Below the pieces are notes generated by a model that had not been told where the DNA came from, did not search any database, and saw nothing but the letters and a program-made list of their open reading frames with translations. This document shows positions 1 through 64,000 of a stretch of 64,000 bases of DNA, piece by piece. The DNA comes from Prevotella sp. (GTDB taxonomy: Bacteria; Bacteroidota; Bacteroidia; Bacteroidales; Bacteroidaceae). The translations under genes and the position numbers were made by a program. The stretch lies in contig JAFYZT010000036.1 in NCBI GenBank assembly GCA_017548605.1, forward strand, positions 62,001 through 126,000, given 5' to 3'. Each line of letters starts with the position of its first letter. Positions within the stretch are counted from its first letter, which is position 1.

Positions 1-3000
1 ACGTAGTATCTCGGGGGCACTGTCGAGGGTCTGGCTTATGGGCATCCACTGCTCGGCACCACGGCGGGCCAATGGCCCGAACAATGCATTCAACTCGCCT
101 GTACGTTGGTCAACGGCTATGGCCGTCTGACGATATTCATACAGCTGGTCGAGCAGGGGTTGCACATGCGCCTCGGTGATGTCTGGACGGTATATCTTCA
201 TCTGTTTCAAGAACTTGCGCTTGGCAAAGAAACGGGGGATGAACCATTTGTCACAGGCTGCCTGCCACTCGCCGCGTAGCTGTATGGGGTCGCGTTGAAC
301 AATCTCTACCAGGTAATGCTGGGTGATGTCGGCAAAGAGCGCATCGCGACGCTGACCTGTGGCCACCACCTGGCGCCACTCATCGGTGAGCGCTGCATCG
401 CCGGCAATGTTGAGCAGGTCGGCATTGAGGGTGGGTATTTGGCGCATGGCATTGATAAGTTGCCAGGTCCATACGGTGCCGGCAAGAGTCTGTGGCACCT
501 CCAACTGGCATTGCATGGAGGTGTTCTCAACACACTGCTTCACACTTGCGAGTTCTGGATGTATCTGTTGCAACGAGGAGGCGATGCGCTGTTGGGCCGC
601 AGTGCTCACGTCGGTGGTGTTCAGTCCGTTCAAGGGATGGCTGGAGGGATGACCGGTAATGGCAAATACGGTGTCCAACTGACGTATCAGCTGTTCATCG
701 TCGGACAGGCGTTGCACGGTGAGGCCGGGCATATATTCTTCGGCGGGGGCCAGAGCGTCGTCGCTGTCAATGCTTAAATAACGGGTGATGGCATCGTAGA
801 GCGACAACCCTGATGCCCGGGTAGTATGGAGCAGGTCCATGAACTCCACCAATTCTCGCCGTTGGTTGAATAATGCTTCTGACTCGGCTTCATATTCCTC
901 AGGCGACTTGATGCGTGTGAGGTCTAAGGCTTGTTGCAGCTGTTGCAACAGATGGGCTCGGGTCACTTTGTTGGAGTGTAGCTCCAGGGAGAAAGGACCG
1001 AGACCGATTTTCTCCAACCTTTTCTGTACCACTTGCAGGGCGGCCATCTTCTCAGCCACGAACAGCACACGTTTGTTGTGGTAGAGGGCATTGGCTATCA
1101 TATTGGTAATGGTCTGGCTCTTGCCAGTGCCCGGAGGTCCGTAGAGGATAAAGCTGCGGCCCTCGCCCGACTCGATGACGGCTTCCAACTGTGAGGAGTC
1201 GACATCTACAGGGATGGCGTAGTTGCCGGGAGTGACGGTAAGGTCGATATTGCGGGTGTCGGTGGGGGTGATGTTGCCCAGTTCGACGAGCCGTTTCTGC
1301 AATAGACTTTCGATGACGGCATTCGTGCGCATCTTTTCGGCATTGTTGTGAATGTCGTTCCACATCACGAATTTGCTGAAGGAGAACAGGCCGAGCATGG
1401 CTTCTTCTACCACGTCCCAACGGGGATGGTCCTTGAGCAGGGCACGGATGGTGGCGAACACGGTTCTCACGTCGATACCACTTTCGTCGGTAGGTAGAGG
1501 CATGAGTCCCGACAGGTTAATGTCGTGCTGTTGGCGGAGCATCTCCACGAGCGTGGTATTGAACGTCACGTCTTCGTCGCGGGTGCGGATAACGTAGTTG
1601 TTGCCACTCTTGCGGATGATGTCCACGGGCAGGAGGATAAGCGGTGCGAAACGGGGACGAATGCTTTTCGGCGTTTCAAACCATTTCAGCACGCCGAGCA
1701 CGAGGAACAGACTGTTGGCTCCGTTTTCTTCCAAAGCAGTACGTGAGGCTCGGTATAGTCCCTTGAGTGCTTCCAACAAGTCGTTGTCGGTAAGGTACGA
1801 CACCAACTCATTGTGCTTGAGGTTTTCCAATATCAACTGTTCCAATTCATCGCGGTGGGCTTTCGAATTGTAGATGCCATATTCATCGGCTGTCATCTGT
1901 TTCTTGGTGGGCGCGGGTGTGATGCGATAGTCTTCGCCGGCTTGCAGATGGTCTTCCAACTGGTCGATGTCAAAGGAGATAAATGGGATGAGTTTCTTAC
2001 CCACACGAAGGTTGAGCAGGTTATTGCGCAGCGAGAAATCGAGCAACTTGCGTTCCCAGATTTGTTGGCGCGTGGCGGCACCTTGTGGACCCTCGGGCAC
2101 CACGTCAAGACGCGTCTGCTGGCGAATGTCATGGGTGGCCATGTCGTGTTCCAACCCGTCGGTGGCCCATTGCCCGTTCACGCGAAGGGGCAGTGGACGA
2201 ACTCCGTTCAAGCGACAGCGGTGGACATCGACAAAGCTGACAAATTGTTCGGGGGTCTTGTATAGTTTGTCCTCTGCCTGTTTCACTGCCGTCTCGAAAT
2301 CGACACCGTTCTGGGTGCAGCACGTCGTCTCCACCACCACCATCTCGTTGATGCCGTCGGCGATGGTCTTTGTGAGGAACGACACGTCATCGCCTACCAT
2401 CTGCTGATAGTAATTGTCAACGAGCCAGCAGGCCACAAAAGCATGACCATGCATGATGACGACGAGAGGGTGTAGCCCACACGACTCCAGACATGAGGCG
2501 TAGAGTAGGGTGGTGTCAAGGCAGGTGCCTAATCGGCTGGTGAGTATTTCCTCGGCCAGTCGGATGCGTTGGCCGGTAGTCTCAAAACTGGCGGGTGGCG
2601 TACTGTAAACCAGACGTTCCTCGCGCAACGCCTCGTAGATGGCGGCCACCTGTGCACGGGCGCGGTTGGGGTCTTGTGTCTGGTAGTCATCGAGCGACGA
2701 CTGACCGGTGAGCCGTTCCAGATGACTGGCTGCATGTACCTTGATGGGAGCCAGCTCGGGAGCGTTAGGCGTGACGAACGAAGCCAGCAACTCGGGCATG
2801 ATGCCGATGCCTGGCCATTCGTTGAAGGATAGCAGACGAAGGGGGTAACGGAAAAGACCTGCTTCCTCACCACCGATGGTCACGCTGACCGTAAACTGGG
2901 TGTCGACGGCTTCGCTCAACTGGCGCAACTGATCCACGTCGGGCACAATGTCTATTTGGGCGAAACTGATGGTCTGCCCGTGGCCGATGACGGCTACGGC

Positions 3001-3180
3001 TTCGGTGGATGGCAATAGCATGTCGCCCGACACGCTCACCTGTATATCGTGCCAGTCGATGGCACTGTCGTTGGTAATCTCCAATCGCTCAATACAGCGC
3101 TTGCCATTCACACTCATGGAGTAATTCAGACTAGGCAGGTAATTGATTAGCAATTGCTGGTTAGTCAACTTCTCTATCAT
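1..3180 (-). CDS. DUF4011-type superfamily I helicase, N-terminal 1060 residues (runs off window)
   Basis: The minus frame stays open from ATG at 3180 to the window edge, so the C-terminal part is missing. Residues 1-200 look beta-rich. Residues 200-260 resemble a transglutaminase/protease-like fold, with LGTCLDTTLLYASCLES around Cys220 and HGHAFVACW around His246. Residues about 390-415 carry WERKLLDFSLRNNLLNL, which I recognise as the DUF4011 signature. A Walker A motif GPPGTGKSQT lies at 681-690, followed by helicase-like sequence. Large DUF4011 proteins usually end in further helicase motifs and a DUF3320 or nuclease-like module, which would lie left of position 1. The substrate is unknown; nucleic-acid remodelling, repair or defence are inferences. 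The gene stands alone, convergent with nothing visible. Domain calls are by motif only. Confidence 0.85.
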   Translation of the reverse strand, partial: MIEKLTNQQLLINYLPSLNYSMSVNGKRCIERLEITNDSAIDWHDIQVSVSGDMLLPSTEAVAVIGHGQTISFAQIDIVPDVDQLRQLSEAVDTQFTVSVTIGGEEAGLFRYPLRLLSFNEWPGIGIMPELLASFVTPNAPELAPIKVHAASHLERLTGQSSLDDYQTQDPNRARAQVAAIYEALREERLVYSTPPASFETTGQRIRLAEEILTSRLGTCLDTTLLYASCLESCGLHPLVVIMHGHAFVACWLVDNYYQQMVGDDVSFLTKTIADGINEMVVVETTCCTQNGVDFETAVKQAEDKLYKTPEQFVSFVDVHRCRLNGVRPLPLRVNGQWATDGLEHDMATHDIRQQTRLDVVPEGPQGAATRQQIWERKLLDFSLRNNLLNLRVGKKLIPFISFDIDQLEDHLQAGEDYRITPAPTKKQMTADEYGIYNSKAHRDELEQLILENLKHNELVSYLTDNDLLEALKGLYRASRTALEENGANSLFLVLGVLKWFETPKSIRPRFAPLILLPVDIIRKSGNNYVIRTRDEDVTFNTTLVEMLRQQHDINLSGLMPLPTDESGIDVRTVFATIRALLKDHPRWDVVEEAMLGLFSFSKFVMWNDIHNNAEKMRTNAVIESLLQKRLVELGNITPTDTRNIDLTVTPGNYAIPVDVDSSQLEAVIESGEGRSFILYGPPGTGKSQTITNMIANALYHNKRVLFVAEKMAALQVVQKRLEKIGLGPFSLELHSNKVTRAHLLQQLQQALDLTRIKSPEEYEAESEALFNQRRELVEFMDLLHTTRASGLSLYDAITRYLSIDSDDALAPAEEYMPGLTVQRLSDDEQLIRQLDTVFAITGHPSSHPLNGLNTTDVSTAAQQRIASSLQQIHPELASVKQCVENTSMQCQLEVPQTLAGTVWTWQLINAMRQIPTLNADLLNIAGDAALTDEWRQVVATGQRRDALFADITQHYLVEIVQRDPIQLRGEWQAACDKWFIPRFFAKRKFLKQMKIYRPDITEAHVQPLLDQLYEYRQTAIAVDQRTGELNALFGPLARRGAEQWMPISQTLDSAPEILR

Positions 3181-3232
3181 TTCAAAATTATGGTTTAAGG
3201 TTCATTATTGTCAAAATCTTCAGTCTATTCTC

Positions 3233-3306
3233 TTACCTCTCACCTCTTACCCCTCACCCCTCACCTCTCACCTCTTCTTGCTCCTTGCCCCTTGCTCCTT
3301 GCCCCC
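3233..3306. repeat. Degenerate 7-8 bp array after a radical SAM gene
   Basis: Read on the minus strand, the bases right after the TGA stop at 3309-3307 are alternating GGGGCAAG/GAGCAAG units, then GGTGAGA/GGTGAGG/GGTAAGA units. The array begins directly at the stop codon. See the finding on stop-codon-linked arrays. Confidence 0.8.
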
Positions 3307-4086
3307 TCAATACGACACACTGCACGTCAGTCCGTTAGCTCTCACCATGTCGGCTATACGGTCAAGCACTTCGGGCGTTGCCTTGCGCAGGTCATGGTCG
3401 GGAGTTTCGCGGTCAATGGTGTAGATCATTACCTGCGAGGGCTGGATGCGGATGAGGGCGTCAATCCACGGCATGACATATTCGTCGCTGGTATTATCGA
3501 CACTCTCACCGTGCGAAGAGCCGGCCATGAACATGGTCTGCACGATGACATGCCCTTTCATCATAGCCATCTGCTTTACCACCTCCATCGCATCGTAATG
3601 AGGGTTGCCAGGACGGTCCACGCGGTGGATATAGGCATTATTTACAGTGTCGAGCTTCTGGATATTATTGTCCACCAACATCAAGGCGGCACGTATATCC
3701 TCACGATACAGTTGGGTGCCATTGCTCAGCACAGAAATTTTGGCATCGGGGAAAAAACGGTCGCGGAGCGCCACGGTGTCGGCAATGATGTCGGCGAACT
3801 GCGGATGGCAGGTGGGCTCGCCATTGCCAGCGAAGGTAAGCACGTCGGGACGGGGACCTTCACGCAACATCTTTGTCAACTGCATCTCCAAAGCCTCAGC
3901 CACCTGCTCGCGTGTGGGACGGGGCGCATGGGGACGGAAATCAGCATTGAAACCACATTCACAATAGATACAGTCGAAGGTGCATATCTTGCCGTCGCAG
4001 GGCATGAGGTTGATGCCCAACGATACACCTAACCGACGGCTATGGATAGGACCGAAGATGGGAGAGGGATAAATGATAGTGCTCAT
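3307..4086 (-). CDS. Radical SAM protein
   Basis: 259 residues, starting at ATG 4086. The radical SAM cluster motif CxxxCxxC is Cys35, Cys39 and Cys42 (CTFDCIYC), followed by a glycine-rich SAM-binding segment FAGNGEPTCHP. Residues 1-30 (IFGPIHSRRLGVSLGINLMP) match the N-terminus of a widespread family of uncharacterised radical SAM proteins close in size to organic-radical activating enzymes. No second Fe-S motif of SPASM type is visible. The gene is monocistronic, and its stop runs directly into a short tandem array. The reaction and substrate cannot be read from sequence. Confidence 0.85.
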   Translation of the reverse strand: MSTIIYPSPIFGPIHSRRLGVSLGINLMPCDGKICTFDCIYCECGFNADFRPHAPRPTREQVAEALEMQLTKMLREGPRPDVLTFAGNGEPTCHPQFADIIADTVALRDRFFPDAKISVLSNGTQLYREDIRAALMLVDNNIQKLDTVNNAYIHRVDRPGNPHYDAMEVVKQMAMMKGHVIVQTMFMAGSSHGESVDNTSDEYVMPWIDALIRIQPSQVMIYTIDRETPDHDLRKATPEVLDRIADMVRANGLTCSVSY

Positions 4087-4200
4087 GATGGTTATTTGTT
4101 ATTATGCAAAATTACACTTTTCCATGATATTTGCAAATGTTTGTGTATGCGTAGCACGTTAATTGTCGTTAAAGAGATTGGAAAACGATGATTTTTTTGC

Positions 4201-4208
4201 TATATTTG
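4201..4208 (+). promoter_or_regulatory. Promoter -7 element of the ftsX-uppP-truB run
   Basis: TATATTTG matches the Bacteroidota -7 consensus TAnnTTTG and lies 29 bases before the ftsX ATG. No convincing TTTG -33 box is seen at 19-21 bases. Confidence 0.7.
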
Positions 4209-4236
4209 CACCCAATTTGGTGTATTATATCCTAAA

Positions 4237-5115
4237 ATGGGAAAAAACAAAAGTAAAAAACGTAGCCGGGGCAGCCTGCAGTTGGTGACGACTTGCATCA
4301 GTACAGCCTTGGTACTTATTCTATTGGGTTTGGTGGTGTTCACTGTTTTCACCGCCCGTAACCTCTCAGCATACGTGAAGGAAAACCTCACAGTGACGAT
4401 GATGCTCGCCGACGACACTACCGATCCCGAAGCACAACAGTTGTGTGACAAATTGCAGAAACGACCCTATATCGGTTCGTTGCAGTATATCACTAAAGAC
4501 TCGGTGCTGGCGGAACAGACGGCAGAGATGGGCATCGATCCATCGGAATTTGCTGAGCAGAACCCGTTCCTGTCTTCAATAGAATTCCAACTCAAGGCGG
4601 AATATGCTAATAGCGATTCGCTGAAGTGGATTTCCGAAGAACTGAAACAAAACCAGAAAGTCAACGAGATTATCTATCCACAGGACCTTATCGATAGTGT
4701 CAACAATTTCCTCAGTAAAGTGAGCCTTGTATTGCTTATCTTGGCCGGATTGTTGCTCTTCGTGTCATTCTCGCTCATCAACAACACGGTGCGCCTGGGA
4801 ATCTATGAGCGGCGTTTCAGCATACACACCATGAAACTAGTAGGGGCCTCATGGAGCTTTATTCGTTGGCCGTTCATCAAGAGGTCCATCGGGTTGGGTC
4901 TGCTTGCTGGAGTCATCGCCATCGCCGTGCTGGGTGCAGGGGTGTGGGTCCTTTCCAGCAAAGAACCTGATGTGATGAAGGTCATCACACCGCAGGTGCT
5001 GCTGTTTACTGCCGTCGCGGTGCTGGTCTTCGGTGTCATCATCACCACTTTCTGTTGTTGGCTTTCCGTGAACAAGTTCCTGCGCATGAAAGCCAGCGAA
5101 TTGTATCAGATATAA
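4237..5115 (+). CDS. ftsX: Cell division ABC transporter permease FtsX
   Basis: 292 residues with FtsX topology. A short basic cytoplasmic N-terminus (KNKSKKRSRG) leads into TM1 at about 25-48. A 110-residue extracytoplasmic domain (VTMMLADDTTDPEAQQLC onward) follows, then three TM helices at about 160-182, 222-246 and 256-280. The family couples ATP hydrolysis by FtsE to activation of peptidoglycan hydrolases at the septum. No ftsE is nearby, which is common in Bacteroidota. It leads a run with a DUF3098 gene (16-base gap) and uppP, so the cluster has an envelope theme. Confidence 0.9.
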   Translation: MGKNKSKKRSRGSLQLVTTCISTALVLILLGLVVFTVFTARNLSAYVKENLTVTMMLADDTTDPEAQQLCDKLQKRPYIGSLQYITKDSVLAEQTAEMGIDPSEFAEQNPFLSSIEFQLKAEYANSDSLKWISEELKQNQKVNEIIYPQDLIDSVNNFLSKVSLVLLILAGLLLFVSFSLINNTVRLGIYERRFSIHTMKLVGASWSFIRWPFIKRSIGLGLLAGVIAIAVLGAGVWVLSSKEPDVMKVITPQVLLFTAVAVLVFGVIITTFCCWLSVNKFLRMKASELYQI

Positions 5116-5131
5116 TTGGTAAAAACAAATA

Positions 5132-5407
5132 ATGGATAAGAGAAATTTTGCTTTTGATAGGGTCAACTTCATCTTGTTGGCCATAGGCATGGCTATAGTG
5201 GTCATTGGGTTCATCCTGATGAGTGGCGCTCCTTCAACGGAAGAGGCTTTTAATCCTGACATCTTCAGTGCCATGCGAGTGAAAGTGGCCCCTGTGGTCT
5301 GTTTCCTGGGATTCGTGTCGATGATATATGCCATCGTTCGCAAACCCAAAGATGCCAATACAGAAACAACAGAAATCGTAAAGGATAAGAAAACAACCAA
5401 GAAATGA
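5132..5407 (+). CDS. DUF3098 small membrane protein
   Basis: 91 residues, recognised as the DUF3098 family found between ftsX and uppP in Bacteroidota. Two hydrophobic helices (about 11-30 and 50-70) are joined by a short loop, and the tail is lysine-rich (KDKKTTKK). Its last codons overlap the uppP start in an ATGA junction at 5404-5407, so it is translationally coupled. The function is unknown; a role with FtsX or undecaprenyl-phosphate recycling is inferred from position only. Confidence 0.85.
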
Positions 5408-6267
5408 CAGTACTGGAAACGATTATCCTGGCCATCGTGGAAGGATTGACTGAGTTCCTTCCCGTTTCTTCTACAGGACATATGATTATCACCCAGAACT
5501 TGCTGGGTATAGAGAGCACTCCATTCGTCAAAGCATTCACCATCATCATTCAGTTCGGTGCCATCCTTTCCGTAGTGTGCCTTTATTGGCACCGCTTCTT
5601 CCGCCTCGACCGTACACCGGCACCGGCGGGGAGCAATGCATGGCAGAAATTCATCCATAAATGGGATTTCTATTGGAAACTGCTGGTGGCCTTCGTGCCG
5701 GCGGCGGTCATCGGATTTATAGCCAAGAAGACGGGACTCATCGACCGCTTCCTCGAAAGCGTACAGGTGGTGGCCATCATGCTTGTCATCGGTGGTATAT
5801 TCATGCTCTTCTGTGACCGTATCTTCAACAGGGGCAGCGAGAAGACGAAACTCACCGAACGCCGCGCGTTCAACATCGGTCTGTTCCAGTGTATTGCCAT
5901 GATTCCGGGCGTGTCACGTTCCATGGCCACCATCGTGGGCGGTATGGCGCAGAAACTCACCCGCAAAGCAGCGGCAGAATTCTCCTTCTTCCTTGCTGTG
6001 CCTACCATGGCGGCGGCTACGGCTCTCGATGTCATTGAGGTGTTCTTCGCGGAAGATGCCAATACCGACTGGGCCACAGGTAGCAATCTGTCAATGCTGG
6101 CTCTGGGATGTGTGGTAGCATTCATCGTCGCCCTGCTGGCCATGAAATGGTTCGTGGCGTTCCTTACCAAATATGGCTTCAAGGCATTCGGTGTCTATCG
6201 TATCATCGTAGGAATTGTTATCCTGCTGCTGTTGCTCACGGGACATTCCTTGGTAATGGTTGACTGA
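5404..6267 (+). CDS. uppP: Undecaprenyl-diphosphate phosphatase UppP (BacA)
   Basis: 287 residues, normal for the family. It dephosphorylates undecaprenyl diphosphate to recycle the lipid carrier for peptidoglycan and other surface glycans. Both family motifs are present: [14 protein letters not shown] near residue 14 and [13 protein letters not shown] near 163, which together form the active site in this inverted-repeat membrane protein. The start overlaps the DUF3098 stop, and its TGA at 6265-6267 overlaps the truB ATG by one base, so the genes are tightly coupled. Confidence 0.96.
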
Positions 6268-6971
6268 TGAACTTCTACGAGGGAGTCATCATACCTGTCG
6301 ACAAGCCCTACGGCATGACCAGTTTCGGGGCATTGGCGCATATACGCTACCTTATTTCAAGGAAGATGGGGGTGCGACGCATCAAGGTGGGACATGCGGG
6401 CACGCTGGATCCGCTGGCCACCGGGGTGCTTATCCTCTGCACGGGAAGGGCAACCAAACAAATCGACCAGCTGCAACGGCATACCAAGGAATACCGCGCC
6501 ACACTGCAACTGGGAGCCACCACACCGAGCTTCGACATGGAGCATCCGGTGGATGCCACTTACCCCACCGACCATATCACGGAAACGATGGTCAGAGAGA
6601 CGCTCACTCATTTCCTGGGCGAGATAGAACAGGTGCCGCCGGAATATTCGGCTTGCAAGGTGGAGGGAAAAAGGGCCTACGACCTTATGCGAAAAGGAGA
6701 AGGGGTGCAGCTCAAACCGAAAATACTGCAAATAGATGAGATAGAGCTGGAACAGTTCGATGCTGACAATAAGCGAATCACCATCCGTGTGGTCTGTGGC
6801 AAAGGAACATACATCAGGGCTCTGGCACGCGACATAGGACAGGCACTCAACAGCGGTGCTTACCTCACTGCCCTCCGGCGCACTCGCGTGGGCGACGTAA
6901 AGGTGGAAGATTGCATCGCTCTCGACGACTTTCCCGCTTGGCTCGAAGCACAAACCATAGAAATGCCCTGA
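6267..6971 (+). CDS. truB: tRNA pseudouridine(55) synthase TruB
   Basis: 234 residues. It makes pseudouridine 55 in the T loop of tRNAs. The catalytic aspartate is Asp48 in HAGTLDPLATGVL, and the conserved KxxGxYIRALARDIG block is near residue 180. It lacks a C-terminal PUA domain, as Bacteroidota versions often do. The start overlaps the uppP stop by one base. The last codons and the TGA stop form the first unit of the CTAG-rich array downstream. Confidence 0.95.
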   Translation: MNFYEGVIIPVDKPYGMTSFGALAHIRYLISRKMGVRRIKVGHAGTLDPLATGVLILCTGRATKQIDQLQRHTKEYRATLQLGATTPSFDMEHPVDATYPTDHITETMVRETLTHFLGEIEQVPPEYSACKVEGKRAYDLMRKGEGVQLKPKILQIDEIELEQFDADNKRITIRVVCGKGTYIRALARDIGQALNSGAYLTALRRTRVGDVKVEDCIALDDFPAWLEAQTIEMP

Positions 6972-7103
6972 AAACCCTAGCCCCCTAGGAAACTCCTAGA
7001 AATGCTTAGAACATAGAAAGCCTTAGAAGCCCCTAGAAATGCCTAGGATAACCTAGGAATCCCTAGAATCACCTAGGATAACCTAGAACCCACTAGGCCC
7101 CCC
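6956..7103. repeat. CTAG-rich degenerate array starting inside the end of truB
   Basis: Ten CTAG tetramers, several as CCTAGG, occur between 6975 and 7103, in the gap between truB and queA. The 9-mer TAGAAATGC occurs at 6958-6966 (within the last codons of truB), 6997-7005 and 7034-7042, so the array includes the end of the gene. CTAG is rare in most bacterial DNA, which makes the density striking. Confidence 0.9.
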
Positions 7104-7133
7104 AAAATAAAAAAATAAAAATACAAACCATAA

Positions 7134-8252
7134 ATGAAACTATCGCAATTCAAATTCAAACTCAACGAGGAGCAGGTGGCTCTCTATCCGTCGTATCATC
7201 GCGATGAATGTCGGCTGATGATTATCCATCGCAAATCGGAGAAGATAGACATGTATAAGACCGATGAAAACGGTGAACCGCTCAAGGACGAGGAGGGAAA
7301 CCCCATTTTCCTTGATTTCCGCAATGTGCTCGACTATTTCGAGGAGGGCGACACCTTCGTGTTCAACGATACCAAGGTCTTCCCAGCCCGACTTTACGGC
7401 ACCAAGGAGAAGACAGATGCGAAAATTGAGGTGTTCCTGTTACGCGAACTCAATGAGGAGATGCGTCTGTGGGACGTGTTGGTGGAACCGGCACGTAAGA
7501 TACGAATCGGCAACAAACTGTTCTTCGACGATAGCGGTACGATGGTGGCTGAGGTCATCGACAACACGACAAGCCGAGGACGGACATTGCGCTTCCTTTA
7601 CGACTGTCCGCACGATGAGTTCAAACGCGAATTGTATGCACTTGGCGAGGCTCCGCTGCCACATTACATCGTTGACCACCGAGAGGCCAAGGAAGAGGAC
7701 ATGGAGGCGTTCCAGTGTATCTTCGCCAAAAACGAGGGGGCGGTAACGGCTCCGGCATCGGGTTTGCACTTCAGTCGCGAACTGATGAAACGTATGGAGA
7801 TACGTGGCATCAACTTCGCCTATATCACCATGCACTGCGCATTGGGCAATTTTCACGATATCGAGGTGGAGGACCTGACCAAGCATAAGATGGACAATGA
7901 ACAGATGTTCGTTGAGGCTGAAGCCTGCCGCATTGTCAACGACACCAAGGCTTCAGGACATAAGGTGTGTGCCGTGGGAACGAGTGTCATCAAGGCCACG
8001 GAAACAGCGGTGGGCACCGACGGACTGCTCAAGGAATATGAGGGGTGGACCAACAAATTCATCTTCCCGCCCTATGAATTCAAACTGGCCGATTGCATGG
8101 TTGGAAATTTCTACCATCCTTACTCCACATTACTCATGTCAGAATGTGCTTTCGGTGGTTACGACCTGGTGATGAAAGCCTATGACATGGCTTCTGAGAA
8201 CGGATACCGCTTCGGCTGTTACGGCGACGCCATGCTCATCCTCGACGACTGA
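7134..8252 (+). CDS. queA: tRNA preQ1(34) S-adenosylmethionine ribosyltransferase-isomerase QueA
   Basis: 372 residues. It transfers and isomerises the ribosyl group of SAM onto preQ1 at tRNA position 34, giving epoxyqueuosine. Family hallmarks are DTFVFNDTKVFPARLYGTK near residue 73, the AVTAPASGLHF segment near residue 205 and YITMHCALGNF near 230. A short acidic insertion (KTDENGEPLKDEEGNP) near residues 43-58 makes it slightly longer than the 340-360 typical size. Its TGA at 8250-8252 is adjacent to and overlaps the folK start, so the two are co-translated. Confidence 0.95.
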   Translation: MKLSQFKFKLNEEQVALYPSYHRDECRLMIIHRKSEKIDMYKTDENGEPLKDEEGNPIFLDFRNVLDYFEEGDTFVFNDTKVFPARLYGTKEKTDAKIEVFLLRELNEEMRLWDVLVEPARKIRIGNKLFFDDSGTMVAEVIDNTTSRGRTLRFLYDCPHDEFKRELYALGEAPLPHYIVDHREAKEEDMEAFQCIFAKNEGAVTAPASGLHFSRELMKRMEIRGINFAYITMHCALGNFHDIEVEDLTKHKMDNEQMFVEAEACRIVNDTKASGHKVCAVGTSVIKATETAVGTDGLLKEYEGWTNKFIFPPYEFKLADCMVGNFYHPYSTLLMSECAFGGYDLVMKAYDMASENGYRFGCYGDAMLILDD

Positions 8253-8692
8253 TGATGGACGATACCCATAAACATATTGTTTATCTGGCGCTGGGGTCGA
8301 ACATGGGCGATAGACAGGCTCACCTGCGCAGAGCCATTAACGAAATAGAAAAGCAGGTTGGATACGTGGTGCGCCAATCTGCTTTTCATGTCACTGAGCC
8401 GGTGGGATTCCAGTCCGAGAACCTGTTTGTCAATGCGGCGGTGTGTTGCCATACCGAACTGTCACCACATGAATTACTAGTAGTAACGCAACGCATAGAA
8501 CGCCAGCTGGGACGACGCCGTAAATCAAAAAACGGCATTTACCATGACCGTGTCATCGACATCGACATTTTGCTCTACGATGACATCACTGTCAACGACC
8601 CCGATCTCATTATTCCTCACCCCCGTATGTACGAACGCCCCTTCGTTATGATTCCCCTGAATGAAATCCTTGAAAAACAAACTAATCCTTAA
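8252..8692 (+). CDS. folK: 2-amino-4-hydroxy-6-hydroxymethyldihydropteridine pyrophosphokinase FolK
   Basis: 146 residues. It transfers pyrophosphate from ATP to 6-hydroxymethyl-7,8-dihydropterin in folate synthesis. Motifs seen are YLALGSNMGDR at the N-terminus, the loop ERQLGRRRKSKNGIYHDRVIDIDILLYDD with the Mg-binding DIDIL, and IPHPRMYERPFVMIPL near the end. The ATG at 8252 overlaps the queA stop; an ATG three bases later is the alternative. The final codons Thr-Asn-Pro-stop are the first copy of an 11-bp direct repeat. Confidence 0.95.
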   Translation: MMDDTHKHIVYLALGSNMGDRQAHLRRAINEIEKQVGYVVRQSAFHVTEPVGFQSENLFVNAAVCCHTELSPHELLVVTQRIERQLGRRRKSKNGIYHDRVIDIDILLYDDITVNDPDLIIPHPRMYERPFVMIPLNEILEKQTNP

Positions 8693-8745
8693 CTAATCCC
8701 TAAGAAACATAAGATAACCTAGAAACTCCTAGGATAGCCTAGTAT
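8681..8745. repeat. 11-bp repeat spanning the folK stop, plus CTAG units
   Basis: ACTAATCCTTA at 8681-8691 contains the last codons and most of the TAA stop of folK. It is followed at once by ACTAATCCCTA at 8692-8702. Further units with three CTAG tetramers continue to about 8735. Confidence 0.8.
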
Positions 8746-8782
8746 ATCTTCCTCTATCTTCCTTTATCTCATGAAGTGTGTT

Positions 8783-8850
8783 CACCATCCCCCTCCTTGG
8801 GAGGGGGTTAGGGGGAGGTTTCACAACTTGGGAGGTGTTAGGGGGAGGCT
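8783..8850. repeat. G-rich hairpin element, variant copies
   Basis: Two related units with inverted CCCTCC/GGGAGG arms and GTTAGGGGGAGG tails lie in tandem just before the rpsO terminator. They resemble, but are not identical to, the G-rich elements at 12583 and elsewhere. The plus strand has clustered G runs. Confidence 0.6.
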
Positions 8851-8852
8851 CT

Positions 8853-8881
8853 AAAAAAAACCTCCCGAATTGGGAGGTTTT
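8853..8881. terminator. Bidirectional intrinsic terminator of rpsO
   Basis: Arms AAACCTCCC (8858-8866) and GGGAGGTTT (8872-8880) are flanked by an A run on the left. On the minus strand this gives a hairpin followed by eight T after rpsO. Confidence 0.85.
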
Positions 8882-8903
8882 GTTCTTTTGCATCTTACCG
8901 CGA

Positions 8904-9173
8904 TTACTTGCGAAGGCCGAGGGCCTTGATGATAGCACGATAGCGATTGATATCGCGGTCGTACAGGTAGTTGAGCAATGCACGGCGTTTTCCTACCAAC
9001 TGGGTCAGTGCCCTTGCGGTAGTATGATCTTTACGGTTTTTCTTAAGATGCTCCGTCAAATGGGAAATACGGTATGAGAACAATGCTATCTGGCTCTCAG
9101 CTGAACCGGTATCAGTGTTAGACTTTCCGTACTTGCCAAAGATCTCTTGTTTTTTCGCTTGATCTAAATACAT
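8904..9173 (-). CDS. rpsO: 30S ribosomal protein S15
   Basis: 89 residues, exactly the family length. S15 binds 16S rRNA at the three-way junction of helices 20-22 and bridges to the large subunit. Family signatures are GSAESQIALFSYRISHLTEHLKKN and the C-terminal RRALLNYLYDRDINRYRAIIKALGLRK. It is transcribed alone, from a promoter divergent from typA, and ends in a strong terminator. Confidence 0.98.
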   Translation of the reverse strand: MYLDQAKKQEIFGKYGKSNTDTGSAESQIALFSYRISHLTEHLKKNRKDHTTARALTQLVGKRRALLNYLYDRDINRYRAIIKALGLRK

Positions 9174-9214
9174 AGCTACTTGTTAATAATTAATGATTTT
9201 TGAAAATGCGGGTG

Positions 9215-9245
9215 CAAAGGTACAAAAAAAATGGGAAACAACAAA
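9215..9245 (-). promoter_or_regulatory. rpsO promoter
   Basis: On the minus strand a TTTG box (complement of 9242-9245) and TACCTTTG (complement of 9215-9222) are separated by 19 bases, a full match to the Bacteroidota sigma consensus. Confidence 0.8.
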
Positions 9246-9263
9246 TTATTAAGTCTTTTTTTG

Positions 9264-9271
9264 TAACTTTG
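9264..9271 (+). promoter_or_regulatory. typA promoter -7 element
   Basis: TAACTTTG lies 25 bases before the typA ATG. It is divergent from and close to the rpsO promoter. Confidence 0.7.
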
Positions 9272-9296
9272 CACCCGATTTTTAAGGTAAAGAACA

Positions 9297-11102
9297 ATGC
9301 AGGACATCAGAAACATCGCTATTATTGCTCATGTGGACCACGGAAAGACGACTCTCGTCGACAAGATGATGCTTGCCGGTCACCTCTTCCGTGAAGGACA
9401 GAACCTCAGCAGTCAAGTGCTTGACAACAACGACTTGGAACGTGAGCGAGGCATTACCATACTTTCGAAAAACGTGTCTATCAATTACAAAGGCACGAAA
9501 ATTAATATTATCGACACTCCGGGGCACTCCGATTTTGGCGGCGAGGTGGAGCGTGTGCTCAATATGGCCGACGGTTGCCTGTTGCTTGTCGATGCCTTCG
9601 AGGGACCGATGCCGCAGACGCGTTTCGTGTTGCAAAAGGCATTGCAGATAGGACTGAAACCCATCGTGGTGGTGAACAAGGTCGATAAACCCAACTGCCG
9701 CCCTGAAGAGGTTTACGAGATGGTTTTCGACCTGATGTTCTCACTCAACGCCACCGAAGACCAACTCGATTTCCCCGTGGTTTACGGCAGTGCGAAAAAT
9801 GGATGGATGGGCGAGGACTATAATACACCGACAGACAACATCACCTACTTGCTCGACAAAATCATCGAGGTGATACCGGCACCGCAGATTCTTGAGGGAA
9901 CACCGCAGATGCTCATCACCTCACTCGACTATTCTTCGTATACGGGACGTATCGCCGTGGGACGTGTCCACCGGGGTACGCTCACCGAGGGGATGAACGT
10001 CACTGTGGCACACCGCGACGGCTCGCTCGAAAAGACCCGTATCAAGGAACTGCATACCTTCGAGGGTATGGGCCATGTGAAGACCCATGAGGTACAGAGT
10101 GGTGATATATGTGCACTTATCGGACTGGAGCATTTTGAGATTGGTGATACTATCTGCGACTTCGAGAATCCCGAACCGCTGCCGCCTATTGCTATCGACG
10201 AACCGACCATGTCGATGCTCTTCACTATCAACGACTCACCGTTCTTCGGCAAGGAAGGAAAATACTGTACCTCACGACATATCTACGAACGTCTGCAGAA
10301 GGAGCTGGAGAAAAACCTGGCTCTGCGTGTGGCTCCTTTCGAGGACTCCACTGACAAATGGATTGTCAGCGGACGTGGTGTGCTTCACCTCTCCGTCCTC
10401 ATCGAGACGATGCGTCGCGAGGGCTATGAACTGCAGGTGGGACAGCCGCAGGTCATCTATAAGGAAATCGACGGCGTGCGTTGCGAACCAGTGGAGGAAC
10501 TGACCATCAATGTGCCTGAGGAGTTCGCCTCGAAGATGATTGATATGGTGACACGTCGTAAGGGCGAAATGACGTCAATGGAGACGCAGGGCGACCGTAC
10601 CAATATAGAATTTGACATGCCGTCACGCGGCATCATCGGACTGCGTACCAATGTGCTCACCGCATCGCAGGGCGAGGCCATCATGGCACATCGTTTCAAG
10701 GAATACCAACCCTATAAGGGCGACATAGAACGACGTGTCAATGGCTCGATGATTGCCATGGAGACGGGTACGGCTTTCGCTTATAGCATCGACAAACTGC
10801 AGGACCGTGGCAAGTTCTTCATCGATCCGGGTGAGGAGGTGTATGCCGGTCAGGTGGTGGGTGAGCATGTGCATGACAACGACCTCGTCATCAATGTTAC
10901 CAAGGCCAAGCAGCTTACCAACGTGCGCGCCTCGGGAAGCGATGAAAAGGCACGTATCATTCCCAAGGTGCAGCTCTCACTGGAAGAATCGCTTGAATAC
11001 ATCAAAGGCGACGAATATGTGGAATGTACGCCGAAGGCCATACGAATGCGCAAGACCATACTCGACCATAACGACCGCAAACGTGCAAATAAGGTAGAGT
11101 GA
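9297..11102 (+). CDS. typA: Translational GTPase TypA/BipA
   Basis: 601 residues, the normal length. It is a ribosome-associated GTPase related to EF-G and LepA, implicated in 50S assembly and stress adaptation. G1 is AHVDHGKTT (residues 10-18), G2 region [12 protein letters not shown]3 [12 protein letters not shown] and G4 NKVDKP. The C-terminal half carries EF-G-like domains III and V and the BipA-specific tail ending [17 protein letters not shown]. Its 3' flank carries an 18-bp perfect inverted repeat that reaches into the next gene. Confidence 0.97.
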
Positions 11103-11122
11103 TGATACAATAATAGCGTTTG

Positions 11123-11166
11123 AAAGACGTTTCATAATAAAACAAAGATTATTATGAAACGTCTTT
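11123..11166 (+). terminator. 18-bp perfect inverted repeat with T run, overlapping the start codon of the next gene
   Basis: The arm AAAGACGTTTCATAATAA (11123-11140) pairs perfectly with 11149-11166 across an 8-nt loop. TTCTTTTTTG-type T-rich sequence follows. It looks like the typA intrinsic terminator, yet its right arm contains the ATG at 11154 and the first four codons of the barrel gene. Confidence 0.8.
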
Positions 11167-11852
11167 TTCTTTTTTGTCTCACGGTTCTTTTCTGTTCACT
11201 GGCACATGCTCAACAGAAACCGGGCACATTGTCTGTCATTCCCCAGGTAGGCGTATCGGTAGCCAACCTTACCAATTTCAATTGGACAGAGGGAATGAAG
11301 CTTGTCGACTATTCTGGCTCTATCAGCTCCAACTACAAGCCCGGGTTCACAGGTGGGGCGCAGATGGAATATCAAGTGACGGATATTTTCAGCGCTTCTG
11401 CCGCACTGCTTTATTCCATGCAGGGCACGAAATATCCTGATTTCATGATCGACTACGAGGACGGCACGGCGGAAGGGGTGTCCGACCTGCGTATGGATCT
11501 CCATTATCTCAATGTACCCGTCATGCTGAATGCCTATGTGCTACCGGGACTGGCTCTGAAGACGGGTCTGCAAATGGGTTTTCTGCTCGACGGCAGGATG
11601 AAAACAGAATCGACACCCGTCACCATTGATGAGGATGGGGCAAAGACGTATGGAGAAACAGAAGATGAAGAGGCTAAATGGAATGATTTGAAGTCATTCG
11701 ATATCTCCATTCCCATCGGACTGTCATATGAATTTGAGAATGTCATACTTGACGCACGTTACAACCTCGGCATAACAAAGATTCACAGCGATTACGATTG
11801 GCGAAACTCGTTCTTCACCTTCACCGTGGGATACCGATTCGTTGTGAATTGA
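11154..11852 (+). CDS. PorT-like outer-membrane beta-barrel protein
   Basis: 232 residues. A clear Sec signal peptide (MKRLFLFCLTVLFCSLAHA) is followed by alternating beta strands of an 8-stranded OmpW/PorT-type barrel (GTLSVIPQVGVSVANLTNF, FTGGAQMEYQVTDIFSASAALLYS, VILDARYNLGITKI, FFTFTVGYRFVVN). The terminal aromatic strand fits outer-membrane insertion. The signal peptide makes the ATG at 11154 the convincing start even though it lies within a stable hairpin. It is paralogous to the next gene. No ligand can be inferred. Confidence 0.85.
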   Translation: MKRLFLFCLTVLFCSLAHAQQKPGTLSVIPQVGVSVANLTNFNWTEGMKLVDYSGSISSNYKPGFTGGAQMEYQVTDIFSASAALLYSMQGTKYPDFMIDYEDGTAEGVSDLRMDLHYLNVPVMLNAYVLPGLALKTGLQMGFLLDGRMKTESTPVTIDEDGAKTYGETEDEEAKWNDLKSFDISIPIGLSYEFENVILDARYNLGITKIHSDYDWRNSFFTFTVGYRFVVN

Positions 11853-11940
11853 ATTTTGCCCCATTCAAGGTAATTCATGAATCATTCGTGGCAATTCATT
11901 GTAAAAAACAGAAAGTCCTAAAAATCAATAATACAAACTC

Positions 11941-12549
11941 ATGAAAAAAATACTCTTCTCTTTCATCTTTGCAACCATGATGCTTTCTGCCCACGCACAG
12001 TCGGTGGGACAAGGTTCTCTGTCGTTCATCCCTCGTATCGGTGTCGATTTTGCCAAACTCTCCAATCATGAAGTATTTGGTGGCGACGCCATAGATACAC
12101 GTTCCTATAAAGCACAGTTTTCACCTGGCTTCACGGCGGGAGCGAGCGTGGAATATATGGCACTCGACAATCTCGGTGTGGAGTTGGGTTTCCAGTATGC
12201 TCGTCAGGGAACGGACTCTGAACTCGATGAAGCGGAGATAAGCCTTCATTACATCAACGTGCCGTTGATGGCCAATTTCTATGTCATCGACAATTTCGCT
12301 TTCCGCATAGGTGGACAACTGGGCTTTCTTACCGGCAATGACTTAGGTAAGAATTATACTGCTGAAGAGGCCGACGATGCATTGAAAAAAGTGGATTTCT
12401 CCATACCCATAGGTCTCTCCTTCGAGTATGAGAATTTCATTCTTGGCGTACGCTATAACATCGGTCTCACCCGCGTATTCAAGAATGACTATTTCAAGGA
12501 GAAAAACCAAGTCTTCATGGTCGACCTGGGCTACCGCATCGCTCTATAA
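11941..12549 (+). CDS. PorT-like outer-membrane beta-barrel protein, paralogue
   Basis: 202 residues. The signal peptide MKKILFSFIFATMMLSAHAQ is followed by a barrel whose strands align by eye with the preceding protein (SLSFIPRIGVDFAKLSN; FTAGASVEYMALDNLGVELGFQYARQ; FILGVRYNIGLTRV). It is 30 residues shorter, mainly in the acidic loop before the penultimate strands. The 88-base gap between the genes holds no obvious promoter, so read-through from the first gene is possible. The function is unknown. Confidence 0.85.
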   Translation: MKKILFSFIFATMMLSAHAQSVGQGSLSFIPRIGVDFAKLSNHEVFGGDAIDTRSYKAQFSPGFTAGASVEYMALDNLGVELGFQYARQGTDSELDEAEISLHYINVPLMANFYVIDNFAFRIGGQLGFLTGNDLGKNYTAEEADDALKKVDFSIPIGLSFEYENFILGVRYNIGLTRVFKNDYFKEKNQVFMVDLGYRIAL

Positions 12550-12582
12550 TAGTGACGTTCAACGTTCAATGTTAACCGTTCA

Positions 12583-12610
12583 CCCTCCCTTTGGGAGGGC
12601 CGGGGTGGGT
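12583..12610 (-). repeat. G-rich hairpin element after luxS
   Basis: The plus strand reads CCCTCCCTTTGGGAGGG, then CCGGGGTGGGT. It is a 7-bp stem with a TTT loop and four G runs. It ends 1 nt before the luxS stop codon (12612-12614). Confidence 0.85.
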
Positions 12611-12611
12611 G

Positions 12612-13091
12612 TTATCTTGGATACACCAAATTCTCCTCACTGATTTGTTCCAGCACTTCGGTGAGGTATTTTTTTGCTTCCCACCGTGCCATGGGCAGGT
12701 CGTGCAACAGCCAGTTGCCACAGTCTTTGGGCGCAGCACCAGGAATCTCTCCCTCATAGTCGGCGATAAACTGGAAAGTGCGGCGCATCAGGTCCACAAT
12801 ATCATGTGAAGAGTAATCACCTCGCAGCAACAGGTAGTTGCCGGTCTGACAACCCATCGGTCCCCAATACACGATACGGTCAGCCCACTCGGCGTCATTG
12901 CGCAGATAGGTGGCTGCCAGATGTTCGATGGTGTGCAAGGCTCCCTGTTGGATGGCCGGTTCGCGGTTGGGCTCTTTCATACGGATATCGAACGTGGTCA
13001 CCACGTCGCCACCCACTTGGTCCTTGCGTGACACGTAAATGCCGCGCAACAGCCGTTCATGGTCAATGGTAAAACTAGCTATCTTTTTCAT
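12612..13091 (-). CDS. luxS: S-ribosylhomocysteine lyase LuxS
   Basis: 159 residues, normal length. It cleaves S-ribosylhomocysteine to homocysteine and DPD, the precursor of autoinducer-2. The metal site is complete: His53 and His57 in HTIEH, and Cys124. The catalytic Glu56 and Cys81 (GPMGCQTG) are both present. It lies 129 bases downstream of mtnN on the same strand, giving the two-step activated-methyl-cycle branch. The gap between them holds three tandem G-rich hairpin elements. Confidence 0.97.
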   Translation of the reverse strand: MKKIASFTIDHERLLRGIYVSRKDQVGGDVVTTFDIRMKEPNREPAIQQGALHTIEHLAATYLRNDAEWADRIVYWGPMGCQTGNYLLLRGDYSSHDIVDLMRRTFQFIADYEGEIPGAAPKDCGNWLLHDLPMARWEAKKYLTEVLEQISEENLVYPR

Positions 13092-13115
13092 ATTTAATGT
13101 ATTCTGTTTTCTATA

Positions 13116-13219
13116 CCCTCCCTTTGGGAGGGTCAGGGTGGGTATTTTCTATACCCTCCCTTTGGGAGGGTCAGGGTGGGTATTCTCTATACCCTCCCTT
13201 TGGGAGGGCTAAGGTGGGT
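13116..13219 (-). repeat. Three tandem G-rich hairpin elements between mtnN and luxS
   Basis: Copies are at 13116-13143, 13154-13181 and 13192-13219, with exact 38-bp spacing. Each has CCCTCCC/GGGAGGG arms. The last copy has a damaged third G run and ends 1 nt before the mtnN stop. Confidence 0.88.
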
Positions 13220-13220
13220 T

Positions 13221-13904
13221 TTACAATCTTCCCAAGAACCTCCTCGTCACATTAAACGACCCTTCGGCCAGGCGGTTCCAGAAATCGAAATACTGCGATG
13301 CGTCAGTATCTTTCAGCGGTATGTCGCTGATGATACGGAACGAGATGAATGGCACTTTATATAAATAGCAGGTCTGCGCAATGGAACAGCTCTCCATGTC
13401 CACGGCCTTGGCTTCAGGGAAATGTGACAAGATGTCGCGCATCTTATCCTTTGTATCTACAAACCAGTCGCCACTCACCATCTCACCGGCATGGATAACG
13501 GTTTCGCTGCTTATTGACAAAGCCTTGTCTATCAGTTCTTTGGGTGAGTGAAAAGACGCAGGCAAGCCCACCAACTGACCGTAAGCCACTTCATGGCCGC
13601 AGTAAGCATCGTGGTAAACGTATGTTGTTCCCACCACCACGTCGCCGACGTTCATCGTCACGTCAGCACCGCCTGCCACACCTGTGGAGATGACCAGGTC
13701 GGGCTGATAGGCATTAATCATTTCCACGCAACCGATGGCGGAGTTCACCTTGCCGATGCCGCACTGTTGCAGGATAATCTCATGCCCGCTGATGTTACCG
13801 CGTATAAAGTCTTTCGTGTGGCGACGTTCCGTTGTCTGTTCTTCCAACAAACTACGGAGCTGCACCATCTCCTTCTCCATCGCCACAATAATTCCTATTT
13901 TCAT
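13221..13904 (-). CDS. mtnN: 5'-methylthioadenosine/S-adenosylhomocysteine nucleosidase
   Basis: 227 residues. It hydrolyses methylthioadenosine and S-adenosylhomocysteine to adenine plus the thioribosyl sugar, feeding LuxS. Family features are the N-terminal MKIGIIVAMEKEM with the active-site glutamate near residue 11, the VISTGVAGG phosphate-loop-like segment, AVDMESCSIAQ, and RIISDIPLKDTDA with the catalytic aspartate. It is upstream of luxS on the same strand and flanked on both sides by clusters of G-rich hairpin elements. No TAnnTTTG box is seen just upstream. Confidence 0.96.
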   Translation of the reverse strand: MKIGIIVAMEKEMVQLRSLLEEQTTERRHTKDFIRGNISGHEIILQQCGIGKVNSAIGCVEMINAYQPDLVISTGVAGGADVTMNVGDVVVGTTYVYHDAYCGHEVAYGQLVGLPASFHSPKELIDKALSISSETVIHAGEMVSGDWFVDTKDKMRDILSHFPEAKAVDMESCSIAQTCYLYKVPFISFRIISDIPLKDTDASQYFDFWNRLAEGSFNVTRRFLGRL

Positions 13905-13936
13905 ACCTTATAGTAAACAAGTTAACACTTCATTTT

Positions 13937-14049
13937 CCCTCCCTTTGGGAGGGTCAGGGTGGGTATTTAATTACCTCTCCCTCCCTTTGGGAGGGCCGGG
14001 GTGGGTTTCTCACTTCATTTTCCCTCCCTTCGGGAGGGTCAGGGTGGGT
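13937..14049 (-). repeat. Three G-rich hairpin elements between the exchanger gene and mtnN
   Basis: Copies are at 13937-13964, 13979-14006 and 14022-14049. The last has CTTCGGG in place of CTTTGGG but keeps the CCCTCCC/GGGAGGG stem. The right-hand copy ends 18 nt before the stop of the exchanger gene at 14068. Confidence 0.88.
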
Positions 14050-14067
14050 ATTCTTGGGTGGGTACTA

Positions 14068-15003
14068 TCACACCGCCTCGCTCACCAGCCGCACCATATA
14101 AACGAGGAATACGATGGTCAGACAGGCTCCTTCCCATCGCTCCACCTTGTATTTCGTGCGGGAGAACAGCCACAACAGCACCATGCCTAATACCATCATG
14201 CCGAAGTCCACCGACGTAATGCCTTGTATCTGCATGGGTTTGATCAGTCCCGTCACACCCACAATCATGAGGATATTATACACGTTGCTGCCGATCACAT
14301 TGCCCATGGCGATGGCACTCTGTCCCTTGCGGGCAGCCACCACGCTCGTTGCCAGTTCAGGCAGCGATGTGCCGCCGGCCACCACCGTCAGACCTATCAC
14401 AGCCTCGCTCACACCCAACTTGGCGGCGATGTCGCTTGCGCCGTCAACAAACAGGTTACTTCCCAGCACCAGTCCTGCCAGACCGAGGATGATAAACAGC
14501 ACCGATTTCACTACGCTGTAGTCCTTACGTCCCTCGTTGCTCTCTTGTGCAGGATGTTTCTTGGCGATATAGAGGTTGTAGCCAATGTATGCCAGTAATC
14601 CGGCAAAGAGGATGGCGGCGTCGAGACGGTTGATGTCGGAGTCAAGACAGAATAGCAATAACACCACAGAAGCCACCAGTGCGATAGGGATGTCCTTGCG
14701 CACAGTGCTCTTCAGGATGGCCATAGGGGCCACCATGGCGGCCACACCCACGATAAGGAAGGTGTTGAAAATGTTGCTTCCCACCACGTTACCCACCGCC
14801 AGGTCGGGTGTGCCCTTGATGGCCGACATCATACTCACGAACAGCTCAGGCATCGAAGTGCCCAAGGCCACGATGGTCAGTCCTATCACCATCTGCGGTA
14901 TGTTCATGCGCTGGGCCAGTGCCACCGCACCGTCGGTCATTACGTCGGCACCCTTGATGACGAACACCACGCCTACGAGAATATATACAATGCTTAATAT
15001 CAT
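14068..15003 (-). CDS. Calcium/sodium antiporter (CaCA family)
   Basis: 311 residues from the ATG at 15003. A longer TTG-initiated frame from 15045 is unlikely because the -7 box lies inside it. Two inverted alpha repeats carry the ion-binding signatures GLTIVALGTSMPELFVS and GLTVVAGGTSLPELATS, each followed by GNVVGSNIFN or GNVIGSNVYN. About ten TM helices are separated by a short hydrophilic loop (KKHPAQESNEGRKD). The family exchanges Na+ for Ca2+ across the inner membrane. It may be co-transcribed with mtnN and luxS, but the gaps contain hairpin elements. Confidence 0.93.
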   Translation of the reverse strand: MILSIVYILVGVVFVIKGADVMTDGAVALAQRMNIPQMVIGLTIVALGTSMPELFVSMMSAIKGTPDLAVGNVVGSNIFNTFLIVGVAAMVAPMAILKSTVRKDIPIALVASVVLLLFCLDSDINRLDAAILFAGLLAYIGYNLYIAKKHPAQESNEGRKDYSVVKSVLFIILGLAGLVLGSNLFVDGASDIAAKLGVSEAVIGLTVVAGGTSLPELATSVVAARKGQSAIAMGNVIGSNVYNILMIVGVTGLIKPMQIQGITSVDFGMMVLGMVLLWLFSRTKYKVERWEGACLTIVFLVYMVRLVSEAV

Positions 15004-15023
15004 GAGAAATATTTTACGGGGTA

Positions 15024-15031
15024 CAAAAGTA
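15024..15031 (-). promoter_or_regulatory. Exchanger gene -7 element
   Basis: The complement reads TACTTTTG, 20 bases upstream of the ATG at 15003. This decides the start against the longer frame. Confidence 0.65.
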
Positions 15032-15050
15032 AATAAAAAAGTCAAAATAA

Positions 15051-15092
15051 AAAAAGGAACGGCACGGATTATTATCCATGCCGTTCCTTTTT
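15051..15092 (-). terminator. Intrinsic terminator after hsp20 and its repeat array
   Basis: GGAACGGCA and TGCCGTTCC arms sit around a TTATTAT-type loop, with A runs left and T runs right, so it can work in either direction. Confidence 0.8.
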
Positions 15093-15094
15093 TA

Positions 15095-15184
15095 TCCTTT
15101 TACTATTTAACCTTTTTACCTTTCATCAGCCCTTTTACCCTTTCATTAGCCTTTTTACTTTTTTACCCTTTTACCCTTACCCGA
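15095..15184. repeat. GGGTAA/GTAAAAGG array beginning in the last codon of hsp20
   Basis: On the minus strand the gene ends in GGG-TAA and continues as GGGTAAAA, GGGTAAAA, AAGTAAAA, AGG units with some drift to about 15095. The stop codon is therefore part of the first unit. Confidence 0.85.
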
Positions 15185-15593
15185 TATTTATCTGGCGGGC
15201 TACTTTCACTTCCTCCTTCACAATCTTCGGCAGGTCGATGGTCAGCACACCGTCAGCCACCTTGGCGCCGATTTTCTCCTTGTCCACGTCGTCGGGCAGA
15301 ATCAGTGTCTGCTCATATTTCGTGTAGCTGAACTCGCGGCGCAGATAATGGGCCTTCTTCTCCTCCTCAGTCTGCTCGTGACGGCTCTCCATCTTGATGG
15401 TCAAGTCGCCTTCGGCATTGATGTTCACGTCGAAATCCTCTTTCGTCATACCCGGGGCAGCCACTTCAACTTGGTATTTGTCTTCCATCTCCAGCACATT
15501 GATGGCGGGTGCCGTGGCGTTAGCCTTAGGCAGGTTTACTGCGTTAATGAAATCGTTGAACACTTCCGGTAACCATGAATTCTTGTACATCAT
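15177..15593 (-). CDS. Small heat-shock protein Hsp20/alpha-crystallin
   Basis: 138 residues. It is an ATP-independent holdase chaperone. The alpha-crystallin domain spans about 35-130 (YQVEVAAPGMTKEDFDVNINAEGDLTIKM through VADGVLTIDLPK). The C-terminal extension is short and the classical IxI motif is represented by QINIG at the end. The leader has AAAAGGAGA a few bases upstream of the ATG, an unusually strong ribosome-binding site for this phylum. A long palindrome lies 107 bases upstream. Confidence 0.94.
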   Translation of the reverse strand: MMYKNSWLPEVFNDFINAVNLPKANATAPAINVLEMEDKYQVEVAAPGMTKEDFDVNINAEGDLTIKMESRHEQTEEEKKAHYLRREFSYTKYEQTLILPDDVDKEKIGAKVADGVLTIDLPKIVKEEVKVARQINIG

Positions 15594-15699
15594 AATCGTA
15601 TCTCCTTTTTAGTTTATGGGTTGTTGTTAATGTTTTCAAACTCTCGCGCCCTTTGAAAGGCGTTCACCCATCATTATGCAACCTGCGTGCCAATGAAGA

Positions 15700-15743
15700 A
15701 AAACCGACAAACTGACACTCTAATATGTCAGTTTGTCGGTTTT
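15700..15743 (-). terminator. 18-bp perfect palindrome, terminator of the oxidoreductase gene
   Basis: AAAACCGACAAACTGACA (15700-15717) pairs perfectly with 15726-15743 over an 8-nt loop. A or T runs at both ends let it act in either direction. It lies upstream of hsp20, so a regulatory role there is possible. Confidence 0.75.
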
Positions 15744-15772
15744 CTCGTCGCTTATCGCTAAGCCCTCATCTC

Positions 15773-16765
15773 TTACTCCTCATCCATGGGATACCTTACG
15801 CCCCATTCTTTGCGCAAGCCGTCCATCAGTTCCATGATGTAAAGCGTTTCGTCAAGGGGCATGAAAGGCGACTCTGTCAAACCTTTTTCCAGTGCTTCCT
15901 TGCAGGCGATGAACTGGTATTCATAACCCGTAATTTGTTTGGGCACTGCTATCTCCTCGATGAACACACGGTCACGGGCATACACGCGCACCGTCTGAGG
16001 ATTGTTGATGTTGTCAATGATGAGGTAGCCCTCGGTGCCGCAAAGCGTACCTTGGTTATCGTTCACACAGGCGGCCGATGACTGTATATTGGCCAACACG
16101 CCATTCTCTAACGTCAGACAGGCTGCATTGGTCAGGTCCATGCCCGTAGCCGACTTCACACATTGCGAGGTGATACGCTCAATCTTGGCATCGCAGAACA
16201 TCCTTACAAAGTTGAGGGAATATACTCCCAGGTCGAGCAACGCCCCGCCGCACAGGTCGGCACGCATGATACGTGGTTTGTCACCCATGCTATAGCCCAG
16301 ACTGGCGGTGATGAGGCGCAGGTCACCGATGCGCCCGTCAGCCATCAGCTGCTTGACCATTGGCACTACGGGTTGATAACGGGTCCAGATGGCTTCGGCA
16401 AGGAATACTTTCTTCTTACGTGCCAACGCCACCACGCGCTGGCTCTGGGCGAGGTTGGCCATGAACGCCTTTTCCACCAAACAGGGCTTGCCGAGGTTGA
16501 TGGCTTCCATGGTAACGTCATAGTGATGACTGTGCGGGGTGCCCACATATACGAGGTCTACCTCCGGGTCGGCTATCAGTTCACTGTACGAGCCATGGGC
16601 GTTGGGGATGCCCCATTCCTTAGCAAAGGCCTGAGCCTTTTCCATCGTTCTTGACCCCACGGCCTGACATACCAGACCGTCCTGCCGTTGTAGGGTGTAG
16701 GCAGCTTTTTCGGCAATCCATCCCGTGCCGATGATGCCTACGCGTAAATCTTTGTTCTTTTCCAT
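15773..16765 (-). CDS. Gfo/Idh/MocA family NAD(P)-dependent oxidoreductase
   Basis: 330 residues from the ATG at 16765. A longer frame would start upstream of the promoter. The Rossmann fold opens with LRVGIIGTGWIAEKAAYTL. The family motif VEKAFMANLAQSQ provides the conserved lysine (EKP-type, here EKA). The C-terminal half (residues 125-330) is the alpha/beta dimerisation domain with LLDLGVYSLNFV. Family members oxidise or reduce sugars, inositols or related alcohols; this substrate is unknown. Confidence 0.9.
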   Translation of the reverse strand: MEKNKDLRVGIIGTGWIAEKAAYTLQRQDGLVCQAVGSRTMEKAQAFAKEWGIPNAHGSYSELIADPEVDLVYVGTPHSHHYDVTMEAINLGKPCLVEKAFMANLAQSQRVVALARKKKVFLAEAIWTRYQPVVPMVKQLMADGRIGDLRLITASLGYSMGDKPRIMRADLCGGALLDLGVYSLNFVRMFCDAKIERITSQCVKSATGMDLTNAACLTLENGVLANIQSSAACVNDNQGTLCGTEGYLIIDNINNPQTVRVYARDRVFIEEIAVPKQITGYEYQFIACKEALEKGLTESPFMPLDETLYIMELMDGLRKEWGVRYPMDEE

Positions 16766-16802
16766 CAATAGAATGTTTTTTATGGTTGTCAATAGAATGC
16801 TA

Positions 16803-16810
16803 CAAATATA
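16803..16810 (-). promoter_or_regulatory. Oxidoreductase gene -7 element
   Basis: The complement reads TATATTTG, 37 bases upstream of the chosen ATG. Confidence 0.65.
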
Positions 16811-16924
16811 GCTGTTTTTTCCCAATTGCGCAAATCATCATTCTTTTTTGTCCAGTCAATATCGTCTTTTTTTCCATTGCTTTTCTGTCCTTCTGCATAC
16901 TCTGCATGGAAACGTATTTGCTGA

Positions 16925-18400
16925 TTATTGCAAATCCGTTTTGGCTTCTACTGTCTCTGTTTCCTGAATCGCTTTTGTCGGTCCTATGCCTAAGGCGACG
17001 ATGGCACAACTCATAAAAGGACTTATTAAATTGAAAAAGCAGAATGGCAGGTAAACGATAGTGGGGATGCCTAACACGGTGCTCTGCGTCATACCACATG
17101 CTGTCCAGGGAACCAATACCGATGTGACGGTGGATGAGTCTTCCGTGCTACGGCTTAACAGTTCCGGGCGGTATCCCCGTTTCTTGTATTCTTCTCGGTA
17201 AATGGAGGAGTTCATGATGATGGAGAGGAACTGGTCGCCCATAATCATATTCAATGCCACACCCGACGTGACGGTCGAGGCCACCAGACTTGTCGTATGG
17301 CGCAGGTGACGAAGCAGAATGGAGGTCAGACTGCTCAGCATGCCGCTCGCGACCATGCACGCACCGAAGCACATAGCACAGATAATCAGCCAGATAGTAT
17401 TGAGCATGCCAGCCATGCCACGAGTGGCTACCAGTTCGTTAATCTCCGAGAAGCCCGTATCTACTTGTGTCGTTGAGTAACATACCTTCATGATACCCTT
17501 CATCAGCCCTTCGGCAGTGATAGCGGATGAGCCTCCGATGCCCGCCACCACCTCTGGCTGCAATAGCAAGGCACAAAGACAGGCGGTGATGGAAGAGAGT
17601 ATCAACGTGATGATGGAAGGCACTTTTTTATAAATCATCAATCCTGTGAGCAGCGGTACCACCATGGTCCATAAAGAGATGTTGAATGTATCTCCCAAGC
17701 CTTTCAGGTAACGGCCTGTTTCCAAAGCTTCACCATTGAACTGCAGACCGATAAACAGGTAGAGCAGCAGGGAAATGGTGATGCTGGGCACCGTGGTGTA
17801 CATCATGTATCGGATATGCGAGAAAAGGTCGGCTTTGGCCATCGAAGAGGCAAGGACGGTGGTGTCTGACATGGGCGACATCTTGTCGCCGAAATATGCG
17901 CCCGAAATGATGGCTCCAGCGCTTAAAGCCGGCGGGATGCCTATGGCGTTGCCCACACCCAACAGGGCTATGCCGATGGTGGCGATGGTGGTCCACGACG
18001 TGCCTGTCATGACAGAGATGAGCGACGAGATGATGCAGGCACATGGGAGAAAGAACATAGGTGTCATGAATTGAACACCATAATAGATAAGCGTAGGCAC
18101 CACCCCGCTGATCATCCATGTGCTCGACATCACTCCTATCATCAGAAGTATCAGTATGGAGATAGTCGCATCGCCAACGGTTTGCTGGAATGACTTTTCT
18201 AACTTTGACCACGGAACACGGTAATGGATGATGGAGATGGCGACACATACGCATGAGGCGATGATGAGAGCCAATTGACTCGCACCATTCAGCGCATCAT
18301 CGTGCATCCAAACAAGTATGACCACGATGAGCAATATCAATATGGCCAAAGGTATGAACGACACCAATGGATGGGGCCGTTGATTATCTGGTCGTTCCAT
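16925..18400 (-). CDS. Na+/H+ antiporter, NhaC family
   Basis: 491 residues with about twelve TM helices. The N-terminus PHPLVSFIPLAILILLIVVIL and the central TGTSWTTIATIGIALLGVGNAIGIPPALSAGAIISGAYFGDKMSPMSDTT block are characteristic of NhaC-type antiporters. The family exchanges Na+ for H+ (or malate/lactate plus H+ for lactate plus Na+ in relatives), so the exact substrates are not certain. The C-terminus is a short acidic cytoplasmic tail (ETETVEAKTDLQ). It is divergent from the YitT gene. Confidence 0.93.
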   Translation of the reverse strand: MERPDNQRPHPLVSFIPLAILILLIVVILVWMHDDALNGASQLALIIASCVCVAISIIHYRVPWSKLEKSFQQTVGDATISILILLMIGVMSSTWMISGVVPTLIYYGVQFMTPMFFLPCACIISSLISVMTGTSWTTIATIGIALLGVGNAIGIPPALSAGAIISGAYFGDKMSPMSDTTVLASSMAKADLFSHIRYMMYTTVPSITISLLLYLFIGLQFNGEALETGRYLKGLGDTFNISLWTMVVPLLTGLMIYKKVPSIITLILSSITACLCALLLQPEVVAGIGGSSAITAEGLMKGIMKVCYSTTQVDTGFSEINELVATRGMAGMLNTIWLIICAMCFGACMVASGMLSSLTSILLRHLRHTTSLVASTVTSGVALNMIMGDQFLSIIMNSSIYREEYKKRGYRPELLSRSTEDSSTVTSVLVPWTACGMTQSTVLGIPTIVYLPFCFFNLISPFMSCAIVALGIGPTKAIQETETVEAKTDLQ

Positions 18401-18420
18401 GGTCTTGCTGTCTTAGGGTG

Positions 18421-18428
18421 CAAAAATA
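18421..18428 (-). promoter_or_regulatory. nhaC-type gene -7 element
   Basis: The complement reads TATTTTTG, followed by CACCC, 20 bases before the ATG at 18400. Confidence 0.65.
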
Positions 18429-18532
18429 GTGATTTTTACCGATATTCCCATTGCCGCGTTGGCCTTTTTCTCCTTTTGCTTTTCCTGTATCTCCAAACTT
18501 CCACAACTCACATTGTTTTTCCATATAAAATG

Positions 18533-18563
18533 TTTGTAGGTTGGGAAAAATGACGTAATTTTG
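18533..18563 (+). promoter_or_regulatory. YitT gene promoter
   Basis: TTTG (18533-18536), 19 bases, then TAATTTTG (18556-18563). This is a textbook match to the Bacteroidota consensus. Confidence 0.8.
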
Positions 18564-18586
18564 CAACCATATTGAAATACACATTT

Positions 18587-19492
18587 ATGAACAAAAAGAC
18601 TTTGTTGGCCGAGTTGCACGACTATGTCATCATTTTCCTAGGCGTGTTTATCTGTGCTGCGGGATGGGTCATCTTCCTGTTGCCTAACCATATCATGACG
18701 GGCGGCACGGCCGGTATAGCATCTATCATCGAATGGGGAGCGGGCATAGACGTGGAATTCTCCTATCTGGCCATCAACATCATACTGCTGCTTATCGCAC
18801 TGAGAATTCTTGGATTGCGCTTCTGCATCAAGACGATATACGGTGTGCTCCTGTTCACCGCAGCCATACCGATACTACGTGGACTGATTGGCGAAAAACA
18901 ACTGCTTCACGACCAACTGTTTATGGCTACCGTCGTGGGTGCATGTTTCTGGGGTTGTGGCGTGGGAATGGCGCTCTCAGCGCATGGCAGCACGGGCGGT
19001 TCCGACATCGTGGCGGCAGTGGTCAACAAATACAAGGACATCTCGCTCGGCCATGTGCTGCTCATCACCGACCTGCTCATCATCACTTCGTCATACTTGG
19101 TGTTGCGCGACTGGGAACAGGTGATTTACGGTTATGTCATGCTTTTCATCTCCACGTTCTGCGTCGATCAGGTGGTGAACATGACACGCCGCTCAGTGCA
19201 GTTCTTCATCGTCACGGAGAAATACGAAGAGATGGGACAGCATATCAACAACCACATCCATCGTGGCTGTACGCTCATCAAAGGACAGGGAGTGTATTCG
19301 GGTCATGAGGTGAACATGCTCTTCGTGTTGGCACGACGCACGGAGTCGTCACGCATCTTCGCACTCATCAACGAGATCGACCCGGCGGCCTTCGTCTCCC
19401 AGAGTGCCGTCATCGGTGTCTACGGACAAGGCTTCGACCATTTCAAGCCCGGCCTGAAAAAACGTAAGAAACAACCAGAACAACAGGTGTAA
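18587..19492 (+). CDS. YitT family membrane protein (DUF161/DUF2179)
   Basis: 301 residues from the ATG at 18587, preferred over one at 18572 that would leave almost no leader after the promoter. The first 200 residues form five to six TM helices with the repeated motif HIMTGGTAGIASII and SAHGSTGGSDIVAAVV, typical of YitT. The C-terminal cytoplasmic DUF2179 domain (FFIVTEKYEEMGQHINNHIHRGCTLIKGQGVYSGHE) is a ferredoxin-like fold. The transported substrate is unknown. It ends in a basic tail. Confidence 0.92.
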   Translation: MNKKTLLAELHDYVIIFLGVFICAAGWVIFLLPNHIMTGGTAGIASIIEWGAGIDVEFSYLAINIILLLIALRILGLRFCIKTIYGVLLFTAAIPILRGLIGEKQLLHDQLFMATVVGACFWGCGVGMALSAHGSTGGSDIVAAVVNKYKDISLGHVLLITDLLIITSSYLVLRDWEQVIYGYVMLFISTFCVDQVVNMTRRSVQFFIVTEKYEEMGQHINNHIHRGCTLIKGQGVYSGHEVNMLFVLARRTESSRIFALINEIDPAAFVSQSAVIGVYGQGFDHFKPGLKKRKKQPEQQV

Positions 19493-19530
19493 TCAATCAT
19501 ACAGCTTAAACCTACTAAAACCTAAATAAT

Positions 19531-21063
19531 ATGAAAAAGTATCTATTATTGATGATGATGGCATTTGCCCTGTCCATGACAGCCAATGCCCAACTGTTGC
19601 GCACAACGGTCGCACAAGGCGAGATAGAAGGAGTGGAGCAATCGGGCTTCGCGCTCTACAAGGCCATTCCCTACGCTGAACCACCTGTGGGCGACCTGCG
19701 GTGGAAAGCACCGGTGCCCAAGAAACCATGGAAAGGGGTGTACAAGGCTGAACAATGGGGAGCACGTCCGCCGCAGCCCACCGATCCCAACCAGAACGGC
19801 AATGAGATACCGATGAGCGAGGATTGCCTCTACCTGAGCGTGATGACGCCGGCGAAGTCGGCAACAGAAAAACTGCCTGTCTTTGTCATGATTCATGGCG
19901 GTGGATTTACCACGGGCTCATACAGTGGCACGCAGGAGAGCTTCGTGCGCGAGGGCATCATTTATGTCAGCATCGAATACCGTCTGGGCGTATTGGGATT
20001 TATGGCCCATCCCGAACTGGCCAAGGAGTCGGAGCGAGGCATTTCGGGCAACTACGGCATGATGGACCAGGTGCTGGCCTTGCGGTGGATACACGATAAT
20101 ATCTCTGCTTTCGGCGGCGACCCCGACAAGGTGACCATCGCTGGTGAGTCGGCGGGTGGCATCTCGGTGAGCATCCTCTGTGCCTCGCCTCTGTGCCGTG
20201 GCTTGTTCCGTGCAGCTATCAGTGAGAGCGGCAGCTCGTTCTGGCCGGTGGCCGACAAGAGGGGCGGTAATACGGCGATGTGCCGTGCCAAGGCTGCGGA
20301 ACAGACGGGTGCTGACGTGCAAAAGCGGTTGGGCAAGAAAAACATCAAACAACTGCGCAAGGTGCCGTTCCAGACCTTGCTTGACAGTTGTCGTATGGAG
20401 CAGTTCTGGCCGGTGGTCGATGGCTATGTCATCACCGACGACCAGTACAAACTCTACGAAGCGGGACAATATAATGACGTGGATGTGATTATCGGCACCA
20501 ACTCTGATGAGGGCTCAATGTTCTCTCGCCCCATGCCGGTGGAGGTGTATCGCCAACAGGCAAAGCAGGTGTATGGCGACTGGGCCGACAGGCTGATGGA
20601 AATCTATCCCGCCACCAATGAACAGGAGGTGTACTTCGCCATGTCCGATATCTTCCGCGACGGTAGCTTCGCCTGGGGCACCTACGCCTGGGCCAACCTG
20701 CAGAGCAAGACGGGCAAGGGTAGGGTGTATATGTATTACTTCGACCAGGATTCGGAGAACACCATCCTTCGCAGTTTCAAGGGTGGTGCCAGCCATGTGG
20801 CGGAGATGCCGTTTATCTATGGCTATAAGTTTGGCAGCGGGAAGATGACCGATACCGAACACCGTATGTTGGATATCATGTCGCAGTATTGGATAAACTT
20901 CACCAAGACGGGCGACCCCAATGGTGGCACGTTACCGTATTGGACCACCTATTGTCAGGGCGCCCCCACCGTGATGGTCATCCGTAACGGTTTCCACCTC
21001 GACAAAGTGCAGAACCAACCGCAAATGGATTTCTTCGAAGAATTCTTCAAGAGCCGACGCTAA
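19531..21063 (+). CDS. Secreted type B carboxylesterase
   Basis: 510 residues with a signal peptide (MKKYLLLMMMAFALSMTANA). The alpha/beta hydrolase of the carboxylesterase/cholinesterase family has the nucleophile Ser207 in GESAGG, the oxyanion-hole motif HGGGFTTGSY, the second signature EDCLYLSV, an acidic residue in GTNSDEGSMF and the histidine in GGASHVAEMPF. It probably hydrolyses esters in the periplasm or outside; relatives act on xylan acetyl or feruloyl groups, which is inference here. It is followed by an esterase gene on the opposite strand, with a shared bidirectional terminator between them. Confidence 0.93.
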   Translation: MKKYLLLMMMAFALSMTANAQLLRTTVAQGEIEGVEQSGFALYKAIPYAEPPVGDLRWKAPVPKKPWKGVYKAEQWGARPPQPTDPNQNGNEIPMSEDCLYLSVMTPAKSATEKLPVFVMIHGGGFTTGSYSGTQESFVREGIIYVSIEYRLGVLGFMAHPELAKESERGISGNYGMMDQVLALRWIHDNISAFGGDPDKVTIAGESAGGISVSILCASPLCRGLFRAAISESGSSFWPVADKRGGNTAMCRAKAAEQTGADVQKRLGKKNIKQLRKVPFQTLLDSCRMEQFWPVVDGYVITDDQYKLYEAGQYNDVDVIIGTNSDEGSMFSRPMPVEVYRQQAKQVYGDWADRLMEIYPATNEQEVYFAMSDIFRDGSFAWGTYAWANLQSKTGKGRVYMYYFDQDSENTILRSFKGGASHVAEMPFIYGYKFGSGKMTDTEHRMLDIMSQYWINFTKTGDPNGGTLPYWTTYCQGAPTVMVIRNGFHLDKVQNQPQMDFFEEFFKSRR

Positions 21064-21099
21064 AGGTTCAAAGGAACTTTTCGTTTCGCTGAAAAATAA

Positions 21100-21132
21100 A
21101 AGGGACAATAGCACTCAAAGCTATTGTCCCTT
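21100..21132. terminator. Bidirectional terminator between converging esterase genes
   Basis: AAGGGACAATAGC (21100-21112) pairs with 21120-21132 over a 7-nt loop. Confidence 0.8.
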
Positions 21133-21136
21133 CTCT

Positions 21137-21197
21137 TACTAATACCTCCCTCTATCTTCCTTTTCCTCCCTTTAACTCCCTTTAATTAACTCCCTGG
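21137..21197. repeat. GGGAGTTAA array spanning the esterase stop codon
   Basis: On the minus strand GGGAGTTAA at 21194-21186 encodes Gly-Ser-stop. The same 9-mer recurs at 21180-21172, and shorter GGGAGG units continue to about 21146. Confidence 0.8.
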
Positions 21198-23039
21198 ATT
21201 AAACCTTTCCAACAGCTTGACCAGGGCTTCACGACGTTCCGGCCATGTCTTGTAGTCGTCGGCACGTAGCGTGGTACCTCTCGGACCGTTCTCATTGTCG
21301 GTCACCACTATCATGAAAGGCTGGGCTTTGCCTTCGCCAATCAACTTGTCGGCAATGGCATTCACACCGCCTGTCTTGAACCAACTCTCCCATGTGTCGT
21401 TCGCACCGGGTACGAGGTTGACGGTGAACATCTGGGTCCCAGGTGTCCATGTCGGCGGCAGATATACTGCCACATGCTGGTTCAGGTCGTAGCAGACACG
21501 GCCATGCTCCACGGCGGTCATCGCCACCATGTCGTACGACTGTGCCGGATGACTGGAGATGCTGTATTTGAACCCTTTGTCGGGCGAGAGCAGCATGTTG
21601 TAGGCATCGGCCACTCGGATGCCGTCAACCACGAAGCAGTATTTGAACACCTTGGTGAAATTGTCCTTGATGGTGACGCTCCAGATACCGTCGGCATCTT
21701 TCACCATCGCCACGGGCTCGTTGAGCAGCTCACTCTCAAACAACACCTGTTTGGCGTCTGGTGCCTTGCAGCGGAACACGATGCCGTTACTTTGATATTC
21801 GGGTGAAATGATGGGCTTGGGGAACAGTCGGGCCATCACACTGGGTGTGAAGGCTTCTTCCTTGCCTGTGGCGGCCGGTGCTGGCTTGCCGTTGCGCATG
21901 GCTTGCTCGCACTTGTCAGGCTTGAACAGCAGACGCAGGGTCTTGTCGAGGAAATACTTGGCGTTCATCCAGGTATGACCGAACTTGTCGGTGGTGAACT
22001 CCTTCACCGAGCGGATGCCTTTATCGTCGAGGAACTGCATGTAGTCACGGGCAGTGCCGTAGAGGAAATCGTCAGTGCCCACACCCAACCAGAACAGGTG
22101 TATCTTGCTGTTCGTGTCGGCGGCATTGTCATAGACGCTGGACAGGTTGGTCATGGTGAACGAACTGTAGGAACAGAGATATGAGAACAGGTCAAGATGC
22201 ATCAATCCGTTCATTAGTCCTTGGTTGCCGCCACGTGAGAAACCGCCGATGGCACGGTGGTCACGGTCGTTGATGGTGCGGTAATGGCTCTCCACATACG
22301 GCATCAGGTCGCTCGTCAGGTCGTTACTGAACACATCGTTTCCGAAGCTCAGCTGTGGCATGCCGTCATCGTTGGCCTTCGGGGGCAACAACTTGGCGGG
22401 GTTGCCGTAGGGAAGCACGATAATCATCTCTTCGGCGGCTCCCTCGGCCAGCAGGTTATCCATGATATAGTTCATGCGACCGACCTTGTAATACACCTCT
22501 TCGGTGTCGGTGGTGCCGCTGATGAGGTAGAACACGGGATAACGCTTCCCGGGCTGCTCATAGTAGCTTGGCGGCAGATAGACGACGGCTTGGTTCACAC
22601 CACCCAGGTTCTTCGAGTTATAGTAGATATACTCCACGATGCCATGCGGCACATTACGGATGTCGTGGATGAGCGAACCGCTGCGTGAAGGTATCTCCAG
22701 CAGACTGTTCTTGAAACCCTCGTTGGGGAAATACTGGGCGTTCTGGTCGTCCATCACACTCACACCGTCCACCTCGAAATGATAGGGGTACATGTCGGGT
22801 GCAGCAGGTCCCAAGGTAATGGTCCACAGACCGTTGGCATCGCGCTTCATGTCATGCTTCCCGGCGAACTGCACATCGACGGCCACCTTTTGGGCTTTGT
22901 CGGCGCGGTACTGGAAGGTTACGGTGCCATCATCGTTGCAGATGGTGGAGGGCTGGGCAATGCCCAGGCAGGGAAGGGCCATCATCATACTCGTTACGAT
23001 GGCTGTCTTCTTCCACATGGTTCTTTTGGCGTTCTTCAT
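21186..23039 (-). CDS. Secreted esterase with two E-set/esterase units, the second incomplete
   Basis: 617 residues. A signal peptide (about 1-28) is followed by an E-set beta-sandwich (GTVTFQYRADKAQKVAVDVQF). A feruloyl/acetyl-xylan esterase-like alpha/beta hydrolase follows at about 120-370, with nucleophile Ser268 in GGFSRGG and HTWMNAK supplying the likely histidine. A linker (PAPAATGKEEA) leads into a second E-set (GIVFRCKAPDAKQVLFE). A second hydrolase start (VAVYLPPTWTPG through AQPFMIVV) stops about 50 residues later without a GxSxGG. The protein therefore looks like a tandem duplication whose second catalytic half is lost. It probably acts on plant polysaccharide esters (inferred). 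Confidence 0.88.
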   Translation of the reverse strand: MKNAKRTMWKKTAIVTSMMMALPCLGIAQPSTICNDDGTVTFQYRADKAQKVAVDVQFAGKHDMKRDANGLWTITLGPAAPDMYPYHFEVDGVSVMDDQNAQYFPNEGFKNSLLEIPSRSGSLIHDIRNVPHGIVEYIYYNSKNLGGVNQAVVYLPPSYYEQPGKRYPVFYLISGTTDTEEVYYKVGRMNYIMDNLLAEGAAEEMIIVLPYGNPAKLLPPKANDDGMPQLSFGNDVFSNDLTSDLMPYVESHYRTINDRDHRAIGGFSRGGNQGLMNGLMHLDLFSYLCSYSSFTMTNLSSVYDNAADTNSKIHLFWLGVGTDDFLYGTARDYMQFLDDKGIRSVKEFTTDKFGHTWMNAKYFLDKTLRLLFKPDKCEQAMRNGKPAPAATGKEEAFTPSVMARLFPKPIISPEYQSNGIVFRCKAPDAKQVLFESELLNEPVAMVKDADGIWSVTIKDNFTKVFKYCFVVDGIRVADAYNMLLSPDKGFKYSISSHPAQSYDMVAMTAVEHGRVCYDLNQHVAVYLPPTWTPGTQMFTVNLVPGANDTWESWFKTGGVNAIADKLIGEGKAQPFMIVVTDNENGPRGTTLRADDYKTWPERREALVKLLERFNPGS

Positions 23040-23077
23040 TATTGCTTATGGGTTAGTTTGTTGATAATCACTGTTAA

Positions 23078-24775
23078 TCATTCGTCCATCAGCTTGCGGT
23101 AGCGCATACGCTTGGGCTCTTCCAGTCCCAGACGCATGGCTTTGTTGGCTTCGTACTCGCTGTAGTTACCCTCGAAATAGAACACGTTGCCGTCGCCCTC
23201 GAAGGCGAGGATATGGGTACAGATACGGTCGAGGAACCAACGGTCGTGACTGATGACGACGGCACAGCCGGCAAAGGCTTCCAAACCTTCCTCCAGGGCA
23301 CGAAGGGTATTCACGTCGATGTCGTTCGTGGGCTCGTCAAGCAACAGCACGTTGCCTTCCTGCTTCAGCGCGATGGCCAGCTGCAGACGGTTGCGCTCGC
23401 CACCCGACAGCACGCCGCATTTCTTCTCTTGGTCAACACCGGTAAAGTTGAAACGCGACAGGTAGGCACGCACATTCACGTCCCTGCCGCCCATGCGTAT
23501 CGTCTCGTTGCCGCCGCTCACCGTCTGGTAAACACTGCGGTCGGGCATGATGTCTTTATGCTGCTGATCCACATAGCTGAGCTTCACGGTCTCGCCCACC
23601 TCGAAGGTGCCGCTGTCAGCCTGTTCCATGCCCATAATCATACGGAACAGGGTGGTCTTGCCGGCTCCGTTGGGTCCGATGACACCGACGATGCCGTTGG
23701 GGGGTAACATGAAATTGAGGTCGTTGAACAGCACCTTCTCACCAAAGGCCTTGGCCACATGCACAGCCTCTATTACCTTGTTGCCCAGACGCGGACCGTT
23801 GGGGATGAAGATTTCCAATTTCTCTTCTTTCTGCTTCTGTTCCTCGTTGAGCATCTTGTCGTAGGAGTTCAGACGGGCCTTACCCTTGGCATGGCGGGCC
23901 TTCGGGGCCATGCGCACCCATTCCAGCTCGCGCTCCAATGTCTTGCGCCGCTTCGAGGCGGTCTTCTCTTCCAAGGCCAGCCGCTGACTCTTCTGCTCCA
24001 GCCACGACGAGTAGTTACCCTTCCAGGGGATGCCCTCGCCACGGTCGAGTTCCAGAATCCATTCCGCCACATCGTCGAGGAAATATCGGTCATGGGTCAC
24101 GGCAATCACGGTACCCTCATATTGCTGCAGGTGCTGCTCCAACCAGTCGATGGATTCGGCATCGAGGTGGTTGGTGGGCTCGTCGAGCAACAGCACGTCG
24201 GGTTTCTGTAACAGCAGACGGCAGAGTGCCACACGCCGGCGCTCGCCGCCGGAGAGGTGCTGCACCCCTTGGTCGCCCGGAGGACAGTTCAGCGCGGCCA
24301 TGGCACGGTCGAGCTTCGAGTCCATGTTCCACGCGTCGGTGGCATCGATGATGTCCTGTAACTCGGCCTGACGACTCATCAGCTTGTCCATCTTGTCGGG
24401 GTCTTCGTAATACTCCGGCTCACCGAATTTCTTGTTGATTTCGTCGTATTCGGCCAGGGCATCATACACGTGCTGCACACCTTCCATCACGTTTTCCTTC
24501 ACCGTCTTCGTCTCGTTGAGCGGCGGGTCCTGCGGAAGGTAACCAACCGAGTAGCCGGGACTCCACACCACCTGTCCTTGGTACTGCTGGTCCAGTCCGG
24601 CGATAATCTTCATCAACGTCGACTTACCGGCACCGTTTAAACCGATAATACCTATCTTAGCCCCGTAGAAGAAGCTAAGATAGATATTCTTGAGCACTTG
24701 TTTTTGGTTCTGTTGGATGGTCTTGCTCAGTCCGACCATCGAGAAAATAATTTTCTTGTCGTCTACTGTTGCCAT
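23078..24775 (-). CDS. ettA: Energy-dependent translational throttle ABC-F protein EttA
   Basis: 565 residues, normal for EttA. It is a soluble ABC-F ATPase that binds the ribosomal E site and gates the first steps of elongation according to ATP level. There are two ATPase domains: Walker A GLNGAGKST and GPNGAGKTT, signatures LSGGERRRVALCRLLL and LSGGERNRLQLAIALK, Walker B LLLDEPTNHLD and LLLDEPTNDID. The linker with RRKTLERELEWVRMAPKARHAKGKARL matches the EttA P-site tRNA interaction motif region. No membrane domains are present. Confidence 0.96.
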   Translation of the reverse strand: MATVDDKKIIFSMVGLSKTIQQNQKQVLKNIYLSFFYGAKIGIIGLNGAGKSTLMKIIAGLDQQYQGQVVWSPGYSVGYLPQDPPLNETKTVKENVMEGVQHVYDALAEYDEINKKFGEPEYYEDPDKMDKLMSRQAELQDIIDATDAWNMDSKLDRAMAALNCPPGDQGVQHLSGGERRRVALCRLLLQKPDVLLLDEPTNHLDAESIDWLEQHLQQYEGTVIAVTHDRYFLDDVAEWILELDRGEGIPWKGNYSSWLEQKSQRLALEEKTASKRRKTLERELEWVRMAPKARHAKGKARLNSYDKMLNEEQKQKEEKLEIFIPNGPRLGNKVIEAVHVAKAFGEKVLFNDLNFMLPPNGIVGVIGPNGAGKTTLFRMIMGMEQADSGTFEVGETVKLSYVDQQHKDIMPDRSVYQTVSGGNETIRMGGRDVNVRAYLSRFNFTGVDQEKKCGVLSGGERNRLQLAIALKQEGNVLLLDEPTNDIDVNTLRALEEGLEAFAGCAVVISHDRWFLDRICTHILAFEGDGNVFYFEGNYSEYEANKAMRLGLEEPKRMRYRKLMDE

Positions 24776-24804
24776 ATAATATGGTTTAGTGTTTGCTTAG
24801 TGCC

Positions 24805-24832
24805 CCCTCCCTTTGGGAGGGCCGGGGTGGGT
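24805..24832 (-). repeat. G-rich hairpin element
   Basis: CCCTCCCTTTGGGAGGG followed by CCGGGGTGGGT. It ends 1 nt before the stop of the 310-residue gene. Confidence 0.85.
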
Positions 24833-24833
24833 A

Positions 24834-25766
24834 TCAATAAGAGAACACATAGTCATAGCTGTAGGTGCGCACATATATCCGGTTGCCCTTGGCAATCACT
24901 TGTTCCGGTGCTTTTTTCAGGTAGATTTTCTGCACGCGCTGTCCGCTATATTTGTCCACCACATACAGATAGTCGGATTCAAAGGAACTGCCGTAGCCGC
25001 AGATGATGGAGTTGCCAATAATCTCGATACTCGAACTACAGGTCTTTTTCTCCGAGGTCCACAGAATCTCGTTGGTGCGCAGGTCGATGGCGGATAGGTA
25101 GCCGTTCTGTTCATCACTGATTTTACCATAGTAGTCGCTGTAAGAGTTGTGGCTTACATACATGATGTTACCCTCAATCCTCACGAATCCTACGCCGGAA
25201 ATGCCGCAGGGGTTATTCACGCCTGGTGGTATCTTGAACCTTTCAAAGTCGTAGGCTTTATAGATGGTCTGCAACGAGGGGTCGGCAATGACCAGCTTGG
25301 TGGCCTCGGCATAGTAGGGACCGTATGTCACTACCGAATATCCGTCGGTGTTGTAGCGGCAGCGCGGACGTATCTCTTCATTGGGCTCGTTGGGGAATGC
25401 CTCTTCTGACCGCTTCAGGCCGTTACGCTCGAACCACTCTTCATCGTCGGTGATGCCGTTCTCGCGGCACGACACCTGGCGCAGCGTCAACTGTTTGCGG
25501 CTCATGTCGCGCTTGAGCACGTACCCATTGAAGTCGAGCGGAGTCAACATCACGAAGTTGTTATCGAGGTTATAGAGATTGAACGTGCCGGATGGCTGCA
25601 GTCTGTAGGCCGACAGGAAGTCTGCGTCGCGCTGTGGATGACTCACCAGACGGGAGGTTGCCGTGGTCCGTCTTTTCTGCGTCTTCCGCTTCTGTGCGCT
25701 TACCTGTCCGGGAATCATCAGGCATGCTAATGCCAGGATGACCATTATTCTCGTGTTCCTTTTCAT
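24834..25766 (-). CDS. Secreted protein of unknown function, twin copy 1
   Basis: 310 residues. The signal peptide MKRNTRIMVILALACLMIPGQVSA is followed by a basic patch (QKRKTQKRRTT). The C-terminal half has propeller-like strands: GFVRIEGNIMYVSH, GYLSAIDLRTNEILWTSE, SSIEIIGNSIICGYG, DYLYVVDKYSGQRVQKIYL and VIAKGNRIYVRTYSYDYVFSY. The LRTNEILWT and DKYSGQRV units resemble PQQ/WD-like blades, but with only three or four it is not a full propeller. The neighbouring gene is a close paralogue. The function is unknown. Confidence 0.8.
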   Translation of the reverse strand: MKRNTRIMVILALACLMIPGQVSAQKRKTQKRRTTATSRLVSHPQRDADFLSAYRLQPSGTFNLYNLDNNFVMLTPLDFNGYVLKRDMSRKQLTLRQVSCRENGITDDEEWFERNGLKRSEEAFPNEPNEEIRPRCRYNTDGYSVVTYGPYYAEATKLVIADPSLQTIYKAYDFERFKIPPGVNNPCGISGVGFVRIEGNIMYVSHNSYSDYYGKISDEQNGYLSAIDLRTNEILWTSEKKTCSSSIEIIGNSIICGYGSSFESDYLYVVDKYSGQRVQKIYLKKAPEQVIAKGNRIYVRTYSYDYVFSY

Positions 25767-25806
25767 AATAGTAAGTGTTTGATAGTGGATATTTTCTATT
25801 GTTTTG

Positions 25807-25814
25807 CAAATATA
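25807..25814 (-). promoter_or_regulatory. Promoter -7 element of twin copy 1
   Basis: The complement reads TATATTTG, 40 bases upstream of the ATG at 25766. Confidence 0.65.
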
Positions 25815-25916
25815 GCGTTTTTCCCGTTAATATGCAATTTATATTTCATTACTTTTTACTTTTTCCCCTCCTTTTACTTCTCACCTCTTACCCCTCACCC
25901 CTCACCCCTTCACTCC

Positions 25917-25944
25917 CCCTCCCTTTGGGAGGGTCGGGGTGGGT
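25917..25944 (-). repeat. G-rich hairpin element
   Basis: CCCTCCCTTTGGGAGGG followed by TCGGGGTGGGT. It ends 1 nt before the stop of twin copy 2. CTCACCCCTT-type units precede it on the plus strand (25880-25916). Confidence 0.85.
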
Positions 25945-25945
25945 A

Positions 25946-26872
25946 TCAAAATGAGAACACATAATCGTAGCTGTAGGTGCGCACATACACGCGGTTGCCC
26001 TTCACTACCACATATTCGGGTCCTTTATTCAAGAAAATCTTCTGCACGCGCTGACCGCTGTATTTGTCAATCACGAACAGGTAGTCGGTCTCATCGGTAA
26101 ATCCGTAGCCGCAGATGATGGAGTTACCCACAATCTCGAAGGTGGAGTTGCAGGTCAGCGGCTCCGTGGTCCAAAGGACCTCGTTGGTACGCAGGTCGAT
26201 GGCAGAGATATAGCCCGTCTGACCTTGGAAAGCCTTGGCGTAGCCGTTTCCCGTATGCGCCACATACATGATGTTGCCGTCTATCTTTATGCAGCCTATC
26301 GACTGGTCAGTACCGCTGCGGCCTTTGGGAGCATACTTGAAATTGTCAAAATTGTAAGCTCTGTATAACGTTTGTTGGCCGTCATCGGTAATAATCACAC
26401 GCATAGTGGAGCCGTAGTGTATACCGTAACTGATGGCCACATAATCGCCGAATTCGTAGCGGAAACGGGGACGCATCTCATCCATCGCCTCATTTTCATA
26501 ACGGATCTCGCTATTATCCAGACCGTTGTTCCTAAACCACGCTTCTGTATCAGTGATGCCATTTTGGAGACACGACACTTGGCGGAGTGTCACCTGCTTA
26601 CGACTCATGTTACGCTTCAGCACATGACCTTCGAAATAAGGGGCAGGCAGTGTCACATAGTTATAGCCGTTGCCGTAACTGTCAGGATCGAAATTCCCGA
26701 TGGGTTGCAGCCGGTAGCTCGACAGAAAGGCATCATCCCGCTGCGGATAGGTCACCATACGGCTCGTTGTCGTTTGCCGTTTCTGCGTCTTCCGCTTCTG
26801 GGCACTCACTTGTCCGGGAATCATCAGGCAGGCCAGTGCCAGAATGACCATCATTTTCGTGTTCCGTTTCAT
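25946..26872 (-). CDS. Secreted protein of unknown function, twin copy 2
   Basis: 308 residues from the ATG at 26872; an ATG two codons upstream is also possible. It is about two-thirds identical by eye to the preceding gene, with the same signal peptide, RKTQKRQTT patch, KRNMSRKQVTLRQVSC segment, GYISAIDLRTNEVLWTTE and terminal NRVYVRTYSYDYVFSF. Both twins keep a G-rich hairpin element 1 nt after the stop, so the element was probably duplicated with the gene. The leader carries an octanucleotide repeat. The function is unknown. Confidence 0.8.
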   Translation of the reverse strand: MKRNTKMMVILALACLMIPGQVSAQKRKTQKRQTTTSRMVTYPQRDDAFLSSYRLQPIGNFDPDSYGNGYNYVTLPAPYFEGHVLKRNMSRKQVTLRQVSCLQNGITDTEAWFRNNGLDNSEIRYENEAMDEMRPRFRYEFGDYVAISYGIHYGSTMRVIITDDGQQTLYRAYNFDNFKYAPKGRSGTDQSIGCIKIDGNIMYVAHTGNGYAKAFQGQTGYISAIDLRTNEVLWTTEPLTCNSTFEIVGNSIICGYGFTDETDYLFVIDKYSGQRVQKIFLNKGPEYVVVKGNRVYVRTYSYDYVFSF

Positions 26873-26918
26873 AATCATAAGTTTTTTTATTGGTAATTAT
26901 TTATATTTTGATATGTCC

Positions 26919-26966
26919 AGACTCCCAGACTCCCAGACTCCCAGACTCCCAGACTCCCAGACTCCC
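26919..26966. repeat. Six perfect copies of the octamer AGACTCCC in a leader region
   Basis: Six tandem AGACTCCC units are followed by degenerate AAACTTCT and AAACTCCC. They lie between the likely promoter (27014-27021) and the start of twin copy 2. In the minus-strand mRNA they read GGGAGTCT. Confidence 0.92.
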
Positions 26967-27120
26967 AAACTTCTAAACTCCCAAAAGAAAACTCTCTCTT
27001 CCCTTTCCCTTTGCAAATATACTATTATTTGTTAGCATTTGAAACAATATCCACTCATATATGATGAAATGGGGTTAATGATGTATAAGAATGGCATTTT
27101 GGGGGACATGTCACAACAAC

Positions 27121-27160
27121 AAAAAAAGAAGAAACCACACCCTGAGGTGCAGCCCCTTCT
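27121..27160 (-). terminator. Terminator of the 119-residue gene
   Basis: On the minus strand AGAAG...CACC/GGTG...CTTCT forms a nested hairpin followed by seven T. Confidence 0.65.
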
Positions 27161-27197
27161 CACTCATATTTTTCGCTAGAGTAAAGTTCTTTGATTC

Positions 27198-27557
27198 TTA
27201 TTTCAGACCACGGTTTTTCAGTGTGGCGTTCAGGATGGTCACATAGGTCCTGTACTGATCCTCGTTGAGGATGTTGCGCATGTAGGTCAGGTCGTGACTG
27301 AGGGCTTTGTTCATCAAACGAACACGTTCTTCCTGTGAGGAGGCACCGGCGTTCATCATCTCCTGAGTAAATCTTTTCTGAACCATGTCAACTGAATCCC
27401 ACTGGTCAACGCTCAGGTGGAGTGCGGTACCAAGTTTCGTCATGTCGATGTTAAAGCTGTAAGCTTCTACACTGGCGGTCTTCTCATTCTCTTCGCCCTC
27501 GGCGAAAGCCACGGTCATTGTCAGCGCCATGGCCAAAGTCATCATAAACTTTTTCAT
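27198..27557 (-). CDS. Small secreted helical protein, unknown
   Basis: 119 residues. The signal peptide MKKFMMTLAMALTMTVAFA is followed by an acidic linker and then amphipathic helices (LSVDQWDSVDMVQKRFTQEMMNAGAS and EERVRLMNKALSHDLTYMRNILNEDQYRTYVTILN). The pattern of LSxxQ, then NxxLxEDQYxxY, recalls Spy/CpxP-like LTxxQ chaperones and DUF4890-like Bacteroidota proteins, but similarity is weak. It has its own terminator and is divergent from rlmN. Confidence 0.75.
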   Translation of the reverse strand: MKKFMMTLAMALTMTVAFAEGEENEKTASVEAYSFNIDMTKLGTALHLSVDQWDSVDMVQKRFTQEMMNAGASSQEERVRLMNKALSHDLTYMRNILNEDQYRTYVTILNATLKNRGLK

Positions 27558-27788
27558 TTTCTTTTAAATTTTATAGTGTTAAACTTTTTGGTTGATTTCT
27601 TTTGTCGATGCAAAAGTAGTATGAGAATTGGGCTCATTCCTAAAAATAACCTCATTTTCTATCTTACTCGTTGCGACATGCTCCTATATATGCGCCAAAT
27701 GGGGAGAATGTCTGTGTTTTTTGTCGCATTAGCCCAGAAAAACATCCATCTTTTCACTTTAAACCATCCTTTTTTCAGAAGTTTTGCC

Positions 27789-27796
27789 TATTTTTG
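27789..27796 (+). promoter_or_regulatory. rlmN promoter -7 element
   Basis: TATTTTTG, 16 bases before the ATG at 27813. This decides against the much longer upstream frame. Confidence 0.7.
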
Positions 27797-27812
27797 CAGA
27801 AAAATTGGCATC

Positions 27813-28868
27813 ATGTCCGAAAACAATACCGAAACAACGGTGAAAACACCTTTGCTGGGAATGACCCTCGACCAACTACGACAGGTGGCCAAGGAACAGG
27901 GCATGCCTGCCTTTACGGGGGCACAGATGGCCAAATGGCTCTATGAAAGCCATGTGACGGACATCCAGCAGATGACGAACATCTCAAAAGCCAACCGTGC
28001 CAAGCTGGAAGAGAACTACACCGTGGGGGCCATGTCCCCTGTGGATTGCCAGCGTTCCGTTGACGGCACCGTGAAATACCTCTTCCCCACAGAAAATGGA
28101 AAGTTTGTGGAAACGGTATATATCCCCGATGGCGAAAGAGCCACGCTTTGCATGTCGTGTCAGGTGGGATGCAAGATGAACTGCCTGTTCTGCCAGACGG
28201 GCAAACAGGGCTTCGAAGGGAACCTCTCGGTGCGCGACATCATCAACCAGATATATGCCTTGCCCGAACGTGACACCCTGACCAATGTGGTGTTTATGGG
28301 ACAGGGGGAGCCGATGGACAACCTCGATGCGGTGCTCCGCGCCACGGAAATCCTCACCGCACCCTATGCCTTCGCATGGAGCCCGCGGCGTATCACGGTG
28401 AGTAGCGTGGGGGTGAAAAACAAACTCAAGCGGTTCCTCGATGAGAGCGAATGCCACGTGGCGATATCACTGCACGCGCCAAACCATGAACTGCGCTCCT
28501 CGCTTATGCCGGCGGAAAAAGGCATGCCCATCGCCGATGTGATAGAACTGCTGAGGAACTACGACTTCGCTCATCAACGGCGACTGTCGTTCGAATACAT
28601 CGTTTTCGGCGGAATCAACGACTCGATGGCGCACGCACGACAACTGCTCAAGATGTTGCGCGGACTGGACTGCCGTGTCAACCTGATACGGTTCCACCAT
28701 ATACCAGGCACCGACCTGCACGGAGCAACAGAGGAAAAGATGCTCGAATGGCGCGACTTCCTCACATCGCACGGACTGTTCACCACCATCAGGGCAAGTA
28801 GGGGAGAGGATATATTCGCAGCCTGTGGATTGCTCAGTACGGCAAAAACGAAGGAAAATGAGAAATAA
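27813..28868 (+). CDS. rlmN: 23S rRNA/tRNA adenine-C2 methyltransferase RlmN
   Basis: 351 residues from the ATG at 27813. It is a radical SAM enzyme that methylates C2 of A2503 in 23S rRNA and A37 in some tRNAs. The cluster motif is Cys120, Cys124 and Cys127 (CKMNCLFC). The SAM-binding segment is VVFMGQGEPMDN, and the C-terminal RASRGEDIFAACGLL carries the catalytic methyl-carrier cysteine. The in-frame open stretch back to 27417 is not used because the promoter lies inside it. The 3' end overlaps the next gene by 11 bases, giving translational coupling. Confidence 0.96.
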   Translation: MSENNTETTVKTPLLGMTLDQLRQVAKEQGMPAFTGAQMAKWLYESHVTDIQQMTNISKANRAKLEENYTVGAMSPVDCQRSVDGTVKYLFPTENGKFVETVYIPDGERATLCMSCQVGCKMNCLFCQTGKQGFEGNLSVRDIINQIYALPERDTLTNVVFMGQGEPMDNLDAVLRATEILTAPYAFAWSPRRITVSSVGVKNKLKRFLDESECHVAISLHAPNHELRSSLMPAEKGMPIADVIELLRNYDFAHQRRLSFEYIVFGGINDSMAHARQLLKMLRGLDCRVNLIRFHHIPGTDLHGATEEKMLEWRDFLTSHGLFTTIRASRGEDIFAACGLLSTAKTKENEK

Positions 28869-29805
28869 ATGGAAGATAGGCTCATTATGGACCGTGGTCC
28901 TGTGCTTGCTTCTGGGGTGTAACGAAGGCAACCCCTTACAACCCAAGAGTGGCGGACACCCTTATGAGGTGCTGCTCGTGGGCGACAGCGGCGGGGTGGT
29001 GATGCGCCAACTGACGGTCGATATGGCGGGCCTCCCGCAGCCGGAACCCTGGTTCGACGTGGTGGTGACCGACAGTGCAGGCTTCCAACGCAATGGCAAG
29101 ACCATGCGCAATGTGGTGAGGGTGGATGTTGCCCCGGCGGCCACGGAACGCACGGTAATAAGATACGAACGCAATGTGTTTGCCGCACCGCAAATCATCG
29201 TACATGTGCTTACTCCTTCATGGAAGGCACTTGACGATGAGATGCCTGCCCTGGGCGAGCGTCTGAGGACACTCCTCGATGGTGCGGAACGCTCACGACA
29301 GATGGCTTATCTCTCCTCACATCATGCCATGGAACCAACCGCAACGGTGGAGAGGAAGTTCGGGGCGCAGATGTGGATTCCCGTGGAGATGAAGGCTTCC
29401 ATGCAGACCGACAGTTTTCTGTGGCTCTCGAACGACGCGGCAGAGGGTATGTGTAATATATGTATATATAGGATAGCCTCAGCCGACACGGCGCGATTTG
29501 TTGCAGCACGCGACAGTGTGATGGAGAGGAATGTCAAGGGCGAGACCGACAGGATGCACATGGCTACAGCACCCTTCCCGCTGCAATGGCTGCAAGGCAA
29601 CGACAGCACGTCGTGGGTGGCACGCGGACTGTGGGAGATGGTGGGCGATGCCATGGGAGGACCTTTCGTGGCGCGTATCATGCAACAGCCCGACGGCACG
29701 GCACTGGTGGCCGAGTCCTTCGTATATGCACCGGAAGGAAAGAAACGAAATCTCCTCCGTCGCACCGAGGCATCACTCTTCACCTTTAAAAAGGTAAAAG
29801 AGTAA
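28858..29805 (+). CDS. DUF4837 family lipoprotein
   Basis: 315 residues from ATG 28858, which overlaps rlmN by 11 bases. The lipobox is LLLGC in MRNKWKIGSLWTVVLCLLLGCNEG, so it is probably an outer-membrane lipoprotein. The body begins with HPYEVLLVGDSGGVVM and has mixed alpha/beta sequence, consistent with the DUF4837 family I recall beside rlmN in Bacteroidota. The function is unknown. The last codons (Lys-Val-Lys-Glu-stop) merge into a GTAAAAAA octamer array. Confidence 0.8.
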   Translation: MRNKWKIGSLWTVVLCLLLGCNEGNPLQPKSGGHPYEVLLVGDSGGVVMRQLTVDMAGLPQPEPWFDVVVTDSAGFQRNGKTMRNVVRVDVAPAATERTVIRYERNVFAAPQIIVHVLTPSWKALDDEMPALGERLRTLLDGAERSRQMAYLSSHHAMEPTATVERKFGAQMWIPVEMKASMQTDSFLWLSNDAAEGMCNICIYRIASADTARFVAARDSVMERNVKGETDRMHMATAPFPLQWLQGNDSTSWVARGLWEMVGDAMGGPFVARIMQQPDGTALVAESFVYAPEGKKRNLLRRTEASLFTFKKVKE

Positions 29806-29833
29806 AAAAGTAAAAAAGTAAAAAAGTAAAAGT
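29794..29833. repeat. GTAAAAAA octamer array across a stop codon
   Basis: Units at 29802, 29810, 29818 and 29826 follow a degenerate GGTAAAAGA unit within the coding end. The TAA stop of the DUF4837 gene is inside the first full unit. Confidence 0.9.
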
Positions 29834-29870
29834 CGTAGTCGTAGTAATGTCCATTTTAACTCCCACTTTA

Positions 29871-29968
29871 ACTCCCATGAGCGAAGCGAATTAACTTCCA
29901 TTTTAACTCCATTAATGGAAAACTTCCATGAGCGAAGCGAATTAACTTCCATTATAACTCCCACTTAA
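29871..29968. repeat. Repeat with GAGCGAAGCGAATTAAC core
   Basis: A 28-bp segment at 29875-29902 is repeated at 29926-29953, embedded in TTAACTCC/TTAACTTCC units. Related sequence occurs at 51823-51872 (inverted) and 52881-52924. Confidence 0.85.
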
Positions 29969-30006
29969 ACTATCGATAAACTTACAAACTTACGAACTCA
30001 CATAAT

Positions 30007-31086
30007 ATGGAACAAAGAAAAATAAGGGTGGCCATCACCCAAGGCGATACCAACGGAATAGGTTATGAAACAATCTTCAAATGCTTTGCCGAACCGGCAA
30101 GCCTCGAACTGTGTACTCCCATCGTTTACGGTTCACCGAAGGTGGCAGCCTATCACCGCAAGGCATTGAACATGCAGGCCAATTTCAGTATCATCACTTC
30201 GGCCAATGCGGCACAGGACGACAAACTCAATGTGCTGACAGCCTTCGATGGCGACGTGAAGGTGGATATGGGAACACGAACACCGGAGTCGGGCGCGGCG
30301 GCTCGGAAGGCTCTCGACAGGGCCATCGCCGACTTCGCCACGGGGGCATTCGATGCATTGGTAACCATGCCCATGGATTTAGCCGACCTCGACGGGGCTT
30401 CATCACAGGCGGACTATATCATTAGGGCCTTGGGACTGACCGACGACTGTATGCAGGTGTTTACCTGCGGACAACTGCGACTGGCTGTGGCTACACCATC
30501 ATGTCCGGTGGGAGCAGCCGCCACGCTCATCAGCAAAGAAGGGGTGGAGGGAAAGGCTAAGACGCTGTTCAATTGCTTGAAACGCGACTTCCGAGTGAAC
30601 AACCCCCGTCTGGCGGTGTTGGCCTATAACCCGCAGCCTTCGACAGAGGAAAATGAAGCTATCGTGCCTGCCGTGGAACAACTCAAGACGGACAAGGTGT
30701 GGACATACGGACCATTCAGTGCCGACGACTTTTTCAGCCAGTGCCAGCATGTGCATTTCGATGCCATATTGGCCATGTACCACGAACAGGCCATGATTCC
30801 TTTCAAGATGCTCGCCAACGAGGGGGCCGGCGTGTTCACGACGGGACTGGCTCAGCCATTGGTGGAGCCGCTGTTCATGGGTAATACGGAACAAGGAACT
30901 GTCGACGAGCTGCCTCTGCGCATGGCCATCTATATGGCTGTCGATGCTGCACGTAACCGTGCCAACTATGACGAACCGCTGGCCAACCCGCTGAAAAAGC
31001 TGTATCACGAGAAACGCGACGAGAGCGAGAAAGTGCGTTTCGCCATCCCCAAGAAGCATGAGGATAAACCGGAGGAGAAAAACTAA
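30007..31086 (+). CDS. PdxA-like protein, probably catalytically altered
   Basis: 359 residues, alignable end to end with 4-hydroxythreonine-4-phosphate dehydrogenase (PdxA): opening QGDTNGIGYETI, then PIVYGSPKVAAYHR, CPVGAAATLISKEGV, AMYHEQAMIPFK and the late GVFTTGLAQPLVEP. Expected active-site residues are not there. The GHT of the substrate loop is replaced by SSQ at 132-134, the metal His of NPHAG by Gln210, and the His of DHGTA by Glu295. Only the His259 metal ligand is kept. It sits in the expected Bacteroidota neighbourhood. It may be a repurposed or inactive paralogue; the classical symbol is withheld for that reason. Confidence 0.8.
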   Translation: MEQRKIRVAITQGDTNGIGYETIFKCFAEPASLELCTPIVYGSPKVAAYHRKALNMQANFSIITSANAAQDDKLNVLTAFDGDVKVDMGTRTPESGAAARKALDRAIADFATGAFDALVTMPMDLADLDGASSQADYIIRALGLTDDCMQVFTCGQLRLAVATPSCPVGAAATLISKEGVEGKAKTLFNCLKRDFRVNNPRLAVLAYNPQPSTEENEAIVPAVEQLKTDKVWTYGPFSADDFFSQCQHVHFDAILAMYHEQAMIPFKMLANEGAGVFTTGLAQPLVEPLFMGNTEQGTVDELPLRMAIYMAVDAARNRANYDEPLANPLKKLYHEKRDESEKVRFAIPKKHEDKPEEKN

Positions 31087-31135
31087 AAACCTCTAAAATA
31101 TCTGCCAAAATTGCACATATCCGAAAAAATATGTG

Positions 31136-31143
31136 TAATTTTG
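31136..31143 (+). promoter_or_regulatory. Promoter -7 element of the regulator-LptE gene
   Basis: TAATTTTG, 8 bases before the ATG at 31152, implying a very short leader. An ATTG at 31110-31113 is a possible -33 box at a slightly long spacing. Confidence 0.65.
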
Positions 31144-31151
31144 TCACCCCA

Positions 31152-32870
31152 ATGGAGAATAGTAAACTACAACAGGTAAAAAACCGATACCAGATAGTGG
31201 GCAATAGCGAGGCGCTGAACCATGCGCTCGATATTGCCTTGCAGGTGGCATCTACCAATCTGTCAGTGCTCATCGTGGGCGAGAGTGGGGTGGGAAAGGA
31301 AATCATCCCGCGCATCATCCACGACAATTCCACACGGCGAAAGGAGAAATTCTTCGCCGTTAACTGTGGCTCCATACCTGAAGGTACTATCGACAGCGAA
31401 CTCTTCGGACACGAGAGAGGGTCGTTCACCGGAGCCATCGGCGAGAGCGAGGGCTATTTCGGTGTGGCGAACAAAGGTACCATCTTCCTCGATGAGGTGG
31501 GTGAACTGCCACTTTCCACGCAGACACGACTGCTCCGCGTGCTCGAGTCGGGCGAATATATCCGCGTGGGTGGACAGGAAATCAGAAAGACCGACGTGCG
31601 CATCGTGGCGGCTACCAATGTTAACATGCGCAAGGCCATCAGCGAGGGACGGTTCCGCGAAGACCTCTTCTATCGACTGAACACCATACCCATCGCCATG
31701 CCGGCATTACGCGAGAGGGGAACTGACATACTGCTGCTCTTCCGGCTCTTCGCCCTGCAGATGCAGGAACAATACCATATCCCCAAGATAACGCTCACCA
31801 AGGAGGCAGAGGCGTTGATGCTCAAATATAAGTGGCCGGGAAACGTACGACAGCTGAAGAATATCACCGAACAGATGTCGGTGCTCAGCCGCGAAAGGGT
31901 TATCACGGCCGATATCCTTCGCACTTTTATTCCCGACGACCCCGAGACGACGGAACTGGCCACTGTCGCCAAGACAGGACCTCATTCCTATGAGAACGAA
32001 CGGGAGATGCTGTTGCAGGTGCTCTATGAACTGCGTACCAACGTGGGCGACCTCAGGAGGGAACTAAACGGACTGCGGCACCAGATTGATGATGCGAAAA
32101 ACCTGACTACTGCAGCGCAAAACCTTCAGACCAACCTGCCGGCAACATTCGACGCAGCGGATGGAAACGATGACAAGAACACTAAGAAACCCGTTGTTGA
32201 AGATGCTGAGGCGGAGGAGATATCTGAGCCGGAAAGCCTGAACCTCAATGATATAGGACGGCAGATGCTGGAAAAAGCACTTGAACGCAACGGGGGAAAC
32301 CGTAAGAAGGCGGCACGTGAACTGGGAATCTCCGACCGCACGCTCTATAGGCGGCTGCGACAGTTCGGACTGACCATGCTCATCGCACTCTTCACATTGT
32401 CCTCTTTTTCATCGTGCAAGGTGTCGTACAGCTTCAGCGGGGCAAGTATCGACTACTCCAAGACCAAGACCATACAGATTGCCGACTTCCCGATACGCTC
32501 GTCGTATGTGTGGGGACCCATGCAGGGCATCTTCAACAATGCACTGCGCGAACTCTTCTCATCACGCACTCACCTTGAAGAGGTACGGCGCAATGGCGAC
32601 CTCGTGCTCGAAGGGGAGATAACGCAATACCAACAACGAAATAAGGGTATCTCAAGCGAGGGATATTCAGAGCAGGTAGAACTGTCGATGACGGTAAATG
32701 TCAGGTTCACCAACAACAAGAACCACGACGAGGACTTCGAACAGCAGTTCACAGCTACGAATACCTACCCCAGCACACAGTCGCTCAACTCCGTACAGGA
32801 GGAACTGGTGACACAGATGGTGGAAGACATCACCCAACAGATTTACAATGCCACAGTGGCCAACTGGTAA
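31152..32870 (+). CDS. Sigma-54-type AAA+ regulator fused in frame to LptE-like lipoprotein
   Basis: 572 residues from the ATG at 31152. Residues 20-260 are a sigma-54-interaction AAA+ domain: Walker A GESGVGKE (43-50), GSFTGA loop (90-95, in place of GAFTGA), and Walker B GTIFLDEVGELP. An arginine/sensor region REDLFYRLNTIPIAMP follows. No N-terminal receiver domain is present. A coiled linker (280-370) leads to a Fis-type helix-turn-helix (NRKKAARELGISDRTLYRRLRQFG, ending at 406). Without a stop it runs into MLIALFTLSSFSSCKVSYSF, a lipoprotein signal with Cys422, then an LptE-like domain (SGASIDYSKTKTIQIADFPIRS to the end). LptE normally plugs LptD for LPS export. An internal ATG at 32376 could yield free LptE. 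Confidence 0.85.
   Translation: MENSKLQQVKNRYQIVGNSEALNHALDIALQVASTNLSVLIVGESGVGKEIIPRIIHDNSTRRKEKFFAVNCGSIPEGTIDSELFGHERGSFTGAIGESEGYFGVANKGTIFLDEVGELPLSTQTRLLRVLESGEYIRVGGQEIRKTDVRIVAATNVNMRKAISEGRFREDLFYRLNTIPIAMPALRERGTDILLLFRLFALQMQEQYHIPKITLTKEAEALMLKYKWPGNVRQLKNITEQMSVLSRERVITADILRTFIPDDPETTELATVAKTGPHSYENEREMLLQVLYELRTNVGDLRRELNGLRHQIDDAKNLTTAAQNLQTNLPATFDAADGNDDKNTKKPVVEDAEAEEISEPESLNLNDIGRQMLEKALERNGGNRKKAARELGISDRTLYRRLRQFGLTMLIALFTLSSFSSCKVSYSFSGASIDYSKTKTIQIADFPIRSSYVWGPMQGIFNNALRELFSSRTHLEEVRRNGDLVLEGEITQYQQRNKGISSEGYSEQVELSMTVNVRFTNNKNHDEDFEQQFTATNTYPSTQSLNSVQEELVTQMVEDITQQIYNATVANW
32376..32870 (+). CDS. lptE: LptE-like lipoprotein, possible internal-start product
   Basis: 164 residues if translation begins at the in-frame ATG at 32376. 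The peptide starts with a hydrophobic stretch and lipobox-like FSSC, then SYSFSGASIDYSKTKTIQI, as in Bacteroidota LptE family proteins that assemble with LptD in the outer membrane. An out-of-frame TGA at 32371-32373 ends two bases before this ATG. This is the layout expected if a separate upstream stop was lost by a one- or two-base change. Whether a separate protein is made cannot be told from sequence. Confidence 0.55.
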   Translation: MLIALFTLSSFSSCKVSYSFSGASIDYSKTKTIQIADFPIRSSYVWGPMQGIFNNALRELFSSRTHLEEVRRNGDLVLEGEITQYQQRNKGISSEGYSEQVELSMTVNVRFTNNKNHDEDFEQQFTATNTYPSTQSLNSVQEELVTQMVEDITQQIYNATVANW

Positions 32871-32876
32871 ACTGAC

Positions 32877-33614
32877 ATGACCGACATCCAGCATTATATC
32901 GACCATCCCGAACAACTCGACAAGGAAACGCTGTTCACGCTGCGTTCCCTCGTGGCGCAATATCCGTATTACCAACCGGCACGCATACTGTTGCTGAAGA
33001 ACCTGTTCCTGATGCACGACCCTTCCTTCGACGAGGAACTGCGAAGGGCGGCCATATTCATCACCGACAGGAATGTGCTATTCGAAATGGTGGAAGCGGC
33101 ACATTATTTGCTGAAGAAGGAAACCACGGAGAAGAAACCGGCCGACAAGGAAGATGCCGCCAGCAGGACGATGACGCTCATCGACAATTTCCTCGACTCC
33201 ATGCCGGAAAAAGAAGAGGAAACACCGAAAAAACGGAAACCGACACCTGCCGATGCTGCCATTGATTATGTGGCTTACCTCCTTGAAACGGAGACGGAAG
33301 AGGAAGCACAAGAGCAGACACCGGCGATGAAGGGACAGACGCTCATCGACGATTTCATCAAAAACAAGGATGGACGCCGTATTCAACTCAAGGAAAATCC
33401 AGAATACACACCGCAACTCGACGATGACACCAAACAGGGTGGGGAAGGGTTCTTCACCGAGACTTTGGCCAAAATTTACGTCAAACAAGGGCGATATTCT
33501 AAGGCTTTGGAAATTATTAAGCGTTTAAATTTGAATTATCCAAAAAAAAGTGCTTACTTTGCAGACCAAATTCGCTTCTTGGAACGATTGATAATAAACA
33601 ACAATAACAAATAA
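32877..33614 (+). CDS. TPR-like protein of unknown function
   Basis: 245 residues, no signal peptide. An N-terminal helical region (DKETLFTLRSLVAQYPYYQPARILLLKNLF) and a C-terminal helical repeat (FFTETLAKIYVKQGRYSKALEIIKRLNLNYPKKSAYFADQIRFLERLI) resemble tetratricopeptide repeats. They are joined by a long charged, glutamate- and lysine-rich linker (about 80-160). It starts 6 bases after the LptE region and ends 6 bases before secG, so it is in the same operon. A scaffold role is inferred. Confidence 0.8.
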   Translation: MTDIQHYIDHPEQLDKETLFTLRSLVAQYPYYQPARILLLKNLFLMHDPSFDEELRRAAIFITDRNVLFEMVEAAHYLLKKETTEKKPADKEDAASRTMTLIDNFLDSMPEKEEETPKKRKPTPADAAIDYVAYLLETETEEEAQEQTPAMKGQTLIDDFIKNKDGRRIQLKENPEYTPQLDDDTKQGGEGFFTETLAKIYVKQGRYSKALEIIKRLNLNYPKKSAYFADQIRFLERLIINNNNK

Positions 33615-33620
33615 AGTAAA

Positions 33621-34064
33621 ATGTACACACTTTTCGTAATTCTTATCGTACTGGCAGCCATACTGATGATTTTCATCGTGCTGATCCAGGAAAGCAAGGG
33701 TGGAGGCTTGTCTTCCAACTTCTCTTCGGCCAACCAGATCGTGGGTGTCCGTAAAACAACCGACTTCATCGAAAAGGCCACTTGGGGCCTCGCCATTGCC
33801 ATGGTGGTGCTCAGCGTGCTCTGCGCATCCGTGGCTCCCACAGCAACGGCTTCCAAGAGTGCCGTGCAGGGACAGGTAGAGAATCCGTTGACCAATCCTA
33901 CCACACAGCAAAACTTCGGTGCTTCACAGCAGGCCGCTCCTGCAGCCCCCGCCGCTGAAGGTGCAGCCCCCGCTGCTGCCCCTGCTGCTGAAGGTGCAGC
34001 TTCCGCACCCGCTGCTCCTGCAGCACCTGCAGCCCCCGCTACTCCTTCTGCTCCGCAGCAATAG
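33621..34064 (+). CDS. secG: Preprotein translocase subunit SecG
   Basis: 147 residues. SecG assists SecYEG-mediated export. The two TM helices (about 1-22 and 55-77) flank the conserved IQESKGGGLSSNFSSANQIVGVRKTTDFIEKATW. The C-terminal 45 residues are an alanine/proline-rich low-complexity tail with repeated AAPAAEGAAP units, longer than in most SecG proteins and probably unstructured. It is the last gene before tRNA-His. Confidence 0.93.
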   Translation: MYTLFVILIVLAAILMIFIVLIQESKGGGLSSNFSSANQIVGVRKTTDFIEKATWGLAIAMVVLSVLCASVAPTATASKSAVQGQVENPLTNPTTQQNFGASQQAAPAAPAAEGAAPAAAPAAEGAASAPAAPAAPAAPATPSAPQQ

Positions 34065-34091
34065 GATATTTTGCTAAAAGTGCAATAAAAA

Positions 34092-34123
34092 TTTGGAGTA
34101 TTCAAATTTAATGTTTACCTTTG
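34092..34123 (+). promoter_or_regulatory. tRNA-His promoter
   Basis: TTTG (34092-34095), 20 bases, TACCTTTG (34116-34123). The predicted start is about 24 bases before the tRNA. Confidence 0.8.
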
Positions 34124-34153
34124 CATCCGCTTTTCCGATGGAAAGGTCTACAC

Positions 34154-34228
34154 GGTGCCCGTAGTTCAGTTGGTTAGAGCGTCAGATTGTGGTTCTGAAT
34201 GTCGTGGGTTCGAGTCCCACCGGGCACC
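34154..34228 (+). tRNA. tRNA-His (anticodon GTG)
   Basis: The acceptor arm GTGCCCG (34155-34161) pairs with CGGGCAC (34221-34227). The extra G at 34154 faces C at 34228, the G-1:C73 pair diagnostic of tRNA-His. The anticodon loop TTGTGGT gives GTG. The T arm GTGGG-TTCGAGT-CCCAC is intact. CCA is not encoded. Confidence 0.97.
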
Positions 34229-34236
34229 CTCGAAAA

Positions 34237-34371
34237 GAGACATCGCCGCTAGGCAATGTCTCTTTTTGTGAGAAGTCTGAACAAACGACATCGCCGCTAG
34301 GCAATGTCTCTTTTTGTGAGAAGTCCGAACAAACGACATCGCCGCTAGGCAATGTCTCTTTTTGTGAGAAG
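34237..34371 (+). terminator. Three tandem 48-bp terminator units after tRNA-His
   Basis: The hairpin GACATCGCC-GCTA-GGCAATGTC followed by TCTTTTTG occurs three times, with unit starts at 34239, 34287 and 34335 (period exactly 48). The copies are nearly identical, with single-base differences in the AAGTCYGAACAAAC spacers. Confidence 0.9.
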
Positions 34372-34392
34372 GTGGAGGAACACACAAGTCTC
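34370..34392. repeat. Left 23-bp direct repeat flanking the ATPase cassette
   Basis: It matches 35847-35869 at 22 of 23 positions (AGGTGGAGGAACACAC, then A or G, then AGTCTC). In the right copy the repeat is the 5' arm and loop of a hairpin. Confidence 0.85.
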
Positions 34393-34440
34393 ACTCACCT
34401 ATTGTTTTTTTGCTCGAAAATGAAAAATGTCCTCATTTTG

Positions 34441-34471
34441 TTTGCTAAATCGAGATATTACACTATCTTTG
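34441..34471 (+). promoter_or_regulatory. ATPase gene promoter
   Basis: TTTG (34441-34444), 19 bases, TATCTTTG (34464-34471). Predicted start is near 34478, just before the palindrome array. Confidence 0.8.
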
Positions 34472-34482
34472 CAGTTGATAAG

Positions 34483-34567
34483 TGTAAATTACGTTTTACA
34501 TATCTGCTTAAATATTGTAAACTGATTTTTACATATTGTGTGAATAGTTGTAAACCGTTTTTTTACA
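34483..34567 (+). promoter_or_regulatory. Three TGTAAA-N6/7-TTTACA palindromes at 33-bp spacing
   Basis: Palindromes start at 34483, 34516 and 34549, exactly 33 bp apart, with outer halves conserved and centres variable (TTACGT, CTGATT, CCGTTTT). They lie in the leader between the promoter and the ATG at 34591. They look like operator iterons or repeated RNA hairpins. Confidence 0.85.
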
Positions 34568-34590
34568 TTGCATAAATTAATTTAGGAAAT

Positions 34591-35796
34591 ATGGACAAAC
34601 TATTCGAACGCCACGACATCTACCTCTCTGAAGTGCCAATGGATTACATCAGAGACTTCATGCACCGCATCCACTGGGATTCACGTCTCCTCATTGTCAA
34701 GGGCCCCAAGGGAGTTGGTAAGTCCACACTTCTGTTGCAGTACATCAAGAAGAACTTTGAAGCTGACGACCGTCACGTGCTCTATTGTTCAGCAGATACT
34801 AGCTATTTCGCTACTCATACCATAGTTGATTTAGCAGATATGTTCGTCAAGAGAGGTGGGCAGTGGCTCTTCATCGACGAAGTGCATAAGTATTTAGGGT
34901 GGAGTCGTGAGATCAAAGAAATTTATGACCTGTATCCTAAATTGCATGTCGTGCTCAGCGGTTCGTCGCTTATACAGATTAACGACGGACAAGCCGATTT
35001 GTCTCGACGCATGTTGCACTATGATATGCCAGGACTGTCGTTCCGGGAATTCCTACGTTTCGATGCTGATCTTGACTTTGAAACCATATCATTTGACCAA
35101 TTACTGGAGAAACCCGCAAAGTTCTGCATGGAAGTGCGTTCTAAATGCCACCCATTAGAGTATTTCTGCCGTTATCTGCAATATGGCTATTATCCCTTCT
35201 ATTTCGAAAACAAGCGTGCGTATTATCGTCATTTAGAGGATGTGGTCAACTATATCATCGACGTGGAATTGACCAAGCATCGCAGTATAGACGTTGGCAA
35301 CACGCGCAGTTTGAAAGCCCTGTTGCAAGTTCTTTCTCAGATGACGCCATACGAGGTAGATATTGCCAAACTGTCGAAAGCCACGGGCATATCACGCCCC
35401 TCAACGCTGAAATACCTGACCCACATGGAGGAGGCCTGTCTCATTCGCCGCTTGTTTACAGACTTACAGCGTGTTACAGACCTTCAGAAGCCAGACAAAA
35501 TCTATCTGGACAACTCCAATCTACTTTATGCCCTTTGTCCACAGAAGCCTGAGATTGGTACCGTTCGTGAGGCCTTCTTTGCTAACCAACTAGCTTTGGC
35601 AGGCCATACTGTGGAATATGCAGGCTATAAGAAAGGCGACTTCCGCATCGATGGTAACACGGTGATAGAGGTTGGTGGAGCCGATAAAGGCTTTAGCCAA
35701 CTGGAAGGACAGGATCATTCTTTTGTTGCAGCTGACGACATTGAGTCTGCCTCAATGAGGAAGATTCCTCTCTGGGCTTTTGGCTTCCTATATTAA
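34591..35796 (+). CDS. AAA ATPase with C-terminal DUF4143 / nuclease-like domain
   Basis: 401 residues. Walker A GPKGVGKST lies at 38-46 and Walker B QWLFIDEVHK near 90-99; sensor-like HVVLSGSSLIQI follows. The middle contains a winged-helix-like segment (YEVDIAKLSKATGISRPSTLKYLTHMEEACLIRRL). The C-terminal part ends with a PD-(D/E)xK-like arrangement, GDFRIDGNTVIEVGGADKG, typical of DUF4143. Such stand-alone ATPases are common in Bacteroidota and are of unknown function. It is lower in GC than the housekeeping genes and is flanked by direct repeats next to tRNA-His, so a mobile or exchangeable cassette is plausible. Confidence 0.88.
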   Translation: MDKLFERHDIYLSEVPMDYIRDFMHRIHWDSRLLIVKGPKGVGKSTLLLQYIKKNFEADDRHVLYCSADTSYFATHTIVDLADMFVKRGGQWLFIDEVHKYLGWSREIKEIYDLYPKLHVVLSGSSLIQINDGQADLSRRMLHYDMPGLSFREFLRFDADLDFETISFDQLLEKPAKFCMEVRSKCHPLEYFCRYLQYGYYPFYFENKRAYYRHLEDVVNYIIDVELTKHRSIDVGNTRSLKALLQVLSQMTPYEVDIAKLSKATGISRPSTLKYLTHMEEACLIRRLFTDLQRVTDLQKPDKIYLDNSNLLYALCPQKPEIGTVREAFFANQLALAGHTVEYAGYKKGDFRIDGNTVIEVGGADKGFSQLEGQDHSFVAADDIESASMRKIPLWAFGFLY

Positions 35797-35846
35797 ATTA
35801 TCTTATTTGAACCTATATAACCGTCCATTCGCATCAACATCATCAC

Positions 35847-35878
35847 AGGTGGAGGAACACACGAGTCTCTCCACCTGC
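35847..35878. repeat. Right direct repeat flanking the ATPase cassette, with hairpin
   Basis: AGGTGGAG (35847-35854) pairs with CTCCACCT (35868-35875 region) around a 13-14 nt loop. It shares 22 of 23 bases with 34370-34392. Confidence 0.8.
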
Positions 35879-36092
35879 CTTATTTATAATAGTTTAATCT
35901 CTTGAATGACAAGATTTGCACCACCCGCGGTCTTGTCGGACTGGTAGAACATCAATTTGACTATTTACAAGATAGCCATTTATTTCTTTACAATCGTTAC
36001 CTCCCTCTAATTGTCATTTAAGACAGTTTGATTCTTTAGAAATTGATTACCATATTGTAAGGCTATTAGAAGAAAACGTGTAACTTTACCCC

Positions 36093-36147
36093 AAAAGTCG
36101 GGTGGAAAATGTGTGGAATGCACAGAAAAGTCGGGTGGAAAATGTGT
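36093..36147. repeat. 22-bp direct repeat, period 33
   Basis: The 22-mer beginning AAAAGTCGGGTGG occurs at 36093-36114 and 36126-36147 without mismatch. The period equals that of the ATPase leader palindromes, but the sequence is different. Confidence 0.85.
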
Positions 36148-36256
36148 TATGATGTATAAACGCAAGATAGAAGACATTTTTTGTGGAAATACACATATTT
36201 TGTCAGCATAATTATATCTTTTCGGGGTAATCTTCAAATTTTACATTGAAAAAGAG

Positions 36257-36264
36257 TATTTTTG
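36257..36264 (+). promoter_or_regulatory. SUMF1 gene promoter -7 element
   Basis: TATTTTTG, 46 bases before the ATG at 36311. Confidence 0.65.
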
Positions 36265-36310
36265 CAGAACTGTAAATCGGAATTTTGATGTTTAACTAAA
36301 ATATTACATC

Positions 36311-37669
36311 ATGAGAAGAATAGCATTGGCAATTGTCTTATCTTGCCTTACACTGTTTATGATGGCACAGAGTGGTATTAAAGTGAACTACAAAGGTCCC
36401 CGTCCCACCGTCGCAGATTTTGCATGGGCTGCATTTCCATCTTTGAACTATGAAGACGAGGAAGAGAGTGGCGACCGCCCATGGAAAGCATTGGAGAATG
36501 CCATGAAACGCCAAAGCAAAGGCCTCGCACTAGAGGAAGGTGAAATGTTGAACATCGACTCAATAAAAGAAGGATACATTCTTTGGGAACAAGCAGGGGG
36601 TGAAGACTTAGATTATATTTTCAGGCTGGAAGTGTTCTGCTGGAACGAGTTGGACGGAGAACACATACTAATTGCTTTCAACAATTTGGCAAGCTATACA
36701 GAAGGCAGGCCAAGTATAACCGAAATGAGTGGCATCGATTTCTTTCGTTACGACAACACCACGAAACGTATGGTGCGTTGCGACCCTCCAGGGTTCGAAA
36801 TTAAATACGATGGCATTTATGAACTACCACGTATTGGCAAGGACATCATTTATACTAAATGGAATGATGATGGCACTACTGAGCAGAAGGTATTAAGATG
36901 GAATGGAAGAGAATTCAACCTACAGTCCGCCGCATCAAGGAGGGCGACTACTCCATCGTCTTCAAGTTCTTCCATGCAGAACATAACCATCACTGCCAAC
37001 GGTGTCACCTTCACCATGGTGGCGGTGCAGGGCGGCACCTTCACCATGGGTGCCACCACGGAGCAGGGGAACGATGCTGATGATGAAGAAATACCCGCCC
37101 ATAGCGTGACGCTCTCCGACTACTATATTGGTCAGACGGAGGTGACGCAGGCCTTGTGGAAGGCCGTCATGGGCAACAATCCGTCGTACAGAAAAGGCTC
37201 CAACCTGCCCGTGGAACGCGTTTCTTGGAACGACTGCCAGCAGTTCATCACGAAGCTGAACCAGATTACGGGCCGTCGGTTCCGCCTTCCCACCGAGGCG
37301 GAGTGGGAGTATGCCGCTAGTGGCGGCGTCCGTAGCCGCGGCTACAAATACTCCGGTTCCAATGACATCGGCTCCGTGGCATGGTATCATGGTAACAGTG
37401 ACGATAAGATGCACCCTGTGGGCCAGAAGCAGGCTAATGAACTGGGCATCTACGATATGTCGGGCAACGTGTACGAGTGGTGTCAGGATTGGTACGGCTA
37501 TTACAGCGATTCTGCCCAGTTAAATCCCCAGGGACCTTCATGGGCCAATCGCCGCGTGTTCCGTGGTGGCAGCTGGTACGACGGCGACAGTGGCTGCCGG
37601 GTGTCGTACCGCTTTTGCTACCCGCCTAGATACATTCCCTACACCCACGGTTTGCGCCTCGCCCTCTAG
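36311..37669 (+). CDS. Secreted SUMF1-domain (formylglycine-generating-enzyme-like) protein
   Basis: 452 residues. The signal peptide (MRRIALAIVLSCLTLFMMAQ) is followed by an unrecognised domain at 21-210. A serine linker (TPSSSSSS) leads to the SUMF1/FGE domain from about 225: VAVQGGTFTMGATTEQGNDADDEEIPAHSVTLSDYYIGQTEVT, FRLPTEAEWEYAASGG, ELGIYDMSGNVYEWCQDW, VFRGGSWYDGDSGCRVSYR. In FGE two cysteines after the GGS motif do the chemistry (C336/C341 in human). Here only the second is present and the first is Asp, so sulfatase activation is doubtful. It is more likely a structural or binding variant. Confidence 0.88.
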   Translation: MRRIALAIVLSCLTLFMMAQSGIKVNYKGPRPTVADFAWAAFPSLNYEDEEESGDRPWKALENAMKRQSKGLALEEGEMLNIDSIKEGYILWEQAGGEDLDYIFRLEVFCWNELDGEHILIAFNNLASYTEGRPSITEMSGIDFFRYDNTTKRMVRCDPPGFEIKYDGIYELPRIGKDIIYTKWNDDGTTEQKVLRWNGREFNLQSAASRRATTPSSSSSSMQNITITANGVTFTMVAVQGGTFTMGATTEQGNDADDEEIPAHSVTLSDYYIGQTEVTQALWKAVMGNNPSYRKGSNLPVERVSWNDCQQFITKLNQITGRRFRLPTEAEWEYAASGGVRSRGYKYSGSNDIGSVAWYHGNSDDKMHPVGQKQANELGIYDMSGNVYEWCQDWYGYYSDSAQLNPQGPSWANRRVFRGGSWYDGDSGCRVSYRFCYPPRYIPYTHGLRLAL

Positions 37670-37695
37670 TTCATCTTTAAAAAAGAAAAAACAAA

Positions 37696-37767
37696 ACAAT
37701 ATTTGGCATCTATGCCGCGGTGCCCGAAATTGTAAAGACCGCCGAGGTTATGGATGCCAAATATTGT
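37696..37767. other. Long interrupted inverted repeat
   Basis: ACAATATTTGGCATC (37696-37710) pairs perfectly with 37753-37767, enclosing 42 bases that pair partly (CCGCGGT with ACCGCCG). It may be the SUMF1 gene terminator, a structured RNA or a small palindromic element. Confidence 0.6.
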
Positions 37768-37831
37768 GGAAAGGAATAACCAAGACTTTCATAATATCAA
37801 TAAAGATAGTGATAATCAGGGAAATATTCGC

Positions 37832-37839
37832 TATATTTG
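37832..37839 (+). promoter_or_regulatory. Glycosidase gene promoter -7 element
   Basis: TATATTTG, 21 bases before the ATG at 37861. It excludes an upstream TTG start. Confidence 0.7.
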
Positions 37840-37860
37840 CATCCATATTTTAGATTGTTT

Positions 37861-39498
37861 ATGAAGAAAAACAGTATTATCTCGGCATTGTTGAGCATAT
37901 TCATGATGCTCCTGTCAAATACATTACGAGCGGATAATGTCATTTTGCCGTTTCATATTCTCGGCGGTGAGCTGAGCAACTCGGCTGCTACGTCAGTGAG
38001 TGATATCGACGAGGTGTTACCTCGCATGAAGGCACTGGGGCTGAACACGGTGCTGGTGCCTGTCTATTGGGAATTCCTCGAACCCGATGAGGGAAAGATG
38101 GACTTCACGCTTGTTGACCGAACCATCGACGTGGCTCGTCAGCAGGGACTGAAGATCGTTCCACTCTGGTTTGGGGCATGGAAAAACTCGATGTCGTGCT
38201 ACGCTCCTGCATGGTTCAAGCGCGATGTGAAGCGTTTTCCTCGGGCAGTGACGGCAGAAGGGAAACCGTTGGAGATCGCCTCATGCTTCAGCGACAATGT
38301 GCTGCAAGCCGACTTGAAGGCTTTCTCAGCATTGATACAACACATAGCGGAGAAAGACCCCATGCATGATGTGGTTATTATGTTGCAGATAGAGAACGAG
38401 ATTGGTATGCTAGAGTCTGCGCGTGACCATTCGCCATTGGCCGAGAAAGCCTATCTTCAGCCCGTGCCACAAGCATTGCTCAAAGCTCTTAACATCAAAC
38501 AGCAAGGTTCATGGGCAGAAGTGTTTGGTACTGACGACTATGCCGACGAGAAGTTTATGGCTTGGCACTATGCCTGCTATGTGGAGCATCTGGCAAAGGC
38601 AGCTCGTCAGATTCACAACATGCCGCTTTATGTGAATGCGGCGATGAACAGTCGCGGCCGCAAACCTGGTGAATACCCGTCGGCCGGTCCATTGGCACAT
38701 CTCGCTGATATCTGGAAAACTGGTGCGCCAAGCATTGATATCCTTGCACCTGACATCTATGATACTGGCTTTAAGTCGTGGGCTTCAAAATACGCCATGC
38801 CTCTGCGACCACAAGATGGCGGTAAGATAAAGAACCGTCTTTTCATTCCGGAGAGCCGTTGCTGCGAAAATAGCGGTGTGCGCGCCCTCTATGCTTTTGG
38901 AGAGCATGAGGCTCTCGGTTTCTCGCCATTCGCCATCGACCAGGCTTCGCCTAAAGAGACGGAGTCAGTAACGCAGGCCTATAACCTCTTATCTCAGGTA
39001 TTCAATGTGAACCCGAAGAATACTTGGGGGTTACTTTTCGATCAGGACGATAAGGAGCGTGTCATCGAGGACGAAGATGTGGTGATGACTTGCCGTCACT
39101 ATTTCACTTTGCCTTGGGATCCTCGTGCCACTGACGGCTCGACATGGCCTGAAGGTGGAGCCATGCTGATCCGTTTGGGTAAGTACGACTATCTGTTGGC
39201 AGGTAGCGGCGTTGTCGTTGACTTCAAAACACGTACAGAGAAACTGCAGGAACAACAGAAGAAATTGGGTGAAGACGGCTTCGCCGAAGCTGGCAATGAA
39301 ATGTTCAATCTTCCATCTTCAATGTTCAATGGATCCCGCCTGGGCCTCCTTTCTGTTGATGAAGTCACGATCGACCATCAGGGGCAGATGCACTTCCTTC
39401 GCCGTCACAATGGCGACCAGAGTCATCAGGGCCGACATGCCCGCATCAGCGTGGGTGAGTGGAAGATTCTGCACATCCAACTCTACGAATTCAAATAA
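37861..39498 (+). CDS. GH35-like glycosidase with DUF5597 domain
   Basis: 545 residues from the ATG at 37861. A signal peptide (about 1-24) is followed by a TIM barrel typical of beta-galactosidase-like enzymes: FHILGGELSNSAATS, MKALGLNTVLVPVYWEFLEPDEGKMDFT and VVIMLQIENEIGML. The Glu in QIENE is the likely acid/base; the second catalytic Glu is probably in LFIPESR. The C-terminal 150 residues correspond to DUF5597 (ATDGSTWPEGGAMLIRLGKYDYLLAGSG). The likely role is hydrolysis of terminal beta-galactosides in the periplasm. Surrounding genes are not an obvious polysaccharide-utilisation locus. Confidence 0.88.
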   Translation: MKKNSIISALLSIFMMLLSNTLRADNVILPFHILGGELSNSAATSVSDIDEVLPRMKALGLNTVLVPVYWEFLEPDEGKMDFTLVDRTIDVARQQGLKIVPLWFGAWKNSMSCYAPAWFKRDVKRFPRAVTAEGKPLEIASCFSDNVLQADLKAFSALIQHIAEKDPMHDVVIMLQIENEIGMLESARDHSPLAEKAYLQPVPQALLKALNIKQQGSWAEVFGTDDYADEKFMAWHYACYVEHLAKAARQIHNMPLYVNAAMNSRGRKPGEYPSAGPLAHLADIWKTGAPSIDILAPDIYDTGFKSWASKYAMPLRPQDGGKIKNRLFIPESRCCENSGVRALYAFGEHEALGFSPFAIDQASPKETESVTQAYNLLSQVFNVNPKNTWGLLFDQDDKERVIEDEDVVMTCRHYFTLPWDPRATDGSTWPEGGAMLIRLGKYDYLLAGSGVVVDFKTRTEKLQEQQKKLGEDGFAEAGNEMFNLPSSMFNGSRLGLLSVDEVTIDHQGQMHFLRRHNGDQSHQGRHARISVGEWKILHIQLYEFK

Positions 39499-39632
39499 AT
39501 CCATTAGCACATGCCCCCTTGCAACGTCATAATTGCCACGGCAAGGCGAAGTGGTCATCAGGACGTAGCCGATGGCGAAACCGACTATTTCTTTTTGAGT
39601 GATTCTTCCAATAATTGATGGAAGGTGTTCTG

Positions 39633-40361
39633 TTATTCTTGTTTGCTTATGAGATAACTCACAACTTTGAAAACCATGCTGTCTCTGTCATTCAGATATG
39701 GAAAATGCTTTTCCCATCCTATTTCCTTAATAAAGTTATAAAAGAAGTTGTAATCCAAATAATAGATTTCGTCTTTCTTCTTAACCATCCAGGGAATGCC
39801 AGAAAAGTTTAGGTGTGGACGCAGCTCAACAGTATTCCCATCATTAAATGTTAAGACAATGTACTGTTTTAAAGGTTTTGAAAGTGCTAATGAATAAAAA
39901 TGGAAATCTTTATAATACAAAGCCTCAGATATTTCATTACAAGTTAAATCCAATAGAGTCTGGTCTTGTATTGATTGATACTTGTTTTTGTCTATATCCT
40001 CTATTGAAAAATATAGGTCTTCATGTAAGTAATTTCTATAGTTGTCAATGTCATTTTTGCTTATTTTGTACGCATCGCATGTGTCCTTCACCATCTTAGG
40101 CATTTCTGAAACAAATTTGTCAACAAAATATCCATAAAAAGCAATAGGTGAATCCATAACATTGTTGGTTTCTCTCCAGTCTTCGAGATGAAACTCAAAA
40201 ACATTGTTATTACGTTTATATATAGCATGTGAATAAGTTAAAGCATATCCACCTTCATGGTAGTAGTATATATCCACCTTTATCACCTTGTTCTCTTTGT
40301 TGCCAGCATACATGCATATAGCAACAAACAACAAACAAATAATAGTAATATGTTTTTTCAT
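39633..40361 (-). CDS. Secreted hypothetical protein
   Basis: 242 residues. A signal peptide (MKKHITIICLLFVAICMYAG) is followed by a mixed alpha/beta sequence with many Tyr, Asn and Lys. Examples are KVDIYYYHEGGYALTYSHAIYKR, FVSEMPKMVKDTCDAYKISKNDIDNYRNYL and VVKKKDEIYYLDYNFFYNFIKEIGWEKHF-like patches. I do not recognise a family. The gene is visibly AT-richer than its neighbours, which suggests acquisition. Confidence 0.75.
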   Translation of the reverse strand: MKKHITIICLLFVAICMYAGNKENKVIKVDIYYYHEGGYALTYSHAIYKRNNNVFEFHLEDWRETNNVMDSPIAFYGYFVDKFVSEMPKMVKDTCDAYKISKNDIDNYRNYLHEDLYFSIEDIDKNKYQSIQDQTLLDLTCNEISEALYYKDFHFYSLALSKPLKQYIVLTFNDGNTVELRPHLNFSGIPWMVKKKDEIYYLDYNFFYNFIKEIGWEKHFPYLNDRDSMVFKVVSYLISKQE

Positions 40362-40506
40362 GTTATTTAGAATTGTGATGCTAAACAGCCGTTTGGTAAC
40401 AGAATTTGGACTAATTATAGATCCATGTTATTAATTCGAACCTGTCAAAGCCTGAACCAGTGCGTCAAGTTGTTGCTGGCTCAGGCCATGTCTTCCGAGT
40501 ATAATC

Positions 40507-41337
40507 TCAGGGCTTTACCTCAAATGGTGTAGCGGCAAGCCGTAACCCGATACCAGGAGACCTTTGCGCTGGTATTTCACCGTACCGGAAAGCAATATGG
40601 CAAACCTCAAGAATTTGAAAACAATTACCCCCACGAACCACGTTTTCAGCACCATTTGCAACTCCCCTGGGGTTAATCTGGGCGGAACCATCATAACGGC
40701 CATAATAGTCGTAACACCATTCACCAACATTGCCGGTCATGTCGTATAGCCCAAGCTCATTGGGCATCTTCTGACCTACGGGATGGAGGATGTTGCCACT
40801 GTTGAATCGACACCATCCCACGGAGTCAATATCATTGCTCCCGCTGTATTTGGTGTGGCGGCTTTTGTTGCCTCCGCGGGCCGCGAACTCCCATTCTGCT
40901 TCTGTCGGAAGGCGGAAATTTATCCCAGTCATAAGGACGAGTTTGAGGACAAATTCCTGACAGTCATCCCAGCAAACGTTATCCACAGGCAATTTCGAAG
41001 CTCTAACACGCGTAAAGTTAACGCCCATCACGGCATCCCACACCTCTTGAGTCACTTCGTAGCGACAGATGAAGTAAGGGCTGAGAGTAACCTGATGTTC
41101 TGGTTTCTCTCTTTCAAGTGGATCTCCATTCAGCCCTGGGTTGTTGTCTCCCATGGTGAATGTGCCGCCCTCTACATAAACCATGTTTTCAATGAGATCC
41201 TCAATCACCTGAGGAAGCGGTCTTGGAGAGCTGGCATTTGAGCCTTGCTCTTCCGACTTGTCATTGTTGTTGTCCTGGGCATTTACGCAGAGCATGATGG
41301 ATAGTAGCACCATGATGGATAGTAATTTCTTTTTCAT
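40507..41337 (-). CDS. Secreted SUMF1-domain protein, second copy, possible 3' frameshift
   Basis: 276 residues. After a signal peptide (MKKKLLSIMVLLSIMLCVNA) and an acidic linker comes an SUMF1 domain: MVYVEGGTFTMG, FICRYEVTQEVWDAVMG, FRLPTEAEWEFAARGG, ELGLYDMTGNVGEWCYDYYG, VVRGGNCFQILEVCHIAFRYG. As in the plus-strand homologue, the position equivalent to the first FGE active-site cysteine is not cysteine (Gln), though the second is. The frame stops at TGA 40509-40507 after a CCC run. One base shift there opens a further 24 codons ending in LSQQQLDALVQALTGSN, so the natural C-terminus may be longer. Confidence 0.85.
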   Translation of the reverse strand: MKKKLLSIMVLLSIMLCVNAQDNNNDKSEEQGSNASSPRPLPQVIEDLIENMVYVEGGTFTMGDNNPGLNGDPLEREKPEHQVTLSPYFICRYEVTQEVWDAVMGVNFTRVRASKLPVDNVCWDDCQEFVLKLVLMTGINFRLPTEAEWEFAARGGNKSRHTKYSGSNDIDSVGWCRFNSGNILHPVGQKMPNELGLYDMTGNVGEWCYDYYGRYDGSAQINPRGVANGAENVVRGGNCFQILEVCHIAFRYGEIPAQRSPGIGLRLAATPFEVKP

Positions 41338-41485
41338 CGTTATCTGGATTTGGCCGTTGTTAACGGAGGTTAAAATGAATATGCAAAAACTATCTACAAA
41401 GAAACAAATTATACTTATTTTACCTAAAGGATAATCCCTACTATTGCAAAGGGAAATCCCTATTTTTTACCGTGCGCGACCTCAA

Positions 41486-41857
41486 TCAATAAGTCATACT
41501 GCATTGCCAAATGATTACGATGACCAGCAAATGCAAGAATTGGTCGAAACCATATAGCATCCAGTATGGTTTGCGCTGCTGGTCAGCCAATGTCGGATAA
41601 CGGGCCGTTAGCCGCCCTTTGCCTGTGTCAATGAGAAAATGCGTGACGAGTTCTGCCAGCATCATCAGCAGCACCAATTTCCACGATATCCCCCATAACA
41701 GCAGACACAGCCCAATCAGGAAAGCATGTACCGAAGCGTGCAACAAGATAGGCCAAACGTTGCGCCCGTCAGCCTTCGCCCGAATCATCACAGGCGAAGT
41801 CAAACAAAAGTCAGCCAGATAGTGACAAACAAGTAGAACAATGAAGAGAACAGTCAT
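41486..41857 (-). CDS. DUF3307 membrane protein
   Basis: 123 residues from the ATG at 41857; the frame extends upstream to 41920 (144 residues) but the inner start gives a clean family N-terminus. Three or four TM helices with the pattern VCHYLADFCLTSPVMIRAKADGRN and LAELVTHFLIDTGKGRLTARYP correspond to DUF3307. The Cys/His/Asp-rich positions in the first helix and the HFLIDTGK motif are typical of the family. In other Bacteroidota it accompanies a SatD-like regulator, which is not seen here. The function is unknown. Confidence 0.8.
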   Translation of the reverse strand: MTVLFIVLLVCHYLADFCLTSPVMIRAKADGRNVWPILLHASVHAFLIGLCLLLWGISWKLVLLMMLAELVTHFLIDTGKGRLTARYPTLADQQRKPYWMLYGFDQFLHLLVIVIIWQCSMTY

Positions 41858-42063
41858 GAGTATTATTCTTTGAATTCCTTTACCAATTAAATGATTGCCT
41901 CGGTTGTAAAGCCATAACAAAGATAATGAAAATAATACTTCTGTCCAAGAATTAACCTGACTAATTATCGATTAAACCCGTGAAAAGTCGGTTTTCGGTG
42001 ATATACTCAAAGGATGTTTTCTCTTTGAGGTATGTCGTTTACCCGTTGATAGAGTTGATTATA

Positions 42064-42101
42064 AAAATGCGCTACTTTTGCTCAAAAAAGTAGCGCATTT
42101 T
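42064..42101 (-). terminator. Terminator of the BspA-like gene
   Basis: AAAATGCGCTACTTTT (42064-42079) pairs with 42086-42101 over a 6-nt loop, with T-rich flanks on both strands. Confidence 0.85.
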
Positions 42102-42111
42102 GTCTTTACAC

Positions 42112-44169
42112 CTATTTGACGATGTATTTCTTCCCGTTTCGAATGTAAATGCCCTTCCTCGTCGGCTTGTCGTAAAGCCTCTGGCCGTCAAGGGTGAACC
42201 AGGCGTCAACATAATCGCCTGATGTATTCTGTTCATTATCAATCACATGGATGTCTGTAGTCTCGTCGCCATCGAAATTCAGCACAAACCGATTGATGCC
42301 CTGGGCAGAGAACGGCTCACCTGCTATCAATCCGTCCTTCAGTCTGAAGATAGCGCGGAAGGCATTGATGGTCATCGAAGTGTTAGGATAGTAAAGCGTA
42401 TTGTCGGCACCCATGTACAAAAGAGTGTTGTCGCCTTCCTCCTCTTCAGGGGTGTTCTCCTCATCATAATCAGGAGCATCTTTGTAAGTAAAATAGCCGG
42501 GATTATCAGGGCCGCCGTCAATATGGGCATAGTCTTCACCATCATGTTCTTCATCAAAAGCGGTATTCGCACCGCCTACAAGACTCTCACATCTTCCGAA
42601 CATTGAAGTGGGACTGACCTTTGCTGTCGACCATCTGTTGCTGACATAGATGGTTTTCAAATAAATACATGCTCGGAACATCGCATTCATATCTTCAACA
42701 TTCGATGTGTCGAACGATGACAAATCGAGAGTCTGCCCCGGGAAGCAATAGAACATCATTTTCATATTTTTCACTTTACGAGTGTCAAAATGCGACAAGT
42801 CAATCGACGACAGACAATAACATGCCCCAAACATCCATCCCATGTTTGTTGTTTCCGAAGTGTTCAGAAACTCTATTCCCTCTATCTTCGAAAGATGTCC
42901 ACAGTCATAGAACCAGGAAAAGCAACTCTTAGGACGGGCCGCAGCAAATGACGGGTCGAAGACAACTTTTGTTATCGAATTGCGGGACGATTCCCATCCC
43001 AGCATACTGCTACTTCCTGTATCTTCCACATTCCATGAAGTTACACCATCAGGCTCTTCGGTGGTAACCTTAAACGTCAACGTGGAACCGTTAAGCTCCG
43101 CCACAGCATAGGTGACAGGTTTCTCCGTTCCAATAACGCATGGGGAATAGAGGCCTTCAAACGTCACAGCCTTTGTGTCTGTTTCGCTCAAAGATTTGTC
43201 GATGATAACCTCTTCGAAAGAAGGATTGTTGATATCATCACCATCTGCCCATTTAACGATATAAGGCACTCCAGCCTCAATGGCGTTCAGATCGTCGCTG
43301 AAATTGAGCGTCAGTGTTCCTGAAACATCATCAAAATCCGAGGTGCTGAGAGTTTTCACAGTAGCACCCTCCAATGGCGTGCCGGAAAAGCTGTTTATCG
43401 CAAACGGAAGGCAAAGGGTGTTCCATGAGTTATCCTTATATAGGGTGCGGCCTTGCAAGGTAGCGTTTACCTTCTTTCCGTCATGATTGCCAATGACACT
43501 TAGATTGTCGGCATTGTCGGCAAGCACCAAGTTAGGAACTATGTACGAGAATGACGTCTTGGGTAAGAATTGACGATAGATGAGACCATTATTATTTTCA
43601 ACGACACAATTGTATTCGTTAGATTTGGTTCCAAGCCAAAGAGGCGTTCTAGTATCTTCGCCTATATTGGTAACATAAAAACCAACCATCAGGTTTTTAC
43701 CTTGGTAGGTATATGGCGTGTCGAAGGTTATATTCATCTGTAAGTCGCTTACATGGAGTGTGCCGGCATAAACTTGTGTCATGCCATCCCAGTCAATGAA
43801 TTCTTGGTTGCTGAAAGCCGTATAATCCACTTCCGTCAGAAATACTTTGAATTCTGCATTGCCAAAGTCGGTGTCATAAAAAGAAATGATATCATATGAA
43901 TTATTGCAATAAAAAGTCATTCCCGTAATTTCATTCTTACCCATCGACTGCAACAGCGTCGAGGGATAGATAAACTGACTGTGGCCACCCGTATTCTTTG
44001 TGGTAGCAGGCTGATAGACAGGAATACGGTTGTCTGTATCATTGCCGTTTCCCACGACATAAGTGCTTTCACCCTCTATTCCTTCACTGTTGGACTGCGA
44101 CTGCGCCCAAGTCTCATGCATACATAACAGCAGCAGGAAGGGAAGTAACATTCTTAGTTTAATATTCAT
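42112..44169 (-). CDS. Surface protein with BspA-like DUF285 repeats and C-terminal sorting-type tail
   Basis: 685 residues. After the signal peptide (about 1-22), residues 35-210 form a jelly-roll-like domain (NRIPVYQPATTKNTGGHSQFIYP to FLPKTSFSYIVP). It matches by eye the N-terminal domain of the adhesin gene at 59667. Residues 230-370 hold an all-beta domain beginning TLQGRTLYKDNSWNTLCLPF. At about 400-540 are DUF285 repeats (FDTRKVKNMKMMFYCF; SSFDTSNVEDMNAMFRAC). The end, KGIYIRNGKKYIVK, is the tail shared with other surface proteins here, resembling type IX secretion C-terminal signals. It probably binds host or bacterial surfaces (inferred). Confidence 0.85.
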   Translation of the reverse strand: MNIKLRMLLPFLLLLCMHETWAQSQSNSEGIEGESTYVVGNGNDTDNRIPVYQPATTKNTGGHSQFIYPSTLLQSMGKNEITGMTFYCNNSYDIISFYDTDFGNAEFKVFLTEVDYTAFSNQEFIDWDGMTQVYAGTLHVSDLQMNITFDTPYTYQGKNLMVGFYVTNIGEDTRTPLWLGTKSNEYNCVVENNNGLIYRQFLPKTSFSYIVPNLVLADNADNLSVIGNHDGKKVNATLQGRTLYKDNSWNTLCLPFAINSFSGTPLEGATVKTLSTSDFDDVSGTLTLNFSDDLNAIEAGVPYIVKWADGDDINNPSFEEVIIDKSLSETDTKAVTFEGLYSPCVIGTEKPVTYAVAELNGSTLTFKVTTEEPDGVTSWNVEDTGSSSMLGWESSRNSITKVVFDPSFAAARPKSCFSWFYDCGHLSKIEGIEFLNTSETTNMGWMFGACYCLSSIDLSHFDTRKVKNMKMMFYCFPGQTLDLSSFDTSNVEDMNAMFRACIYLKTIYVSNRWSTAKVSPTSMFGRCESLVGGANTAFDEEHDGEDYAHIDGGPDNPGYFTYKDAPDYDEENTPEEEEGDNTLLYMGADNTLYYPNTSMTINAFRAIFRLKDGLIAGEPFSAQGINRFVLNFDGDETTDIHVIDNEQNTSGDYVDAWFTLDGQRLYDKPTRKGIYIRNGKKYIVK

Positions 44170-44347
44170 ATTTTGGAGTTATTAGTATCGAAATAATTGG
44201 TCCTCAAACATTTCGGGTACAAAAATAATCAATTTTCACCTAAATACATTTATCATGAATGTTTTTTATAATCAAATGTCCAAAATACGAACAAAAGAAT
44301 TCAGAATAGCTTTGTCTGGAATATACCATTAAAAAACTCGGAAATTG

Positions 44348-44378
44348 TTTGACACATTCTGCTTTTTTCGTACTTTTG
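44348..44378 (+). promoter_or_regulatory. DUF418 gene promoter
   Basis: TTTG (44348-44351), 19 bases, TACTTTTG (44371-44378). Confidence 0.8.
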
Positions 44379-44415
44379 CATCAATAATTGATGTCGTCAG
44401 AAAGCGCACAGTAGA

Positions 44416-45555
44416 ATGTATATTACCCGTAACCTTCCCAATACCCGGATTGACGTAGCAGATGCTTTGAGAGGCATTGCTGTGGCTGGCATCATCCTGT
44501 ACCACTCCGTGGAGCACTTCGATATCTTCACGAAGGAACCGATAGTGCATACCTTACCATGTGACCAACTGGTAGGCAATGTGTTGGCCTGGTTGTTGAG
44601 TGGTAAGATGTATGGTATCTTTGCCATGCTCTTCGGACTGAGTTTCTTCATCATGAATGACAACCAACAGCAGAAGCATCGCAACTTCTCCGGTCGCTTC
44701 GCCTGGCGCATGTGCCTGCTGTTCATCTTTGGCCTTATCAATGTGGCGTTCTATAATGGTGACATACTGATGCTCTATGCCGTATATGGCATGCTGCTTA
44801 TCCCTGTCAGCTATCTGCCATCACGAGCCGTGTGGTGCATCATAGCACTGCTGGCCATCCAACCTGTGGAGCTTTTCTGTCTGCTCTCGGGTACCACAAT
44901 CGACCACACCACGTTTTTCGAGCTATCCAACAAGATCTTGAATTCGCACGAACATGGCACGTTCATGGAAAATACCATCACCAACCTGCGATATGGGTTC
45001 GAGCTGAATCTGCGATTCAATGTTTTCAGCGGGAGGCTCACCCAGTTACTCTGCCTGTTTATCCTCGGTATGCAGTTAGGTCGGCATCGGTTCTTCTACA
45101 ACGAGGGACGGAACCTGCATTGGTGGCATGTCATCCTTGGCGTATCGGCACTCGTAGTCCTCGTAATGAGTCTTGTGGGTTTTGGTGATTTGGCCTTATG
45201 GCTTACCCCGATTTATAACCTTTTCATTCTCATGATGATTACCTCAGCGGTGGTTTCTGCGTGGTATGCCTTCTCTTCCGTCCGTGGTGCCTTGCGTCAC
45301 CTCTGCTTCTTTGGCCGTATGAGTCTCACCAACTATCTGTTACAGTCCATCATAGGCAGCTTTATCTTCTGCGGCTACGGACTGGCTTGCTATCACCTGG
45401 TGGGCATTACCTATGCCGTACTCATCGGCCTGGCTATAGTCCTTGTTCTATACGCTTTCGGACGCTATTGGTTCAAATCCCATCCCCGTGGTCCATTGGA
45501 GGGTCTGTGGCGGAAACTGACCTGGCTTAACGTCAAGAAGGCAGAAGTCGCTTAA
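44416..45555 (+). CDS. DUF418 family membrane protein
   Basis: 379 residues with about ten TM helices. The opening RIDVADALRGIAVAGIILYHSVEHFDIF and the C-terminal GRMSLTNYLLQSIIGSFIFCGYGLACY are diagnostic of DUF418 (YeiB-like) proteins, distantly related to acyltransferase-3 membrane enzymes. The segment LFGLSFFIMNDNQQQKHRNFSGRFAWRMCLLFIFGLIN is also family-typical. The substrate is unknown. It is transcribed alone from a clear promoter. Confidence 0.92.
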   Translation: MYITRNLPNTRIDVADALRGIAVAGIILYHSVEHFDIFTKEPIVHTLPCDQLVGNVLAWLLSGKMYGIFAMLFGLSFFIMNDNQQQKHRNFSGRFAWRMCLLFIFGLINVAFYNGDILMLYAVYGMLLIPVSYLPSRAVWCIIALLAIQPVELFCLLSGTTIDHTTFFELSNKILNSHEHGTFMENTITNLRYGFELNLRFNVFSGRLTQLLCLFILGMQLGRHRFFYNEGRNLHWWHVILGVSALVVLVMSLVGFGDLALWLTPIYNLFILMMITSAVVSAWYAFSSVRGALRHLCFFGRMSLTNYLLQSIIGSFIFCGYGLACYHLVGITYAVLIGLAIVLVLYAFGRYWFKSHPRGPLEGLWRKLTWLNVKKAEVA

Positions 45556-45643
45556 TATCGTACTCTTAAAAAAGTTTTGATTCCCTCGCAATAAATCAGA
45601 GAATAATATCGTTTCCATAAATAAAACTAAAGTATAACAATTT

Positions 45644-46099
45644 ATGAAGTATTTAGCTTTTACATTCGCAATTTTAGTTTTGTTCTTATGCTCATGCCAT
45701 AATAACAAAACGGAGTCATCAAATCCGCAAACGGAAATCCAAGACACACAAAGCGCGGTGTCGGATAGTGTTAAACAAACGGCAGCTGTTGATAGCACCA
45801 AAGCCGCGGAGCGTACAATAACGAAAGATATGGCCTATGACGGAGTAAATAACTATTGCCATAGTACCTATGACTGGAGTATCGCAAAAGATAATCCTTC
45901 CATTATGTATGTTCAGTTGGGAGAAGAGACGGAATCTGAATATGAAGTGATATTCCGTAGCTATACAGGTGCCTTCGTACATTTTTATGTCGATAAAAAA
46001 AGTGGCACTACAAGAATGGTGGAGAAAGTTCCCAATCTTGACGTTGAAGAGGCAGCTGGTACCATTAACCTCTTTGATTACTTAGACAAGAAGAACTAA
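45644..46099 (+). CDS. Hypothetical lipoprotein
   Basis: 151 residues. The lipobox LFLCSC follows a hydrophobic N-terminus, so it is likely a lipid-anchored protein. A Ser/Thr/Gln-rich linker (20-60) leads to a compact domain (NNYCHSTYDWSIAKDNPSIMYVQLGEETESEYEVIFRSYTGAFVHFYVDKKSGTTRMVEKVP) of alternating strands. No family is recognised. The next gene, on the opposite strand, is also a small lipoprotein; a terminator lies between them. Confidence 0.78.
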   Translation: MKYLAFTFAILVLFLCSCHNNKTESSNPQTEIQDTQSAVSDSVKQTAAVDSTKAAERTITKDMAYDGVNNYCHSTYDWSIAKDNPSIMYVQLGEETESEYEVIFRSYTGAFVHFYVDKKSGTTRMVEKVPNLDVEEAAGTINLFDYLDKKN

Positions 46100-46135
46100 A
46101 CTGTAGCTGAGCAATTCGTATAATTCCAAATATAG

Positions 46136-46166
46136 AAAAAAGCAGTTCCGTTCGGGACTGCTTTTT
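46136..46166. terminator. Bidirectional terminator between two lipoprotein genes
   Basis: AAAAAAGCAGT...ACTGCTTTTT arms around a CCGTTCGGG loop region. Confidence 0.8.
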
Positions 46167-46272
46167 CGCGTTTATAATCAGTTTGTCATCGAAGTTGCTG
46201 GCAATACAAGGCATCATGGTCGGTAAACCACTTCCCCTTAAAACTCTTGAGCCCAAGATGTATTTTGTGCTT

Positions 46273-46842
46273 TCATGGTTTCTCCTGTGAATTCGGGAAT
46301 TGGTTCAGGACGGTTTTGATATTGTCTATCTTGTAGGAGTCGCCCTCTTGAACGAGGCCGAGTTGGACGGCATAAAGGTAATCGCCCTCGGCGGTTCCTA
46401 CGTAGTGATGGGTCACCTTATACGTGTTTTCGTCAATTTCTTCGATGGTTCGTTCTTTCAACGTGCCGACATCGGCTGTCGTATCGTATTCAAAGAGCCA
46501 TGCTGCCAAGCAATTGCCGTCCATACAATCGTAGTCGTAATTGTCCTTTAAGAATTGCGCGGCTTTCGGCGTAATATATTTCTTAACATAATTATTATCA
46601 AGTCCATTATCATCCAATCCTTTGTAGAATTGTTCCAAGAACGCCTTACAGGCGGCAACCTTCTCCTTTCTATCAGGAACTTCCTTCGTTTCCCCGGAAG
46701 AGGGGGAGGAGGTGACGAGTGAAGAATCAGCCTTCAATGTGTCGCCATTGGCCAACTCCGAAGATTGTTCAGTTTTTGGGGAATGATTGCAACTGGTAGC
46801 AAACAATATGCCCACTCCAATTATCCATAATCCTTTTTTCAT
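46273..46842 (-). CDS. Hypothetical lipoprotein, DUF3828-like
   Basis: 189 residues. The lipobox ATSC (Cys18) is followed by a Ser/Thr-rich linker. The domain AACKAFLEQFYKGLDDNGLDNNYVKKYITPKAAQFLKDNYDYDCMDGNCLAAWLF, then KVTHHYVGTAEGDYLYAVQLGLVQEGDSYKIDNI, resembles NTF2-like DUF3828 proteins. In these a helical start is followed by a curved sheet that binds ligands or partners. The assignment is by pattern only. Confidence 0.75.
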   Translation of the reverse strand: MKKGLWIIGVGILFATSCNHSPKTEQSSELANGDTLKADSSLVTSSPSSGETKEVPDRKEKVAACKAFLEQFYKGLDDNGLDNNYVKKYITPKAAQFLKDNYDYDCMDGNCLAAWLFEYDTTADVGTLKERTIEEIDENTYKVTHHYVGTAEGDYLYAVQLGLVQEGDSYKIDNIKTVLNQFPNSQEKP

Positions 46843-46999
46843 AGCACGAAAATTAGTTTAAATTGTAATGATTACTGATATTATATCTTAGACAAAATAC
46901 CTGTCTGCAAAATTATTTATTTTTTGACAAATTATGGCAATGATTCCTGTTTATTAACAATATATGGATGTAATCTTATTCTAGAATTATGGGAAATTG

Positions 47000-47031
47000 T
47001 TTGGAAGTGTTGGGGGGAAAGAGTAAATTTG
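47000..47031 (+). promoter_or_regulatory. Imm32-like gene promoter
   Basis: TTTG (47000-47003), 20 bases, TAAATTTG (47024-47031). Confidence 0.75.
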
Positions 47032-47090
47032 CAGACAGTCTGTTAATTGGGAATTTGGGTGCAAACTCTAAATGCGTTAAATAGGAATTT

Positions 47091-47303
47091 ATGGATATTA
47101 AATGGCAGGACGGATTTACAATCAAAGTGAGTGTTGATGATGAAAACAAAGTGGTGATTTCTGCTAATAAGAAAGGATTGCTTTCATTAGCAACACAATT
47201 GAATGCCTTGGCGGAAGAGGGTATAGGAAGTCATAATCATTATGATGAGTATAATTCTCTTGAAGAAGGGTCCTCAGAATTGATAATAGAGAAGATAGAA
47301 TAG
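47091..47303 (+). CDS. Imm32-like immunity protein, orphan
   Basis: 70 residues. The layout VVISANKKGLLSLATQLNALAEEG, then SHNHYDEYNSLEEGSSELIIEKIE, matches the Imm32 immunity family as I recall it (SHxHxD, then SxELII at the C-terminus). Such proteins neutralise polymorphic toxins. No toxin, VgrG, PAAR or Rhs gene is nearby; the neighbours are a lipoprotein and a patatin. It has its own promoter and AT-rich flanks. It may protect against toxins of neighbouring cells. The family call is by motif, not by search. Confidence 0.7.
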   Translation: MDIKWQDGFTIKVSVDDENKVVISANKKGLLSLATQLNALAEEGIGSHNHYDEYNSLEEGSSELIIEKIE

Positions 47304-47350
47304 TTCCAATATTATATAAAATCTACTCACAAACCTTATCACCATCTAGC

Positions 47351-48241
47351 ATGTTCAACCTGTTAGACAACAAAAAGAAGCGAAAAGATGTGTCACTGGT
47401 GCTATCCACAGGTGGCGCCCGAGGATTGGCGCACATCGGTGCCATCGATCAACTGGAGTCGATGGGGTATAACATCCGCGCCGTTGCCGGCACATCGATG
47501 GGGGCACTGGTGGGTGGCATGTATGCTGCTGGCCGACTTGACGACTTCAAGGATTGGATGCTCACCATTAACCGCAAGAAAATTCTCTCATTGCTCGATT
47601 TCTCGCTCAGCATAAGCTATATCGCCAAAGGGGAACGTATCATTAACGCGATGAAGAAAGTGGTGCCCGACGTGCGCATAGAAGACCTTGAGATACCATA
47701 TTGCGCATCGGCCACTGATGCAGTGACGGGACAAGAGGTGACTTTCACCAGCGGAAGCCTCTACGATGCTATCCGCGCCTCCATCTCGCTGCCGCTGTTC
47801 TTCAGCCCGGTGAAATGTAAGGACCGAATTCTTGTAGATGGTGGGTTGGTGAACCCGCTGCCGTTGAATCGTGTGAAACGCTCCAAAAACGACTTGTTGG
47901 TGGCCATCAACGTGAGTGGACACGATTATCGTGGACAAGTGGAACAGCGTCGCATCATGCGCGAACAGCAAATCGAGAAGTCGAGATTCTATTCTCTGCT
48001 TAACCGATTGATGCCCGAGGATTCCGACATGAACTACTACACGCTCATCAACCGCTCGACATCCATCATGATCAACCGCAATGTACAACTCTCGCTGAAA
48101 ATCACACCACCTGATATCCTTGTCGATATCCCCATGAAACGTTACGACACTTTCGACTTCGACAAATATGAACGACTGGCCGGCATTGGACGAAGCAAGA
48201 CCAAGCATGCTGTTGAGAAATTTCTGAAAACTAACGGATAA
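47351..48241 (+). CDS. Patatin-like phospholipase (RssA-like)
   Basis: 296 residues, cytoplasmic. The patatin hydrolase fold has an oxyanion GGARG in VLSTGGARGLAHIGAIDQL, the nucleophile elbow GTSMGALVGG and the dyad aspartate in DGGLVNPLPL. Family enzymes hydrolyse acyl esters of phospholipids. The C-terminal half (LLNRLMPEDSDMNYYTLINRSTSIMINRNVQLSL) is helical and typical of the bacterial RssA/YlbK subgroup. It starts 47 bases after the Imm32-like gene and may be read from the same promoter. Confidence 0.92.
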   Translation: MFNLLDNKKKRKDVSLVLSTGGARGLAHIGAIDQLESMGYNIRAVAGTSMGALVGGMYAAGRLDDFKDWMLTINRKKILSLLDFSLSISYIAKGERIINAMKKVVPDVRIEDLEIPYCASATDAVTGQEVTFTSGSLYDAIRASISLPLFFSPVKCKDRILVDGGLVNPLPLNRVKRSKNDLLVAINVSGHDYRGQVEQRRIMREQQIEKSRFYSLLNRLMPEDSDMNYYTLINRSTSIMINRNVQLSLKITPPDILVDIPMKRYDTFDFDKYERLAGIGRSKTKHAVEKFLKTNG

Positions 48242-48308
48242 GACTGTTCTTCATTGCCCTGTTTCTGATGCAGGCATGTGGCTCATTTGTCGGAAAAATG
48301 GAAAATAA

Positions 48309-48340
48309 TTTGCTTTTTCCCTCGCTTAGTTGTAACTTTG
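48309..48340 (+). promoter_or_regulatory. Promoter of the DUF4353-like gene
   Basis: TTTG (48309-48312), 20 bases, TAACTTTG (48333-48340). Confidence 0.8.
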
Positions 48341-48373
48341 CAGCGCATTTATGCAATCTAAAACTTAAACTAT

Positions 48374-49303
48374 ATGAAAAGAAATTTTTTACTTCTTATT
48401 TTTATGATGGTCGTAGTGGCCATGCAAGCCGCCAACACCGTGACGGTGGTGTATAATGGTGCTGAGGCTACTGTCACAGTTGATGACGACATAGCCGAAT
48501 ACATAACGGTCAATTCCGGCATGTCCTCTCATGTTTCCATCACATCTTCTACAGAATCGGTGGAGATTATCTACGACCTCAGCGGCTCGTCAGACGATGG
48601 AGAGTTCATCCTGAATGGCAACTACAAGTGTGAGATTGACCTGAACGGTCTGACGCTGACTAACCCTGCCGGACCCGCATTGAAAATTCTGAACGGCAAA
48701 CGCATTGATGTCAGTGCCAAGAAGAACACGGTCAACACCCTCACTGATGGCAAGAACGCCGACTACAAAGGTTGTATCCACTGCACGGGTCACCTGGAGT
48801 TCAAGGGCAAGGGTGAACTGAATATTGTCGGCAACTCGAAGCATGCCATCTCTAGCGATGAGTATGTGGAAATCAAGAACCTGACACTCAACATCACGGG
48901 TGCCGTTAAGGACGGTATTCATTGCAAACAGTATTTCCTCATGGAGAGTGGCACTGTCACCATCAGCAACGTAGGCGATGACGGTATCCAGTGTGAATTG
49001 GATGGTGAAACCTCAACGGGTGAAATTGTCGGCCATGAAGATGAAGATACTGGAAATGTGTATCAGTTGGACGGTACGCTGACCATCGATAACTTTGGTG
49101 GCAAGGCCATCAAAGCCGATGGCGAAATCTTCTATCGCGGTGGAACGCAAAACTTCGATACCTCACAAACTACGGGAATAACAGCCGTTATGACTTCTGA
49201 GCCAGATAAGGATGCAGCTGTCTATGACTTGAGCGGCCGTCGCGTTACTATGCCAACTCATGGAATCTATATTCAAAATGGGAAGAAGGTCATGGTAAAG
49301 TAA
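48374..49303 (+). CDS. Secreted carbohydrate-binding-domain (DUF4353-like) protein with sorting-type tail
   Basis: 309 residues. The signal peptide MKRNFLLLIFMMVVVAMQAAN is followed by a parallel beta-helix-like region with repeated short strands: CEIDLNGLTLTNPAGPALKILNGKRIDVSAKKNTVNTLTDG, CIHCTGHLEFKGKGELNIVGNSKHAISSDEYVEIKNLTLNI, DGIHCKQYFLMESGTVTISNVGDDGIQC. The pattern matches the DUF4353 'carbohydrate-binding domain' family. The C-terminus, HGIYIQNGKKVMVK, is the same tail as in the BspA-like and giant adhesin proteins. Export to the surface is likely; the ligand is unknown. Confidence 0.85.
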   Translation: MKRNFLLLIFMMVVVAMQAANTVTVVYNGAEATVTVDDDIAEYITVNSGMSSHVSITSSTESVEIIYDLSGSSDDGEFILNGNYKCEIDLNGLTLTNPAGPALKILNGKRIDVSAKKNTVNTLTDGKNADYKGCIHCTGHLEFKGKGELNIVGNSKHAISSDEYVEIKNLTLNITGAVKDGIHCKQYFLMESGTVTISNVGDDGIQCELDGETSTGEIVGHEDEDTGNVYQLDGTLTIDNFGGKAIKADGEIFYRGGTQNFDTSQTTGITAVMTSEPDKDAAVYDLSGRRVTMPTHGIYIQNGKKVMVK

Positions 49304-49340
49304 GAGATAATCTGAACCTACCAAAACGTAGGTGAAACGA

Positions 49341-49436
49341 TATGACAGCACCCATATCATTGCTGGATAAAACAGCAAAGATATGGGTGCTGTCATACAT
49401 ATAAGAGCCCCACCCGAAGGTGAGCTCTTTAAAAGT
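49341..49436. terminator. Two hairpins between converging genes
   Basis: An 18-bp perfect stem (49341-49358 with 49380-49397) encloses an inner TTGCTG/CAGCAA stem. A second hairpin AAGAGC...GCTCTT at about 49403-49430 is followed by TTTAAAA. They separate the plus-strand gene ending at 49303 from the minus-strand gene ending at 49438. Confidence 0.75.
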
Positions 49437-49437
49437 G

Positions 49438-50577
49438 TCAATCGCCGCTATCTGCCTTCCATAGCTCGTCAAGTTTTTTCTGCACTGCAGGCTCCATCTC
49501 TGGAATCTTATGGTCGCGTTCAAACTGACGTATGTTGGCATACGAAGCCTTGATTTTGTTGTCTTTCCTGATTTGTTTCAGTTCGTCCTTGTCAACGTAT
49601 GCACGGTCGATGGCATACACTTGTATGGCAAAGATGTTGTGGTGCAAACCGTCTTTCTCCATCTTGTCATCAGAGGAGTAATTCATACGCATCATAAAGT
49701 CTTCGGGTAGCACGTTGCAGTCCTCGTCCATCTTGTAGATGATGTAATCCACATCAATCTTGTTGGTGGTCTTGGCATCTACCTTTTCTCTACGTTTCTT
49801 TTCCGCTTTTGTGCCCTCTCTTTCCAATCGCCGCTTGGTCCAACCCTCGCTGTCGTAGGTGAAATGACGCTGTCCGAGTTCCTTGTCGTAGGTTACATAG
49901 CCGATGACACCTAAACTGTCGCTGAGACACATCCTACCCGGTTCCACCTCGGTGATATCCACGTCGATGTCATATTTTTTCTTCCATTTGTTCTTGTAAT
50001 GTTGTTCGAGAGGTGTCTTTGGGTCTTCATCTTTATCGTAAATGCTTATTTCACTAAAGCCGTCTATCTTTGAGCCAAAAAGCATGTTAATGACGGTTTT
50101 GATAATGCCTTTATACGACTTCGATACATGGGTAGTGTATGTCTTGAGCTTGTGGGTCTGCCGCTCATAGATATTGTCCGTGATGCCCGCACGGTAATAG
50201 ATGATGCCATCGTGGTCATCGTACATATACGTGCGGTAGTAAGTCTGCACATAGACGTATGGCTTTGGCTTGACGGTAATCTCAGTGAGTCCGAAGTCGG
50301 AGTCCTCAAGAACGATACGTCTGTCGGTCAGTTTCGTGAGGTCAACAGTTTGCATCTTGTAAGCTACGTGGCTCACTGTGATGATGTCGGCGCCCTTGGT
50401 GTCGGCCAAGTAGCCATCAAAGTCGGTGATGCCGATGAATTGGGCATCCTGTGTCATGACCGAGGCGTAGGCAATGCCATCGCCATCGTTATCAACTACT
50501 TGTAAAAGCTGGGCGGAAACGGTATTCGCAACCAACAGCATTCCAAATAGGAGTATGAATCTGAATGTTTTTGTCAT
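49438..50577 (-). CDS. Secreted protein with CarboxypepD_reg-like domain
   Basis: 379 residues. The signal peptide (MTKTFRFILLFGMLLVANTVSAQ) is followed by a carboxypeptidase regulatory-like beta-sandwich at 23-110 (LLQVVDNDGDGIAYASVMTQDAQFIGITDFDGYL, ITVSHVAYKMQTVDLTKL). The rest is a conserved Bacteroidota region rich in Tyr and Lys (VQTYYRTYMYDDHDGIIYYRAGITDNIYERQTHKLKTYTTHVSKSYKG) with no recognised fold. A TonB plug is absent, so it is not a SusC-type receptor. The function is unknown. Confidence 0.82.
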   Translation of the reverse strand: MTKTFRFILLFGMLLVANTVSAQLLQVVDNDGDGIAYASVMTQDAQFIGITDFDGYLADTKGADIITVSHVAYKMQTVDLTKLTDRRIVLEDSDFGLTEITVKPKPYVYVQTYYRTYMYDDHDGIIYYRAGITDNIYERQTHKLKTYTTHVSKSYKGIIKTVINMLFGSKIDGFSEISIYDKDEDPKTPLEQHYKNKWKKKYDIDVDITEVEPGRMCLSDSLGVIGYVTYDKELGQRHFTYDSEGWTKRRLEREGTKAEKKRREKVDAKTTNKIDVDYIIYKMDEDCNVLPEDFMMRMNYSSDDKMEKDGLHHNIFAIQVYAIDRAYVDKDELKQIRKDNKIKASYANIRQFERDHKIPEMEPAVQKKLDELWKADSGD

Positions 50578-50599
50578 AGGAATTAGTTATTCTTTGTTG

Positions 50600-50607
50600 C
50601 AAATATA
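50600..50607 (-). promoter_or_regulatory. Promoter -7 element of the CarboxypepD_reg gene
   Basis: The complement reads TATATTTG, 22 bases upstream of the ATG at 50577. Confidence 0.65.
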
Positions 50608-50692
50608 CAATATATTTGCTGTTTATGTGAGGAAAGGGCATCACTTTCTCACATTTTATGATGTTTTAGTATGAAATCCACTCAGAATGGGC

Positions 50693-51712
50693 CTAATAAT
50701 CGAAGTCTTTAAAGGCATCCATGATGATGGTGGGACGGTGGTTGTCGAATGCCCCCAAAGGGTAGTGTCCTTCAGCTTCAGGGGCCCAGTAGAATACCCC
50801 GTGACAGTGACCGCTGGTCTCGTGGCGCATCGTGCGGATTAGATTGGCCATGAAACGCTTGCCCTCAGCAGGCTTCTTGGCTTCCACACCCGTTTCCACA
50901 ACCATCAGCTCGGTGCCGTATTCGGCAGCAAGGATGATGATGTTATCTTTCACCCGTTGCAACGTCTCTTCTTCGTTATTGGTCAGACCGGCCTCCTTGT
51001 CCCAATAAGGATATACGCTTACGCCAATCATATCCCACGTGGCACCATATTGGTGCAGGCCGTTAAGGATGAAATGATAACGGCTGATGTCGCAGCCGGC
51101 ATCAAGGTGTACGATACACTGCGCATGGGGATACACCTTCTTGGCAGCCTCATAACCGCTCTTTGTCAATAGGGCGTAGGCACGCATATCGGTCTCGGCA
51201 CGTCCCATCTCCCATAACATTCCGTGAGTGGTCTCGTTGCCTATCTGTATCCATCTCACGTCGATATGATTTTTCTTCAGCAGTTGGAGGGTCTCCTTGG
51301 TATGTCGGGCAAGTGCCTTCCTCATCTGTTTCAGGTTCATCCCTTCCCATGCTTTCGGGATGGGTTGCTTGCCAGGGTCTGCCCACCAGTCACTGTAGTG
51401 GAAGTCTATCATCACCGGCATACCTAAAGCCTGGGCACGTCGGGCCATCACGAGAACATCCTCTTTGGAACAGAAACCGTTGCGCGGGTTCACCCACACA
51501 CGAAGACGGATGGCATTCAACCCCAATTCCTTCATCAATGCGGTGTTCTCTCGTGGCTCACCGGCAGCATTGTATAACTGCCAGCCACGGGCCTCCAGCT
51601 CCGTGGTGCCACTGATGTCGGCACCCAGCCAAAAGACATCGTCTTGGGCGTTTGCCTGACTCGTGAATAAGGCTAACAACAACCCGACGACTTGTATGTA
51701 TAATTTCCGCAT
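50693..51712 (-). CDS. GH53 arabinogalactan endo-beta-1,4-galactanase
   Basis: 339 residues with a signal peptide (about 1-22). The TIM-barrel motifs of family GH53 are present: FWLGADISGTTELEARG, LNAIRLRVWVNPRNGFCS, MIDFHYSDWWADPGKQ, the acid/base Glu in IQIGNETTHGMLW, and the nucleophile Glu in LMVVETGVEA. It cleaves beta-1,4-galactan side chains of pectin. It is a single-gene unit, with no SusC/SusD pair nearby. Confidence 0.93.
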   Translation of the reverse strand: MRKLYIQVVGLLLALFTSQANAQDDVFWLGADISGTTELEARGWQLYNAAGEPRENTALMKELGLNAIRLRVWVNPRNGFCSKEDVLVMARRAQALGMPVMIDFHYSDWWADPGKQPIPKAWEGMNLKQMRKALARHTKETLQLLKKNHIDVRWIQIGNETTHGMLWEMGRAETDMRAYALLTKSGYEAAKKVYPHAQCIVHLDAGCDISRYHFILNGLHQYGATWDMIGVSVYPYWDKEAGLTNNEEETLQRVKDNIIILAAEYGTELMVVETGVEAKKPAEGKRFMANLIRTMRHETSGHCHGVFYWAPEAEGHYPLGAFDNHRPTIIMDAFKDFDY

Positions 51713-51729
51713 AGTACTTGTTTATGATG

Positions 51730-51737
51730 CAAATTTA
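51730..51737 (-). promoter_or_regulatory. GH53 gene promoter -7 element
   Basis: The complement reads TAAATTTG, 17 bases upstream of the ATG at 51712. Confidence 0.65.
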
Positions 51738-51822
51738 GAAAAAAAAGGGAAATAATTACGTAAATAATATCTAAATTTGCAAGATAGTTACAGAATCATA
51801 TTTATAAAAGATTCAAGTTTCT

Positions 51823-51872
51823 GTAGTTAAGTAGTTAAGAAGTTATTGCGGCTTTGGCCGCTAAGAAGTTAA
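51823..51872. repeat. Inverted member of the TTAACTTC/GAGCGAAGCGA repeat family
   Basis: Contains GTAGTTAAGTAGTTAAGAAGTTA, read in two pieces of AAGAAGTTA/GTAGTTAAG, around a GCGGCTTTGGCCGC hairpin. Its complement resembles 52881-52924. Confidence 0.65.
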
Positions 51873-51999
51873 AAGCCAATACCCCTGTCCGGCGGTAATA
51901 GACTGATAGGAGCCATCAGTTCCGGTACAAATCATATGGCTTAACTCCTTTAAATTCAATAACTTCAGAACTTGTGAAAATTGAGAAATAGAAAATACC

Positions 52000-52812
52000 A
52001 TGGTTGATTACGGCATAAAGGGTAGGGTGGCTTTGATTACGGGAGCGAATAACCCACAGGGAATCGGGGCAACGACGGCATTTGCTTTTGCCCGTGAAGG
52101 GGCAAAGGTGGTACTGGTATATAAAAAAGTTCCTCGGCAGTATGATAAGACGAAAACCCATCGTAATGGGGTGGACAGGTATTTCGAGGCCAATGCTGGG
52201 AATGCAGCTGTCGTAGAAAGTAAACTCAAGGAGATGAATGCTGATTATCTTGTTTTGGAAAGCGATATTTCTGATGAGGATGCCGTAAAGGATATTTATT
52301 CTTCTGTTTTGGAACGATTCGGAAGAGTTGATATTCTGGTTAATAATGCTGCGGCAGGTGATATGGATGGCATAGACACAATAGAAAGTATCACCCAAGA
52401 GGTGATTGACGATACGTTTGCCGTCAATGTCCGGGGAAGCATTATGATGATAAGGGAGATGGTGAAGCACCATGGTGATTATGGAAGGATTATCAATCTC
52501 TCTACTGACGCATCGCAGGTTTTTGCTGGTCAGATAACCTATGGTGCAAGCAAGGCCACGTTGGAAGCACTGACCCGCAGCATAGCTCTTGAGGTGGCGA
52601 AGTATGGCATTACGGTGAATTGTGTTGCTCCCGGTCCTACACAGACGGGATGGATTGATGATGAGTTGGAAAAAGCAGTCATTCCACTTATTCCGATGGG
52701 TAAACTGATTCAACCGGAAAATATTGCTGAAACCATTTTATTCTTAGCCAGTGAGCAGGCACAAATGCTCACGGGACAAGTAATAAAAGTATCCGGTGGA
52801 CATGCACTGTAA
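52000..52812 (+). CDS. Short-chain dehydrogenase/reductase (SDR)
   Basis: 270 residues. A classical SDR: cofactor loop TGANNPQGIGAT (an enoyl-reductase-like TGxxxxxGIG variant), NNAAAG, and the catalytic set Ser in INLSTDAS with Tyr and Lys in YGASKATLEALTRSIALEVAKYGITVNCVAPGPTQT. The acidic LVLESDISDEDAVKDIYSS is the usual strand-4 segment. The gene is AT-richer than most neighbours. The substrate is not deducible. It has no partner in operon and is flanked on both sides by TTAACTTC-family repeats. Confidence 0.92.
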   Translation: MVDYGIKGRVALITGANNPQGIGATTAFAFAREGAKVVLVYKKVPRQYDKTKTHRNGVDRYFEANAGNAAVVESKLKEMNADYLVLESDISDEDAVKDIYSSVLERFGRVDILVNNAAAGDMDGIDTIESITQEVIDDTFAVNVRGSIMMIREMVKHHGDYGRIINLSTDASQVFAGQITYGASKATLEALTRSIALEVAKYGITVNCVAPGPTQTGWIDDELEKAVIPLIPMGKLIQPENIAETILFLASEQAQMLTGQVIKVSGGHAL

Positions 52813-52880
52813 TTATTTATCCCCTTTGCGATTCAGAAGAACGATAGAAAACGATAGAAATGGTATAGCAAAGTAATGGC

Positions 52881-52924
52881 TTAACTACCGAGCGAAGCGA
52901 TAACTTCTTAACTCCTTAACTACA
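52881..52924. repeat. Dispersed repeat with GAGCGAAGCGA core
   Basis: TTAACTACC, GAGCGAAGCGATAACTTC and TTAACTCCTTAACTAC units. It shares the GAGCGAAGCGA core with the two units at 29875-29953. Confidence 0.75.
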
Positions 52925-52971
52925 AGAATACGAAATGTGAATAAGTTTTTTGGAACATACCTGATTAAATA

Positions 52972-53003
52972 TTTGGAAGGTGTCAACTTTTTTCGTATAT
53001 TTG
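52972..53003 (+). promoter_or_regulatory. Aldo/keto reductase gene promoter
   Basis: TTTG (52972-52975), 20 bases, TATATTTG (52996-53003). Confidence 0.8.
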
Positions 53004-53052
53004 TGGCACTCTATTGAAAATGAGCCTATAACAACACTAAAATTCAATCAGC

Positions 53053-54417
53053 ATGGACAAGAACAAGAGAAACAGGAGCAATATCAGCCGCAGGGAATTC
53101 TTGCGGCGTCTCGGTCTGGGTGCCGGTTCGGCGGTGGCATTGGTGGCCCTGGAGCCGTTCAGTGCGTTTGCCCGGGACGAGAAACTGAAGGTGTCGGAGA
53201 ACCGTATGACTTACCGTGTGCAACATGGCACGGGCGAGCAGATTTCATTGCTGGGTTTCGGTATGATGCGCTTGCCCGACAACCAGGAAGAGGTGAATCA
53301 ACTGGTGGATTATGCTATCGAGCATGGCGTTAATTATTTCGACACAGCACCGATGTATATGCGTGGCCGCTCCGAGGTGTTGACGGGAAATGCCCTTTCC
53401 CGCTATCCACGCGACAAATACGTCGTGGCAACGAAGATGTCGAACCAGAACCAACGAATGTGGGCATTGGAAGACTCGAAGAAGATGTACTACCAGTCGT
53501 TCCAAAGGCTGAAGGTGGACTATATCGACTATTATCTTCTCCACAGCATCGGCGGCGGTGGCGTTGATAACCTGAAAGGACGGTTCATCGACAATGGCTT
53601 GCTCGACTTCCTGCTGGAGGAACGTAAGGCCGGACGTATCAAACATCTGGGCTTCTCCTATCACGGAGACGTGAGTGCCTTCGACTGGCTGCTCGACCAT
53701 AATGATGATTATCATTGGGACTTCGTGCAGATACAGATGAACTACCTCGACTGGAGGCATGCCTCGCTCGGCGACGGCTGGAAGAAGGATGCCGATGCTG
53801 AATACCTGTATAACAAATGTCAGAAACTCGATATCCAGTGCGTTGTCATGGAACCGTTGCGCGGAGGGGCACTGGCCAAGTTGCAGAAGTCACAGTCAGA
53901 GCAGTTGAAAGCCGTTCGACCCAATGACAGCGAAGCACGGTGGGCATTCCGCTGGGTTGGTTCGCATACCAATATCCTTACTGCTTTGAGTGGTATGAAC
54001 CGCATGGATCATCTCATCGACAATGTGGAGACATTCTCACCGCTCGACCCATGTACGGAAAGCGAGAACGCCCTCCTGGCCAATCTCGCCGATGTGATGT
54101 CGGGATTCCCGACCATTCCCTGTACCACCTGTGCCTATTGTATGCCTTGTCCTTATGGCGTTGACATTCCCAAGAATTTCGCCTATTACAACGAGGCCAT
54201 CAACGAGCATATCTTACCGCTGCCCGACAGCGGCTCGCCCGATTATGCTGCACGCAAGCAACAGTTCATCGATGGTTATAAGTTGGCATTGCCTGATGAG
54301 AAGACATGGGCCCGTGCTTGTCAGGATTGCGAGGAATGTCTGTCGAAGTGTCCGCAGCAGATACGTATCCCCAATCAGATGGGACGTATCGTCGAAACGC
54401 TGAGAAAAAGAGGATAA
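53053..54417 (+). CDS. Aldo/keto reductase with Tat signal and C-terminal ferredoxin domain
   Basis: 454 residues. The twin-arginine signal SRREFLRRLGLGAGSAVALVAL (given in part) indicates folded export. An aldo/keto reductase barrel follows (SLLGFGMMRLPDN, VNYFDTAPMYMRGRSE, ATKM, DYYLLHSI, KHLGFSYHG). The C-terminal 110 residues carry two 4Fe-4S-type cysteine sets: CTTCAYCMPCPYGVDIP and CQDCEECLSKCPQQIRIP. Family members of this fused kind are proposed oxidoreductases of unknown substrate. The Tat signal fits cytoplasmic cofactor loading before export. Confidence 0.92.
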   Translation: MDKNKRNRSNISRREFLRRLGLGAGSAVALVALEPFSAFARDEKLKVSENRMTYRVQHGTGEQISLLGFGMMRLPDNQEEVNQLVDYAIEHGVNYFDTAPMYMRGRSEVLTGNALSRYPRDKYVVATKMSNQNQRMWALEDSKKMYYQSFQRLKVDYIDYYLLHSIGGGGVDNLKGRFIDNGLLDFLLEERKAGRIKHLGFSYHGDVSAFDWLLDHNDDYHWDFVQIQMNYLDWRHASLGDGWKKDADAEYLYNKCQKLDIQCVVMEPLRGGALAKLQKSQSEQLKAVRPNDSEARWAFRWVGSHTNILTALSGMNRMDHLIDNVETFSPLDPCTESENALLANLADVMSGFPTIPCTTCAYCMPCPYGVDIPKNFAYYNEAINEHILPLPDSGSPDYAARKQQFIDGYKLALPDEKTWARACQDCEECLSKCPQQIRIPNQMGRIVETLRKRG

Positions 54418-54451
54418 TAACCAGTAAGAATCGTTTCACTTAATAATATAA

Positions 54452-54484
54452 AAGGACAATACCCCCACACAGAGTATTGTCCTT
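54452..54484. terminator. Terminator after the aldo/keto reductase gene
   Basis: AAGGACAATAC (54452-54462) pairs with 54474-54484, followed by CTTTATTTCTC. Confidence 0.8.
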
Positions 54485-54524
54485 CTTTATTTCTCTACAA
54501 CTTCCTTTCTCCTTGCCCCTTCCC

Positions 54525-54590
54525 TTTTTACTTTTTTACCTTTTTACCCTTTTACCTTTTTACCCTTTTACCTTTTTACTTTTTCCCATA
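54525..54590. repeat. GTAAAAAG/GTAAAAGGG array beginning at a stop codon
   Basis: On the minus strand GGGAAAAAGTAA (coding end) continues as AAAGGTAAAAGGGTAAAAAGG units with a period of 8, for about 50 bases. Confidence 0.88.
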
Positions 54591-55142
54591 CTGTTTAGGG
54601 TGTAGCTTTATGTCGGCCTTGAAGTCCCAACGGAGTTCCTTGACAACTGACTTGTTGAGATAGACCTCGGCCTGGCGCTCACCGCTGGTGAAGAGAAATT
54701 GCAGGCGTTTACCGCCCAGCGTCTTCTTTTTCACGATGCAGGTGGAGGTGCTTGGCTCACCGAGACGTTCGCTGCCGGTAGCCATACGTCCTTGGAATTC
54801 CATGGAGGTGTCAACGTCCTTGTCATAAAGGTCGAGGATAGTGTCTATGGTAGCAAAGGCTTCATCAGTGGTGGCACCAAGCCAGATACATGTCTCCTTA
54901 ATGTCGTCGAAAGAAGCGTCGGTAATGTCATCACGGAAAAGCGGCAGGATATGGAGCACTCGCCCCAACCCGAGGTAGTAGCCGAAAGTGCCATCCTCAT
55001 CCTTATAGGAGAAGATGCTGAATTCGGTTTTATCCCCTTCTGATTCGGCAATCTCCATCCTCATGCCAGTAGGGATATTTTGTGCTTGGATAGTCATGGT
55101 AGCCATGATAGTGACTACGGCAATCATTATGATTCTCTTCAT
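54576..55142 (-). CDS. Secreted hypothetical protein
   Basis: 188 residues. The signal peptide (MKRIIMIAVVTIMATMTIQAQ) is followed by an alpha/beta domain (FSIFSYKDEDGTFGYYLGLGRVLHILPLFRDDITDASFDDIKETCIWLGATTDEAFATIDTILDLYD) and a beta-rich end (STSTCIVKKKTLGGKRLQFLFTSGERQAEVYLNKSVVKELRWDFKADIKLHP). No family is recognised. It has its own promoter, is on the same strand as the adhesin modules upstream, and is separated from them by a palindromic terminator. Confidence 0.8.
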   Translation of the reverse strand: MKRIIMIAVVTIMATMTIQAQNIPTGMRMEIAESEGDKTEFSIFSYKDEDGTFGYYLGLGRVLHILPLFRDDITDASFDDIKETCIWLGATTDEAFATIDTILDLYDKDVDTSMEFQGRMATGSERLGEPSTSTCIVKKKTLGGKRLQFLFTSGERQAEVYLNKSVVKELRWDFKADIKLHPKQYGKK

Positions 55143-55246
55143 ATTGCAAATTGTTTATTAATTTTTGTGTTCTATTTCTTCTCTTATTACCAGGAGCACG
55201 GACATGCCGTATTCTGATGTTTTCGATAGTTTTCATGTTTTCTTTG

Positions 55247-55254
55247 CAAAGGTA
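55247..55254 (-). promoter_or_regulatory. Promoter -7 element of the 188-residue gene
   Basis: The complement reads TACCTTTG, 104 bases upstream of the ATG at 55142. Confidence 0.7.
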
Positions 55255-55329
55255 CACTTTTTTTCCAATTCCCCAATTTCTAAACCACATTTTTGACACA
55301 TGTCTGAAAACACAAGACAAATCAATAAA

Positions 55330-55359
55330 GGAATCGGGAGCAACGTTGCTCCCGATTCC
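55330..55359 (-). terminator. 30-bp perfect palindrome ending module A
   Basis: GGAATCGGGAGCAAC (55330-55344) and its complement 55345-55359 abut without a loop. On the minus strand TTTATT follows. Confidence 0.8.
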
Positions 55360-55416
55360 TTATTGTGATTATTTGTAGCAGGGAACGTGTCCCCGCACGC
55401 AGTGACATGACTGTTA

Positions 55417-55647
55417 TTACTTCCAAATCTCGTCGTCTTCGTTCTCCGTCTCCTCATCTTCTTGGTCCCAGACGTAGAAGAAGGTGTACTCGTTGGAGTA
55501 GGCGGAACTGCCACCACCCGTGTCACCGCCTTCGCCGCCGTAGCCGATACCCGTGCCACCGCCATTGATGGAAGTGATGAGCAGTTCGCCGTCAGCTGTC
55601 GTTGACATGTATTTTACTGTCGGTCGGATATATTGTCTCTTTTTCAT
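55417..55647 (-). CDS. 76-residue Gly-rich acidic-tailed peptide A
   Basis: The peptide begins MKKRQYIRPTVKYMSTTADG, then ELLITSINGGGTGIGYGGEGG, then a short Gly/Ser stretch, SNEYTFFYVWDQ and a very acidic end (EDEETENEDDEIWK). The N-terminal MKKxxYxxPxxxxxxxxxxxxLLxxS layout is one I have seen in many small Bacteroidota proteins of unknown role. It lies 41 bases after the giant adhesin A gene and before a palindromic terminator, so they form one operon. It is almost identical to peptide B (only the GGD/GSD and GGGSS/GGGS junctions differ). No signal peptide. It may be a precursor peptide, a chaperone or a regulator; no maturase is nearby. Confidence 0.8.
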   Translation of the reverse strand: MKKRQYIRPTVKYMSTTADGELLITSINGGGTGIGYGGEGGDTGGGSSAYSNEYTFFYVWDQEDEETENEDDEIWK

Positions 55648-55688
55648 AAGTCAATATTGTTAGTTGATTTGATTTACTACTTTACTAC

Positions 55689-58600
55689 TCACTTCACTAC
55701 CACCTTGCGGCCGTTGTTGATGTAAACACCTTTCTGCTTGGGCAGGCTCGGTAACTCACGTCCGTCGATGGAGTACCACTTGCCACCGATGATTTCCAGA
55801 CCGTTCACCTCTTCGATAGATGTGGCGGTACCGTCGATTTCAAACACTGTTTCATTGACTCCAGCTCCTTCTGGTAATTGCACCAACGTGCGGAAAGCAC
55901 CCACATGGAATCCAGAAGCTGCAGGATAATACATCTTGTCGTCACTTCCGAGGTAGAGGATATCCCTTGACTGTTCCAAAGACATCTCTTTATAGAGACC
56001 AAAGGTATAGAGTTCCGTACCGAGTTCCGTGACCGTTAAGCCATTAGCCAGCGCATAAGTCGATGCAGCCAGTGTCACGTTTTTGAATACCGGGTTAACA
56101 ATGTCGTCACCGGAATCCCACTTGATGATATAGCTCTTGTTAGCCTCGATGGAGGAAACATCGGTATAAGTCAGATAAAGCATGGTACCCTCGATACGCG
56201 CTGCTGTCAGTTCCTTGATGGTGGCTTCTGCCAGCGGTGATGTCTCGATGTCGTCGATATTGAATGGCAGACACAGCGAGTTCCAGTTGCCTGTTTTGAA
56301 GAGCGTACGTCCGTCGATAGTCACGTCAAGCGTGAAACCGTTCCTCATGTTAAGAATGGTAACATTATTCGGATCTAAGGTGAGGTCTTTGTCATGCAGC
56401 GTGATGCCTTCGGTCGTGGTGAAATAGTCATTCACCCAGTTGCTGACATCGCCACTGGCAAAGTGTGTGCGCACCTGAACCTCATAGCTGGTCTCGGGTT
56501 CCAATCCTTCAAGCACTGCGGGCTGGCTGGTCAAGTCGTTCATCTCCACCCAGTCGGCATTTTGTCCCGGTTCGAGGATAAGGACGTCGTCAATGTTCAG
56601 ACGGAACATGTCGGTGATGTTGAAGTGGCGAATAGCCACATAGCCCTTGCCGCTATATGCGCTCAGGTCAACGGTATGCTGCACATGCTCACTCGTGGCT
56701 ATAATCTCATCCGATTGGGGATAAACCTGCACGAAGTCGTCAGGGTCGGTATTTCCACTTGTTGACACGTACACAGCAAAATGTTCTCCTGCCCAATCTG
56801 CATCTTGTCCGATGGCCCAGAAAGTCATACTTCCACCCAGTGTCACTTCCGGTGAAACGAGCCAGTTGTCGGGGGTAAGGGCACCTGTATTATTATCATA
56901 ACTGGCTGATGAGATGCAATAGTCACCGCTATGTGATTTGATACCATCAGAAATCTCCCAGTTCTTGCCGTCGCCGTCAGCATCGATGGTTGTCCAGCCG
57001 TAAGGCAATGTGCCATCTTCAAAGGTCTCCCCGGCAGGACGATACCACACATCCCACGATGTGGGATCGATACCCTTGTCAGTCCAGTTGACAGTGGCTG
57101 TTGTCGAGGTGATGTCGGTCACTTCTATTTCGGGATCGGCATCGGCCTCCAGTGTAATGAAACTCGTTTCAACCCAATTACTGTAGTTCTCCTCGTCGCA
57201 CTTGGTGCGTACTTGGAATATGTAAGATGTTTCTGGATCCAAGTCGCTGAGTTCATACGAATTATCTGTGCATGTGCCGGTCGTCCATGATAGGTCTTCT
57301 GGGTCTGTGTCTTCTCCGAGGAAACCACGTATCATCCATCCATATCCTGACAATGAAGAGCCGAGGTCGCCGACATGATACCAAGTTCCTTCCCATAGCA
57401 CCCATTGGTTGTTTGATTCCGCGTTCTGGCAAAACGTCATATTGTTGGTGCCGTCTTCTGTCAGTTCAATCCACAGGTTCTCTCCTAGCGGGACGGTCAC
57501 AGGTGATGGGAACGTTATCTCATGCCATCCGTTGGACAGAGGCGTGATTCTCTGCGTGTAAATGTTCGTTAGTGGCACGTTATCGCCGCCGGTGTAAATT
57601 TTCAGAGTAATCACGGCAGTATTGTGTGGAGCTTCGTAAATGGATACCTTTGTCAGCTTATCGAAAGTAATCATGTTGCCAGGATACATCACAGCCCATG
57701 TAAATGTGCCTTCTTCTCCTGTTCCGATGCCAGACAAATAGGGTGCATCGTTGTCGTATTGCAGCCATGTACCGGTAGCCTCAGCATAGCGCACTTCATA
57801 ATTGTCGGCCTCGCCTTCCCACGTTACGGTGGCAGAGTTGGACGTGATGTCGCTCACGGCTATGTTTTTCGGTTTCTTGCACCCCATGGTACAGTCGACG
57901 AGATAGGTGGCAAGGATATCGCCCGAGTTCATCGCCGTGGTTCCCGTGCCTTGGCAAATTTCTTCTTCGTTAACGTCATAGATAGTCCATGAAGTCTCGC
58001 CAGGATAAGAGCCTTTCACCCATTCGAAATTGATTTCGCGTCCTGGGCAAACGGCGAGGGTTCCTTCTTCAGTATTACCGCTTGTTATCGTCAGTGTGGC
58101 AAGAATACTTCCTGACTCGACATCTACCACGTTGATGGCGTTGCCGTTCCATCCGTCACCATAAGAATCGGCCAGAGAATAAGTGATAAGGCACTGGTCT
58201 TCTTCTTCACACATCAATGTGGTGAAGGAAACTGGCGATGACCAGTTGCTCAGGTCAGTGTCGCTGCAAGCCGTTTGTACCTGCACCGTGTAGCGTGTGG
58301 ACGGTTCCAGACTCTGAAGGGTAAAGGGGCTGGTCACACCGGTTATAGTCTCTTCACTCGATTCAGAGAGGACGTGCAGGTTATAGGTCACTCCTTCTAA
58401 GGCTTCCCATTCCACGGTGGCTGTAGTGGTCGTGGTGGCAGTGACGGTCACGCCCATAGGTTTAGCACAGGTGGGAGCGTCACCAATGATGATGGTGAGC
58501 AGGTTTTTCATGCCCAATACTGCACCCAAGGCAGAAGTCAAATCCGTCGGGTCGTAGTCGGTGTTATCGTTATATGCACGAATGGCTTGTCCCGTAGCAT

Positions 58601-59084
58601 CGAACGTCTTACATGAGGGGTAGTAAGAGGAGCCTACATAGCTGCCGGTGTTGTCATCGACCACTAAAACCACGTTTGTTTTGCCATCGTAATCAAAAGG
58701 TGTGTCGAGGTCGATGGTTACCCATCCATCGGTCACAAACTCCACATTTCCGCTGAATACCTTGTTACTGGAACTTACGGACACCCAGTCGGTGCCATTT
58801 GCAAAAGATTCCTTGTCGGTCGCTACCATGTAGATGTCGAGAGAACGAACGCAGGAACCCGATGTTTTGGCGTTGTAGAATGAAATGCTGCTAATGGCAC
58901 CAGACATACCAATCTCATCAGCAGTGTAAATCTGCTGCGTAATCGAATAGTTGTAATACGCATAAGTGGGCAGGTAAACGCTGGAACCTCCTCCTTCCGT
59001 TCCGATTGTCACTTCATCAGCCCTTGCTCCTGTCCATACCATGAGCAGGGAGAGCAACAGGAAAAGTAATCGATGTTTTTTCAT
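55689..59084 (-). CDS. Giant surface protein A: Fn3 and cleaved-adhesin domains, sorting-type tail
   Basis: 1131 residues from the ATG at 59084. Signal peptide about 1-22. A beta-sandwich domain (30-190) precedes Fn3 repeats (CAKPMGVTVTATTTTTATVEWEAL, PSTRYTVQVQTACSDTDLSNWSSPVSF). A domain with SLADSYGDGWNGNAINVVD and CPGREINFEW follows, then further Fn3 units. A cleaved-adhesin/choice-of-anchor-J domain (about 690-860) reads FEDGTLPYGWTTIDADGDGKNWE through LTPDNWLVSPEVTLGGSMTFWA and HVQHTVDLSAYSGKGYVAIRHFN. A final domain LFKTGNWNSLCLPFNIDDIE precedes the tail KGVYINNGRKVVVK. It resembles gingipain/hemagglutinin adhesin regions. Likely type IX-exported adhesin (inferred). Confidence 0.88.
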   Translation of the reverse strand: MKKHRLLFLLLSLLMVWTGARADEVTIGTEGGGSSVYLPTYAYYNYSITQQIYTADEIGMSGAISSISFYNAKTSGSCVRSLDIYMVATDKESFANGTDWVSVSSSNKVFSGNVEFVTDGWVTIDLDTPFDYDGKTNVVLVVDDNTGSYVGSSYYPSCKTFDATGQAIRAYNDNTDYDPTDLTSALGAVLGMKNLLTIIIGDAPTCAKPMGVTVTATTTTTATVEWEALEGVTYNLHVLSESSEETITGVTSPFTLQSLEPSTRYTVQVQTACSDTDLSNWSSPVSFTTLMCEEEDQCLITYSLADSYGDGWNGNAINVVDVESGSILATLTITSGNTEEGTLAVCPGREINFEWVKGSYPGETSWTIYDVNEEEICQGTGTTAMNSGDILATYLVDCTMGCKKPKNIAVSDITSNSATVTWEGEADNYEVRYAEATGTWLQYDNDAPYLSGIGTGEEGTFTWAVMYPGNMITFDKLTKVSIYEAPHNTAVITLKIYTGGDNVPLTNIYTQRITPLSNGWHEITFPSPVTVPLGENLWIELTEDGTNNMTFCQNAESNNQWVLWEGTWYHVGDLGSSLSGYGWMIRGFLGEDTDPEDLSWTTGTCTDNSYELSDLDPETSYIFQVRTKCDEENYSNWVETSFITLEADADPEIEVTDITSTTATVNWTDKGIDPTSWDVWYRPAGETFEDGTLPYGWTTIDADGDGKNWEISDGIKSHSGDYCISSASYDNNTGALTPDNWLVSPEVTLGGSMTFWAIGQDADWAGEHFAVYVSTSGNTDPDDFVQVYPQSDEIIATSEHVQHTVDLSAYSGKGYVAIRHFNITDMFRLNIDDVLILEPGQNADWVEMNDLTSQPAVLEGLEPETSYEVQVRTHFASGDVSNWVNDYFTTTEGITLHDKDLTLDPNNVTILNMRNGFTLDVTIDGRTLFKTGNWNSLCLPFNIDDIETSPLAEATIKELTAARIEGTMLYLTYTDVSSIEANKSYIIKWDSGDDIVNPVFKNVTLAASTYALANGLTVTELGTELYTFGLYKEMSLEQSRDILYLGSDDKMYYPAASGFHVGAFRTLVQLPEGAGVNETVFEIDGTATSIEEVNGLEIIGGKWYSIDGRELPSLPKQKGVYINNGRKVVVK

Positions 59085-59090
59085 AAGCAA

Positions 59091-59394
59091 ACAGAATTTT
59101 AGTTATTATTTGGTTGGTGAGTTTTGAGTCTGAAAGATTGTAAGTGTCAAAGGTTAAATAGGATTATTTATAATATGCTGCAATATTAGTGCTTTTTTTG
59201 CATAAATGCAAGAAAAATACATAAAATGTGTCTTTTCAAGATACACCTTGCGTTTTTCACATCTATCTTCATTCAATGTAAAAATCTCTCTCATTCGGAA
59301 TAAAAAAAGAATCCGGAGCACCTTTGCCCCGGATTCTTTTTTGTGATGATTTGTAGCAGGGAACATGTCCCCGCACGAAGTGACATGACCGTTA
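59091..59394. other. 304-base gap between modules B and A
   Basis: Holds the module B terminator (59305-59340) and, to its left, AT-rich DNA upstream of adhesin A. No TAnnTTTG box for adhesin A was found. The end nearest 59394 is nearly identical to the DNA downstream of peptide A. Confidence 0.65.
59305..59340 (-). terminator. Terminator of module B
   Basis: AAAAGAATCCGG (59305-59316) pairs with 59329-59340; A and T runs lie on both sides, so it can act on either strand. Confidence 0.85.
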
Positions 59395-59625
59395 CTACTT
59401 CCAAATCTCGTCGTCTTCGTTCTCCGTCTCCTCATCTTCTTGGTCCCAGACGTAGAAGAAGGTGTACTCGTTGGAGTAGGCGGAACCACCACCCGTGTCA
59501 CTACCGCCTTCGCCGCCGTAGCCAATGCCCGTGCCACCGCCATTGATGGAAGTGATGAGCAGTTCGCCGTCAGCTGTCGTCGACATGTATTTTACTGTCG
59601 GTCGGATATATTGTCTCTTTTTCAT
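59395..59625 (-). CDS. 76-residue Gly-rich acidic-tailed peptide B
   Basis: Near-identical twin of peptide A: same first 42 residues, same SNEYTFFYVWDQ and acidic C-terminus, with a rearranged GGSDTGGGSAY junction. It lies 41 bases after the giant adhesin B gene, the same spacing as in module A. DNA identity continues into the flanking gaps, showing a recent duplication or gene conversion. The adhesin genes themselves have diverged much more, so the peptide genes are either strongly conserved or homogenised. The function is unknown. Confidence 0.8.
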   Translation of the reverse strand: MKKRQYIRPTVKYMSTTADGELLITSINGGGTGIGYGGEGGSDTGGGSAYSNEYTFFYVWDQEDEETENEDDEIWK

Positions 59626-59666
59626 AAGTCAATATTGTTAGTTGATTTGATTAACTACTTTACTAC

Positions 59667-62600
59667 TCACTTCACTACCACCTTGCGGCCGTTGTTGATG
59701 TAAATACCCTTCTGAGTGGGTTGCTTCGGCAACTGTCGGCCGTCGATGGTGAACCACTTGTTGCTGACGATTTCCAGACCATTCACTTCCTCGATGGACG
59801 TTGCGGTACCGTCAATCTCGAACATCGTGTCGTTGACGCCCGCATCAGCAGGTACTCGTATTAAGGTGCGGAATGCACCCACGTGGAATCCTGAGGTGGA
59901 AGGATAATACATCTTGTTGTCGGCTCCAAGATAGAGGATTTGTTCTGAGGCAGTGAGCGACAGTTCGGTGTACAGTCCAAAACTTAAGATGTCAGTGCCA
60001 ATTTCCATAGTGAAGTAGTCATAGTCGAGCGGCTCCAAGGTGACACCTTCAAAGGTCATGTCGGCGTTTTCGCCGCTCTCCCACTTGATGATATAACTCT
60101 TGTTGGCCTCGATGGAAGTAACATTGGTATAGGTCAAGTAGAGCACGGTACCCTTGATGGTTGCAGCAGTGAGTTCCTTGATGGTGGCTCCTGCAAGCGG
60201 TGAAGCCTCGATATCATCGACATTGAAGGGCAGACAGAGGGTGTTCCAATTGCCGTTCTTGAGGAAGTTACGTCCTGAGATAACCACGTCGGTCGTCATC
60301 CCATCGTAAGACTGCAGCATTGCAGTATTGGTGTTGCCGTCGTCGTAGTCTTGGTCTAGGAGCGTGATGGAAAGGGGAGCCGTGGTGAAGCTTGTCGAAG
60401 CCCAGTCGCTGATATCACCACTAGCAAAGTGGGTGCGCACTTGCACTTCGTAGGCAGTTGTCGGATCCAATCCCTCGATGGTGACGGGATGGCTGGTCAG
60501 TCCGTTCATCTCTATCCAATCTGCTTCCTGTCCCGATTCGAGAATCTGGATATCATCGATGTTCAGGATGAACTGGTCGGTGACGTTGAAGTGGCGTATG
60601 GCCAAGTAACCCGTTCCTTTGTACTTGCTCAGGTCGACGGTGTGCTGTACATACTCACCCGTAGCGATTTCCTCTCCCGTGGCGGGGTAAATCTGAGTAA
60701 ATTTCGACGGGTCGTCGTTGCCGTCTTGCGAGAGGAATACGGCGAAATGCTCTGCTGGGTAGTTGGGATCCTGTCCCCTGGCCCAGAATGTCATGCTTCC
60801 ACCCAGTGTCACCTCAGGCGATATGAGCCAGTTGTCGGGTGTCAGTGCGGTGTTTGTGCCATTATCATAGCTGGCCGATTGAACGCAGTAAGAACCGCTA
60901 TGTGACCTGGCCTGTGATACCTGCCAGTTATATCCGTCGCCATCAGCATCAATGGTTGTCCATCCGTCAGGTAACGCGCCACTTTCGAATGATTCACCAA
61001 GGAGTCTGTACCACAGGTCCCAAGAGGTGGGATTCGAGCCTGTATCAGTCCAGTCTACCGTCGCTGTTGTCGCTGCCAATTCGGTAATCTCAATTTCGGG
61101 TGTTGCGTCAGCCGCTGCTGTGGTGAAGTTGGTCTCCGCCCATCGGCTGTAGCTCTCCTCGTCGCACTTAGCACGTACCTGGAAGATATAATCCGTTTCG
61201 GGATCCAGTCCGTCAAGCGGGTATGAGTTGTCAGTGCACGAGCCCGTAGTCCATGTGGCTGTTTCAGGATCAAGAGGTTCACCGAGATATCCGCGAATCA
61301 TCCATCCATTACCTGCCAACGAAGAGGCGAGTTCACTAAGATGGCCCCATTCACTTCCATTGAGTACCCAGTCATTGTTGGGCTCAGTGCTTGCACAAGC
61401 ACTTAAGACGTAGGTACCCGTTTCTGTTAGTGTAATCCACAAATTCTCGCCCGGAGTAACAGACACTACTTTACCCAAAGTCACCTCGTGCATGGCATCA
61501 TTGCCTTCTGGGGTCACCTCTGTTGTATAAAGAAGAGTACCTGGAGCGTCGTCGCCACCAGAATAGATATTCACCGTGATGGGTTCTGTGTTGTAACCGG
61601 AACTTTCATAAATCGCGATCTTCGACAATTTGTCGATAGTTACCATACTGCCGGGATACATTACGCCCCATGTCCAGGTCATCGAACTTGAGTTGCCTAT
61701 ACCTGTCTTATAAGTATCATTATCATACTGGAGCCATTTGCCAGAACTTTCGGTATAGCGAATCTCGTAATTGTCGGCATTGCCCTCCCAAGATATAGTA
61801 GCCGAGTTGGCTGTGATGTCGGAAGCCTCCACGTCGGTAGGTGTGACACACGCCTCGATGGTGGTGAAGGATACCTTGCTACTCCACTTGCTATGGTCGT
61901 CGCTGCTACAAACGGCACGGACGTAAGCATAATAGGTGGTTTCCGGCTCCAGTCCCGTCAACACAAACGGGTTGCTGTCGGCGGTCACGGGAGTTGCTGT
62001 GTCTGGATCGAAATCTTCTTCCGTGGAATATGCGATTTCCCATGCGTTCTGGTCTTCTGCTCCCGGCGTCCAACTCAGGGTGGCACTGAATGCAGCCACC
62101 TCATCAGCCGCCAGATTCTTCGGTGTAGCGCAGGTGGCTAAGGTACAATCAGTTATTATGGACTTCAAAACACCTGAAGAAGTTGGTGCCTCGCCTGCTG
62201 CCACATTAAGGATTTCGTCTTCGTTGACGTCAAGGATGACGAAAGAGCACTCACCAGGATAGCTGCCAGGTGTCCAAATGAAACTGATTTCCCGTCCTGG
62301 ACATACGGAGAAGGAACCTTCTGAAGACTGACCAGAAGTGAGAGTCAACGTAGCGATAGAAATTCCTGTCGCATCGTCCACCACACTAATTTTGGCATTG
62401 TTCCATCCGTCGCCGTATGAGTCGGTGAGCGAATATGATATCAAGCACTTATCCTCTTCAGAGCAAATCTCCGTGGTGAAAGACTTGGGTGAGCTCCAGG
62501 CGCTCAAGTCGGATGCGGAACATACTGTCTGTACCTTTACAACGTAGGTGGTACCCGCTTCCAGACCCGTGAAGGTGTATGGGCTCGTTACGTCTGTTAT

Positions 62601-63308
62601 GTTCTCCTCACTGGATTCAGAAAGGATGTTCAGATTGTAGCTTGTGCCTTCGACGGCATTCCATGTCAAAGTAGCACCTTCATTTGTGATGTCACTGATA
62701 GCCAAGCCAGAGGGCTTTGGACATGTGGATGCACCAGCTGGCGTGAAAATAAACGTGGTCTTGGGAAGGAATTTCTGTTCAGCGATTGTAGAATTATACC
62801 CTCCCAAAGCGGTGGTTGTTTCCTGGGTTACACCATACCATGAGACACCTTTATAAGAGCCTGTTACGGTCTGGTAAAAACCAATCACCAGATTGCCACC
62901 ACCATATTTGTATGGGGCGTCCAATATCACTTCCATCTGGTTGCCGCTGACAGATAGAGAACCGGCATTCTTCACCTTGCCCATACTTTCCCAGTCAATG
63001 AGTTCCGTAGAAGCAAACGAGGTATAGTCAACTTCCGTGATATATACCTCAAACTCGGCTGCACCCCAGTCGATGGCTTCACTGCTGGAGTAGAATGTCA
63101 TCTGTTCGATAGTGCCATCTACCATTTCGGTCAGATCCTCAGCCGGAATGATAAACTGGGTTCTGGTATAACTGTCTGTCCATAAGCCATAAATGGGCAC
63201 ACGGTTATTTGTGGACTCACCGTTATTAATGGTGATGTCATCCGCTCTTGCTCCTACAGCACATAGCAGCAGGGAGAGCCATAAGAAAAGTAATCGATGC
63301 TTTTTCAT
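59667..63308 (-). CDS. Giant surface protein B: Fn3 and cleaved-adhesin domains, sorting-type tail
   Basis: 1213 residues from the ATG at 63308. After the signal peptide (about 1-23) the first domain (NNRVPIYGLWTDSYTRTQFIIP through FLPKTTFIFTPAG) differs from that of adhesin A and matches instead the first domain of the BspA-like protein at 42112. The rest parallels adhesin A: Fn3 (CPKPSGLAISDITNEGATLTWNAV), SLTDSYGDGWNNAKISVVD, one additional Fn3 unit (CATPKNLAADEVAAFSATLSWTPG), cleaved-adhesin domain (ESGALPDGWTTIDADGDGYNWQ; HVQHTVDLSKYKGTGYLAIRHFN gives the same core), FLKNGNWNTLCLPFNVDDIE and the tail KGIYINNGRKVVVK. The pair arose by duplication with N-terminal domain exchange. Confidence 0.88.
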   Translation of the reverse strand: MKKHRLLFLWLSLLLCAVGARADDITINNGESTNNRVPIYGLWTDSYTRTQFIIPAEDLTEMVDGTIEQMTFYSSSEAIDWGAAEFEVYITEVDYTSFASTELIDWESMGKVKNAGSLSVSGNQMEVILDAPYKYGGGNLVIGFYQTVTGSYKGVSWYGVTQETTTALGGYNSTIAEQKFLPKTTFIFTPAGASTCPKPSGLAISDITNEGATLTWNAVEGTSYNLNILSESSEENITDVTSPYTFTGLEAGTTYVVKVQTVCSASDLSAWSSPKSFTTEICSEEDKCLISYSLTDSYGDGWNNAKISVVDDATGISIATLTLTSGQSSEGSFSVCPGREISFIWTPGSYPGECSFVILDVNEDEILNVAAGEAPTSSGVLKSIITDCTLATCATPKNLAADEVAAFSATLSWTPGAEDQNAWEIAYSTEEDFDPDTATPVTADSNPFVLTGLEPETTYYAYVRAVCSSDDHSKWSSKVSFTTIEACVTPTDVEASDITANSATISWEGNADNYEIRYTESSGKWLQYDNDTYKTGIGNSSSMTWTWGVMYPGSMVTIDKLSKIAIYESSGYNTEPITVNIYSGGDDAPGTLLYTTEVTPEGNDAMHEVTLGKVVSVTPGENLWITLTETGTYVLSACASTEPNNDWVLNGSEWGHLSELASSLAGNGWMIRGYLGEPLDPETATWTTGSCTDNSYPLDGLDPETDYIFQVRAKCDEESYSRWAETNFTTAAADATPEIEITELAATTATVDWTDTGSNPTSWDLWYRLLGESFESGALPDGWTTIDADGDGYNWQVSQARSHSGSYCVQSASYDNGTNTALTPDNWLISPEVTLGGSMTFWARGQDPNYPAEHFAVFLSQDGNDDPSKFTQIYPATGEEIATGEYVQHTVDLSKYKGTGYLAIRHFNVTDQFILNIDDIQILESGQEADWIEMNGLTSHPVTIEGLDPTTAYEVQVRTHFASGDISDWASTSFTTAPLSITLLDQDYDDGNTNTAMLQSYDGMTTDVVISGRNFLKNGNWNTLCLPFNVDDIEASPLAGATIKELTAATIKGTVLYLTYTNVTSIEANKSYIIKWESGENADMTFEGVTLEPLDYDYFTMEIGTDILSFGLYTELSLTASEQILYLGADNKMYYPSTSGFHVGAFRTLIRVPADAGVNDTMFEIDGTATSIEEVNGLEIVSNKWFTIDGRQLPKQPTQKGIYINNGRKVVVK

Positions 63309-63586
63309 AAGCAAACTGCATTTAAGTTATTATTAGGTTGATTATAATGATTGTTGTTATTACATCAGGTCATTTATTCATCTCGCCGTTTGACTTTTTG
63401 GTCGTTCGGTTTCTTTTCCCTCAATCTCAAAATATTCTGCAATATTAGCAAATTTCTTTGAAATATACAAAGAATACTAAAAAAATATTATCAGAATTTG
63501 AAAATAAGGAACAAATCATTATCGGAAACATCAGTCCTATCTCATACCATCAGTGTCTCAAAAGAAAATGGAATCATCTATAACAC

Positions 63587-63619
63587 AAAAAAAGCGATTA
63601 CCTTCTCAGGCGACCGCTT
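63587..63619 (-). terminator. Hairpin with T7 upstream of adhesin B
   Basis: On the minus strand AAGCG...CCT/AGG...CGCTT followed by TTTTT. It lies about 85 bases after a predicted transcription start and 280 bases before adhesin B, so it would end a short RNA or act as an attenuator. Confidence 0.65.
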
Positions 63620-63679
63620 CATCTTCAATAGGTATTAGTTCTTTTTAAGGTAAAAAGATTGTTTTCAGGATAACATTTG

Positions 63680-63709
63680 CAAAGATAGGCCATTTTTTAA
63701 ATAAACAAA
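63680..63709 (-). promoter_or_regulatory. Minus-strand promoter ahead of adhesin B
   Basis: The complement gives TTTG (63706-63709), 18 bases, TATCTTTG (63680-63687). The predicted start is near 63673. Confidence 0.7.
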
Positions 63710-63832
63710 ATGATTTCTCACTTTTTTTTTCAAAAAAAACATTGTGTGCCCACACACTTTTTTATCCTTACAGAAATATCTAATTATCTTCATAAAAAAA
63801 GCCATAATGAAGCCACAGCCTCCTTCAGAAAA

Positions 63833-63876
63833 GACAAAAAAAAGAGGGAAAGAACTCCTGGTGGAGTCGCCTTCCC
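63833..63876 (-). terminator. Second minus-strand terminator-like hairpin
   Basis: GGGAA...ACTCC/GGAGT...TTCCC stem followed on the minus strand by TC and eight or more T. The transcript it would end comes from beyond the window. Confidence 0.65.
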
Positions 63877-64000
63877 GACGAAATCGTAGATGATTTGTAA
63901 TTTCTTTCTAATTTCTCTTTTTGACTTTACAACCTAAATAACCTAATAACTTAAATAACCTAATAACTTAAAATATGCAATGTAAAACTTATGGATAATT

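Follow-up and report, generated by a model that had tools for sequence, protein, structure and literature searches.

The locus examined here raises the question of whether one open reading frame of a Prevotella sp. genuinely joins a cytoplasmic transcriptional activator to an outer-membrane lipoprotein and, if it does, what becomes of the product. The frame lies near the middle of the 64,000-nucleotide stretch of DNA that was analysed (the window). A sigma-54 activator and LptE are joined there in one true, conserved frame: a complete activator is followed by an LptE domain without a stop, as the first-pass annotation had claimed, and its description of the product as topologically odd, a cytoplasmic regulator attached to an outer-membrane lipoprotein, was appropriate. 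The frame is open from 31131 to 32870, which corresponds to 579 residues, or 572 when counted from the ATG at 31152. We consider the latter the likelier start because the ATG at 31131 abuts the promoter-like TAATTTTG, which we take to be the −7 promoter motif of Bacteroidota. The leader is accordingly very short (8 nt from the end of TAATTTTG to the ATG). This had been remarked upon at the outset as a feature of the locus; it is present, but it is not peculiar to the strain, as a motif of the same type is retained close to the start in all eight upstream regions compared, that of the window included.

Pfam assigned Sigma54_activat to residues 22–188 (216 bits) and the AAA lid to residues 194–272 of the 579-residue frame, and the LptE domain to residues 446–574 (74 bits, cut-off 23). 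A receiver domain was not found in the Pfam scan of the fused ORF, in line with the earlier description. The fused ORF is the sole LptE match of the window's genome, which is 92% complete. The coordinates of the fused ORF, its neighbours and a second locus discussed below are listed in the Table. Further downstream, a tRNA-His occupies positions 34155–34229 and is directly followed by a 48-bp tandem repeat (34239–34371; 2.8 copies, 98% match).

Table. Positions of the features discussed in the text (window numbering).
Feature	Position	Strand	Remarks
hsp20 gene	15177..15593	−	83 nt downstream of TGGCACGCAGGTTGCA
Perfect −24/−12 sigma-54 promoter match TGGCACGCAGGTTGCA	15677..15692	−	only 0-mismatch match in the window
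pdxA	30007..31086	+	upstream neighbour
TAATTTTG, promoter-like −7 motif	31136..31143	+	8 nt ahead of ATG 31152
Fused ORF, sigma-54 activator and LptE	31152..32870	+	572 aa; open frame, no stop between the parts
AAA+ sigma-54 interaction domain and lid	31194..31946	+	residues 22–272 of the 579-aa frame
GSFTGA loop	31419..31436	+	sigma-54 contact
Fis-type HTH_8	32250..32366	+	residues 374–412, last helix ending RRLRQF; Pfam, 54 bits
Hydrophobic core GLTMLIALFTLSSFSS and lipobox Cys	32367..32417	+	Cys is residue 429
Out-of-frame TGA	32371..32373	+	
In-frame ATG	32376..32378	+	candidate internal start
Mature LptE	32418..32867	+	after the lipobox Cys; Pfam match 32466–32852
TPR-like protein	32877..33614	+	below Pfam cut-offs; start 6 nt past the LptE stop
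secG	33621..34064	+	Sec translocon subunit

Fusion of the two genes is widespread in the genus. In a set of 100 genomes, made up of the window's and those of 99 relatives, one full-length match without a stop was obtained from six congeners in addition to the window's genome. A match was present in 377 of 398 genomes of the genus, and in 62 of them, the window's included, it was a single full-length match; in two of these 62 (L075 and L085) one stop lies between the two parts. Reading of 97 congeneric loci revealed 60 in-frame fusions, including that of the window, and 37 pairs of separate genes, so that the stop is missing in many congeners; the case in which all relatives carry two genes, raised by the first-pass annotation, is not what we observed. 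The fused loci were taken from the top of score lists, and 60 of 398 is therefore a lower bound and not a frequency. In a second set made up of named genomes, which overlaps the first, 62 of 80 loci were fused (one of them, L181, scored by eye); Xylanibacter brevis ATCC 19188 belongs to the fused ones, as does Prevotella communis E15-14, whose genome is complete. In Segatella baroniae, the activator and LptE are separate.

These data bear directly on the possibility that the open frame reflects an assembly error or a recent small indel in the window's strain, the latter having been proposed from the out-of-frame TGA and the in-frame ATG, both of which lie at the positions first reported. We found nothing in favour of either. 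At least 60 congeneric genomes are fused, down to 65% identity, some of them consisting of one or two contigs (G156, G385 and G305), and the P. communis genome is complete. We therefore rejected this explanation, whose probability we regard as negligible.

Outside the genus, none of the 55 loci read was fused (some genomes occur twice among them), consistent with the initial expectation that the two genes are adjacent and unfused elsewhere. Where the genes are separate, the activator stops shortly past the helix-turn-helix (HTH; ..YGLDK and then the stop, or similar), and lptE has a start codon and a basic n-region of its own, often in another frame and overlapping the end of the activator gene. 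Separate activator and lptE genes are probably the ancestral state of Bacteroidales. In the comparison of the window with three close relatives, dN was well below dS for both the AAA+ part and mature LptE. On a tree of regulator plus LptE, from which the apparently frameshifted L092 was excluded, the fused state requires eight changes, seven of them forced by starred branches, and on a regulator-only tree eight changes, four of them forced; both are quick gene trees without bootstrap, in which gain, loss and exchange are indistinguishable. A single fused clade was rejected on the regulator plus LptE tree (AU p 5.8e-7), and with it a single origin of the fusion on that gene tree. One large clade is fused in 46 of its 49 members; the clade of the window (L001, L031–L033) and smaller fused groups are placed apart from it.

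The most prominent feature of the fused proteins is the junction. In 59 of 60 sequences, the hydrophobic core begins directly after the HTH (RRLKQYGL or like), the exception being L082, in which DKT comes first. Between the end of the HTH and the lipobox Cys there are 12 to 22 residues, which contain no Lys or Arg in 59 of the 60 fused sequences (L074, L079 and L080 counted among the fused). In contrast, the 30 residues that lead up to the Cys contain one to seven Lys or Arg in all 57 separate genes, the L092 row of this set being unreliable. The residue preceding the lipobox Cys is Ser, Ala or Gly in all 60 fused proteins. The lipoprotein signal of LptE has thus kept its core and Cys in 60 of 60 cases and lost its own n-region, in place of which the last HTH helix apparently supplies the positive charge. 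That helix is presumably the recognition helix, as in other members of this HTH class. In a sequence comparison, the end of the HTH coincides with the end of the chain in the NtrC-family structures 4l5e and 4l4u; the fusion therefore adds a membrane segment to the recognition helix without a linker. LptE has a single match in 59 of the 60 fused genomes, and LptE function must therefore come from the fused chain. The remaining genome (G175) has a second, weak partial match, a 28.8-bit LptE-like ORF at G175:C293:4132-4443.

An arrangement with two products, in which ribosomes also start inside the ORF, free LptE is made and the fusion is a by-product, had been suggested as well. Two candidates come into question, the ATG at 32376, which exists in the window, and a Met 34 codons before the end of the HTH. 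The latter, the one well-conserved in-frame ATG farther upstream, occurs in 54 of 60 fused sequences, and a precursor begun there would have an n-region that is basic and includes part of the HTH. The former codon is not conserved, being replaced by TTG, GTG and TTC in L031, L032 and L033, respectively, and an internal start at this position is consequently disfavoured. More generally, Met is absent between the HTH and the lipobox Cys in 22 of 60 fused sequences, initiation within the core would yield signal peptides lacking Lys and Arg in 59 of 60, and in five of 60 the stretch that begins 30 codons ahead of the HTH end and runs up to the Cys contains no in-frame ATG, GTG or TTG. As to the Met at −34, it is also found in 27 of 37 separate genes, and four of 60 fused sequences are devoid of ATG, GTG and TTG in the last 34 HTH codons.

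Messenger RNA folding points in the same direction. Over 50 nt, the fused junctions gave −10.5 to −11.6 kcal/mol and internal controls −8.6 to −10.2 kcal/mol, compared with −4.7 to −5.5 kcal/mol for the separate genes; taken together, the fused junction and the Met at −34 (−9.7 to −11.6 kcal/mol) resemble internal coding sequence and differ from the weakly folded start regions. The LptE ATG of separate genes (35 loci) has an A-content of 0.46 and a dG of −3.8, and the regulator's own start has values of 0.29 and −5.9. The A-content of 0.26–0.30 at fused junctions versus 0.35–0.42 at separate ones is a weak measure, the internal controls spanning 0.25–0.40. Internal starts within the fused ORF are thus disfavoured by these sequence comparisons, and we consider a two-product arrangement unlikely.

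Besides the junction, the state of the activator half was considered, as it could be vestigial and serve as a mere untranslocated leader for LptE. Such a reading would fit a fusion that arose or reverted repeatedly, it would spare the cell a membrane-tied activator, which seems awkward, and some conserved positions have drifted in the fused forms (E57D in six, E177G/S in seven and N244S in six of 60). Against it, the main catalytic residues are retained: none of the 60 fused proteins deviates at the Walker A Lys, the Walker B Asp-Glu, R176, R182 or R240. In addition, the dN/dS of the AAA part is about 0.02–0.07 between the window and its close fused relatives L031–L033, and its pairwise identity is 84.3% among fused and 85.7% among separate forms. 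The GSFTGA loop, noted originally in place of GAFTGA, is present, but its interpretation as a peculiarity of the strain was rejected: Ser is a family trait, seen in 58 of 60 fused and 33 of 37 separate proteins and in 13 of 20 homologues from other families. At residue 99 of the 579-residue frame, Phe is changed to Tyr (GSYTGA) in 27 of 60 fused versus 4 of 37 separate proteins, perhaps altering the sigma-54 contact.

The partner of the activator is likewise retained. We detected rpoN in 23 of the 24 genomes scanned (in the window's genome on contig C1 of G000), the exception being G222, which is 81% complete, and in 14 of the 15 fused genomes among those scanned, which also speaks against a vestigial activator. 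With an AAA+ domain, an HTH_8 domain and RpoN encoded in the same genome, the fused protein is, by its predicted domains, a bacterial enhancer-binding protein. In the window's genome it is the one Sigma54_activat match over 200 bits, the next reaching 32 bits, although a further activator could be missed in a genome of 92% completeness. Exactly one strong match (>200 bits) was found in 16 of 24 genomes, 10 of which are fused; put differently, 10 of the 15 fused genomes scanned, the window's included, have a single such match.

Candidate target promoters were identified as sequence-pattern matches (−24/−12) and read hit by hit. The strict pattern yielded 18 sites in the window's genome versus 4 for the reversed control, 8 versus 2 in G182 and 7 versus 1 in G156; in G403 it was not enriched genome-wide (11 versus 9). 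Of the 18 sites in the window's genome 16 were read. Seven of them are located 23–118 nt before genes for DnaK, a DnaJ-type protein, a Clp ATPase, thioredoxin (trxA), a DUF3737 protein, an NYN/LOTUS protein and Hsp20; one precedes an unnamed ORF, and the rest either fall within or close to coding sequence or lack an obvious gene. The hsp20 gene is that of the window (Table), and it is a probable target of the fused activator. A repeat-like 16-mer accounts for six of the 18 sites; one of these copies was placed by eye 69 nt ahead of a dus-like gene. This 16-mer, TGGCATATCTCTTGCT, occurs four times in the window's genome (G000:C3, C31, C40 and C41) and as a one-letter variant on C1 and C40, six copies in all, resembling a dispersed repeat.

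A targeted search for TGGCAHRN4TTGCW within 150 nt upstream of two chaperone genes, with Y widened to H after TGGCAA had been seen at grpE, gave matches before grpE at 21 of 30 loci (fused 13/15, separate 5/8, other families 3/7) and before htpG at 13 of 27 loci (fused 8/14, separate 4/7, other families 1/6), compared with 0 of 57 for each of the reversed and complemented patterns. In the window's own genome, grpE is preceded by a −24/−12 promoter, and htpG has no such site. Sigma-54 promoters of chaperone genes were also seen in L254, L258, L267, L268, L332 and relatives. A second, shorter GrpE-like ORF (65–69 bits) is present in four genomes of the window's own clade, namely G000 (G000:C20:230735-231124), G403, G182 and G222. 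A dyad and k-mer search for an activator-binding motif upstream of the sigma-54 sites produced nothing convincing or conserved.

Sigma-54 promoters require an activator; in genomes with a single one, the chaperone genes are therefore likely activated by the fused protein, as judged from promoter patterns and gene content. The grpE promoter is found in 9 of the 10 genomes that have the fusion as their only strong activator. Together with its occurrence in 13 of the 15 fused genomes, this is difficult to reconcile with a vestigial activator half, which we hold to be very improbable. None of the 15 genomes scanned for HrcA gave a match. For Prevotella, the promoter evidence speaks for sigma-54 as a heat-shock sigma factor, and sigma-54 may have this role in Bacteroidales.

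What, then, is made from the fused gene? From the computed architecture and promoters we infer cleavage and a coupling to export, and we favour, with somewhat better than even confidence, a polyprotein that is cut at the LptE lipobox, so that LptE is exported and the heat-shock activator is left close to the membrane, from which it is probably released. One gene would yield one precursor whose N-terminal ~410 residues represent an intact sigma-54 activator folding in the cytoplasm. The internal signal would insert cotranslationally in an N-in/C-out orientation with the HTH helix as the positive n-region, the lipobox Cys would be lipidated by Lgt, and the cut ahead of it would be made by LspA (signal peptidase II). 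Mature LptE would proceed to the outer membrane, and the remnant of the signal peptide would stay on the activator as a membrane tail at its C-terminus; an RseP-type site-2 protease may remove this tail. The activator would then serve RpoN at the promoters of chaperone genes, a putative heat-shock regulon. The window's genome contains one LspA ORF and one M50 (RseP-type) ORF.

The same order of parts, a cytoplasmic DNA-binding domain, one hydrophobic helix and a periplasmic domain, would also be expected of a one-component regulator of the ToxR/CadC kind, in which the uncut signal peptide is the only transmembrane helix and LptE is a periplasmic sensor held at the inner membrane. However, the lipobox Cys with Ser, Ala or Gly at −1 in 60 of 60 proteins argues for cleavage, and a linker between the HTH and the membrane segment is missing in 59 of 60. 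Moreover, LptE works with LptD in the outer membrane, and 59 of 60 genomes have no LptE match other than that in the fused chain. An uncut regulator is accordingly rather improbable.

Returning to the cleaved polyprotein, the lack of a linker between the recognition helix and the membrane means that the inserted, uncut form probably cannot bind DNA normally; the output of the activator should therefore depend on the state of export and processing. The sequence features thus suggest that activator output is coupled to export, with either direction of coupling conceivable. One tentative version, to which we assign clearly less than an even chance, is an export-coupled heat-shock switch, in which the sole strong sigma-54 activator, controlling the chaperones, is the front half of the LptE precursor. 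Each LptE passing through Sec, Lgt and LspA would carry or release one activator. While export works, insertion would keep the recognition helix of the activator at the membrane, and the activator would subsequently be released or destroyed by site-2 proteolysis; when export fails, uninserted chains would remain cytosolic and turn on dnaK, grpE, htpG and clp.

The architecture is of general interest because a cytoplasmic DNA-binding activator and an outer-membrane lipoprotein used in LPS transport form one chain that is common to many Prevotella. It departs from two rules, namely that regulators and parts of the envelope are separate products, and, with a DNA-reading helix doubling as the n-region of a signal peptide, that secretory signals are N-terminal. 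The fusion would offer a simple means of tying chaperone expression to envelope biogenesis, and it raises the testable idea of a gene switch tied to protein export. If true, such a switch would correspond in bacteria to a sensor of import failure, and a single genus would have acquired or lost it several times.

A close known arrangement is that of the separate activator and lptE genes of Bacteroidales, which encode the same two proteins in the same order and differ in that the activator ends near the HTH and that the start and the basic n-region of LptE are its own. Regulators such as ToxR and CadC consist of an N-terminal DNA-binding part, one hydrophobic helix and a C-terminal periplasmic domain, with a linker between the DNA-binding domain and the transmembrane helix, and we know of no lipobox in regulators of this type; the fusion differs from them by its AAA+/sigma-54 class, the missing linker and LptE as the C-terminal domain. 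FbcH of Bradyrhizobium is a cytochrome b/c1 polyprotein that is split at an internal signal peptide by signal peptidase I. It shares with the fusion the separation of a bacterial polyprotein at such a peptide, and contains no regulator. ATFS-1 of C. elegans is a sensor of mitochondrial import failure, and resembles the proposed switch in being a transcription factor that controls chaperones and whose fate is set by the transport of its own chain; this is an analogy only, without homology to the fusion.

Several literature searches brought up nothing relevant, and no paper on FbcH was found. Sigma-54 has been proposed as a controller of the bacterial exterior, with a general link to genes for lipopolysaccharide and lipoproteins (PMC3162934); the available part of that paper describes no gene fusion, and 'bacteroid' and 'prevotella' are absent from its main text. 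In E. coli, RseP clears remnant signal peptides and so provides the second cut proposed for the fusion, and the accessible sections of that report describe no substrate with a folded domain on the remnant (PMC10470546). IutY of Pseudomonas putida, a fusion of an ECF sigma factor with its anti-sigma domain, is cut by Prc and RseP (PMC5411451). Like the fusion, it unites a transcription factor of the cytosol with a periplasmic domain in a single chain, from which the factor is freed by proteolysis. Its periplasmic part is an anti-sigma domain, whereas that of the fusion is an outer-membrane lipoprotein with a job of its own, and the junction of the fusion, unlike that of IutY, is a lipoprotein signal peptide. 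As an example of a fused factor that proteolysis sets free, IutY comes closest to the present case (PMC5411451).
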